A model generated the notes under the pieces. The model was given only the letters and a program-made list of their open reading frames with translations. It did not search any database and was not told the DNA's origin. A DNA stretch of 39,017 bases, from the NCBI GenBank assembly GCA_029259015.1, contig JAPDJQ010000061.1, positions 1-39,017 of the forward strand. Direction: 5' to 3'. Origin of the DNA: Thermoplasmatota archaeon. GTDB taxonomy: Archaea > Thermoplasmatota > E2 > UBA202 > JdFR-43. Each line of letters begins with the position of its first letter. Position 1 is the stretch's first letter. The position numbers and the translations under genes are program-made. Shown here in pieces: positions 1 to 39,017 of this stretch.

Positions 1-418
1 CAGTCAGGTATACATACATGCTGGTGTAAATTCATTCATTGCATCTACTCGTTATACAGCTGATCCAGGCTATTTAGAACCAGGACTAATACTCAAGGGT
101 TTTGGTTTTTACGGCTACATAAATGCAACCAAGAATCTATGGCTTTATGGAGAATATCCAGATTTGCATTTTGGTGCTCTGCTGGCGGAGGATTTCATTC
201 TTGATTTGATTAAAAATGATACAACGGTTGGCTTGGCTTTGAGAAATGCTAAAAATAAATATCTGCCGAAAGATGCGAATTCAACTTTCATGTGGACTCC
301 TCCTCTTGTGAATGGAGATAATTTTGGCATGGAAGAAACAAAGGCACTGGATAAGAAGTATGTTTGTATTCATGAATTCACTTTATACGGCGACCCTGCT
401 TTCAACCCCTATCCATGA
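1..418 (+). CDS. C25 (gingipain-like) cysteine peptidase, C-terminal part; 5' end outside window
   Basis: The reading frame is open from base 2 to the TGA at 416-418, so this is the 3' end of a longer gene. The fragment reads FGALLAEDFILDLIKNDTT and closes with an LYGDPAFNPY-type ending. That ending matches the close of C25/gingipain peptidase domains and resembles the LLGDPSLKI ending of the complete C25 gene at 12694-14640. The catalytic His and Cys would lie upstream, outside the window. The family is secreted and cleaves peptide bonds with a Cys/His dyad. The stop overlaps the start of the next gene (ATGA at 415-418), suggesting translational coupling. Family assignment rests on the C-terminal pattern only. 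Confidence 0.6.
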   Translation, partial: SQVYIHAGVNSFIASTRYTADPGYLEPGLILKGFGFYGYINATKNLWLYGEYPDLHFGALLAEDFILDLIKNDTTVGLALRNAKNKYLPKDANSTFMWTPPLVNGDNFGMEETKALDKKYVCIHEFTLYGDPAFNPYP

Positions 419-987
419 AATACGGCTACCCCGAACCACCGTGGAGCTACTCGCCCAAAGAAGTAAACGAATGGCTCAATGCTGTATATGGAGGACATGA
501 ATGTAAGAAATGTAAGGTTGAAAGGCATGAAAAATGGCTCAAAAATGTGGAGATAGATATAGATTTAAATGTCGAAAGGGAAATAAAAAAGCCGTCGAGT
601 ATTGTTTTGAAGGCTTTGCAGAAAATTGCTGGATATGAAAAAGTGGAGGAACATTTTGAACTGTTACCAACCTCCGAAATTCTACTCAGAGCATTACATA
701 AGGCAGGATACAGAAAAGCGAGTATAAAAATAGATGGAAGAGAAATAAAGGCAAAGAGAATAAAGGTTGCCATGGAGGAAATGGCAAAAGTTGCATCAGA
801 TAGAAGGATGGAGCAGGCTTCAATACATGCTCTGAATGATGGAGAAGCAAAAATAAGGATAAGTACTCTCCATTCCAAAAAGCATCATAGCATAGAGATA
901 AAAATAAGCAGGATAAAGGAGAAAAATCTGCAGAAATTCTTAATTTACATAAGAAAAAGGCTAGAGGGAAAGGAAGAGATAAAATAG
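415..987 (+). CDS. Hypothetical protein, 190 aa, Lys/Glu-rich
   Basis: I do not recognise this family. The start codon overlaps the stop of the upstream C25 peptidase by four bases (ATGA), which supports the start and suggests the two are co-translated. There is no signal peptide or membrane segment. A single CKKC motif sits near residues 30-33. The rest is charged, mixed alpha/beta, with many Lys, Arg and Glu residues; the second half (about 95-185) has alternating strands such as KASIKIDG and EAKIRIS. The gene ends directly against the convergent aminotransferase (987/988). A cytosolic protein linked to a secreted peptidase would be unusual; no function is assigned. Confidence 0.6.
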   Translation: MKYGYPEPPWSYSPKEVNEWLNAVYGGHECKKCKVERHEKWLKNVEIDIDLNVEREIKKPSSIVLKALQKIAGYEKVEEHFELLPTSEILLRALHKAGYRKASIKIDGREIKAKRIKVAMEEMAKVASDRRMEQASIHALNDGEAKIRISTLHSKKHHSIEIKISRIKEKNLQKFLIYIRKRLEGKEEIK

Positions 988-2352
<1,365 letters not shown>

Positions 2353-2407
2353 TTAAAAAATTTCTTCTCATTTTGCAAATAATTTTCATCTTGATTCATA
2401 ACAAAAT

Positions 2408-2417
2408 CTATATAAGG
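2408..2417 (+). promoter_or_regulatory. TATA box for the 2437 gene
   Basis: CTATATAAGG lies about 25 nt before the ATG at 2437, the distance expected between an archaeal TATA box and the transcription start. A leaderless transcript is predicted, and this chooses the internal Met (2437) over the upstream in-frame start at 2419. The nearly symmetrical TATATA core may also serve the divergent minus-strand gene. Confidence 0.6.
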
Positions 2418-2436
2418 ATTGGTTATTTCCTTTTAT

Positions 2437-4368
2437 ATGAAAAGGTTGTTTGTCGTATTACTATTACTTCCTTTCATAATGTCCGCCGCGGCTCAGGAAA
2501 CATATTATTGGTTACATAATGATATGAATCCTGAACATAGTGAATATAAATTGATGGATTATATGGAGCCAAAGGGAGGCTCCTCGGCATCAATAAATTT
2601 GGATGAGGGAGCGGCGATATGGGCGACTCCTCCTTTTGAAAGAGATGCTAAAATAAATGGCGATGTAAAAATAACTGTATTCCTTGAGGCATTTTTTATT
2701 AGAGAAGATTTACTCCCTTTCCAGGTGAAAATAATAAAAGCATCTTTAATTGATATCGCACCTTCCGGCAATATAGACATAATAGATTCAACCCGTCCCA
2801 CACCTATCTTTTTTCCAAAAAATAATACTCTGAAATCATGGACATTCAAAATAAATAATGTTGAGCGTGTCATTCCTGCGGGCCACTGTTTGGGAATAAA
2901 AATAGAAAAAACATTCGATTTATTGTCATATTTCCCTTTTAGTATTCTCTCTCCATTTTTTGCCACCTATGTTTTGTATGATTCAACATATACAAAATCA
3001 TATGTTCTGGTGCCCTTCAATATAACGGGGGAGGGAATAAGTCTGGAATGCTTTAATAATAGAAAGGAAGTGAAACCAGGTGAAGAGGCAATTTACACTG
3101 TCATAATATATAATAATGGAGAACAAAACGATACTGTAAGAATTTCGTCCAGTTATACTGGAGATGACTGGAAAGTTGAAATCGAGAAAACTCAGGTAAA
3201 GGTCCCAGCTAGGTCATTCAGCTATACAGATGTAACTGTGACAGCTCCAGAAAATGCTAGCGAAGACGATTACCTTAACATAACAATATATGCTGAAGGA
3301 AGCACAGGAAGCGATTCCTTATGGCTAAATACAACCATAGCACCTCCAGAGTATGGAGTTAAAGTTATTGCAAAGGATAAGGAAGTGAAGGCTGAGCCAG
3401 GAAAAACCGCCACATTCACCTTTACAGTTGAGAATACAGGAGATTTGTATGATACCTATGATTTATTTGTAACCTGTGTATGGCCATATACCCTAGAGAA
3501 GAATAGCATATCATTGGATGCAGGAGAAAGTACAGATGTAAAAGTATTTGTTAAAGTTCCAGAAAATGCTACAAATGGAACGACAAGGCTTGTAGCATTG
3601 ACTGCGAAATCAGTAAATTCTGAAAAGGAAAGCACAGATGATGCAACATTGCGAGTTTATTTTGTTACACCTTCTGAAGGAGGAAAGGGAGAAGGAGGAC
3701 TTAGAACATTAGGTTACGTTCTCTTTGTTTGTGGAGTAATAGCTCTGCTTGCAATAGCATATTATATGGGAAGAACTGTTCAGAAAATGGCATTACTTGA
3801 ATGCGATGAAAGAATGGCAGAAGTGCCGCCTGGAAAAACAGCAGAGTTTAACATAAAAGTAACAAACCCACTGGAAAAAGATGAGAAGAACAGGATGAGA
3901 TACAGATTTAGAATCGAGGGAAGAATACCAGAGGGATGGACCGTTGACATCGATAAGGACGAAATTATTCTGGGCGGAGGCGAGGAGGCAGAAGTAAAAC
4001 TAAAGGTGAAAGTGCCAGAAGGTACAAGTCCAGATGAATGGACTTCTCTGGATTTTGTTGTAATGCCAGAAAAAGGAAAGAGTGAAAAGATAAATCTGCT
4101 TGTTACTCTCAGAGAACCCAGAGAAATGCTGAAAACAGAAATAACACATGAGCCTGAAGAATTCAAAGAAGGGGAAAGAGTTGTCACGAAGGTCAGGATA
4201 GAGAATGTTGGAGAAAAGGAGGCAGAGAATAAGAAAGTTATATTGAAGGTGAACGGAAAAGAAAAGAATAGGATAGAAGGCGTGACCATCCCTCCAAATG
4301 CTGTTGTGGAAATAGAACTTCCATGGATTGCAGAAGAGGAAAATGAGGTTGAGGTAAGAGTAGAATAG
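2437..4368 (+). CDS. Membrane-anchored multi-domain Ig-like (NEW3/CARDB) surface protein
   Basis: About 643 aa from the leaderless ATG at 2437. The order is: signal peptide MKRLFVVLLLLPFIMSAAA; an N-terminal beta-sandwich region (about 20-200); two NEW3/CARDB-type beta domains with typical wording such as VKPGEEAIYTVIIYNNGE and EPGKTATFTFTVENTGD; one transmembrane helix (about 428-448, YVLFVCGVIALLAIAYYMG); then two further beta domains (VPPGKTAEFNIKVTN and FKEGERVVTKVRIENVGE). Domains of this kind in archaeal envelope proteins mediate adhesion or act as spacers. The unusual feature is that related beta domains flank the membrane helix on both sides. It is monocistronic, with the hydrogenase operon starting 35 nt downstream from its own promoter. 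No enzymatic motif is seen. Confidence 0.75.
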   Translation: MKRLFVVLLLLPFIMSAAAQETYYWLHNDMNPEHSEYKLMDYMEPKGGSSASINLDEGAAIWATPPFERDAKINGDVKITVFLEAFFIREDLLPFQVKIIKASLIDIAPSGNIDIIDSTRPTPIFFPKNNTLKSWTFKINNVERVIPAGHCLGIKIEKTFDLLSYFPFSILSPFFATYVLYDSTYTKSYVLVPFNITGEGISLECFNNRKEVKPGEEAIYTVIIYNNGEQNDTVRISSSYTGDDWKVEIEKTQVKVPARSFSYTDVTVTAPENASEDDYLNITIYAEGSTGSDSLWLNTTIAPPEYGVKVIAKDKEVKAEPGKTATFTFTVENTGDLYDTYDLFVTCVWPYTLEKNSISLDAGESTDVKVFVKVPENATNGTTRLVALTAKSVNSEKESTDDATLRVYFVTPSEGGKGEGGLRTLGYVLFVCGVIALLAIAYYMGRTVQKMALLECDERMAEVPPGKTAEFNIKVTNPLEKDEKNRMRYRFRIEGRIPEGWTVDIDKDEIILGGGEEAEVKLKVKVPEGTSPDEWTSLDFVVMPEKGKSEKINLLVTLREPREMLKTEITHEPEEFKEGERVVTKVRIENVGEKEAENKKVILKVNGKEKNRIEGVTIPPNAVVEIELPWIAEEENEVEVRVE

Positions 4369-4373
4369 AAAAG

Positions 4374-4383
4374 TATTATAAAA
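4374..4383 (+). promoter_or_regulatory. TATA box for hydrogenase operon
   Basis: TATTATAAAA is centred about 24 nt before the GTG at 4403. This predicts a leaderless mRNA starting at the GTG, and it supports that non-ATG start for the large subunit. Confidence 0.6.
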
Positions 4384-4402
4384 ACTCCGCAGATAATTAT
4401 AC

Positions 4403-5530
4403 GTGGAGAAAGAACTATCCAGAATAGGTGGGGATGCAAGATTTGTGGTAAAAGAATCAAAAACTTTTTTTCTTCCAGCCGCTCCATTGCGTGGATTTGA
4501 AAAAATGGTTGAAGGAAAAAGCCCTCTTTTTGTTGTGGAAGCAGTAATGAGGATATGCGGGATATGTCATGCTGCTCATGCAATTGCTTCATGTGAGGCA
4601 TTTGAACATGCTTTTGGTATTTTCCCTCCAAGAAATGGCATAATGCTGAGGGAGGCAATAGGTCTTCTAAACAGAATACAGAGTCATTTTCTCCATAATA
4701 TTATGATTTTACCGGATTTACTGAATGAAAAATATGTGGATGATGTGATGAGCGGCACATTGGATGCTTTGGAAAAGGTTAACAAAGTTTTAACAGATTT
4801 GGCCGGGGCACCCACTCATCCAAATAGGCTGGTTATAGGAGGCATTGCAAAAGCACTCTCTGAAAAAATTTTAGAGAGGAGCATCGAGGAACTAAAGAAG
4901 GCAGAAGAAATTTATAATGAGATAAAAAAGATTGAGGTAAATGAATTTTTCTGGAGTAAAGATGCACTTCTTGCGAAAAAAATAGATGTGGATGCAAAAT
5001 ATCTGGCATCTCATCTTTTTTATGGAGATAGATATGCAATTAATCTGGAAAAAATAGAAGTTATACCTTATAGCGAGATTCATGAAGAAAAGGATATAGC
5101 CAAAAAATCTACCTCCATGCTTGCATTGTATGACGGAGAATATGTTGAAGTTGGGCCGAGAGCTAGGTTAAAAAGCTATAGAAACTTTTCATTTCATGGC
5201 ATGATGGGGTTACAGATTGCAAGGCTTGAAGAAATTACCCTCGCTTTTAAACGAATCGAGGAAATTTTAAAAGAGATTGATATCAATCAACCAGTTAAAA
5301 CAGAAGGCTTTATGTTCAGAAAAGGAAAAGGTGTTGGCGTATATGAAGCTCCAAGAGGATTGCTTATTCATAGAGTTTCCTTAAATGAGGAAGGAAGGGT
5401 GGAAAACTACAGCATTATAGTTCCAACCATGTTCAACATTCCTCTGATGGAAAAAACGAATAGTGAGATGGGCATAAGATTATATGATCCCTGCATACCA
5501 TGCGCTACCCATTGCGTGGAGGTGATATAA
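4403..5530 (+). CDS. frhA: [NiFe] hydrogenase large subunit, group 3 (F420-reducing FrhA-like)
   Basis: Catalytic subunit carrying the NiFe(CN)2CO site. The N-terminal ligand motif RICGICH is at residues 50-56 (Cys52, Cys55), and the C-terminal motif DPCIPCATH at 362-370 (Cys364, Cys367). In this family a protease cleaves after the final His; here that would release only CVEVI. At 375 aa it is shorter than typical FrhA/MvhA (about 400-470). The GTG start follows a TATA box at leaderless distance. It is the first gene of an frhA-frhG-frhB operon, which argues for an F420-linked cytosolic enzyme rather than an Mvh/Hdr complex. No maturation protease (FrhD/HyaD-like) lies alongside. Confidence 0.9.
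   Translation: MEKELSRIGGDARFVVKESKTFFLPAAPLRGFEKMVEGKSPLFVVEAVMRICGICHAAHAIASCEAFEHAFGIFPPRNGIMLREAIGLLNRIQSHFLHNIMILPDLLNEKYVDDVMSGTLDALEKVNKVLTDLAGAPTHPNRLVIGGIAKALSEKILERSIEELKKAEEIYNEIKKIEVNEFFWSKDALLAKKIDVDAKYLASHLFYGDRYAINLEKIEVIPYSEIHEEKDIAKKSTSMLALYDGEYVEVGPRARLKSYRNFSFHGMMGLQIARLEEITLAFKRIEEILKEIDINQPVKTEGFMFRKGKGVGVYEAPRGLLIHRVSLNEEGRVENYSIIVPTMFNIPLMEKTNSEMGIRLYDPCIPCATHCVEVI
5518..5526 (+). promoter_or_regulatory. Strong Shine-Dalgarno site for frhG
   Basis: GGAGGTGAT is a full complement to the archaeal 16S 3' end and lies inside the last codons of frhA. It is best spaced for initiation at the non-canonical ATA 5527 or ATT 5530. It is too far from GTG 5542 for ideal spacing, and it lies downstream of ATG 5500. 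It therefore bears on the true frhG start. Confidence 0.65.
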
Positions 5531-5541
5531 TTAAATTAAAT

Positions 5542-6207
5542 GTGGCTCATGTCGATCTCGGAGGATGTGAGGGATGCTCTGTTGCTCTTTTAAGGGCGAT
5601 GATAAAAATGCAGGATACGTGTAATTTTAAGGATAAAATGATTGCAAGGGATGATTTCAAAGTCGAAAAGGAGGACTTGATTATAGTAAGTGGCGCAATT
5701 TGTTTAAATGATACCGAGAAGGTTGAGTTATTAAAGAGTTTAGGGGAAAATGGTAGCGTATTAGTTGCATTTGGCTCATGCGCAGCAGTTGGAGGAATAA
5801 CGAGATATTGCAGAGGAGGACAGCAACCCAAGCCAGAACATATGACTTTTCAGCCAATTAATGTAGTAGTGGATGTTGATTATGCTATTCCTGGATGCCC
5901 CCCATCTCCGCGAATGTTGAAACCATTTATTGATGCTTTTGTCTCCAAAAAGCAATCAAACTTTATACAAATTTTCAAGGCTGTTGCAAAAGTGAGAAAG
6001 CTCAGTGGTTTTGATTTAATAGATGATGTGATTCTACAGAACATATGTGTTGGATGCGGCGCCTGTGTTTTATCCTGTCCAAATGGAGCTCTTCAAATGA
6101 TTGGTGGAAAGCCGGATTTGATAGTGGAAAAATGTATAAGATGTGGAACATGTTATGTGAGATGCCCAAGAGCGTCTCAACTTGTAATAAGGAGGTACCT
6201 GAAATGA
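5542..6207 (+). CDS. frhG: [NiFe] hydrogenase small subunit with C-terminal 2[4Fe-4S] ferredoxin domain (FrhG-like)
   Basis: Electron-transfer subunit relaying electrons from the NiFe site to FrhB. The proximal-cluster cysteines are visible in GGCEGCS, GSCAAVGG and PGCPPS. A ferredoxin domain follows with CVGCGACVLSCPNGA and CIRCGTCYVRCP, the architecture of FrhG rather than MvhG. The start is uncertain: the GTG at 5542 is listed, but the ATG at 5500 is in frame (31-nt overlap with frhA), and the strong Shine-Dalgarno at 5518-5526 points to ATA 5527 or ATT 5530, giving an N-terminus like KLNVAHVDLGGCEGC. It is coupled to frhB by an ATGA overlap at 6204-6207. Confidence 0.88.
   Translation: MAHVDLGGCEGCSVALLRAMIKMQDTCNFKDKMIARDDFKVEKEDLIIVSGAICLNDTEKVELLKSLGENGSVLVAFGSCAAVGGITRYCRGGQQPKPEHMTFQPINVVVDVDYAIPGCPPSPRMLKPFIDAFVSKKQSNFIQIFKAVAKVRKLSGFDLIDDVILQNICVGCGACVLSCPNGALQMIGGKPDLIVEKCIRCGTCYVRCPRASQLVIRRYLK
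6191..6196 (+). promoter_or_regulatory. Shine-Dalgarno for frhB
   Basis: GGAGGT ends 7 nt before the ATG at 6204. This fixes the start of frhB at the frhG stop rather than at any upstream in-frame ATG inside frhG. Confidence 0.65.
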
Positions 6208-7028
6208 TGCCAAGTTGGTATTTAAAAAATCCTATCGGAGAGTATGTGGGTATATATTTGGCGGAGGTTTCGGAAAAAGTCAATATTGGGGAAAATGTGT
6301 CAGGAGGAGCAATTACAGCGTTTTTATGCTATCTCATAGATAAAAATTTTGTTGATGGTGTTATAGCAGCCAGAAAAACAAAGGGATTGGAAGGAGAAAT
6401 CATTGTTGCAAAGAGCAAGGAAGAAATAATAAAAACAGCTGGCAGTAAATGGCAGGTGTTGCCATTCACTTCCAAACTCAAAGAAACCATAGAAAATGAA
6501 GATTTAAAGAAGATAGCAATTGTGGGTCTTCCCTGTCAAATACACTTTTTGAGACAGATGAAAACATTTCCCTTGCTGGAAATGGATTTCAGCCATAGAA
6601 TAGACTTTTTGATTAGTCTTTTTTGTTATGGAACATTTGCTCAAGAGAGCATACTTAACTATATAAAAGAAAAATACGAAGTGGAAATTTCATCAATTAA
6701 AGAAGTCAAAATTACCCCCAAAGCCCTTAAATTTATAGGAGGAAAAACGGTGGAGATACCATTTGAGGAAATAACCGGATATTTACAAATTGGTTGTCTT
6801 TTATGCCCTGATTATACGGGCACATCTTCTGATATTTCTGCTGGCATTATCAGAGATAAAACAATAATTATTTCAAGAAACGAAAGAGCAGATGAAATGA
6901 TAAAAGATGCAGCATCTATGAAATATATAAAAATATCTGAGGCTGGCAAGGAAATCATTAAAAGAGTGGAGGAGGAATCAATAAGAAAAATAAACAGGGC
7001 ATCCAAACATATTGCCGATTTGCTTTAA
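6204..7028 (+). CDS. frhB: Coenzyme F420 hydrogenase/dehydrogenase beta subunit (FrhB family)
   Basis: 274 aa, matching FrhB length (about 280). FrhB binds FAD, F420 and one [4Fe-4S] cluster and passes electrons from the hydrogenase to F420. Family marks: NVSGGAITAFLCYLIDKN near residues 32-49, VGLPCQIHFLRQM, and a Cys pair in IGCLLCPDYTGTSSDISAG, equivalent to the CxxCxDxxxxxxDIS cluster-binding segment. Start: ATG 6204 overlaps the frhG stop (ATGA) and has a GGAGGT Shine-Dalgarno; Met2 (6207) is equally possible. Last gene of the operon, ending one base before the convergent nrdG. FrhB relatives also serve formate dehydrogenases and Fpo, but the frhAG context supports the hydrogenase role. 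Confidence 0.87.
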   Translation: MMPSWYLKNPIGEYVGIYLAEVSEKVNIGENVSGGAITAFLCYLIDKNFVDGVIAARKTKGLEGEIIVAKSKEEIIKTAGSKWQVLPFTSKLKETIENEDLKKIAIVGLPCQIHFLRQMKTFPLLEMDFSHRIDFLISLFCYGTFAQESILNYIKEKYEVEISSIKEVKITPKALKFIGGKTVEIPFEEITGYLQIGCLLCPDYTGTSSDISAGIIRDKTIIISRNERADEMIKDAASMKYIKISEAGKEIIKRVEEESIRKINRASKHIADLL

Positions 7029-7029
7029 T

Positions 7030-7719
7030 TCATCTCACAAAACATTTATCCACAAGCTTCTCGAGCATTTTTTTCAAATTTTTAAATTCTTCTTGAGAAA
7101 GCGTTGTTTTACTTAAGAAATCCGGCTTCAAAGTTTTTGATGGGATAAATCTCTGCAGAACATACAGCTTTGCTCCTCTTATCATAGAACCAATATCGAG
7201 TATATCTTCTATGCTCAACAGTTCCTTGACAACTGTTGTTCTGAATTCATATTCTATACCCGATTCAAAAATAAGCTGGATGCTTCTCGCAATTTTCTCT
7301 ATATCAACATTTGTTCGCGTTATTTTGCTGTACTTTGTCAGCGGCGCTTTTATGTCCATGGCAATGTAGTCTACTAATCCATATTTTATGATTCTACCAA
7401 GCATTTCCGGGTTGCTTCCATTCGTATCCAGTTTAATTGAATAGCCCATTTTTTTAACCTTCTCCATAAACCTTGGTAAATCTGGATGGATGGTTGGCTC
7501 TCCTCCTGTTATTACCACCCCATCAACTTTCTCTTTTTTCTCTTTCAAAAATGAAAAAATATCCTTTTCATTTACTGGCTCAGGAAATATTTCAGACATT
7601 ACAAGTTCGGGATTATGACAGTATGGACATCTGAAATTGCATCCACATGTAAATATAACACTGCTTATTTTCCTCGGATAATCAATGAGAGAAATTTTCT
7701 GAAAACCTCCTATTCTCAT
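7030..7719 (-). CDS. nrdG: Anaerobic ribonucleoside-triphosphate reductase activating protein (radical SAM)
   Basis: 229 aa. The radical SAM motif CxxxCxxC is formed by Cys27, Cys31 and Cys34 (TCGCNFRCPYC), followed by the SAM-binding ITGGEPT. It cleaves S-adenosylmethionine to make a 5'-deoxyadenosyl radical that installs the glycyl radical on NrdD. The N-terminus RIGGFQKISLIDYPRK is typical of archaeal NrdG-like activases. The ATG overlaps the nrdD stop by four bases (ATGA on the minus strand), so nrdD-nrdG are translationally coupled and would be made together. It is convergent with frhB. Confidence 0.92.
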   Translation of the reverse strand: MRIGGFQKISLIDYPRKISSVIFTCGCNFRCPYCHNPELVMSEIFPEPVNEKDIFSFLKEKKEKVDGVVITGGEPTIHPDLPRFMEKVKKMGYSIKLDTNGSNPEMLGRIIKYGLVDYIAMDIKAPLTKYSKITRTNVDIEKIARSIQLIFESGIEYEFRTTVVKELLSIEDILDIGSMIRGAKLYVLQRFIPSKTLKPDFLSKTTLSQEEFKNLKKMLEKLVDKCFVR

Positions 7720-9803
7720 TTTATTATGAATGTTTTCCTTATTCTAAACTCCTCCTGCTTTCCTTTATTCCACTGCTTTACCGGACGGAGATAACCAACC
7801 ACTCGTGAATATACTTCGCATTCATTACCACATTTTGGACATATTTTATGCTCTCCAGCTAGATAGCCGTGTGATGGACATATGCTGAAAGTTGGTGTGA
7901 TGGTGAAATATGGCAATGCATAATTACTGCATATTTTTTGTATCAGCGTTTTGACCACCTCAATATCATCTATCTTTTCTCCAACAAAAATATGAAGAAC
8001 TGTACCCCCTGTATATTTTGTCTGTATTTCATTCTGGTGATCCAGCACTTCAAATATATCATCTGTATAGTTTAATGGTAGATGAGTAGAATTTGTGTAA
8101 AACGGCTCAGCCCCTCTTGAATATTCATCTTCATTTGCACATATTATGCTCGGATACTTTGCCTTATCTATTTTTGCTAGCCTATATGATGTACCCTCTG
8201 CAGGGGTTGCTTCAAGGTTATAATTATTGCCTGTCTCCTCCTGAAATTGTATAAGGAGGGAGCGCATGAAATCGAGCACATTAAGGGTGAATTTTTTGCC
8301 TTCTGGTGAGGCAATATTTTCGCCAAATAAATTGAGGCATGCTTCATTCATTCCTATTAGGCCTATCGTGGAGAAATGGTTTTTCCAGTAGCTATCAAAT
8401 CTCTTCTTCACATATCTGAGATAAAATTTTGAATATGGATATAGATCATTTTCCGTAAATTTTTCTAGAACTTTTCTTTTTATCTCCAAGCTCTCCTTTG
8501 CTAATTCCATTAATTCTTCAAGTTTTTCCAGAAAATCATCCTCATCTCTTGCCAGATAAGCAATGCGAGGCATATTTATAGTAACAACCCCTATACTCCC
8601 TGTAAGAGGATTTGCTCCAAATAATCCACCACCCCTCTTTCTTAGCTCTCTAGTATCAAGACGGAGTCTGCAACACATACTTCTGGCATCCTCTGGCTTC
8701 ATATCCGAATTTACAAAATTGGCGAAATATGGTATTCCATATTTAGCTGTCATACTCCATAACCCTTCCAAATTTTCATTGTTCCAATTAAAGTCTTTCG
8801 TTATATTATATGTTGGAATAGGAAATGTAAATACTCTCCCTTTTGCATCTCCTTCCATCATCACTTCAAAAAATGCTTTGTTAAACATATCCACTTCTTC
8901 CTGAAAATCTTCATATGTTAAACCCTGCAATTCTCCACCTACAACAACTGCCTGTGCCTTCAGATATTCTGGAATACTTAGATCCATTGTGATATTAGTA
9001 AAAGGAGTCTGGAAGCCAACTCTAGTCGGCACATTTATATTGAAAATGAATTCCTGTAGAGCTTGCTTTACTTCCTTATAATCAAGGCCATCGTATCTTA
9101 TGAAAGGAGCGAGAAGAGTATCAAAATTTGAAAATGCCTGTGCCCCAGCAGCTTCCCCTTGTAGAGTATAGAAAAAATTCACAATTTGCCCCAGAGCACT
9201 TCTGAAGTGTCTTGCAGGACTGCTTTCAATTTTTCCTACCACCCCCTTAAAGCCGGTAAGCAGCAAATCATATAAATCCCAGCCAACACAGTAGGGGGCA
9301 AGTAAATTCAAATCATGAATATGAAAATCGCCATTTAGATGAGCTTTTCTTATCTCAGGAGGATAAATTTTGTTTAGCCAATAAATTTTGCTTATTTCAG
9401 ATGAAATATAGTGGTTCAGCCCTTGCAAAGAATAGGTCATGTTGCTGTTTTCATTAACCTGCCAGTCGATTCTTTTTAAATATTGCTCAACTAAGTCAAC
9501 GTTGGCTTTGGCGGCAATCTCTCTTATTCTTGCGTGCTGTTCCCTGTATAAAATATAGGCCTTTGCAGTCTTACGATACGGAGAAGTTAATAAAACTTCT
9601 TCAACAATATCTTGTATCTGCTCAACTGTAGGAATTTCTTTGATAATTTGCTGGGCTAAATTTAAAACTCTAAGCATTAATTTTTCGGCAATCTTTCTAT
9701 CAAACTCTCCTGTTGCTTTTCCTGCTTTAGCAATGGCATTTGTGATTTTTTCGGCATCGAACTCGACTATTCTTCCATCTCTCTTCCTTATTTTTTTAAA
9801 CAT
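7716..9803 (-). CDS. nrdD: Anaerobic (class III) ribonucleoside-triphosphate reductase
   Basis: Oxygen-sensitive glycyl-radical enzyme reducing NTPs to dNTPs. 695 aa. Residues 1-about 95 form an ATP-cone regulatory domain (starts FKKIRKRDGRIVEFDAEKI). The barrel contains the Cys-bearing segment SMCCRLRLDTRELRKRGGG. The C-terminal zinc site comprises Cys642, His645, Cys655 and Cys658 (CPSHGY, CPKCG), and the glycyl-radical residue is Gly670 in SRVVGYLRP. Start: ATG 9803 is preceded by GGTGAG (9809-9814, minus strand) at good spacing. A TATA-like box at 9849-9859 suggests a leader of about 25 nt, unlike the leaderless genes nearby. Operon with nrdG. It implies anaerobic DNA precursor synthesis. 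Confidence 0.95.
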   Translation of the reverse strand: MFKKIRKRDGRIVEFDAEKITNAIAKAGKATGEFDRKIAEKLMLRVLNLAQQIIKEIPTVEQIQDIVEEVLLTSPYRKTAKAYILYREQHARIREIAAKANVDLVEQYLKRIDWQVNENSNMTYSLQGLNHYISSEISKIYWLNKIYPPEIRKAHLNGDFHIHDLNLLAPYCVGWDLYDLLLTGFKGVVGKIESSPARHFRSALGQIVNFFYTLQGEAAGAQAFSNFDTLLAPFIRYDGLDYKEVKQALQEFIFNINVPTRVGFQTPFTNITMDLSIPEYLKAQAVVVGGELQGLTYEDFQEEVDMFNKAFFEVMMEGDAKGRVFTFPIPTYNITKDFNWNNENLEGLWSMTAKYGIPYFANFVNSDMKPEDARSMCCRLRLDTRELRKRGGGLFGANPLTGSIGVVTINMPRIAYLARDEDDFLEKLEELMELAKESLEIKRKVLEKFTENDLYPYSKFYLRYVKKRFDSYWKNHFSTIGLIGMNEACLNLFGENIASPEGKKFTLNVLDFMRSLLIQFQEETGNNYNLEATPAEGTSYRLAKIDKAKYPSIICANEDEYSRGAEPFYTNSTHLPLNYTDDIFEVLDHQNEIQTKYTGGTVLHIFVGEKIDDIEVVKTLIQKICSNYALPYFTITPTFSICPSHGYLAGEHKICPKCGNECEVYSRVVGYLRPVKQWNKGKQEEFRIRKTFIIK

Positions 9804-9808
9804 TGACT

Positions 9809-9859
9809 CTCACCGTCAAATTTTTTTGATAATTGTAAAAAAAAATTGATAAATAAATG
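9809..9859 (-). promoter_or_regulatory. nrdDG promoter region (TATA-like box and Shine-Dalgarno)
   Basis: On the minus strand, ATTTATTTATC (9849-9859) lies about 50 nt before the start codon and GGTGAG (9809-9814) lies 5 nt before it. This is the clearest case in the window of a leadered, Shine-Dalgarno-driven first gene. I see no NrdR-type box. Confidence 0.4.
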
Positions 9860-9964
9860 TTTCTTTTTGGCTTGATTCGTAAAAAAAATCACGGGCATTG
9901 AAATTATCTCTGTCGTCTATGGAATCTTCAGCCTTATTCCAACAATTCCAATTTCTATTTCAAT

Positions 9965-11236
9965 TTATGAGGTAGTTATTCTCACATTCTTTGCCAGAGC
10001 ATATGGAGTAAATACAGGATTTTCCACTTCCCACCAGTAAATTTGCCTTATTTCTTTTGATAATGCTGTAATGTTCTCAAAAATCCTCTGCAAATTGTCA
10101 CTTATTCTTATACCCTTAACAGCGTGCTCAATTTCCCCATTTTTTATATAGAATGCAGCATCTCTTGCAACAGTGGAAAAATCTCCATTGCGGTAATTTT
10201 GGAAGCGAGTATACCATACATTTGTTATAAGCAGCCCTTCCTTTATTTCCTCAATCATCTCCTCCTTTTTCCAGTCTCCTGACTCGATAATCAAATTCCA
10301 AGGGTGGGGCGCTACTATGCCAGCATTTCCTGTCGTTTTTGCATTGTGAAGCATTGCTGTCGTGCCATTATGCAAATACGTTTTTAACACACCATTCCCA
10401 ATAATTTTTGTTTTTGCTGTAGCTACACCCTCATCATCAAATTTTCTTGAGAATATGCCATCTCTTTCCACTCCGCTGTCATACAATGTTATGCATTCAT
10501 TTGCCACTTTTTTACCAATTTTATCTGCTAGGAAGGAATAGCCAGCATCAATTGCAAAAGCAGAGGAAAAATTTCCTAGATTGGAAACTAAATCCGCAAA
10601 TGAGAGGGGAGTAAACAAAACATCATATTTTCTTTCTTCTACCTTCTTTGCATCTTTTACATCTGCTGCAATTTCTGCCGCTTCTCTGCCAGCTTTTGTA
10701 TCTATGGCGTCAAGTCTTCTTGAACAGCTCACTGCATGCGCTGAAGCATCGTCATTCATTGCTCTCAATGACAAATATGCCGTGCTGTTTTTATCTTCGC
10801 ATGTTATGCCTTTTGAGTTATACACTTTTATTTTTTCTATAGTGCCATATAAAACTCCTGCCACTTCTTTCGCTTCTTTAATTGCCCCATTTATGGCTTC
10901 GTTTGCTTTATCCAGCAATTTTTCATCATCAACAACGCTTTCATCAAAAATTTTGTTGTTTGTATAATTTCTATTTTCTCCAATTTCAAATGGTGCCTGA
11001 GAAAGATAATTAAAGACATCCTTTGCTTTATCTAACATCCTCCTAATTTTATTTTCATTAGGATCCTCAATGGAAACGCTAAGAAGTTTTCCATTTCTGT
11101 ATATGTAAATTATCATATTCTTTACATTCCATTCCTTTAAAACGCCTATCCTGCTATTATAAAACCTAACCTGCTTGCTTGTTGCTTCTCTTTCAATTGC
11201 CACAAACTTATCATATTTCTTTAGCAAATCAATCAT
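9965..11236 (-). CDS. pmbA: TldE/PmbA-family protein (non-catalytic partner of TldD)
   Basis: 423 aa, usual for the PmbA/TldE family. It lacks the HExxxH metal motif present in its partner, as expected for TldE. Family features are the N-terminal alternating beta region, the central VSCSRRLDAIDTKAGREAAE segment, and the C-terminal half with FDDEGVATAKTKIIGNGVL, LHNGTTAMLHNAKTTGNAG and a closing FTPYALAKNVRIT. TldD and TldE form a heterodimeric protease that degrades unfolded peptides and, in bacteria, matures microcin B17. The ATG overlaps the tldD stop by four bases, so equimolar synthesis is likely. Nothing in the neighbourhood shows a RiPP substrate. Confidence 0.88.
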   Translation of the reverse strand: MIDLLKKYDKFVAIEREATSKQVRFYNSRIGVLKEWNVKNMIIYIYRNGKLLSVSIEDPNENKIRRMLDKAKDVFNYLSQAPFEIGENRNYTNNKIFDESVVDDEKLLDKANEAINGAIKEAKEVAGVLYGTIEKIKVYNSKGITCEDKNSTAYLSLRAMNDDASAHAVSCSRRLDAIDTKAGREAAEIAADVKDAKKVEERKYDVLFTPLSFADLVSNLGNFSSAFAIDAGYSFLADKIGKKVANECITLYDSGVERDGIFSRKFDDEGVATAKTKIIGNGVLKTYLHNGTTAMLHNAKTTGNAGIVAPHPWNLIIESGDWKKEEMIEEIKEGLLITNVWYTRFQNYRNGDFSTVARDAAFYIKNGEIEHAVKGIRISDNLQRIFENITALSKEIRQIYWWEVENPVFTPYALAKNVRITTS

Positions 11237-12588
11237 TTTATCGCCATATTTCTAAGCCTTAAATCCACGCCACCAGTTGAAACTTCTATCCCTTGCATTG
11301 GATCTCCTTTCCCACAGGTAGCAGGATAAAATTGCAATTCTTTTCCAGCAGCATCCACCTTCCTGTAAAAATCAAATGTGGAAATTTCTATAGCAGGATG
11401 ATATGCTATTCCCTCTATTCTGCCATTTTTTATGATATATGCCTCTTCTCCAACATATTTCTGATTTATTCTTTTGTCGTCGATGTTCCACTCCATGAAT
11501 GTCACCATGTACACGCCCTGTTTTATATCTTCTATCATTTCCTCCAAGCTATAATCGCCAGGGGCAAAATATGTGTTTGCCATCCTAACAATTGGCTCCT
11601 TTCCATATGTTGCCCTTGAAGCTGCATTGCTCTTGCAGCCCATTTCATAAGCTGTTTGGCGATTATGCAGAAATTCATTTACTATGCCTTCCTTAATCAA
11701 AAATCTCTTTCTTGCTTTAATTCCTTCATCATCATATTTGTAAAAGCCGTAGCTGTTTGGCAATGTAGGATCATCAACAATGCTGATACATTCATTTGCA
11801 AATTTTTTACCTATTAACTCCATAGAAGCATATGATTTTCCAGCTTGAGCTGCCTCTCTTCCTAGAATGCGATCCGCTTCAAAGGGATGGCCGCAACTTT
11901 CATGGGCAATCAGGCCAGTTATATATGGGCTCAAAATAACATCCCCTTTTGGAGGAGCTTTTTCTCCTTTTTTAATTAAATCTTTCAGGAAATTTATATC
12001 ATGTTGCAAATTTTTTTCAATCTGCCACTCTTCAATGAATTCCCATCCGCCAACGTTGCCAAACTCACGATGCATCTGTTCTGTCTCCTCGTTCATCACT
12101 GTGATGAGATAATAAAGATATATTCTGGGAATTCTGGAATAAATAGCAGCGCCTTCGTTGTTCATGTAAAGTTTTTCAGTCATCTGGTCACTATATGAAA
12201 AAATTCTCTGATGTTCCTTTGCAAATTCATCCAAGCCCTTAATAAAATCAATTTTTTCTTCAACTGGAGGAAATTCCGCTTTCACCTCATATTTATCTTC
12301 ATAAAACTTTTCCTCACTTAGTTTAACGGAGCTTTTCTGCAATCTTGCCATTTTTGTTGCTGTCTCGACACCTTTCCTAATTTGCTCTTTATTCACAACA
12401 TCTGAGAAATAAAAGCCCATGCCATCATCAATTACTCTTATTGAAAAGCCATAGTTTTCGTATATATCAAAATCCTTTAGCTCACCATTCACAAACAGAA
12501 TTTCATTGCCTGTATGCCTCTCAATCCTTATCTCAATATATTCTGCCTTGGCTATCTTCAGAGCATATTCTGCCAAATCCTCGTCCAC
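11233..12588 (-). CDS. tldD: TldD metalloprotease subunit
   Basis: 451 aa. The metal and catalytic motif HESCGH is at residues 229-234 (His229, Glu230, His234). Cys425 in PATCGKGDPMQG is the likely third metal ligand, by analogy with TldD structures. The segments YKYDDEGIKARKRFLI and LHNRQTAYEMG are typical of the family. Active with TldE as a peptidase on small or unfolded peptides in the cytosol. The GTG start at 12588 lies about 22 nt from the TATA element 12604-12616, so the tldDE transcript is probably leaderless. It diverges from the C25 peptidase gene at 12694. Confidence 0.92.
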   Translation of the reverse strand: MDEDLAEYALKIAKAEYIEIRIERHTGNEILFVNGELKDFDIYENYGFSIRVIDDGMGFYFSDVVNKEQIRKGVETATKMARLQKSSVKLSEEKFYEDKYEVKAEFPPVEEKIDFIKGLDEFAKEHQRIFSYSDQMTEKLYMNNEGAAIYSRIPRIYLYYLITVMNEETEQMHREFGNVGGWEFIEEWQIEKNLQHDINFLKDLIKKGEKAPPKGDVILSPYITGLIAHESCGHPFEADRILGREAAQAGKSYASMELIGKKFANECISIVDDPTLPNSYGFYKYDDEGIKARKRFLIKEGIVNEFLHNRQTAYEMGCKSNAASRATYGKEPIVRMANTYFAPGDYSLEEMIEDIKQGVYMVTFMEWNIDDKRINQKYVGEEAYIIKNGRIEGIAYHPAIEISTFDFYRKVDAAGKELQFYPATCGKGDPMQGIEVSTGGVDLRLRNMAIK

Positions 12589-12603
12589 AATGGATATTTA
12601 TCA

Positions 12604-12616
12604 GATATATTTAAAT
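12604..12616 (-). promoter_or_regulatory. TATA element for tldDE
   Basis: Minus-strand ATTTAAATATATC, centred about 22 nt upstream of the GTG start of tldD. The near-symmetric core could also help the divergent C25 gene, though at a longer distance. Confidence 0.5.
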
Positions 12617-12683
12617 TGAAAGGGTGATGCTGCAGCAAGTTTCTTCACAGTAAAAGTTAAATTGTACTTACCATTAGTTTAGT

Positions 12684-12689
12684 GGGGGT
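12684..12689 (+). promoter_or_regulatory. Shine-Dalgarno deciding the C25 peptidase start
   Basis: GGGGGT ends 4 nt before ATG 12694. Starting there gives a clean signal peptide (MKKSLVVLMAVG), whereas the in-frame GTG at 12682 would place this ribosome site inside the gene. Confidence 0.5.
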
Positions 12690-12693
12690 AAAA

Positions 12694-14640
12694 ATGAAAA
12701 AATCACTGGTTGTGTTAATGGCAGTTGGAACAATTTTAGCTAATGTAACCCTTGCGGGAATGGAAATGCATACTACAACAAACACCGTAAAAGAAGAAAA
12801 AGTTACAGAAAGTGTAGAATTTCAGTCATATCAGATGATTGAAGAAGGAGAATATGCAAAGATTCTGATGGAAGATGCAAACTACATGCATTATGCAGGC
12901 AAGCCAATGCTTCCATATTACACGAAGGTATACTATTTCCCACTTGGAACAAAGGTAAGTGTGGAATGCATTCCAAAGAATATAGAGATAAAACATATAG
13001 ACAAGAAAATTATGCCGGCGCCTGCTCCCAAACCGTTGAGCATATATTATAGCAGCGATGAAAATGTTGGGAAAGATGCAGTGTATGATAGCATGGAAGC
13101 ATATCCGGAAACATGGTATAGCTATTATTTGGGAGGAGGCTTAGTTGATGGAGAGCATGTGACCATTCTTTCGATTCATTTGTATCCAGTGAGATATAAG
13201 CCAGCATTAAATGAGGTAGAATTTGCAAATGAATTTGAGGTAAAAATTGATTACAAACCACCAGAAAAAACATTGGTTAACAAAGATGAATATGATTTGC
13301 TCATTATTTGTCCGCAGGAATGGAGAGACACTATTGAAACTCTTGCCCAGCATAAGGAAAGCCATGGAGTAAAGACAATGGTAGAAACGGTGGAAAACAT
13401 AGTTTCAAGTTATGATGGCAGGGACGGAGCAGAGAAAATAAAGTATTTCATAAAAGATATGCTCGAAACCTATGGAATCAAATATGTTCTGCTTGTAGGG
13501 GGCAAAAAATCATATATTACCGGAAACTGGGGCTACGACGGCCCAATGAAGCATGATGATAGCCTATGGTATTGCCCAGTGAGATATGTTGCATTAGACG
13601 ATAACGCTGAACATGGTTATATTAGTGATTTATACTTTGCAGATATATATGATGCAGAAGGCAACTTCTCAACATGGGATACAAATAACAATGGAATCTA
13701 TGGAGAATGGAGGCTTGGTGGAAAGGACATTTTGGATTTATATCCTGACTTGTATGTAGGCAGACTTGCATGCAGGAGTTTGAAGGAGCTAAATAATGTA
13801 ATTGATAAGATAATAACATATGAAAACAGCAATGTAAAAAGCCAGGAATGGTTCAAAAAAATGCTGCTTGTTGGAGGAGATACTTTCAATGATGCAGAAA
13901 ATATACCAGAGGGAGAGGTATCAACATTATGGTTCTATGAAAAGTACATGGCAGATGAATTTGAAAAGGTGAGCTTATTTGTATCAGACGGAACTCTTAC
14001 ATTTGGGGTAACAGATCCGAACAAATATGCAGGGAAATTTGCATGGGTTAATGTAATAAAAACATTCAGCCAGGGATGTGGTTTTGCTGTATTTGATGGC
14101 CATGGCAGCCCAACAGCATGGGCAACTCACTTCCAAGGACATGCCAGCCATTCTGATCCATGGGTTAACGGGTTGATGACATACAATATGGATTTACTGA
14201 GTAATAATGACATGCTTCCTGTAGTTGTCATAGGAGGGTGTCATAACAGTGAGTTTAACATCAGTTTAATGGATTTCATAAATAATGAATGGACCTATCA
14301 ACCAACTTATGAATGTTTCAGTTGGCATTTAGTAAAGATGGCAAAAAGAGGAGCAATAGCAACTATTGGCAATACCGGCTTAGGCTATGGAGAGCAAGGA
14401 GGAGATAGAAATGAAAATGGAATACCAGATTGTGTTGAATATAATGGCGGCTACATAGAGGACAGATTCTTCCATGCATATGGTGTGGAAGGAAAGGAAA
14501 TACTGGGAGAAACATGGGGTACAGCAATAACAAATTTCCTGAATACATATGATGCAATGAAAGATAGAATAGATTGCAAGACAATAGAGGAGTGGGTATT
14601 GCTTGGAGACCCGAGTTTAAAAATAGGAGGATATAGTTAA
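12694..14640 (+). CDS. Secreted C25-family (gingipain-like) cysteine peptidase
   Basis: 648 aa from ATG 12694. The order is: signal peptide MKKSLVVLMAVGTILANVTLA; a beta-rich propeptide-like region (about 25-190) with the MLPYYTKVYYFPLGT segment typical of gingipain propeptides; then the caspase-like catalytic domain. The catalytic pair is His470 in FDGHGSPTAW and Cys516 in VVIGGCHNSEFN. A DTNNNGIYGEW segment (about residues 329-339) looks like a calcium-binding loop. The protein closes with LLGDPSLKIGG. It probably degrades extracellular protein for a peptide-fermenting archaeon. It shares its C-terminal pattern with the fragment at 1-418, so there are two copies in 15 kb. No sorting tag or membrane anchor is seen at the C-terminus. 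Confidence 0.9.
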   Translation: MKKSLVVLMAVGTILANVTLAGMEMHTTTNTVKEEKVTESVEFQSYQMIEEGEYAKILMEDANYMHYAGKPMLPYYTKVYYFPLGTKVSVECIPKNIEIKHIDKKIMPAPAPKPLSIYYSSDENVGKDAVYDSMEAYPETWYSYYLGGGLVDGEHVTILSIHLYPVRYKPALNEVEFANEFEVKIDYKPPEKTLVNKDEYDLLIICPQEWRDTIETLAQHKESHGVKTMVETVENIVSSYDGRDGAEKIKYFIKDMLETYGIKYVLLVGGKKSYITGNWGYDGPMKHDDSLWYCPVRYVALDDNAEHGYISDLYFADIYDAEGNFSTWDTNNNGIYGEWRLGGKDILDLYPDLYVGRLACRSLKELNNVIDKIITYENSNVKSQEWFKKMLLVGGDTFNDAENIPEGEVSTLWFYEKYMADEFEKVSLFVSDGTLTFGVTDPNKYAGKFAWVNVIKTFSQGCGFAVFDGHGSPTAWATHFQGHASHSDPWVNGLMTYNMDLLSNNDMLPVVVIGGCHNSEFNISLMDFINNEWTYQPTYECFSWHLVKMAKRGAIATIGNTGLGYGEQGGDRNENGIPDCVEYNGGYIEDRFFHAYGVEGKEILGETWGTAITNFLNTYDAMKDRIDCKTIEEWVLLGDPSLKIGGYS

Positions 14641-14668
14641 GCCCCTCTCCCTCTTTTATTTTTATTTG
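14641..14668 (+). terminator. T-rich terminator between convergent genes
   Basis: After the C25 stop the + strand runs through pyrimidines and T tracts (CTCTTTTATTTTTATTTG), the usual form of archaeal intrinsic termination. It overlaps the end of the convergent DUF89 gene by a few bases. No strong hairpin is present. Confidence 0.35.
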
Positions 14669-15528
14669 TATAGTTTCGCTACATTTATTCCTGCTGGCAA
14701 TTCCATTGCTTCTGCAATGCTCTGACATTTTATTCTCATCAGATAGGCTATTGGCCTATAATTTGCTTCTGAAAATGCCTCATAGTTTGCCATTCCCTTG
14801 CATATTATCAAATTTGCTTCCTGCAGCTTTCTTTTCAGCTTTTCACTTATCCCATAAAAATCGATGCCAACAGCAAATTTTCCTGTCGTTATTATTTCAT
14901 CTACTACCTCTTCAAATCCCAGTTTTTTGACATCATCATATGTTGCATCTGTTAGAATTGGGTATCTTTTGCAGACTAGGGTAAGATGAATATTATATTC
15001 CTTAAGAATTTCGCATACCAGTTTATCGAAAACTATCTCCCCACAGTTATCTGTGAAATATAAAACGCTGCCTTTCAGATATTTTTTTATTTCATCTACA
15101 TCATCATGATACAATCCTTGCTTTATATACTCTTCAAATTTGCTTGCAAGTTCCTCTGGCTTGGAGGCGCTGCCTGCAATTCCAAAATCTATTGAATTGC
15201 CAGCTATTGAGCATAGTATAGATGCCTTTAGCTTATCCTCGCTTTTTTCAATAAATTCTTTTGCTTTTGGAACAAGTTGCAGGGCAATTTCATTGCTTTT
15301 TTCCTTTAAATTTTTATAAGGGTCTTTGCTGCCAAGCAACCCATAAGCATAACCATGAATTTCTGTTGCTATTTCTGCCGAGCTTTTCTTATCACTGTAA
15401 ATTTCTGCCATTTTTTTAAGAACATTTTCCATGACATATGATATCTTTTTTTCGTCCTTAGTAACCAAACTGCTTTCAAAAAGGACTCTGTTGAGCAGGC
15501 ATGGAGCACATCTCGCCTTCATTTTCAT
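14662..15528 (-). CDS. DUF89 / ARMT1-like metal-dependent phosphatase family protein
   Basis: 288 aa. Archaeal DUF89 proteins carry an N-terminal CxxC (here Cys7-Cys10, RCAPCLLNR) and metal-site motifs AGNSIDFG (109-116, Asn111 and Asp114) and TDNCGEIVFD (159-168, Asp160). Characterised members of the wider family are Co/Ni-dependent 'damage-control' phosphatases acting on sugar or metabolite phosphates. The substrate here is unknown. A TATA-like segment at 15551-15558 lies about 26 nt before the ATG at 15528. It is divergent from thioredoxin, with overlapping promoters. Met3 (15522) is an alternative start. Confidence 0.85.
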   Translation of the reverse strand: MKMKARCAPCLLNRVLFESSLVTKDEKKISYVMENVLKKMAEIYSDKKSSAEIATEIHGYAYGLLGSKDPYKNLKEKSNEIALQLVPKAKEFIEKSEDKLKASILCSIAGNSIDFGIAGSASKPEELASKFEEYIKQGLYHDDVDEIKKYLKGSVLYFTDNCGEIVFDKLVCEILKEYNIHLTLVCKRYPILTDATYDDVKKLGFEEVVDEIITTGKFAVGIDFYGISEKLKRKLQEANLIICKGMANYEAFSEANYRPIAYLMRIKCQSIAEAMELPAGINVAKLYK

Positions 15529-15557
15529 GTTTTGGGAAAATGCTCGCAGTTAAAATA

Positions 15558-15567
15558 CTTTTATACT
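15558..15567 (+). promoter_or_regulatory. TATA box for thioredoxin gene
   Basis: CTTTTATACT is centred about 24 nt before ATG 15587. A leaderless transcript is predicted. Confidence 0.5.
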
Positions 15568-15586
15568 ATTTCTGCATTTATGGTGG

Positions 15587-15910
15587 ATGAACACAGTTAG
15601 TGAGGAAAATTTTGAGGACTTCGTGAAGAAAAATAGGGTAGCAGTTGTAGATTTCTGGGCTCCATGGTGTATGCCATGCAAAGCTCTTGAGCCTATTATA
15701 GAGGAACTGGAAAAAGAGATGAACGGTGTGGCTTTTGGAAAGGTAAACGTCGATGAAAACGTTCCGTTGGCAAGAAAATTTGGAATTATGAGCATTCCTA
15801 CCATTCTTATATTCCTCAACGGCGAGGAAGTAGACAGAATAATTGGTTATGTATCAAAAGAGGAAATAAAGGAAAGGATAGCACGTTACAGTGGCAATTT
15901 TTCTCCGTAA
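15587..15910 (+). CDS. trxA: Thioredoxin
   Basis: 107 aa, standard length. The redox site WCMPC is at residues 27-31 (Cys28, Cys31) after DFWAP. The cis-proline lies in SIPTILIF, and a GYVSKEEI tail follows as in typical thioredoxins. It is a cytosolic dithiol donor; NrdD class III enzymes usually use formate or thioredoxin/glutaredoxin-type donors, so a link with the RNR genes in this window is possible but not shown. The end overlaps the convergent transporter gene by 25 nt. Confidence 0.93.
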   Translation: MNTVSEENFEDFVKKNRVAVVDFWAPWCMPCKALEPIIEELEKEMNGVAFGKVNVDENVPLARKFGIMSIPTILIFLNGEEVDRIIGYVSKEEIKERIARYSGNFSP

Positions 15911-16413
15911 AATTCATTGATTAGTTCTGCGGCGGAGACATACCAGGCAAGCAGCGCACATATCAAGCCGATGGCTCCTCCTATTTTGTGGCTGTAGCCA
16001 AGCCATGATGCAAAGCCAAGTGCAAAGAAAGTGAGCCACAATGTGAGGAAAACCAAAGATAATGCCTTTCCTATTTTTAGAGAAGGAATCCACATGTAAA
16101 ATGTAAATATGCCCCACGCAATAAGCATTGCACCTATTTCTTCTGGTGTAAAGGTAAAGATGTTCATCGCTGCTGTAAGCTCAATCAGCCCAAAAGCAAG
16201 CCAGAATGCTCCATATGATGAAAAGGCTGTGCCAGCAAAATTATTCTCCGCCTTAAAACTCCACATCCCTGCCACAAACTGTGCCATGCCTCCATAAAAA
16301 AATGCTAAAGCAACAGCAACACTTCCTTCTATTATTCCGAGGTTTGCCATTGACAACACGAAAGTTGTTAATGCAAATGCAGCCAAACCCAAAGGAGCAG
16401 CATTGAGTTTCAT
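15886..16413 (-). CDS. GPR1/FUN34/YaaH (SatP) family acetate/succinate transporter
   Basis: 175 aa and six predicted membrane helices. The family signature near the N-terminus is recognisable (MKLNAAPLGLAAFALTTF, canonical NPAPLGL). SatP-type proteins move acetate or other small carboxylates, or ammonium, across the membrane, which would fit a fermentative peptide user. The start at ATG 16413 was chosen because a TATA box (16431-16440) lies about 23 nt upstream. The longer open frame to 16533 adds a Lys/Phe-rich extension that does not look like protein of this family. The 3' end overlaps trxA by 25 nt. Confidence 0.85.
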   Translation of the reverse strand: MKLNAAPLGLAAFALTTFVLSMANLGIIEGSVAVALAFFYGGMAQFVAGMWSFKAENNFAGTAFSSYGAFWLAFGLIELTAAMNIFTFTPEEIGAMLIAWGIFTFYMWIPSLKIGKALSLVFLTLWLTFFALGFASWLGYSHKIGGAIGLICALLAWYVSAAELINEFYGEKLPL

Positions 16414-16430
16414 GAGGAGGTATATGAGAA

Positions 16431-16440
16431 GATATATAAA
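16431..16440 (-). promoter_or_regulatory. TATA box for the SatP/YaaH gene
   Basis: Minus-strand TTTATATATC, centred about 23 nt upstream of ATG 16413; leaderless transcript predicted. The rest of 16441-16565 is A/T-rich with only a weak five-base hairpin near 16503-16520 and no gene. Confidence 0.55.
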
Positions 16441-16570
16441 AAATTTAGGAAATATCTGAGGTTGTCGAAAAAAAAATGAAAAAATTTGAGACTTTTTCTT
16501 GAAGGCGCCAATAACGCCTCTTTCATTTTTCAAAATCCTTGCATTTTTATCTAAAACAAATCATAATCTT

Positions 16571-16579
16571 CTTATATCC
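16571..16579 (+). promoter_or_regulatory. TATA box for the DHH/RecJ-like gene
   Basis: CTTATATCC is centred about 26 nt before ATG 16601, predicting a leaderless transcript and setting the start of the DHH protein there instead of at 16499. Confidence 0.5.
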
Positions 16580-16600
16580 TGGCATATTTCATACTGGGGG

Positions 16601-17875
16601 ATGGGAATCATAGAAAAGGCCAGGGAAATAGCAGGCATTATCGAGAGACAGGATGAAATTTGCATCGTCACTCATTGCGATGCAGATGGAATTACTGGGG
16701 CAGCTATAGCTAAAAAAGCACTTGATGAAATTGGAATAAAATGTGAGATAAAAGTTGTCAGATATCTCAGCAGAAAAATTTTGCAAGGCGTAGATAAGTT
16801 TACTTGGTTCATTGATTTGGGCAATGGAAATATCGCAGGTATAAATGGAAATGCTGTAATAACCGATCACCATTTTTCCAATGAATATCATGAAAGAGCT
16901 CTCAATCCTTTTTATTATGGTATAGATGGTGAAACAGAAATATCTGCCGCAGGCTTGGCATATTTGGTTGCATCAAATTTTTCAGATTTTGATGCAACTC
17001 TGGCAATAATGGGAGCCATTGGAGATTTACAAGATTTAAGATTTGGGAGGTTAACTGGCATTAACAGGCAATTATTAAAAAATTCAAAAGTAGAAATTAA
17101 AAAGGATATCAGAATTTATGGAAGAAAAAAGCCTCTTTATAAAATGATTGCATATGCTACCGATCCTGTCATTCCCGGAATTTTTAAAAGGGTAAGAAAT
17201 GCTATTGGCTTTCTAAGCAGAATTGACATTGATTATAAAAAAAGCTGGAATGAGTGCAGCAGGGAAGAGAAAAAGAAGATTTTATCTGAACTGATAAAAA
17301 TTCTGGTAACAAAGGGTTTCAGTTATGATTACATTACAAGAATATTTGGAGAGGTATATGAGCTGGATGGAGAGGATATAAGAGAATATGCAACCCTGTT
17401 GAATTCAATAGGAAAATATGGATACGGAATGGAAGCAATTAAAATGTGCATCGAAGAAAAATTCGATGGAAAAAATCTGCTGAAAAAACATCGCAGCAAG
17501 ATATGCAACTACATAGAATATGCAAAGAAAAAACTGGATGAGTATAAAGGCATATATTACTTCCATGGTGGAAACTACATAATGGATACCGTCGTAGGCA
17601 CTGTTGCAGGCATGATTTTAAGAGAAGAAGACTTTTCCACTCCTCTGCTTGCATTTGCAGAAAATGAGGAAGGCATAAAAGTTTCAGCCCGTGCACCCTA
17701 TAATCTGGTGGAAAAGGGTTTAAATCTATCTATAGCCATGAAAAATGCTGCAGAAATGCTCGGCGGCAATGGGGGCGGGCATAAAGCTGCGGCTGGAGCA
17801 ATTATTCCAAAAGGAATGGAGGAAAGGTTTCTGCAAATTTTTGATGCAGAGATAAGGAATCAGCTTACCCTGTAA
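16601..17875 (+). CDS. DHH/DHHA1 phosphoesterase, archaeal RecJ-like (GAN-type) nuclease
   Basis: 424 aa. DHH motifs appear in order: HCDADG (25-30), IDLGNG (71-76), ITDHHF (87-92) and GAIGDLQD further on. The C-terminal DHHA1 nucleic-acid-binding motif is GGNGGGHKAAAGA. All Mn-binding residues appear intact, so it should be an active exonuclease or nano-RNase. Archaeal relatives act with GINS/MCM or in single-strand DNA or RNA turnover. The start is set by the TATA box 26 nt upstream. The gene overlaps the convergent FKBP gene by 16 nt. A second DHH domain occurs at 37229, there without DHHA1. Confidence 0.88.
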   Translation: MGIIEKAREIAGIIERQDEICIVTHCDADGITGAAIAKKALDEIGIKCEIKVVRYLSRKILQGVDKFTWFIDLGNGNIAGINGNAVITDHHFSNEYHERALNPFYYGIDGETEISAAGLAYLVASNFSDFDATLAIMGAIGDLQDLRFGRLTGINRQLLKNSKVEIKKDIRIYGRKKPLYKMIAYATDPVIPGIFKRVRNAIGFLSRIDIDYKKSWNECSREEKKKILSELIKILVTKGFSYDYITRIFGEVYELDGEDIREYATLLNSIGKYGYGMEAIKMCIEEKFDGKNLLKKHRSKICNYIEYAKKKLDEYKGIYYFHGGNYIMDTVVGTVAGMILREEDFSTPLLAFAENEEGIKVSARAPYNLVEKGLNLSIAMKNAAEMLGGNGGGHKAAAGAIIPKGMEERFLQIFDAEIRNQLTL

Positions 17876-18894
17876 ATGCGGAGAAGTTTTACCCTGAATA
17901 TTACTTTTTTGCCAGCAAGTCTATGAAAGCTGTAGCCATAATCTTTCAGATCGTTCTCAACATATACTTTCTGTATGCCCTTAAATATGCGCGGCATTTC
18001 AATCTGGCGGTCAAAAACAATTGTTCTGTTCACTTCATCCTTAATTGTTTCATTACCTGCATAATACTCAATTTTTATTTTATCCTCTGTAACCTCAACA
18101 ACCTTTCCATATATTGTATATCCAAAGGCTGAAATGGAGAAATTGCCCAGCGGAGGTGTTGTTGTAATCCATATTTTTGTATCATTATAGCCTGCTTCGC
18201 TTGCATTTTCCCACCATGGATATAAGGTTAAATTCTCCAGTTTGTTTGGTGTCGTTTTTAAAACAACATGCGTATCATTAAACGAAACAACTTCAGTTGC
18301 ATTTTCCCATATCCAGTAGGGCTGCTGTACGGGAATATCATACCAGTACTGAGGCATTGTAATAATTTGTCCCTCTTTAGGCAGCCATTTTAAATCGACT
18401 GTAACCCCTCCGACATTTATTATCTCAAAAGTTGCTTTAAAATTGAATATCACCGAAGTATTGAAAATGGTACCATTTTTCACAGCTACACCAAAAGCAT
18501 CCTCTGGCTCAAGTTCTATCGTTCTCTCTTCTCCTTTCTTCATTCCCTTCATGCCTTCATACAACCCCGGAATCTCACTTATTCTCAGATTTTCTATATA
18601 GCCCAAATCTCCATAGATCCATCCATCAGGAAGTTTTGATGGTATTCCTTTCCCAAAATATATTTTCAAAGGCGTTAAATTATACTGGCTGCTATCAAAT
18701 GGCGTATCATATGAAACATTTTCTTCAAACGATGAGGCAAACACTGTTCCATTCTCGAAATATCCTATATAATATATTTCTGCAAAATCCCCTTCTTTCA
18801 GCACACTCTTCTCCATTTTTTCATAGGCATAAGCGCATGCAACCACCGCCACCACTATAGCCAGAGCAATTATTCCCTTGGTTATTTCCTTCAT
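17860..18894 (-). CDS. Membrane-anchored FKBP-type peptidyl-prolyl isomerase
   Basis: 344 aa. One N-terminal transmembrane helix or uncleaved signal (GIIALAIVVAVVACAYAY, about 7-24) is followed by an FKBP/SlyD-like domain: LKEGDFAEIYYIGYFENGTVF, IPGLYEGMKGMKKGEERTI and EPEDAFGV. A long extracytoplasmic beta-rich extension follows (about 170-344). Proteins of this layout occur in euryarchaea and are thought to fold exported proteins. That fits the many secreted proteins here. The start overlaps the stop of the aminotransferase upstream by four bases, so the two are coupled. Confidence 0.85.
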   Translation of the reverse strand: MKEITKGIIALAIVVAVVACAYAYEKMEKSVLKEGDFAEIYYIGYFENGTVFASSFEENVSYDTPFDSSQYNLTPLKIYFGKGIPSKLPDGWIYGDLGYIENLRISEIPGLYEGMKGMKKGEERTIELEPEDAFGVAVKNGTIFNTSVIFNFKATFEIINVGGVTVDLKWLPKEGQIITMPQYWYDIPVQQPYWIWENATEVVSFNDTHVVLKTTPNKLENLTLYPWWENASEAGYNDTKIWITTTPPLGNFSISAFGYTIYGKVVEVTEDKIKIEYYAGNETIKDEVNRTIVFDRQIEMPRIFKGIQKVYVENDLKDYGYSFHRLAGKKVIFRVKLLRIYRVS

Positions 18895-20090
18895 TCTGAC
18901 AACCTCCTTTTCATAAATGCATCGATCCTATTAAATGCTTCCTCCATTAATTCAACAGGAGGCAGAATAACAGCCCTGAAATGGTCTCTTCCATATACAG
19001 GGCAAAAGCCAGAGCCATGAACAAGCAATACATGTGTTTCATGGAGTACATCAAGAACAAAATCCTTATCACTCTTCCAAACACTCTTTTCAATCTTCGG
19101 AAATATATAGAAGGCTCCTTCAGGCTTAGCTGTAGATAGTCCATCTATCTCATTTATTCTTTTATAAGCAAAATCCCTCCTTTCCCTCAATTTTTTCACC
19201 ATTTCTTCTATGTGTTGTTGGCTACCTTTCAACGCAGCTACCATAGCAAGCTGACACACAGAGTTGGCGCAAAGTCTGGCTCTTGCTATTCTAAGAAATG
19301 CATCCTTTATTTCATCCAGTTCGCCATTTGGATTGTTAAATAATGCATAGCCAACCCTCCACCCCGGAACAAGATATACCTTTGAGAAACCATTAAATGT
19401 TATAATTGGTACATCTTTGGCTAAAGAAGCTGTGGCATAGTGTTTTCCATCAAAAACAATGTCATCATAAATTTCATCTGATACAACCAAAATATTATGC
19501 TCTGCTGCCACATCAATTATCTCTTTAACTACTTTAGCAGGATATAAAGCGCCAGTAGGATTATTCGGATTTATTATTACAATCGCCTTTGTCCTTTCAT
19601 TTATTTTTCTTCTTATGTCATCTATATCAGGCTGCCATCCTTCAACTTCTACAGTAGCGTATGGAACTGGCTTTGCTCCATGAAATGTGGTGATTAAATT
19701 ATAAGGGGGATAAGTTGGACCAGGAACAAGTAATTCATCCCCCTGATTTAAGCAGGCTGCCAGAAAAATCTGCAGAGCTTCTGTTACGCCTGTGGTTATA
19801 CATATATCATCGATATCATAATTCATTCCATTTCTTCTTTTTTCTCTATTGGCAATTTCCTTTCTCAATTCTTCATAGCCTTCTGATGGAGCATATCCAT
19901 TGTAACCGTCTAAAGCGGCCTTATACAAAGCTTCTTTCATATGCTTAGGAGTATCAAAATCATATGCTATTGGATCTCCTATATTGAGCTTCAAAACCTT
20001 TATGCCTTTCTTCTCAAGTTTTTTTGCATATACGACAACTTCCCTAATCGCATAGGAGATGTTTTTTGCCCTGTTGGATGCAGAAACCAT
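18891..20090 (-). CDS. Class I/II PLP aminotransferase (alanine/aspartate aminotransferase-like)
   Basis: 399 aa, fold-type I. Recognisable residues: Gly/Asp loop LNIGDPIAYDF (35-45), NPNNPTG (174-180), the PLP-ring Asp205 and Tyr208 in SDEIYDD, the Schiff-base Lys237 in FNGFSKVYLVPGWRVGY, and Arg245. The wording is closest to archaeal alanine/valine-pyruvate type enzymes that move amino groups between amino acids and pyruvate or 2-oxoglutarate; exact substrates are not decidable. A TATA element at 20111-20121 lies about 25 nt before ATG 20090 (leaderless). First gene of a two-gene operon with the FKBP isomerase, an odd pairing with no obvious functional link. Confidence 0.9.
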   Translation of the reverse strand: MVSASNRAKNISYAIREVVVYAKKLEKKGIKVLKLNIGDPIAYDFDTPKHMKEALYKAALDGYNGYAPSEGYEELRKEIANREKRRNGMNYDIDDICITTGVTEALQIFLAACLNQGDELLVPGPTYPPYNLITTFHGAKPVPYATVEVEGWQPDIDDIRRKINERTKAIVIINPNNPTGALYPAKVVKEIIDVAAEHNILVVSDEIYDDIVFDGKHYATASLAKDVPIITFNGFSKVYLVPGWRVGYALFNNPNGELDEIKDAFLRIARARLCANSVCQLAMVAALKGSQQHIEEMVKKLRERRDFAYKRINEIDGLSTAKPEGAFYIFPKIEKSVWKSDKDFVLDVLHETHVLLVHGSGFCPVYGRDHFRAVILPPVELMEEAFNRIDAFMKRRLSE

Positions 20091-20110
20091 AAAAATTGCA
20101 TTGGTTAATT

Positions 20111-20121
20111 AAATATATATT
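20111..20121 (-). promoter_or_regulatory. TATA box for aminotransferase-FKBP operon
   Basis: AAATATATATT (nearly symmetrical) is centred about 25 nt upstream of ATG 20090 on the minus strand. Confidence 0.55.
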
Positions 20122-20189
20122 TAGTGGTTTAAAACTTCTTTCTCATACTCATACCAAAAAACATAAAAGAATGAAAACAATAATCGCAC

Positions 20190-21371
20190 ATGAATAGAAA
20201 GATTTCGAAGTTGCTTGTACTTGCATTGGCAACATCTATGCTTTTTGTACTCCCTTCCAAAGGAAACGATGTTTCGGATGGTTTTCCAGTTGCAGATTTT
20301 ACTTTTGAGGTGGATGGCTATAATGTTACGTTTAATGCAAGCATGAGTTATGATTCAGATGGTTTTATAGTAAATTACACATGGGATTTTGGAGATGGAA
20401 GTATAGGATATGGAGAAGTAACAGAGCATGAATATGCTGAAGAGGGAATATATGAAGTATGGCTTACAGTTACTGATAACGAGAGTAAAACAAATTCAAC
20501 TTTTAAAGCAGTGTGCATCGATCTAACCCCTCCTTCAACAGAATATCAGCTTTTGCCGCCGTCGCCAACTGGCAAAAATGGATGGTATGTGAGCAAGGTA
20601 AAAATAGAATTGATTGCATATGATGAATTGTCAGGGGTGAAGCATACCTATTATAGTATAAATGATGATGAATGGACGGAATATACAGGAGCAATTTATC
20701 TGGAGGAAGATGGTAACTATACAATAAAATACTATTCCATCGATAACTATTTAAATCAGGAGGAGGAAAAATCATTTGGAATAAAACTTGATATGGAGAG
20801 GCCATATACTATATGCAATATTTCTCAAAGTTCATATGATGGCTGGTATGATGATATTTTACTTGTCTCCCTTGAAGCATATGATAATTTATCCGGAGTA
20901 GAAAATCTTTATTACAGGATAGATGGAGGAAGCTATGAAAAATATGTGGAAAATTTAACAGTATATGAAGGCAGGCATGTGCTCGAATATTTTGCAATGG
21001 ATAAAGCTGGAAATGCGGAAAGGCTGAATAGAAGAGAAATTAATATTGATATGACCCCTCCTGAGGTAACATTATCTCCTCATAAGGGATTTTATATATT
21101 TGGAAGGAAAATTATTTCCTCTGACATTACGCTCATAATAGGAAATATCACTATAGTGGCAGAGTGCAGCGATAATCTGGCGGGAATAAAGGAAGTGGAA
21201 TTTTATATTGATGGCGTTTATAAAGCGAATTCATCTTCTCCGCCGTATGAATGGTTGTGGGATGAATTTTCTTTGGGCAGCCATGAAATAAAAGTGATTG
21301 TATACGATAAAGCTGGAAATAAAGCTATTAAAACTGAAGATGTGGTTGCCATAAATCCAAAATGGATTTGA
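20190..21371 (+). CDS. Secreted PKD / Ig-like repeat surface protein
   Basis: 393 aa. Signal peptide: KISKLLVLALATSMLFVLPS. Then a PKD domain (about 33-110) with the diagnostic YTWDFGDGS and YEVWLTVTDNES; two Ig-like repeats of the 'DxLSGV-YYxxD-Y--GAI' type (about 115-200 and 205-285: LSGVKHTYYSINDDEW and LSGVENLYYRIDGG, each ending near a proline-rich TPP or RPY); and a C-terminal Ig-like domain (about 290-390) that recurs in the propeller protein at 27953. No enzymatic motif or C-terminal anchor is seen. It is likely a cell-surface or secreted binding protein. A weak TATA-like CATAAAAGA about 26 nt upstream supports the start. It overlaps the next gene by 10 nt. Confidence 0.8.
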   Translation: MNRKISKLLVLALATSMLFVLPSKGNDVSDGFPVADFTFEVDGYNVTFNASMSYDSDGFIVNYTWDFGDGSIGYGEVTEHEYAEEGIYEVWLTVTDNESKTNSTFKAVCIDLTPPSTEYQLLPPSPTGKNGWYVSKVKIELIAYDELSGVKHTYYSINDDEWTEYTGAIYLEEDGNYTIKYYSIDNYLNQEEEKSFGIKLDMERPYTICNISQSSYDGWYDDILLVSLEAYDNLSGVENLYYRIDGGSYEKYVENLTVYEGRHVLEYFAMDKAGNAERLNRREINIDMTPPEVTLSPHKGFYIFGRKIISSDITLIIGNITIVAECSDNLAGIKEVEFYIDGVYKANSSSPPYEWLWDEFSLGSHEIKVIVYDKAGNKAIKTEDVVAINPKWI

Positions 21372-21949
21372 AGGAATTTGTCAAAAAATTTGGGAGAAAA
21401 TATAGTGAGATACTTGGTATAAATGCTAGAGAAGAGCCATTTAAATGGTTTCTCGCTTCTCTTTTATTTGGAGCACCTATTAGAGAAGAAATTGCAATGA
21501 AAACTTATAAGATATTGGAAAAATATGGCTATACCTCACCAGAAAAAATAATGGATGCAGGATGGGATGAAATTGTTAAATGTTTAGATGCAGGAGGATA
21601 TACAAGGTATGATTTTAAAACAGCAGATAAAATAATTGAAGTTTGCAAAAATTTGTTGAAAGGGAGAAAAATGGAAGATATTTTAAAAAATGGAGATCCT
21701 AGGGAAAGATTAAAAAATTTGGCAAAAGGAATTGGAGATACCACAGTGAATATTTTTTTAAGAGAACTTGGAATGCCCCATGAGCCATCAAAATATGCAA
21801 TTGTTGCAGCCAAAAAACACAACTTATGGAATAAAAAACTAAAGAAAATCGAAGAAATTGATGAAATAAATCTTGAGATTGCTTTAATGAAACTTGGAAG
21901 AGATTACTGCAGAAAAGGTAAATGTAAGGAATGTCCTTTTCCCTGCTAA
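21362..21949 (+). CDS. HhH-GPD/endonuclease III-like protein, catalytic residues not conserved
   Basis: 195 aa, all-helical. A helix-hairpin-helix-like element LAKGIGDTTVNIFLRELG (120-137) and a C-terminal cysteine cluster (Cys183, 188, 191, 195: C-x4-C-x2-C-x3-C) resemble the EndoIII fold. Two key residues appear absent: the lysine expected just after the hairpin (GVGRKTA in EndoIII) is Thr in GDTTV, and the VDTHV aspartate is replaced by SKYAIV. The cysteine spacing is also tighter than the EndoIII C-x6-C-x2-C-x5-C. It may be a DNA-binding relative or a separate glycosylase-like family. The ATG lies inside the end of the surface-protein gene (10-nt overlap); the end overlaps the DUF362 remnant by four bases. 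Confidence 0.6.
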   Translation: MDLKEFVKKFGRKYSEILGINAREEPFKWFLASLLFGAPIREEIAMKTYKILEKYGYTSPEKIMDAGWDEIVKCLDAGGYTRYDFKTADKIIEVCKNLLKGRKMEDILKNGDPRERLKNLAKGIGDTTVNIFLRELGMPHEPSKYAIVAAKKHNLWNKKLKKIEEIDEINLEIALMKLGRDYCRKGKCKECPFPC

Positions 21950-22989
21950 ATTTCGATTAATTCATATTTCCTACTTCCTAATCCCAATTTTTCTCCTTCA
22001 TTTATCTGTACAGTTCCATCTATTCCATGCAATTCATAAAATATGTCTTTTCCAGCTTCTTTGCAAACTAAGTCATATGAGGCTTGATCTATTGCTACAG
22101 CATCTGAAGATGCTAGGATACCGATATCATTTATTAATGGCTTATCTGCAAATGAACAACAATCACATCTTGGGGTTATATCGAGCAGAAAATTAATAAA
22201 TGAGGCTTTTCCATTGAATTTTTTCATTGCTGCCTTTGCCGCAATTGCCACTCTTTTCTGAAATTCTCTTGCAATATCATTTGTTAAATAGAAGCAACCC
22301 TTCTCACATAGCACGGTGCATGCTCCGCATCCCTTGCATTTTTCATAATCAATTTTTATCTTTCCATTTTCTTCGTAAATGGCATCTGCTGGACAGAAAG
22401 TTAAGCATTTTCTGCAAAATATACATTTGCTCTCATCATACAACGGCTTGCTCTTCTCATGCTGCCATGTCTTGCCAGCTTTGCTGCAACATCCCATGCC
22501 CAGATTTTTTATTGCCCCTCCAAACCCTGCCATTCCGTGCCCCTTGAAATGGCTAAGCGTTACTAAATAATCTGCTTCTGCTATTGCTTTTGCAACTGCA
22601 ATTTTATAGCCATCTACGCCAATAATTTCCTCGTCTTTACCAAGCAGTCAATCTGCTATTATAATCGGGAAACCCACAGAAGAAATGCTGAAGCCATTGA
22701 TGGCGGCAGCCATTAAATAATCTATTGCATTTCCTCTGTGCCCGCCATATAGCGTTGTTGTATCAGTTATAAACGGCTTTCCACCCTGTTCTTTTACAAA
22801 ATCAACCACTCTCCTTACAAAAATTGGGCGAATATAGCCGATGTTGCCTAATTCCCCCATATGTAACTTAATTGCAACAATATCTCCCTTCTCAATCGTG
22901 CTTATTTTTTCCATAAGTTTTTTTATTGACAGATGTAAAGCATCTTTTGCAAATGGCGTAGAAGATGATTTAAAATAAACTTGTGCCAT
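21946..22989 (-). pseudogene. DUF362 ferredoxin-domain protein interrupted by one in-frame TGA
   Basis: One frame runs from ATG 22989 to 21946 (347 codons), interrupted only by a TGA at 22648-22650. The part before the stop carries the DUF362 N-terminus (VAIKLHMGELGNIGYIRP, ITDTTTLYGGHRGNA, GFPIIIAD). The part after continues in the same frame with LLGKDEEIIGVDGYK, LVTLSHFKGHGMAGFGGAIK and two [4Fe-4S] motifs (CIFCRKCLTFCPADA, CKGCGACTVLCEKGC). The stop sits where the family has a Gly in IIADGL, so GGA to TGA by one base change. A TATA box (23009-23018) lies at leaderless distance. DUF362 proteins are presumed iron-sulfur proteins of unknown role. It could be a recent loss, a sequencing error or recoding; see findings. 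Confidence 0.8.
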
Positions 22990-23008
22990 GCTTGGTAATT
23001 AAGTTTTG

Positions 23009-23018
23009 ATTTATATTC
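23009..23018 (-). promoter_or_regulatory. TATA box for DUF362 gene
   Basis: Minus-strand GAATATAAAT, centred about 24 nt before ATG 22989. The promoter is intact although the gene carries an internal stop. Confidence 0.5.
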
Positions 23019-24305
23019 CTATCCAAAACATGTCTTATAAACAATTCTAGAGGTTATGAGATGGTACGATATAGATGCTCTTGTCACCAAATCAAATTTT
23101 TTACCTAAGATTTTTTTAGCTATATTTGAAAAGGAGAAGAAATTTTTTATCAGTTTATTTATCCCATCATATATTTCATCGTGTGTGAGTTTTTTGGGTT
23201 TATGTACAACATGATATAAATCGTATTTGCTCCAATCCTTTGTTAAAATTCTGTTTTCTTTGTCCAGCCGATTGAAAAGTGGGGTGCCTGGAAATGGAGT
23301 AAGAATATTTATGCCAATTGAGTCTATATTCCATTTGTAAAGCATATCTAAAGTTGCATCAAATACATCTTTAGTATCATTATCAAAACCAAAAACAAAA
23401 GAACCAATGAGTGCCATTCCATAATCATTCACTTTCCTTATTACCCTTGCATATTCTTCCACCCTATTCGATTTCTTTCCTATGTCCTTTATTGTATTTT
23501 GTGATATTGTTTCAAATCCCACCGCCCACGCCACACATCCTGCCTCATATGCTAACTTTAGCAATTCATCATCCTTAGCAAGGATATTTGTGTTTCCAAA
23601 ACATGCAAATTTCTTGTCCAAAGCTCTTAATCTTCTGAAAAGTTCTTTTGTATAGTTTACATCCAGTGTTAAAGAAGAATCGTAAAATACAAATCCTTTG
23701 CATTTCAGAGATTCTATCTCTTTTATAACTCTTTCAATTGGTTTCTTCCTGAATTTGCAGCCAATCAAGGAATTTGAAATGGCACAAAAATTACATTTGT
23801 ATATACAACCTCTTGTTGCTTCTACACCTTAAACAAGAGAAAAATTGTTATTCTTTACAGGAGAAATTATGAGCTTCCCATCTACAGGCTCGCTTTTGTA
23901 AAATGCTTTTAGCTTATTATTTTCAGCATCTTTTAAAACTCGCTGCCACACCCCTTCAGCTTCTCCTATGATAACAGAATCAGCATGCTGTTTTGCTTCC
24001 ACTGGCAAAGCAGTTGGATGATAGCCACCAAGAACAACCTTTATTCCTCTCTGCCTAAATTCATCTGCGATTTCATATGCACGAGGAGCAATACATGTAA
24101 ATGCAGAAATGGCAACCAAATCATAGTTTCCATCATATTTTATTTTTTCATAATTCTCATCTACAATAGTAACCTCATGCTTATCATCTGTTAGTGCTGC
24201 TATCTGTTGCAATGTTAGCGAAGACCACATTGTAAGTTTCATTAACAGTCTTTCATACAAACTCGCCCTCGACTTTATAGAGGGCATTACGAGCAATATT
24301 TTCAT
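23019..24305 (-). pseudogene. B12-binding-domain radical SAM protein interrupted by one in-frame TAA
   Basis: A single frame from ATG 24305 to 23019 (429 codons) is broken by a TAA at 23829-23831. Before the stop lies the Rossmann-like cobalamin-binding-type domain (LVAISAFT, IKVVLGGYHPTALPVEA). Immediately after it, GVEATRGCIYKCNFCAIS gives the CxxxCxxC cluster, and the rest of the radical SAM domain follows (FVFGFDNDT, INILTPFPGTPLF). The intact paralogue at 24253-25596 has GAIQASRGCPYRCEFC at the same point, so the stop falls in the domain linker. No start codon is found between the stop and the cluster cysteines, so re-initiation would yield an enzyme without its cluster. The 5' end overlaps the paralogue by 53 nt. 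Confidence 0.8.
23955..24080. repeat. Near-identical 126-bp tract, copy 1
   Basis: Matches 25255-25380 at 124 of 126 positions (differences at 23972 and 24078) by direct reading. It covers the RAYEIADEFRQRGIKVVLGG to IGEAE part of the B12-binding-like domain in the interrupted paralogue. The flanks are clearly more diverged. Confidence 0.9.
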
Positions 24306-25596
24306 ATCTCATCCTGCCTCCCTCAAAATCAAAATCTGTAAATTTTCTGATGGCAAAGTTAGCTAAAAAAGAGAATATTTTGCTTCTGAAACTCTTTGCA
24401 GATAACATCCTCTTGATAATTCTATCTATAGAAAAGAATTTTCTCGATAATTTTCTAACTTCTCTTTCCAGTTCTTCCGGGGTCATGTGTTTTGGAAGGA
24501 AAACAGCATGGTTCAAATCGTATTTTCGCCAATCAAACGAAATTATCCTATTTTGCCTTCTAAGTTTTTCAAAGATGGGCGTCTTGGGAAATGGTGTCAA
24601 AATATTGAATTCAGCCACCTTTAGTCCCCACTCTTCCAATTTCTGAAAAGTGGCATCAAATGTTGCTGGCGTATCGTTATCAAAACCAAAGATGAAAGAT
24701 GCCCATACTTCCATTCCTTCATCTTCTATTATTTCAAGCATATTCGGCACTCTATCTATTTTGTTTCCCCCCTTTCCAATTTCTTTTTCTATTACCCTCT
24801 GCGACACACTTTCCACTCCAACCATCCATGCTATACATCCTGCGCGGCTGGCTAACCTCAAAAATTCTTTATCTCTAGAAAGAATAGCCATATTCCCAAA
24901 TGCAACCCATCTTTTCCTCAACTTCCTTTTAATCATTTCCTTGAACAACTTCTTACTATATCTTGGATCTATTGTAAGAGAAGCATCGTGAAACCAGAAG
25001 ATTTTATTTGGCATTGCCTCTATTTCATCCACTACTTCTTTTACTGGTCTTTTCCTATGGACATTATCTCCAAACCCAGTAAGCTGGCAGAATTCGCATC
25101 TATATGGGCAGCCTCTACTTGCTTGAATTGCTCCTATAAAACCGTTGCATATTTTTCTTGCAGAAGGAATTTTTTCTGGCCTCACTTTTCTGCTTCTATA
25201 AAACGGTTTTAGCTTCCCTTTCTCCAAATCATCCAAAAGCTTGGGCCAGCTTATTTCAGCTTCTCCTATGACAACAGAATCAGCATGCTGTTTTGCTTCC
25301 ACTGGCAAAGCAGTTGGATGATAGCCACCAAGAACAACCTTTATTCCTCTCTGCCTAAATTCATCTGCGATTTCATAAGCTCTATAGACATCTTTTGTGA
25401 ATGCTGAAATAGCAACCAAATCACAATCCTCATCGAAATCAACCTTTTCATACCATTCATTCACTATCTTTATTTCATGTTTCTTTGGAGTGCATGCTGC
25501 AAGCTGGGGAAGAGCTAGCGAGGGGATGAAGAATTTTGGCAGTATTTTGCCATATTTTCCGGCATCTCTATCGGCCTGAACCAACAATATTTTCAT
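24253..25596 (-). CDS. B12-binding-domain radical SAM protein (intact paralogue)
   Basis: 447 aa. N-terminal Rossmann-like domain (about 1-120), usually annotated as B12-binding although no DxHxxG cobalamin motif is evident. The radical SAM domain has Cys163, Cys167 and Cys170 (ASRGCPYRCEFC), with FIFGFDNDTP and NILTPFPKTPIF further on and a C-terminal helical extension. The HPT/GEAE layout resembles the broad BchE/MiaB-like group acting on lipids, tetrapyrroles or hopanoids; the substrate is unknown. The start ATG 25596 has a GTGAT ribosome site about 4 nt upstream. It is the first gene of a run into the interrupted copy. The promoter region contains two palindromes (25607-25634) that probably control it. 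Confidence 0.85.
   Translation of the reverse strand: MKILLVQADRDAGKYGKILPKFFIPSLALPQLAACTPKKHEIKIVNEWYEKVDFDEDCDLVAISAFTKDVYRAYEIADEFRQRGIKVVLGGYHPTALPVEAKQHADSVVIGEAEISWPKLLDDLEKGKLKPFYRSRKVRPEKIPSARKICNGFIGAIQASRGCPYRCEFCQLTGFGDNVHRKRPVKEVVDEIEAMPNKIFWFHDASLTIDPRYSKKLFKEMIKRKLRKRWVAFGNMAILSRDKEFLRLASRAGCIAWMVGVESVSQRVIEKEIGKGGNKIDRVPNMLEIIEDEGMEVWASFIFGFDNDTPATFDATFQKLEEWGLKVAEFNILTPFPKTPIFEKLRRQNRIISFDWRKYDLNHAVFLPKHMTPEELEREVRKLSRKFFSIDRIIKRMLSAKSFRSKIFSFLANFAIRKFTDFDFEGGRMRYENIARNALYKVEGEFV
25255..25380. repeat. Near-identical 126-bp tract, copy 2
   Basis: Partner of 23955-24080, exactly 1300 bp away, same orientation, 124/126 identical. It lies in the intact radical SAM gene. Confidence 0.9.
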
Positions 25597-25606
25597 ACTA
25601 TCACTT

Positions 25607-25634
25607 TTTGAACGTTCAAATTATGAACGTTAAT
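25607..25634. promoter_or_regulatory. Tandem palindromic operator candidate (AACGTT cores)
   Basis: TTTGAACGTTCAAA (25607-25620) is a perfect 14-nt palindrome. ATGAACGTTAAT (25623-25634) repeats the GAACGTT core as an imperfect palindrome, with centres 15 bp apart. They sit between the radical SAM gene (minus) and the secreted BPL_N-like gene (plus), overlapping the predicted transcription start of the minus gene, so a repressor is the simplest reading. Confidence 0.5.
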
Positions 25635-25646
25635 AAATTGATTGTA

Positions 25647-25658
25647 AATTTATAAATT
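25647..25658. promoter_or_regulatory. Symmetrical TATA element, divergent promoter
   Basis: AATTTATAAATT is self-complementary and could drive both directions. It would place the minus-strand start near 25628, inside the second palindrome, and the plus-strand start near 25678, giving a leader of about 20 nt. Confidence 0.45.
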
Positions 25659-25696
25659 TTTCTAAAAGCATTTAATCAGAAGGAAAATATTGAAAC

Positions 25697-26794
25697 ATGC
25701 AAAGAATGGCTTTATTGCTCCTGCTGTCTTTTATCCTGAGTAATTTTTCATTAGCAGATGGTCATATTGTAATAAAGGTGGCAATCCTTGATTCAGCCAT
25801 TCCCGGAATGGCGTCTCCAGAGGAAATGATGAAAATATTGGATGGATATGTATGGGAAGGTGATAATAAAACATATGAATTCCGAGCAGAATGGATTACA
25901 GATTTTGAAATATCAACTGGAAAATTGAATGAATTTGATGTTTTAATTATTCCTGGAATTGCAAAAGGGTATACGCATTTTTTGGGTGAAAGCTCCCTCT
26001 CAAAATGGAAAAATGAAATAAAAAAGTTTATTTACAGTGGCGGAGGTTATTTTGGCACATGCGGTGGCGCTAATATGGCAGCGATGGGCTTGCTCTCGCC
26101 AGAAGAAAGAGGATGGAAGCAATGGACAGCATGGGAATGGTTTATGAATAAAGCGGCGCTGAAGATAGCCCCTGTAAAAGCATATCAGGATATGGCCGAT
26201 CCTATTGCATGCAGCATCATATGGAAAAATCCTTTCCGCCTTGGACAATCTGCCTACATATGGTATAACTTCTCAGCAGACGGAGCAGGAGTGTGCCAGA
26301 ATTGCAGGGTGAACAGACAGCACCCAGTATTCAATGAATATGAAAAGGAAGAAAGGCTAATAAGATGGACTGGCGGCCCTGCTTTGATTCCTGTAGGCAA
26401 TGTCAGCATTCTGGTTTGGTATCCCGATGAAAATGTTTCTGGCGTGAAAGGCAATGAGAGTACGAGTATACATGCATGGAAGTTTAAATTTGATTTGGCG
26501 AACATGGACTTCTGGGATATGGAAGAAGAACTTATAGAAACGCATCTTGCTTCAAAGCCTGCTGCGATAGCATGCAGCTATGGCAAAGGACGGGTAATAA
26601 TATTTGGAAATCATCCTGAATATTCTGTATGGAAAGATGGGAGAATTTATGAAATAGAGGGCAAAAATTTTAGATTTCTCGGTCTTTTTCACTGGAGAGA
26701 CAGGCAAATGTTGCCTCCATCATACAACTGGTGGATTGTGAGGAGGAGTGTGGCATGGGTTGCTGGCATGGATGAATTACCACCAATAGAATGA
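25697..26794 (+). CDS. Secreted class-I glutamine amidotransferase-like (BPL_N-type) protein
   Basis: 365 aa with signal peptide (MALLLLLSFILSNFSLADG). The Rossmann-like GATase-1 fold is suggested by FDVLIIPGIAKGY (about 80-92) and the nucleophile elbow YFGTCGGANMAAMG with Cys122. That resembles the BPL_N domain (IPGG...GGxYLGxCAGA) found in unknown-function secreted proteins. A later GRVIIFGNHPEYS segment supplies a candidate His, as in that family. It would act outside the cytoplasm; the substrate is unknown. It is divergent from the radical SAM gene across the palindromic operator candidate. Apparently monocistronic, with a 98-nt gap before the next gene. Confidence 0.75.
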   Translation: MQRMALLLLLSFILSNFSLADGHIVIKVAILDSAIPGMASPEEMMKILDGYVWEGDNKTYEFRAEWITDFEISTGKLNEFDVLIIPGIAKGYTHFLGESSLSKWKNEIKKFIYSGGGYFGTCGGANMAAMGLLSPEERGWKQWTAWEWFMNKAALKIAPVKAYQDMADPIACSIIWKNPFRLGQSAYIWYNFSADGAGVCQNCRVNRQHPVFNEYEKEERLIRWTGGPALIPVGNVSILVWYPDENVSGVKGNESTSIHAWKFKFDLANMDFWDMEEELIETHLASKPAAIACSYGKGRVIIFGNHPEYSVWKDGRIYEIEGKNFRFLGLFHWRDRQMLPPSYNWWIVRRSVAWVAGMDELPPIE

Positions 26795-26860
26795 ATATGG
26801 CAGGAGAAGCATTTTTCTCATTCATTGAAGAAAAAAATGGAATTGATTCAGGAAATAAAT

Positions 26861-26872
26861 AAATTTATTAAA
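26861..26872 (+). promoter_or_regulatory. TATA element for the winged-helix gene
   Basis: AAATTTATTAAA is centred about 26 nt before ATG 26893; leaderless transcript predicted. Confidence 0.45.
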
Positions 26873-26892
26873 TGAAATTTGTTGCTTAAATA

Positions 26893-27435
26893 ATGGAAGC
26901 AGACAAAAAACAGGATGTTGTATACAAAATTTTTAGACTGCTTAGGGAGAACGCAATAAAAATCTTAATGGCTATAAGAGAAAATGAGAAGATAAGATGG
27001 AAAGATTTGCAAGATATAACAGAATTGCCTACTGCAACTTTTAACAGGGCACTGGCAGCCCTGCAAGAAATACATTTTATAAAAAAAGATGGAAACTTTT
27101 ACATGCTGACATGGACTGGAAAACTGGTGGCAGATGGATTACTTCTGCTTGGATGGCGCATGACGGAGGAAATGGAAGAAATAGAGGATATTGTTGCCGA
27201 AAAACTGCTGGCCAAAGATATAGTCATGGCAATAATTTTTCTGCTGTTTGTTAGTCTGAAGAAGAGAGGCAAGCTCAATATCAGTGAATTTGAGAAGGAA
27301 TTGCAGAAGGAAATGAGTATTGTTAAGGAAATTTTCCAGGATTATGAAAAGGAGGGCTACATAGAAATAAAGGATGGATGGATTTTTGCTAAGGATAAAA
27401 TAAACGAGGTGGATCTGAGCAAGATATTTTCATGA
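26893..27435 (+). CDS. Winged-helix transcriptional regulator, 180 aa
   Basis: The N-terminal helix-turn-helix region (about 14-80) reads ILMAIRENEKIRWKDLQ, TATFNRALAALQEIHFI and a wing KKDGNFYMLTWTGKLVADG, typical of archaeal wHTH proteins. The second half has a short hydrophobic stretch (IVMAIIFLLFVSL, about 110-122) and a second wHTH-like element (NISEFEKELQKEMSIVKEIF, then EGYIEIKDGWIF). The hydrophobic stretch is too short and embedded to be called a membrane helix. The target is unknown. It is coupled to the DUF123 gene by an ATGA overlap (27432-27435). Confidence 0.75.
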   Translation: MEADKKQDVVYKIFRLLRENAIKILMAIRENEKIRWKDLQDITELPTATFNRALAALQEIHFIKKDGNFYMLTWTGKLVADGLLLLGWRMTEEMEEIEDIVAEKLLAKDIVMAIIFLLFVSLKKRGKLNISEFEKELQKEMSIVKEIFQDYEKEGYIEIKDGWIFAKDKINEVDLSKIFS

Positions 27436-27839
27436 AAGGAAGCTATTTACTGATAATGGAACTAACGAGAGATAAAAACATTGCAGTTGGAGCACTTGGA
27501 ATAATTCATTTTAAAAAGGGCTATTATGCCTATGTTGGCTCTGCCATGAATAGTATAGAAAAAAGAGTGGAAAGACATTTGAGGAAAGAAAAGAAGCTGA
27601 GATGGCACATCGATTATTTACTCAAGGAAGCAAAAGTAGAAAAGATATACTACAAAGAAAGCCAAGAAAAGGAAGAATGTAGGATAGCGAAGATATTTCT
27701 AAGTAATGGATTCAGCTATGTAAAAAATTTTGGGGCTAGTGATTGCAACTGCGAGAGTCATCTGTTTTATGCTGAAGATGAGGAGAAATTGCAAGATACT
27801 GCGAAAAAAGCCCAGATGGAGCTTTATTGCAAAATTTAA
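27432..27839 (+). CDS. DUF123 GIY-YIG nuclease-like protein
   Basis: 135 aa. DUF123 is a small GIY-YIG-fold family in archaea and some bacteria. Visible: GSYLLIMELT, the GYYAYVGSAMNSIEKRVERH segment (GIY-YIG equivalent YYAYVGSA and the catalytic-type Arg), KLRWHIDYLL, and the C-terminal FGASDCNCESHLFY with the conserved Cys/His. The function of the family is unproven; a DNA or RNA nuclease role is presumed from the fold. It is translated with the upstream winged-helix regulator. A weak five-base hairpin (27838-27853) follows the stop. Confidence 0.88.
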   Translation: MKGSYLLIMELTRDKNIAVGALGIIHFKKGYYAYVGSAMNSIEKRVERHLRKEKKLRWHIDYLLKEAKVEKIYYKESQEKEECRIAKIFLSNGFSYVKNFGASDCNCESHLFYAEDEEKLQDTAKKAQMELYCKI

Positions 27840-27921
27840 GCCCTTTTTGGCTTATTAAATTAAATCAGAGTTGCCAAAAATTGAATGGATTTGCTTTAAT
27901 TGGTGGGGTAGCAAACTTAAA

Positions 27922-27931
27922 TTTTATAAAA
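27922..27931 (+). promoter_or_regulatory. TATA box for the propeller protein
   Basis: TTTTATAAAA is centred about 26 nt before ATG 27953; leaderless transcript predicted. Confidence 0.6.
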
Positions 27932-27952
27932 AAACTATGTATATTTTAAAGT

Positions 27953-29449
27953 ATGGTGAAAGCGTTGGCATTTTTGTTCTCATGTCTTTTGTTATTTTCG
28001 ATGAATATGGCCGCTACACCAAGCGAGGCTATAAATCTACAAAATGAGTGGAATAAAAAATTCACTACTCCGCATGAATTCACCCATTTTTATGAGCTTT
28101 TATCTACTTCAGATGGATACATTATGGTGGGAAGTAAATATGATTATCCCGAGAATGCGAGAGTAATTGTGGTAAAAACGGATAAGGAAGGGAATCTGAT
28201 GTGGGATAAAACAATTGATGGTAGAGCATACAACTGGGGAGAAGATATTATCCCTGCAGATAATGGTTTTATCATAGGAGGTTACTCAGAAAATGGCGAA
28301 ATATTTGCGGTTAAAATAGATGAGAATGGAGAAATGATCTGGAATCGTGTTTATAGATTAAAAGGCTCTTCTTTCATGATGGACATGTGTGAAGCAGATG
28401 ATGGATATTTGCTGGCAGGAATAACGTCGACTAAAGACCATCGTGACCAAGCATTCATAATGAAAATAGATGAAGATGGAAATGAAATATGGAATAGAAC
28501 ATATGGAGGAAAATATGAAGAAATGCTGGAGAACATAATAAAAGTGGAAGACGGTTATATTTTTGCAGGATGGACAAATTCATATGGAAATGGAGTATGG
28601 GATGTGTGGCTTGTTAAAGTGGATGAAAATGGAAATGAAATATGGAATAGAACATATGGAGGAAGAGACATAGATGATGCAAGATGTGTTGCATTAACGA
28701 GTGATGGTGGATACATTATAGCTGGAGCAACAATGTCATATGGAAATGGATGGGATGATGTTTATATAATAAAAGTTGATGAGGAAGGAAAGATAGAATG
28801 GGAAAAAACATTTGGTGGAGAAGATTTTGAAAGCGCGGAAGCCATCGTCGAAACAAATGATGGATACATTATAGCTGGAGCAACAGCATCATTTGATGTG
28901 GGGATGTTTGATGGCTTATTGTTGAAAATAGATAAAAATGGAAATTTGATATGGTATAAAACATTTGGTGGAAGGGGCAGAGAGGTCTTTTATGATGTTC
29001 TGGAGGATAATGGGTATTACATAATTGCTGGATTGACAACCATATCTTATGATCCATATAAGGAGGTGGCTTGGCTTATAAAATGCTCTGATTCATATCC
29101 TGCTGAGTTAAATATTGAAAAGCCTAAAAACTATATTTATCTGTTTGACAGAGAAATATTTCCTGCAAAGAGAATCATAATATTTGGGGATATAACTGTA
29201 AAGGCAGAAGTCAATGATGCCGGCAATTATGTGGATAGAGTAGAATTTTATCTATGTCATATTGGGCATCTCTATGAATATGAGCCGAGGGAAATAGTTT
29301 ATTCACCACCCTATGAATGGAAGTGGGATGAAGAAGTTAGAGGGAAATATGCAATAACGGTAGCTGCATACTATGGAAGTGCAGGAGCAGTAGCTGTAGA
29401 TGAAGTGGAAGTGTATATAATAAATACTGCCTCGAGTAAAATTGCATGA
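27953..29449 (+). CDS. Secreted seven-unit beta-propeller-like protein with C-terminal Ig-like domain
   Basis: 498 aa. Signal peptide: ALAFLFSCLLLFSMNMAAT. Seven tandem units of about 50 aa (residues about 25-380) share the pattern W-(N/D/E)-(K/R)-T-x-GG ... DGYIIAGAT ... (I/L)xK(V/I)DExGN, consistent with a seven-bladed propeller. Units 3 to 6 are the most alike. A C-terminal Ig-like domain (about 385-490, ending PPYEWKWDEE...) matches the last domain of the protein at 20190. No catalytic motif is visible; a surface binding or adhesion role is inferred. The nearly identical repeat DNA points to recent internal duplication. Confidence 0.82.
   Translation: MVKALAFLFSCLLLFSMNMAATPSEAINLQNEWNKKFTTPHEFTHFYELLSTSDGYIMVGSKYDYPENARVIVVKTDKEGNLMWDKTIDGRAYNWGEDIIPADNGFIIGGYSENGEIFAVKIDENGEMIWNRVYRLKGSSFMMDMCEADDGYLLAGITSTKDHRDQAFIMKIDEDGNEIWNRTYGGKYEEMLENIIKVEDGYIFAGWTNSYGNGVWDVWLVKVDENGNEIWNRTYGGRDIDDARCVALTSDGGYIIAGATMSYGNGWDDVYIIKVDEEGKIEWEKTFGGEDFESAEAIVETNDGYIIAGATASFDVGMFDGLLLKIDKNGNLIWYKTFGGRGREVFYDVLEDNGYYIIAGLTTISYDPYKEVAWLIKCSDSYPAELNIEKPKNYIYLFDREIFPAKRIIIFGDITVKAEVNDAGNYVDRVEFYLCHIGHLYEYEPREIVYSPPYEWKWDEEVRGKYAITVAAYYGSAGAVAVDEVEVYIINTASSKIA
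28469..28664 (+). repeat. Internal coding repeat, 153-bp period
   Basis: A 43-base element at 28469-28511 recurs at 28622-28664 with one difference. Another element (TGGATACATTATAGCTGGAG and 5 more bases) at 28708-28732 recurs exactly at 28861-28885. Both have an offset of 153 bp, that is 51 codons, one propeller unit. Confidence 0.85.
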
Positions 29450-29473
29450 ATATTGTTCTGATGATGCTATAGA

Positions 29474-29483
29474 TTATTTATAT
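29474..29483 (+). promoter_or_regulatory. TATA box for purM
   Basis: TTATTTATAT is centred about 22 nt before ATG 29501; leaderless transcript predicted. Confidence 0.45.
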
Positions 29484-29500
29484 CTTCGCCATATACTTTC

Positions 29501-30463
29501 ATGGATGAATTTACCTATGCCAAAGCAGGAGTTGATATAGAAAAGGAAGAAGATGTTGTTTCCACTATTTTAAACACAGTTGGATTTGAAAAGGATAAGG
29601 TAGAAGTTAATGGGCTAAAATTGGTGCTGTGCACAGATGGAGTTGGGAGCAAAGTGATAGTTGCAAATGAAATGAAAAAATGGGATACAATAGGCATTGA
29701 CTGCATTGCAATGAATGTGAACGATGCTTTAGTAATGGGTGCTAGGCCAGTTGCTTTCGTTGATTACCTTGCAATGGAAAAAATGGATGTTGATATGGCA
29801 AAAGAAATCGCAAAAGGACTGAAAAAAGGGGCAGAAGAGGCAGGCGTAGCAATAATTGGAGGAGAAACTGCAACATTGCCAGAGATAATAAGAGGCTTTG
29901 ATTTAGCAGGGACATGTTTGGGGGTGGTAGAGAAAAAATTGCCTGGAGAAATAAAGGAGGAAGATGTTATAATAGGCATGAGGAGCAGTGGAATACATTC
30001 CAATGGATATACTCTGGCAAGAAAAGTTTTCACCAAAAATGGCTATTCTTTTCACGATGAAATGGAGGAAATTGGAGTCATTGGATATGCTCTGCTTGAA
30101 CCCACCAGGATATATGTTAAGGAAATACTGGAGTTATGGGAAAAGATAGATATTAAGGGAATAGCACATATAACAGGCGGAGGACTTAAAAAGTTGAAAA
30201 GGTTATGCAAGGAAGTATGCTTCGTTATAAATGACCCAATGGAGCCGCAAGCAATATTCAAAGTGATACAGAAATTGGGCAATGTAAGCAATGATGAAAT
30301 GTACAGAACATTCAACATGGGCATGGGGATGGCTGTTGTAGTGGATAAAAGGGATGTGGATGATGCTTTGGACATATTAAATAAATATGTTGAGGCAAAG
30401 GTTGTGGGGAAAGTAAGAGAAGGAAAAGGAGTGGAAATACCAAAGCTGGGAATAAAGGTTTAG
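29501..30463 (+). CDS. purM: Phosphoribosylformylglycinamidine cyclo-ligase
   Basis: AIR synthetase, the fifth step of purine synthesis: FGAM + ATP to AIR. 320 aa. PurM/PurL-superfamily marks: FTYAKAGVDI at the N-terminus, the ATP/phosphate segment CTDGVGSK (44-51), MNVNDALVMGARPVAFVDYL (71-90), IGGETATLPE, GMRSSGIHSNGYTLAR and HITGGGL. All expected motifs are present. It stands alone, with no other pur gene in the window. Its stop abuts the stop of the convergent regulator gene (30463/30464). Confidence 0.95.
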   Translation: MDEFTYAKAGVDIEKEEDVVSTILNTVGFEKDKVEVNGLKLVLCTDGVGSKVIVANEMKKWDTIGIDCIAMNVNDALVMGARPVAFVDYLAMEKMDVDMAKEIAKGLKKGAEEAGVAIIGGETATLPEIIRGFDLAGTCLGVVEKKLPGEIKEEDVIIGMRSSGIHSNGYTLARKVFTKNGYSFHDEMEEIGVIGYALLEPTRIYVKEILELWEKIDIKGIAHITGGGLKKLKRLCKEVCFVINDPMEPQAIFKVIQKLGNVSNDEMYRTFNMGMGMAVVVDKRDVDDALDILNKYVEAKVVGKVREGKGVEIPKLGIKV

Positions 30464-31303
30464 TTATTCTAAATCCTCTGGCAGCACTCTTTTTGCTTTA
30501 TTTCTGTAATATTCAAAAACCTTTATGCCCCATTTTCTCGCTTCTTCATCAAAACTTATTAAATCCTGGGTAGGATCATATATTCCATCCCTTCTGAATA
30601 AGCCAAGAGAAAGAGCTGAATCTGTCACAGTAAAAGCAAAAGGGGGTCTTTCATCTAACAGCCATATCCCCAAATTTCTATTCTTTAGTAACTCTCTTAA
30701 TTCTTTCACATTAATTTTCTTTATTTCCTCGAAAACATCTTCAGTGAGAACTATATTTACTTCTGCTCCTCTTTTAAGAAGATTTTTGACTAAAGATACA
30801 AACGCAGCCACAAAAACCGGGCTTACCCCATAAAATACTTTTGCCCTTCTCACAATCTTCAGATAAGCCGTCAGCGTTCTAAATATGTTTCTTGTACTGG
30901 ATGTAATAACCTTATGATTCCACAGCATATATACTTCTCTGATAATTTCATCTGGGATTTCGTTTACAGCATGATTTATCCAGAAATCTTCGCTTCTGTG
31001 GATAGTGTAAGCAGTTTTTATTATTTCTGAAAGTTTCAGTGCCATTATTCTACCAATAGATGTAAGGTGATAACCATCTGTCTCCTCAACTATAAATTTT
31101 TCTTTTTCCAAATCTCTTGCAGCATGAATAATTGTTGATGTACTTCCCCCGATTTCATCTTTAAGTTGTGTGGATGTTTTTGCTCTTTCCAATAAACTAG
31201 TTAATATTTTGATTCTGATTCCAGATGTTGAAAGAAATTTTAATTTTTCATCTATTGTATCATAAATTTTACATATACTCTCCATGATATTAATTATTTC
31301 CAT
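30464..31303 (-). CDS. wHTH regulator with DUF1724/FilR1-like C-terminal domain (paralogue 1)
   Basis: 279 aa. Residues about 25-95 form a winged helix (SGIRIKILTSLLERAKTS, STSTIIHAARDLEKEKFI, wing VEETDGYHLTSIGRI). About 130-270 is the FilR1-type domain with VFYGVSPVF, AFTVTDSALSLGLF and DPTQDLISFDEEARKWG. DUF1724 regulators are common in euryarchaea; one member controls filamentation and methanogenesis genes (FilR1) and may bind an acyl-homoserine-lactone-like ligand. It is strongly similar over its whole length to the gene at 32130. It starts directly against the UbiA stop (31303/31304), forming the end of a regulator-UbiA-regulator operon. Confidence 0.85.
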   Translation of the reverse strand: MEIINIMESICKIYDTIDEKLKFLSTSGIRIKILTSLLERAKTSTQLKDEIGGSTSTIIHAARDLEKEKFIVEETDGYHLTSIGRIMALKLSEIIKTAYTIHRSEDFWINHAVNEIPDEIIREVYMLWNHKVITSSTRNIFRTLTAYLKIVRRAKVFYGVSPVFVAAFVSLVKNLLKRGAEVNIVLTEDVFEEIKKINVKELRELLKNRNLGIWLLDERPPFAFTVTDSALSLGLFRRDGIYDPTQDLISFDEEARKWGIKVFEYYRNKAKRVLPEDLE

Positions 31304-32104
31304 TTAAAAAATATTTATTATGTATATCATCAATGCAAGATATATCCATTCACCATCCACCAGCAAGTCATATAGTAATTTATATGATATTCTATCCGAA
31401 AAACGAATATAAAGATAAGCATAGACAACAGAAAATAAGAGTACTGGAAGGTATTTGGTAAAAATGTTCATATATACACCTGCAAAAATGATTGCTAATA
31501 TTGCTATATTCAACGAATGAAGCAATTTTTTAGTGGAATTTACGCCAATTTTTACTGGTATGGTGTTTATGTTTAATGTTTTATCGCCTTCAACATCTCT
31601 AACATCAAAAATTACGGTATTTATAAACAATTTAAGGAAAAAGAAGGAATATATAAAAATTAATTTATTGTATTCACTCGAGATGTAAAAAAAGGGTATC
31701 ATTGCAACAGTTGTGCAAGAAAAAGCAATGACAGTATTTTTCATCAAGAATATGTCCTTTACTCTGAATCCTCCAATCTTTATGCTATATATAAATCCAG
31801 CTAGGAGAGGAACCAATAAAATAACCACAAATTCAATTTTTTCCATCCCGCCAAGAGCTAAAGCCGCTACATATGAAGAAAGAGAAACAGGAACAATTAA
31901 GCCAGATTCTGCTACTTTTTTTCTTTCGGGCATATTGATTTCGTCTTCTTCTTTATCTGTCAATTTGTTGAGCGTGTATATACTCATTGTCACAAAGAAT
32001 GTTGCAGCTAGTATTTCAATGCGTGGCTGGAGGGAAAAAAAATAGAATGACATATACATTATACTTGTACTACAAAGAGATATGAAAATAGAGGATATCG
32101 TCAA
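31304..32104 (-). CDS. UbiA-family membrane prenyltransferase
   Basis: 266 aa with eight or so hydrophobic helices. Both Asp-rich prenyl-diphosphate motifs are present: NKLTDKEED (46-54, N-x3-D-x3-D) and DVRDVEGD (167-174), followed by NINTIPVKIG. UbiA enzymes attach an isoprenyl chain to an aromatic or polar acceptor, as in quinone, haem, chlorophyll or archaeal ether-lipid synthesis; the acceptor is not evident. The start is a TTG at 32104 without a visible Shine-Dalgarno; later Met residues would cut into the first helix, so TTG is preferred but uncertain. It is 25 nt downstream of one DUF1724 regulator and abuts the other, so the operon suggests a regulated lipid product. Confidence 0.85.
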   Translation of the reverse strand: MTISSIFISLCSTSIMYMSFYFFSLQPRIEILAATFFVTMSIYTLNKLTDKEEDEINMPERKKVAESGLIVPVSLSSYVAALALGGMEKIEFVVILLVPLLAGFIYSIKIGGFRVKDIFLMKNTVIAFSCTTVAMIPFFYISSEYNKLIFIYSFFFLKLFINTVIFDVRDVEGDKTLNINTIPVKIGVNSTKKLLHSLNIAILAIIFAGVYMNIFTKYLPVLLFSVVYAYLYIRFSDRISYKLLYDLLVDGEWIYLALMIYIINIF

Positions 32105-32129
32105 AAAGTTTAAAAAGTTAATAAAAACG

Positions 32130-32951
32130 TCAAATATCCTCTGCCGAAATAGGCTTTGCTTTACTCTTGTAATATTCGAATAGCTCTCTACCCCATTTTA
32201 TCGCCTCCTCTTCATAACTTATCAAATCTTGCGAATTATCAAAATTACCATCTGTAAAATATAAAGCAAAAGAAAGGACAAAATCTGTGACAGTAAATGC
32301 AAGTTTTATCTCTTTTTCGGAAAGATATAATGAAAAATTATCCCTTTCAAGCAAACCAATAAGCCTCTTTTTATATTTTGATTGGGTAAGAGTGTTAAAA
32401 ACATTAGGGGTTACAACAAATTCCATTTCTACTCCCCTCTCCGCAAGCTTTTCTATAATGTCTGGAAACTTTGGGTGGAAAATTGATGAAATTCCCCTCA
32501 TTTCCTTTGCTTTTCTTATTAACTTGAAATAAAGGCTAAGACCTCTCATTAAATTTGTTGGAGTATCTCTTATAATTTTTGCATTGGCAAGTGCACCTAT
32601 CTTTAAAATAAGTTCTGGTGGTATATCACTAATATCATGATTTATCCAAAATTCCTTTTCTCCGGCCACGGTTCTTATGGTTGTTATTACATCTATTAGC
32701 TTATAAGCCAATATTTTACCAGCACCTGTAAGGTGATAACCATCTGCTTTTTCAATTAACAAACCCTCTTTTTCAAGATCTCTCGCAGAATGAATAACGG
32801 TGGAGGCACCTACTCCAATTTCATCTTTAAGTTGTGTGGATGTCTTTGGTGCCTCCAATAAACTTGTTAACATTTTTATCCTCACTCCTGAAGTCGTGAG
32901 AAACTTCAATTCCTCATCTATTTCCTCATAAATCTTATATAGGTCATTCAT
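32130..32951 (-). CDS. wHTH regulator with DUF1724/FilR1-like C-terminal domain (paralogue 2)
   Basis: 273 aa. Winged helix at about 20-90 (TTSGVRIKMLTSLLEAPKTS, ASTVIHSARDLEKEGLLI, DGYHLTGAGKILAYKL); effector domain at about 125-265 (EMRGISSIFHPKFP, LAFTVTDFVLSFALYF, SQDLISYEEEAIKWG). It is the promoter-proximal gene of the regulator-UbiA-regulator operon and a full-length paralogue of 30464-31303. Promoter: TATA box at 32970-32981, about 25 nt before ATG 32951 (leaderless). Several TTGTT-type half-sites and an inverted repeat lie just upstream, suggesting autoregulation. Confidence 0.87.
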   Translation of the reverse strand: MNDLYKIYEEIDEELKFLTTSGVRIKMLTSLLEAPKTSTQLKDEIGVGASTVIHSARDLEKEGLLIEKADGYHLTGAGKILAYKLIDVITTIRTVAGEKEFWINHDISDIPPELILKIGALANAKIIRDTPTNLMRGLSLYFKLIRKAKEMRGISSIFHPKFPDIIEKLAERGVEMEFVVTPNVFNTLTQSKYKKRLIGLLERDNFSLYLSEKEIKLAFTVTDFVLSFALYFTDGNFDNSQDLISYEEEAIKWGRELFEYYKSKAKPISAEDI

Positions 32952-32969
32952 GAAGCAATATTGTTTTGG

Positions 32970-32981
32970 CCTATATATAAT
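32970..32981 (-). promoter_or_regulatory. TATA box of the regulator-UbiA-regulator operon
   Basis: Minus-strand ATTATATATAGG, centred about 25 nt upstream of ATG 32951. Confidence 0.6.
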
Positions 32982-32983
32982 AT

Positions 32984-33034
32984 TTGTTGTAATATATATT
33001 GTAAACTGTCAACAATTTTGTTCTGCTAGAACAA
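32984..33034. promoter_or_regulatory. Candidate operator: inverted repeats with TTGTT half-sites
   Basis: TTGTTC-TGCTA-GAACAA (33018-33034) is a perfect six-base inverted repeat with a five-base spacer. TTGTTG (32984-32989) and CAACAA (33010-33015) form a second inverted pair with a 20-base gap. All lie directly upstream of the TATA box of the DUF1724 operon, where an archaeal activator or repressor would bind. Confidence 0.45.
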
Positions 33035-33055
33035 TGCATTAATGAGAGGCTTTAG

Positions 33056-33457
33056 TTACTTATGATATGCTATACCCTTAATTAATGTTATGGCCCGATA
33101 TATCTGCTCCAGCAAAATGATTCTGCATAATTGATAAGGGAAAGTCATTTTTGAAAGTGATAAAATAAAATCGGCTTTTTCTTTCTCTTTTTCATCAATC
33201 CCTTCCCAGCCACCAATAAAAAAACATACATTTTTATGTTTCAATATCAAACCATTTAAAAATTTTGAAAATTCTTTTGAGTTCATTTCTCTGCCGTCTT
33301 CGTCTAGATAAATCTTGTAGTCGCAGCTGTTGTAATCGAATTTATCCACTTCCTGTATCTCTATCCTGATAAATTTGTTTATTCTTTTTTTATATTCCTC
33401 TTCTGCCTCCCTATAAAATTTTTCCTTCAATTTTCCTATGCAAACTATTTTCAACAT
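33056..33457 (-). CDS. rlmH: RlmH-type 23S rRNA pseudouridine methyltransferase (SPOUT)
   Basis: 133 aa, shorter than bacterial RlmH (about 155) but with both signatures: FFIGGWEGI (79-87, the SAM-binding knot) and LSLSKMTFPYQLCRIILLEQ (99-118, closing with IYRAITLIKGIAYHK). RlmH methylates N3 of pseudouridine at position 1915 of helix 69 in 23S rRNA. The loop after GGWEG is rich in Glu/Lys. Minus-strand TATA-like sequence at 33475-33486 suggests a leaderless start at ATG 33457. It stands alone. Confidence 0.9.
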   Translation of the reverse strand: MLKIVCIGKLKEKFYREAEEEYKKRINKFIRIEIQEVDKFDYNSCDYKIYLDEDGREMNSKEFSKFLNGLILKHKNVCFFIGGWEGIDEKEKEKADFILSLSKMTFPYQLCRIILLEQIYRAITLIKGIAYHK

Positions 33458-33550
33458 AATGTTATAGAGGATAGCATAAAAATATGTTTAGAATCAAGAA
33501 TAAGACAAAATTGGGATGATATTTTCATCAGTTTCCATTCTATGCTAAAA

Positions 33551-33560
33551 TTTTATTAAT
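33551..33560 (+). promoter_or_regulatory. TATA element for the 33581-38407 gene run
   Basis: TTTTATTAAT is centred about 25 nt before ATG 33581; leaderless transcript predicted. It may drive three overlapping genes. Confidence 0.5.
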
Positions 33561-33580
33561 TGAAAGCGAATCATTAGGTA

Positions 33581-34507
33581 ATGAAAGCAGTGATTATCGC
33601 AAATGAAAAAAGTTTCTGGAAACTGTGTAAAAAAAGCGTTTTGGAAGAATTGGTTGAAAAACTCGGAAAAGAAAATTTTGAGGAAATCTATGTTTATCCT
33701 GCCAGATATAAAAAATATTTGAAAAAGGCGAATATAAAATTTTTGAGGAGTCTAAATGATATAAAAGGCAAGGCATTTGTCATAAAAGGCAATGTTTTTA
33801 TTAAAAGTCTGAAGCTGGAAGGCGATGTGTTTAAAGGAAATGATGGTGAAGTGATTGCGTATATAGGGCGTCCATCAAAAAATTTTAAGGAAAAAGGAAA
33901 AGTAAAAAAAATAGATGGTTTCGAGATAAAAAATGAAGATGATCTAAAAAAGGCGGAAAAGGAGCTGATTGATGAATTGGGACCTTCTGGCTTAGTGTCA
34001 AAATACATAAACAAGAAAATTTCCTCGGGGTTGGCTTCTATGATTAGCAAAACTTACATCACTCCTCTCCAGCTCTATATTACATCTTTCCTTATTTCCT
34101 TGCTTGCTTTTATCTTTTATATTCCAGCAAAATATATTTTTACAGCATTTGCTGGAATATGTATTTTTGTTTCATCAATTATTGAGGAAACTGGCAACAA
34201 AATCGCTTATATGGAAGGAGGAAAGGAAAAAATCGCCATAAACATATTCTCGGATTTTGTTATCATACTTGGCGCCACATATCTTGCCTGGAGCAATAGC
34301 AGCAATATATATGCATGGATCTTTGGCTTTTTATTGGCTATGGGCATTACATTTATTGAATTTATTGCTGCTCCTTCGCCTGTAGGAAGAGATTTTTTCA
34401 TGTTTGCTATTTTCATTGGCTCGATTTTTAACCAAATATTTATAACTCTGGCTATACTGGCAATAATAATTAATGCTGAGGCAATCAAAAGGGTGTTGGG
34501 TAAATGA
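33581..34507 (+). CDS. Degenerate nucleotidyltransferase + CDP-alcohol phosphotransferase-like membrane protein (IPCT-DIPPS-like layout)
   Basis: 308 aa. Residues 1-about 135 resemble a shrunken NTP-transferase (MKAVIIANEK, ending GFEIKNEDDLKKAEKELI). Residues about 136-305 are a multi-helix domain beginning SKYINKKISSGLASMISKTY, then ITPLQLYITSFLISLLAF, the entry to CDP-alcohol phosphotransferases such as di-myo-inositol-phosphate-phosphate synthase. The catalytic signature DGxxAR...GxxxDxxxD is replaced by SSIIEETGNKIAYMEGGK and AINIFSDF: most metal-binding Asp residues and the Arg are missing. It is therefore probably not an active transferase of the known type. It is coupled by ATGA to the 915-aa membrane protein. 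Confidence 0.65.
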   Translation: MKAVIIANEKSFWKLCKKSVLEELVEKLGKENFEEIYVYPARYKKYLKKANIKFLRSLNDIKGKAFVIKGNVFIKSLKLEGDVFKGNDGEVIAYIGRPSKNFKEKGKVKKIDGFEIKNEDDLKKAEKELIDELGPSGLVSKYINKKISSGLASMISKTYITPLQLYITSFLISLLAFIFYIPAKYIFTAFAGICIFVSSIIEETGNKIAYMEGGKEKIAINIFSDFVIILGATYLAWSNSSNIYAWIFGFLLAMGITFIEFIAAPSPVGRDFFMFAIFIGSIFNQIFITLAILAIIINAEAIKRVLGK

Positions 34508-37251
34508 GGAGGGTAATTATTATTGCAATAATAATATTTGCACTATCCCTCTTCCCTGTAAAAGCAAAAGAGTATTATTATGAGAGAGTAGAAATAAATT
34601 TGCCTGACGAGATGAAATATCAGCCTGTAGATATTAAAGTTGAATTTGATGAACCATGCTATGCATTAAATGAGAAGAAGCATTCTATAAGAGTATTTTA
34701 CAATGGAAGAGAGATTGAAAGTCAGATATACAATCTCCAGTTTAAAGGCAGCAATATAATAAAATCATGCAATATTGTGTTTCTTTACCAGGGCAAGGGA
34801 GAGTATTTAATAAGATATGGAAAGGAAATGGAGGAAATCAATTATGAAGACCATGTTGAGGTGAAAGATTCATATTATTATACAGAGCCATTGCCCGGAT
34901 ATTTTGCTAAACTCAATTATTACGAGATAAGAGAAAATGGAAAAAGTTTGTTTGGGGTTTGCCAAGAAGGGAGTATACTAGGCATAGAAATGGGAAACAA
35001 AGTTATTAAGATGGAAGAAAATGCAGACAAATTCGAGATGTCAAAATGGAGACAGATATTTTCCTTTGCATTATTTTATTCAGATGGTGAGGAGATAGGA
35101 AGCGATGAAAAGCTTATTGGAAAGAAAATAATTGTGGATGGAAATTTAATGACGAGAGTTGCAATAGAAACTGCATCGAGAGACGGAAAATTAAAGACTA
35201 AAGCAATCTATACATACTACTATTCCCCCACAGATGATAAGAGATTATTTGTTAGTCTGCAGCACGAGGCATATGAGGGCTGGGAAGGAAACGTAACATA
35301 TGCTTATATAATGGCTGTGAAGACAAGAAGTAAAACAATAGAGGAGCTCAATATGGGACAAATTCTACCATATATTCATTTAAACGGAGAAAATGGTATA
35401 GAAGAATATAAACTGGATACAAATCCAGAAAATAAGGAATATAGATGGATAATCTCTGCAAAGAATAATGTTTATCTCGGCAATCCCCCATGGGTGGCAG
35501 TGGATGATAAAAGAAGGGCGTATGTCTTCATCTTTTCTACAGGGAAATTAAAAGTGACAGCCGCCGTCAAGGAGGAAGTGGGGGTGCCCGGCCTAGAAAT
35601 AGATGGAGGAGGCATAAGTATCGGAGAAAACGGCGAAATAAAAGGGGGTAAGCTATATGAGGGGTTGATAGAGGTTTTCTGCGGAAGTTATGAAAATATT
35701 GGCAGAGAGGTAGAGGCATTTTTTGACTTCAAGAATTTCAGGAATTTTGAGGCAGCTGAAGAGGTGGTCGGCCAAGAAAAGAGATATAATTTAACTGTTA
35801 CCCTGCATCTTCGCCATTCAATACCGTTTTTGCCATATATTGCCACATTTTTTGGAATAAAGTTGCCATATATGGAAGTGGAAATATGGAATAATGGAAT
35901 CGTTGCGAAAGGAACTGTAAATTTCAGGAAAATTTCTTTTGAATTGCCCGAAGGAGAATATGTGGTTAGAGTTTATTACAATGGATTTAGGAGCAGGAAA
36001 TATATTGGGGCAAAATATGTGAAGCTGGAAAGTGATTCAAGCATCCATATTTTCTGCTCCTTTGAAGGAATTTTGAATGTGAATACAATTGAAGGAGCTA
36101 AAATAAGAGTTTTGAAAGACGGAGGAATTGTTGCGGAGAATATAAGCAAGGGAAAGGAAATGCTTATCAGGGTTCCAGCCATGCAAAAGTACACTGTTCA
36201 GATTATCTATAATGGCTTTTTGATGGAAGAAGAGGAAATATTTCTTCTCTTCCATTTACGGAAGAGCTATGAATTTAATACATATGATTTTGTGTTGAAA
36301 GTCAGAGATAAGCTGGGAATGGAGCCGGGAGTGAATATTACGTGTTTTATGAGCAGCGAGGAAATGGTAGAGGATATGAAATTATATGGAGAAAAAAGAG
36401 GGGGCATTTATGTATTCAATGGATTGCCAGAAGGAGAATATAAAGTTGTAGCAAGTTATAAAGGCTATAAAGTCGAAAAGAGGATTAGCATACCGCAGGA
36501 TAAAGAAGCAGAGATAATTTTTCCAGCAGAATACAAAGTAAATGTAAAAGCATATGATAAGAGAGGTTTTAGAATAAAGGCAAGGGTGATTTTTGAAAGA
36601 GAGGATAAAGAATTTAAAGAGAATATGCTTCCCCCTGCAGAGTATACCATGAAAATATACGATGGAAGAAAACTTGTTGCAAGTAAAAAAATACTGTTAG
36701 CCAGTGATTCAAACTATGAAATTGTAACGAAAAAATCATCATTTTATCCATACATTATTCCTGTTCTAATACTTGCATTGTTTATTTTGAGGAGGAAAAT
36801 TGAAATATTGTTTGCTTTGTTGCTTTCTTTATCTTTCATATTTTCATGGTGGAATATAAAAGGCGAGTCAACCACTGCCTTATACATGTTTCCTCCAAAA
36901 ATGATTGAACTGAAGGCTACTTACGGTAATATTGTTTCATTGCCTTCTCTGTTGCCGCAAATATTTCTGATAGTCCTGGCATTACTGCTAATTTGCATAA
37001 TTTTTATTTCTCTTTTTCCAATGGACAAATTATTTAAATTTTCCATCATTCCTTTAATGATTTCGTTAATAACATTCATTTACGCCATATCAAAATTTGC
37101 TAATGTTACTGTTGGCAGCGTATTTGGCGAGGGCTTTATTGAAGGAAGTCATGCTGAATGGGGGCTTGGATTAGGCTTTTATTTTGCTTTGCTTTCTTTG
37201 ATTTTGATAACGGGAAAGGTGGTACGCGATGAAATTAGAAGAAGCGGCTAA
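34504..37251 (+). CDS. Large exported membrane protein, 915 aa, unknown function
   Basis: Signal peptide (VIIIAIIIFALSLFPVKA). A long extracytoplasmic, beta-rich, Tyr/Glu-rich region follows (about 22-745), including carboxypeptidase-regulatory/prealbumin-like repeats near 590-740 (the motif LPEGEYKVVASYKGYKVEK is clear; a similar LPEGEYVVRVYYNGFRSRK occurs earlier). About five C-terminal membrane helices follow (about 750-910). I do not recognise the family. Its ATG overlaps the stop of the degenerate CDP-alcohol transferase-like gene, and its own end overlaps the DHH chimera by 23 nt. The layout (ectodomain plus C-terminal membrane bundle) would suit an envelope assembly or surface glycolipid component, which is inference only. 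Confidence 0.7.
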   Translation: MRRVIIIAIIIFALSLFPVKAKEYYYERVEINLPDEMKYQPVDIKVEFDEPCYALNEKKHSIRVFYNGREIESQIYNLQFKGSNIIKSCNIVFLYQGKGEYLIRYGKEMEEINYEDHVEVKDSYYYTEPLPGYFAKLNYYEIRENGKSLFGVCQEGSILGIEMGNKVIKMEENADKFEMSKWRQIFSFALFYSDGEEIGSDEKLIGKKIIVDGNLMTRVAIETASRDGKLKTKAIYTYYYSPTDDKRLFVSLQHEAYEGWEGNVTYAYIMAVKTRSKTIEELNMGQILPYIHLNGENGIEEYKLDTNPENKEYRWIISAKNNVYLGNPPWVAVDDKRRAYVFIFSTGKLKVTAAVKEEVGVPGLEIDGGGISIGENGEIKGGKLYEGLIEVFCGSYENIGREVEAFFDFKNFRNFEAAEEVVGQEKRYNLTVTLHLRHSIPFLPYIATFFGIKLPYMEVEIWNNGIVAKGTVNFRKISFELPEGEYVVRVYYNGFRSRKYIGAKYVKLESDSSIHIFCSFEGILNVNTIEGAKIRVLKDGGIVAENISKGKEMLIRVPAMQKYTVQIIYNGFLMEEEEIFLLFHLRKSYEFNTYDFVLKVRDKLGMEPGVNITCFMSSEEMVEDMKLYGEKRGGIYVFNGLPEGEYKVVASYKGYKVEKRISIPQDKEAEIIFPAEYKVNVKAYDKRGFRIKARVIFEREDKEFKENMLPPAEYTMKIYDGRKLVASKKILLASDSNYEIVTKKSSFYPYIIPVLILALFILRRKIEILFALLLSLSFIFSWWNIKGESTTALYMFPPKMIELKATYGNIVSLPSLLPQIFLIVLALLLICIIFISLFPMDKLFKFSIIPLMISLITFIYAISKFANVTVGSVFGEGFIEGSHAEWGLGLGFYFALLSLILITGKVVRDEIRRSG

Positions 37252-38407
37252 ATATGCAAGCGACTTGCTGCTTAGCCTGCCAAAGAAAACAAAAGTGCGC
37301 ATAATAGGACATGTTGATGCAGATGGCATAGCAGCAGCTTCTATTGTAGCGATGGCGCTCGCAAGAGCAGGATATCGTTTTCATATTTCGATAAAAAAGA
37401 CGGATCCGGATTTAATAAATGAGATTGAAAAGGAAGAGAATGATTTAATTATATTTGTTGATATAGGGAGCGGGTATCTTAACGAAATGGAAAAGTTGAA
37501 ATGCAATGTTATCGTGCTCGATCACCACATTGACAGCAAGGACATACCCTCAAATGTAATGTATGTTAATGCCCGTCTTTATGGCTTAGATGGAAGTAGG
37601 GAAGCATGCGGAGCGAGCGTTGCATATGCTTTTGCAATGGCAGTTGATGAAGAAAATATTGATTTATCACAACTTGCTGTTACAGGAATAATAGGAGATA
37701 AGCAGGATTTTGCTGGATATAATAAAAAGATTGTTGAGGCGGGCATAGGAGCAGGATTTATTGAAGAAAGGGAGGAATATCTTTTTGTTGGAAGAAGTTT
37801 GAAGGAATCGCTGGAAAATTCTCTTGAGCCATATTTTACAGGCTTTCATAATGCAGCATCTTTTTTAGAAGAAATTGGCATAGAGCCACATATGAAATTT
37901 GAGGAACTGGATGAGAAAAAAAGAAAGAAGTTGATGGATGAGTGGGGAATTGATCCTGTGCCGGATGAGCCAACCCCTGAAGGGAAAGGTAGAGGTGCAG
38001 AAAGAGCGTTTTCTGTTAGAAATTATGGATTAAATACTTATGGCGACCTTTTCAACTCCCGTCAGAAGCTTGCACTAATTACATTTACAGAAAAGGTTAG
38101 GCTTGCTTATCAAAAGATGATTGAGGAAGGATACAATGAAGAGTATGCGAAGGCAGTGGTGAGTTATTTGGGGCTGGGCTTAACAAGAATGGTCGATTAT
38201 TATAATTCTCTCTGTCTGTGGGATAATGGACAAGAAAGGACTGTTCATGTTTTCGGAAGACAGGCACTACCGATGGTGTGGGATTATTCAGAACTCAACC
38301 CTCTTTCTAATACTGTAGGTTCATGGGAAAGTATGGCTTTTAGAAGGATATGGAAAGTTATAGAAACCCTCTCCCAAATTCCACCTATTCGGATGGAGGA
38401 GAAATAA
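37229..38407 (+). CDS. Chimeric protein: RecJ-like DHH domain joined to a DUF1156 methylase-like segment
   Basis: 392 aa. Residues 1-about 236 are the DHH half of an archaeal RecJ-like protein: GHVDADG (27-33), FVDIGSG (76-82), LDHH (97-100), GIIGDKQD (153-160), all metal-binding residues intact, but without the DHHA1 domain. Residues about 239-386 read like the middle of DUF1156 'adenine-specific DNA methylase' proteins: PVPDEPTPEGKGRGAERAFS, GDLFNSRQKLALITFTEKVR, SLCLWDNGQE, FGRQALPMVWDYSELNPLSN and LSQIPP. The segment stops just where the family would continue to its catalytic DPPYY. It starts inside the previous gene (23-nt overlap). It could be a real gene fusion by deletion, a decayed locus or an assembly join. 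Confidence 0.75.
   Translation: MKLEEAAKYASDLLLSLPKKTKVRIIGHVDADGIAAASIVAMALARAGYRFHISIKKTDPDLINEIEKEENDLIIFVDIGSGYLNEMEKLKCNVIVLDHHIDSKDIPSNVMYVNARLYGLDGSREACGASVAYAFAMAVDEENIDLSQLAVTGIIGDKQDFAGYNKKIVEAGIGAGFIEEREEYLFVGRSLKESLENSLEPYFTGFHNAASFLEEIGIEPHMKFEELDEKKRKKLMDEWGIDPVPDEPTPEGKGRGAERAFSVRNYGLNTYGDLFNSRQKLALITFTEKVRLAYQKMIEEGYNEEYAKAVVSYLGLGLTRMVDYYNSLCLWDNGQERTVHVFGRQALPMVWDYSELNPLSNTVGSWESMAFRRIWKVIETLSQIPPIRMEEK
38395..38400 (+). promoter_or_regulatory. Shine-Dalgarno for the nucleotidyltransferase gene
   Basis: GGAGGA ends 9 nt before ATG 38410 and lies inside the last codons of the chimeric gene. It selects 38410 over the upstream in-frame ATG 38350. Confidence 0.5.
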
Positions 38408-38409
38408 GA

Positions 38410-38901
38410 ATGAACAGAAATGAAGCAGAAAAGATTCTTGAAATAATGGCATTAGCAGATGGTGGATGTGAATATTGTGTGAGAGAGCTTTATATAAAAT
38501 TTATTGAAAACTTTCCAGAATATACATCTCTTGCAAAGAAAAAATTTACAGAAAAATTTAACAGAGATCTTATAAGTGATAATGAAACTAAGAATTTAAT
38601 AAAAAAAACAATAAAAAAAATTCTGAATCAATTTAATGTTAAACTTGAAAAAATAATTCTTTTTGGTTCTCGTGCAAGAGGTGATTGCAAAAAAGACAGT
38701 GATTGGGATTGTTTTGTAATTGTGAATAGTGATTTGGATAGAGAAGAAAAAAGAAGAATCACTGCTAAGATAAGAATGGAGCTTGCCTGTTTTGGAATAC
38801 CTAATGACATAATTATACAATCTTCTCGTGTTGTTGAAGAAAGAAAGAATGATGTTGGTTATCTGACGTATTATGTTTTAAAAGAAGGCATTGAAATATG
38901 A
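38410..38901 (+). CDS. MNT-type nucleotidyltransferase with N-terminal GGCEYC domain
   Basis: 163 aa. Residues 1-about 50 form a small helical domain (ILEIMALADGGCEYCVRELY) with Cys20 and Cys23 that I have not identified with certainty. The C-terminal part is a minimal nucleotidyltransferase: GSRARGDCKKDSDWD (86-100) fits the MntA motif GS-x10-D-x-D (Gly86, Ser87, Asp98, Asp100). In type VII toxin-antitoxin systems MntA AMPylates and silences a HEPN RNase toxin. The next gene is a HEPN protein with an ATGA overlap (38898-38901), the standard pairing. The first domain is an unusual addition. Confidence 0.85.
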   Translation: MNRNEAEKILEIMALADGGCEYCVRELYIKFIENFPEYTSLAKKKFTEKFNRDLISDNETKNLIKKTIKKILNQFNVKLEKIILFGSRARGDCKKDSDWDCFVIVNSDLDREEKRRITAKIRMELACFGIPNDIIIQSSRVVEERKNDVGYLTYYVLKEGIEI

Positions 38902-39017
38902 ATAAAGATACTGCCAGAAAATGGATTTTAAAGGCAGAAAGTGACCTGAAAATTGCTAAGGATGAACTTACAATGGAAAACCCGGCAACTGATGCCATCT
39001 GCTTTCATGCCCAACAG
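38898..39017 (+). CDS. HEPN-domain protein (HepT-like), 5' part; 3' end outside window
   Basis: Forty codons are visible: MNKDTARKWILKAESDLKIA, then DEL, a short acidic/Pro linker and DAICFHAQQ, where the window ends. This matches the beginning of HEPN proteins that pair with MNT nucleotidyltransferases (W-x2-KAExDLxxA ... D-x-ICFHAQQAAEK). The catalytic R-x4-6-H motif lies beyond the window, so RNase activity cannot be judged. The start overlaps the nucleotidyltransferase stop (ATGA), indicating coupled translation of a toxin-antitoxin-like pair. Confidence 0.85.
   Translation, partial: MNKDTARKWILKAESDLKIAKDELTMENPATDAICFHAQQ

Follow-up and report, generated by a model that had tools for sequence, protein, structure and literature searches.

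An open reading frame of 392 codons at 37229-38407 (+) begins as a RecJ-like DHH nuclease and ends as a piece of a DUF1156 DNA methylase, which raises the question whether such a fusion is a gene of the organism or a product of the assembly. The window, i.e. the whole stretch of DNA analysed here, is one entire contig (C5, 39,017 bp) of a metagenome bin of 134 contigs with an estimated completeness of 86%, and its end is the contig end, a point overlooked in an earlier sequence-only reading of this DNA. The frame is confirmed as open and sits within the final 1.8 kb of C5; from the junction, 1,081 bp remain to the end of the contig. Three explanations had been offered for it, a new compact effector, a deletion scar and a join between two contigs, and these are upheld only in part: the join is favoured, the scar has become less likely and the effector finds no support. 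As argued below from the assembled sequence and its relatives, the fusion frame is very probably not a gene but an assembly chimera, formed where this metagenome contig terminates on its 3' side. The features of this region are as follows.

37229..37936, + strand: 5' part of a genuine archaeal recJ (DHH domain, 236 aa), from profile matches and same-genus relatives
37913..37933, + strand: short word GAGAAAAAAAGAAAGAAGTTG encoding EKKRKKL, the probable joining point, common to RecJ and DUF1156 genes in sequence type and frame
37937..38407, + strand: 156 codons from the interior of a DUF1156/HmaB-type DNA methylase gene (positions ~400-549 of ~970), from profile matches
38386..38411, + strand: second breakpoint region, where the methylase frame stops (MEEK*) in purine-rich GGAGGAGAAATAAGAATG and the intact gene of a class relative (G036) reads QIPLVHIEEDEKISRVTQASATEL
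38410..38901, + strand: MNT-type nucleotidyltransferase (MntA-like antitoxin), from profile matches
38898..39017, + strand: first 40 codons of a HEPN gene with its start confirmed, cut by the contig end at the ENPATDAICFHAQQ stretch

An interrupted recJ-topA locus

Separate profile searches of the two halves, proposed earlier as a check, assign the 5' half to archaeal RecJ and the 3' half to DUF1156. Residues 17-238 correspond to positions 8-246 of the 452 in the NCBIfam model RecJ_archaeal (NF053576; E 3e-56) with a score of 191 bits, well under the 360-bit cut-off for full-length members, and Pfam DHH covers residues 22-153 (E 1.4e-13). The DHH domain carries its catalytic motifs, and the metal motifs previously read in the first ~236 residues are intact. 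Residues 1-236 are 94% identical at the amino acid level to the same-genus orthologues of this nuclease family, from which the frame differs in the absence of the C-terminal, DHHA1-type half: similarity stops at model position 246 of 452, whereas the relatives have ~430 aa. Its absence is due to a switch in the sequence of the contig at 37936. Two genomes of the same genus (G001 and G002) are 93% and 91% identical to the contig at the nucleotide level exactly up to that position, in agreement with the break formerly placed near 37937, and past it both continue into a complete RecJ of about 430 aa with the topoisomerase IA gene topA directly after. Among relatives of the same order, RecJ frames that do not run off a contig measure 427-456 aa and no RecJ frame is fused to a methylase piece, while recJ is followed by topA in 16 of the 19 loci tested, topA being not seen within the stretch examined in the remaining three. 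A search of the bin for the RecJ C-terminus of the fused gene matched only an intact paralogue at 17384-17854. This second, intact RecJ-family gene lies on the same contig at 16640-17854 (+) in a 461-codon open frame and is ~29-35% identical to the RecJ proteins of the relatives.

The lost continuation can be followed on another contig of the bin. The N-terminus of TopA was not found in the bin; TopA residues 470-654 are encoded at 14986-15540 of contig C29 (length 15543) and are 98% identical to those of G002. C29 terminates three bases past this match, inside topA, and is 90.5% identical to G002 at the nucleotide level from its very last base inward, continuing beyond topA like the relatives. 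By the layout of G002, the breakpoint in C5 and the end of C29 are 1,985 bp apart. Since the C-terminal part of topA is present on C29, the organism still has the end of this gene and the bin merely lacks the ~2 kb between C5 and C29. A chimeric contig is recognized by relatives that are intact over the breakpoint and by a missing continuation at the end of another contig, and both are found here. Elsewhere in the bin, contig C30 (G000:C30:1581-2897, - strand) contains a 1061-codon open frame with similarity to topoisomerase IA, possibly a reverse gyrase, which would suggest a thermophile.

The methylase piece and the contig tail

Residues 237-392 match positions 448-536 of the 960 in NF042963 (DUF1156_antiphage; E 1e-4), and positions 403-549 of the 973 in PADLOC HmaB are matched within the whole frame (E 1e-27). 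Over most of its length this piece is 55-69% identical to the middle of full-length DUF1156/HmaB proteins, and it reaches 82% identity over 118 residues with L023. It differs from the full-length proteins in comprising only ~156 of ~900 residues, without the N-terminal DUF1156 domain with the SAM-binding motif I and without DPPYY. As had been noticed from the letters, the frame stops before this catalytic motif, which intact relatives have, and is followed by the MNT gene (38410-38901) and the start of the HEPN gene (38898-39017). Neither the rest of the methylase nor any other DUF1156 piece was found in this genome. Full-length DUF1156 relatives occur in many bacteria and archaea, including an intact protein of 890 aa with DUF1156 and N6_N4_Mtase domains in the class relative G036, and a genome of the same family (G013) carries DUF1156 on a 7,021-bp contig. 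Hma (helicase-methylase-ATPase) is a known candidate defence system that includes the HmaB methylase type (PMC8565338). Unlike in that system, the HmaA helicase and the HmaC ATPase are not beside the HmaB-type piece here: upstream are the housekeeping-type recJ and a gene for a 915-aa protein, and downstream only the MNT gene and the partial HEPN gene.

The purine-rich stretch in which the methylase frame stops resembles the ribosome-binding site of the MNT gene and doubles as its leader. A naturally shortened methylase was considered on account of an N-terminal half of DUF1156 in Thermocrinis (L022) that ends QIPPVEAEE*, and was rejected, as the C-terminal half resumes there after an insert, and G036 and others read through the linker. 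This split gene of Thermocrinis sp. RSWP3 (JAPYWH010000004.1, 278-5055) encodes an N-terminal half of 506 aa with the SAM motif, followed by an insert of four near-identical coiled-coil-like genes of ~140-200 aa each on the opposite strand and then by the C-terminal half with DPPYY; it could be a genuine insertion, an enzyme encoded in two parts or a further assembly effect at that same linker. Another broken DUF1156 fragment with an apparent frameshift lies at a contig edge of the WOR-3 bacterium S146_79 (L033; WGFI01000028.1, 1-507) and ends LITFIEM*. With 86% nucleotide identity over 177 bp, it is the closest match of the tail of the window over that stretch, and it may be a chimeric contig edge as well.

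The MNT gene probably belongs, like the methylase piece, to the foreign tail of the contig. As in MNT-HEPN (type VII) toxin-antitoxin systems, a nucleotidyltransferase with a GSRARG motif is followed by a HEPN start; the HEPN frame here ends at codon 40 with the contig. Relatives of the MNT in the class are all distant, and a comparison with 59 related genomes gave only weak matches of 26-41% identity. The 1,081-bp tail as a whole has no nucleotide match elsewhere in this genome or in other genomes of the genus, and close relatives of its ~470 bp of DUF1156 together with MNT and HEPN are lacking from both genus and family. Across 390 genomes searched in the phylum, short pieces of it match in five other genomes, none of them near-identically. 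No relative of the methylase piece or of the MNT was found in viral contigs, no relative of the MNT on plasmids, and no repeats of note in the tail; in Sulfolobus virus STSV1, the methylase piece has a match of 25%. The composition of the tail is not clearly foreign (G+C 35.4% vs 36.4%, with 8% of same-length segments fitting the model of the contig worse); being within the range of the contig, it is compatible with either origin.

The shared word at the join

The join coincides with a stretch that the two unrelated genes have in common. RecJ relatives read DE(K/E)KRKKLLSA at the break, and DUF1156 relatives have LE(K/E)KR-KLMDEWGIDPVPD just ahead of the piece, so that the breakpoint falls on a sequence, E(K/E)KR-K-L, that is rich in Lys, Arg and Glu and is encoded by both families in one and the same frame. 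Similarity to DUF1156 genes begins upstream of the break, with the WOR-3 fragment being 86% identical at the nucleotide level from 37917 onwards, which gives an overlap of ~20 bp with the RecJ similarity. Just before the break, another DUF1156 gene (L026) shares 18 of 21 nucleotides with the window, as compared with at most 13 at other in-phase RecJ positions. An in-phase shared word of ~21 nt accounts for the join as well as for the frame staying open; since the donor DUF1156 gene was not found, the exact length of this word is deduced from relatives, the closest of which shares 18/21.

A chimeric assembly would thus arise as follows. The real gene would be a standard archaeal recJ with its C-terminal half in place and topA behind it. 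On its way through recJ, the assembler would have met the purine-rich word of ~21 nt, which a DUF1156 methylase gene at some other locus or in another organism of the sample also contains in this codon phase, followed the donor path for ~1.08 kb and then stopped. The true continuation of ~2 kb, made up of the 3' part of recJ and the 5' part of topA, would have been lost from the bin, to resume at the end of C29. Metagenome assemblies are known to contain, albeit rarely, scaffolds that combine two organisms as well as local assembly errors (PMC7111523). The present case has the marks of a chimeric metagenomic contig, namely an abrupt loss of synteny near the contig end at a short stretch common to two genes, here read from the assembled sequence.

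Assembly or recombination

A chimera is the most likely origin of the fusion because close relatives have an intact RecJ-topoisomerase locus and the lost end of the topoisomerase lies at the edge of another contig; we infer that the assembler, and not the cell, created the join and that the tail has its origin elsewhere. It had been anticipated that relatives with full-length, unfused genes would speak for an artefact or a private scar, and such relatives do exist, with full-length RecJ and, elsewhere, full-length DUF1156 proteins. A genuine scar, in which recombination at the shared sequence for EKKRKKL linked recJ with part of a defence island (the DUF1156 piece with MNT-HEPN) in the strain or in part of the population, would have removed the 3' half of recJ and the 5' part of topA and left the frame as a pseudogene-like fragment. 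Short shared sequences are recombination substrates in cells too, the tail is bordered by purine-rich sequence at both of its breakpoints, and the unremarkable composition of the tail and the absence from the bin of the missing parts of recJ and topA agree with such an event. However, it would cost the organism both recJ and topA, genes that stay together in every relative in which the two are visible, and the bare edge of C29 lies inside topA without any trace of an insert, which is what an assembly gap would produce. Also typical of a graph artefact are the nearness of the contig end, 1.08 kb past the join, and the presence of two breakpoints in the space of 470 bp. A scar is less likely because half of recJ and ~70% of topA would have been removed, yet the C-terminal part of topA remains on a contig that ends inside this gene; on balance, a recombination scar is considered improbable, though not negligibly so. 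That a real in-frame exchange between RecJ and DUF1156 made a new short protein beside the MNT-HEPN pair in one strain carries only a very small probability.

The proposal of a functional compact effector, in which a DHH nuclease domain and a methylase-derived recognition part act with the MNT-HEPN pair, draws on the frame being open across the join and on the intact DHH motifs. The open frame is, however, accounted for by the in-phase similarity at the join, and neither half has its catalytic or structural partner, with motif I and DPPYY wanting in the methylase piece and the C-terminal half in the RecJ piece. The suggested search for other genomes with the same junction, using the fused protein as a query, returned no second example among 59 relatives (0/59), the tail does not recur in the 390 genomes of the phylum, and it constitutes a 1-kb contig end. 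Hence, a new effector appears very unlikely, with very little weight among the readings. The fusion frame, taken as a chimera, shows cleanly that a few in-phase nucleotides common to two unrelated genes, here encoding a Lys/Arg/Glu-rich helix, can generate in a metagenome bin a plausible full-length fusion ORF of the kind that enters protein databases as a novel domain architecture, and comparison with relatives, combined with screening the ends of other contigs for the lost continuation, provides a test for such cases that works without reads.
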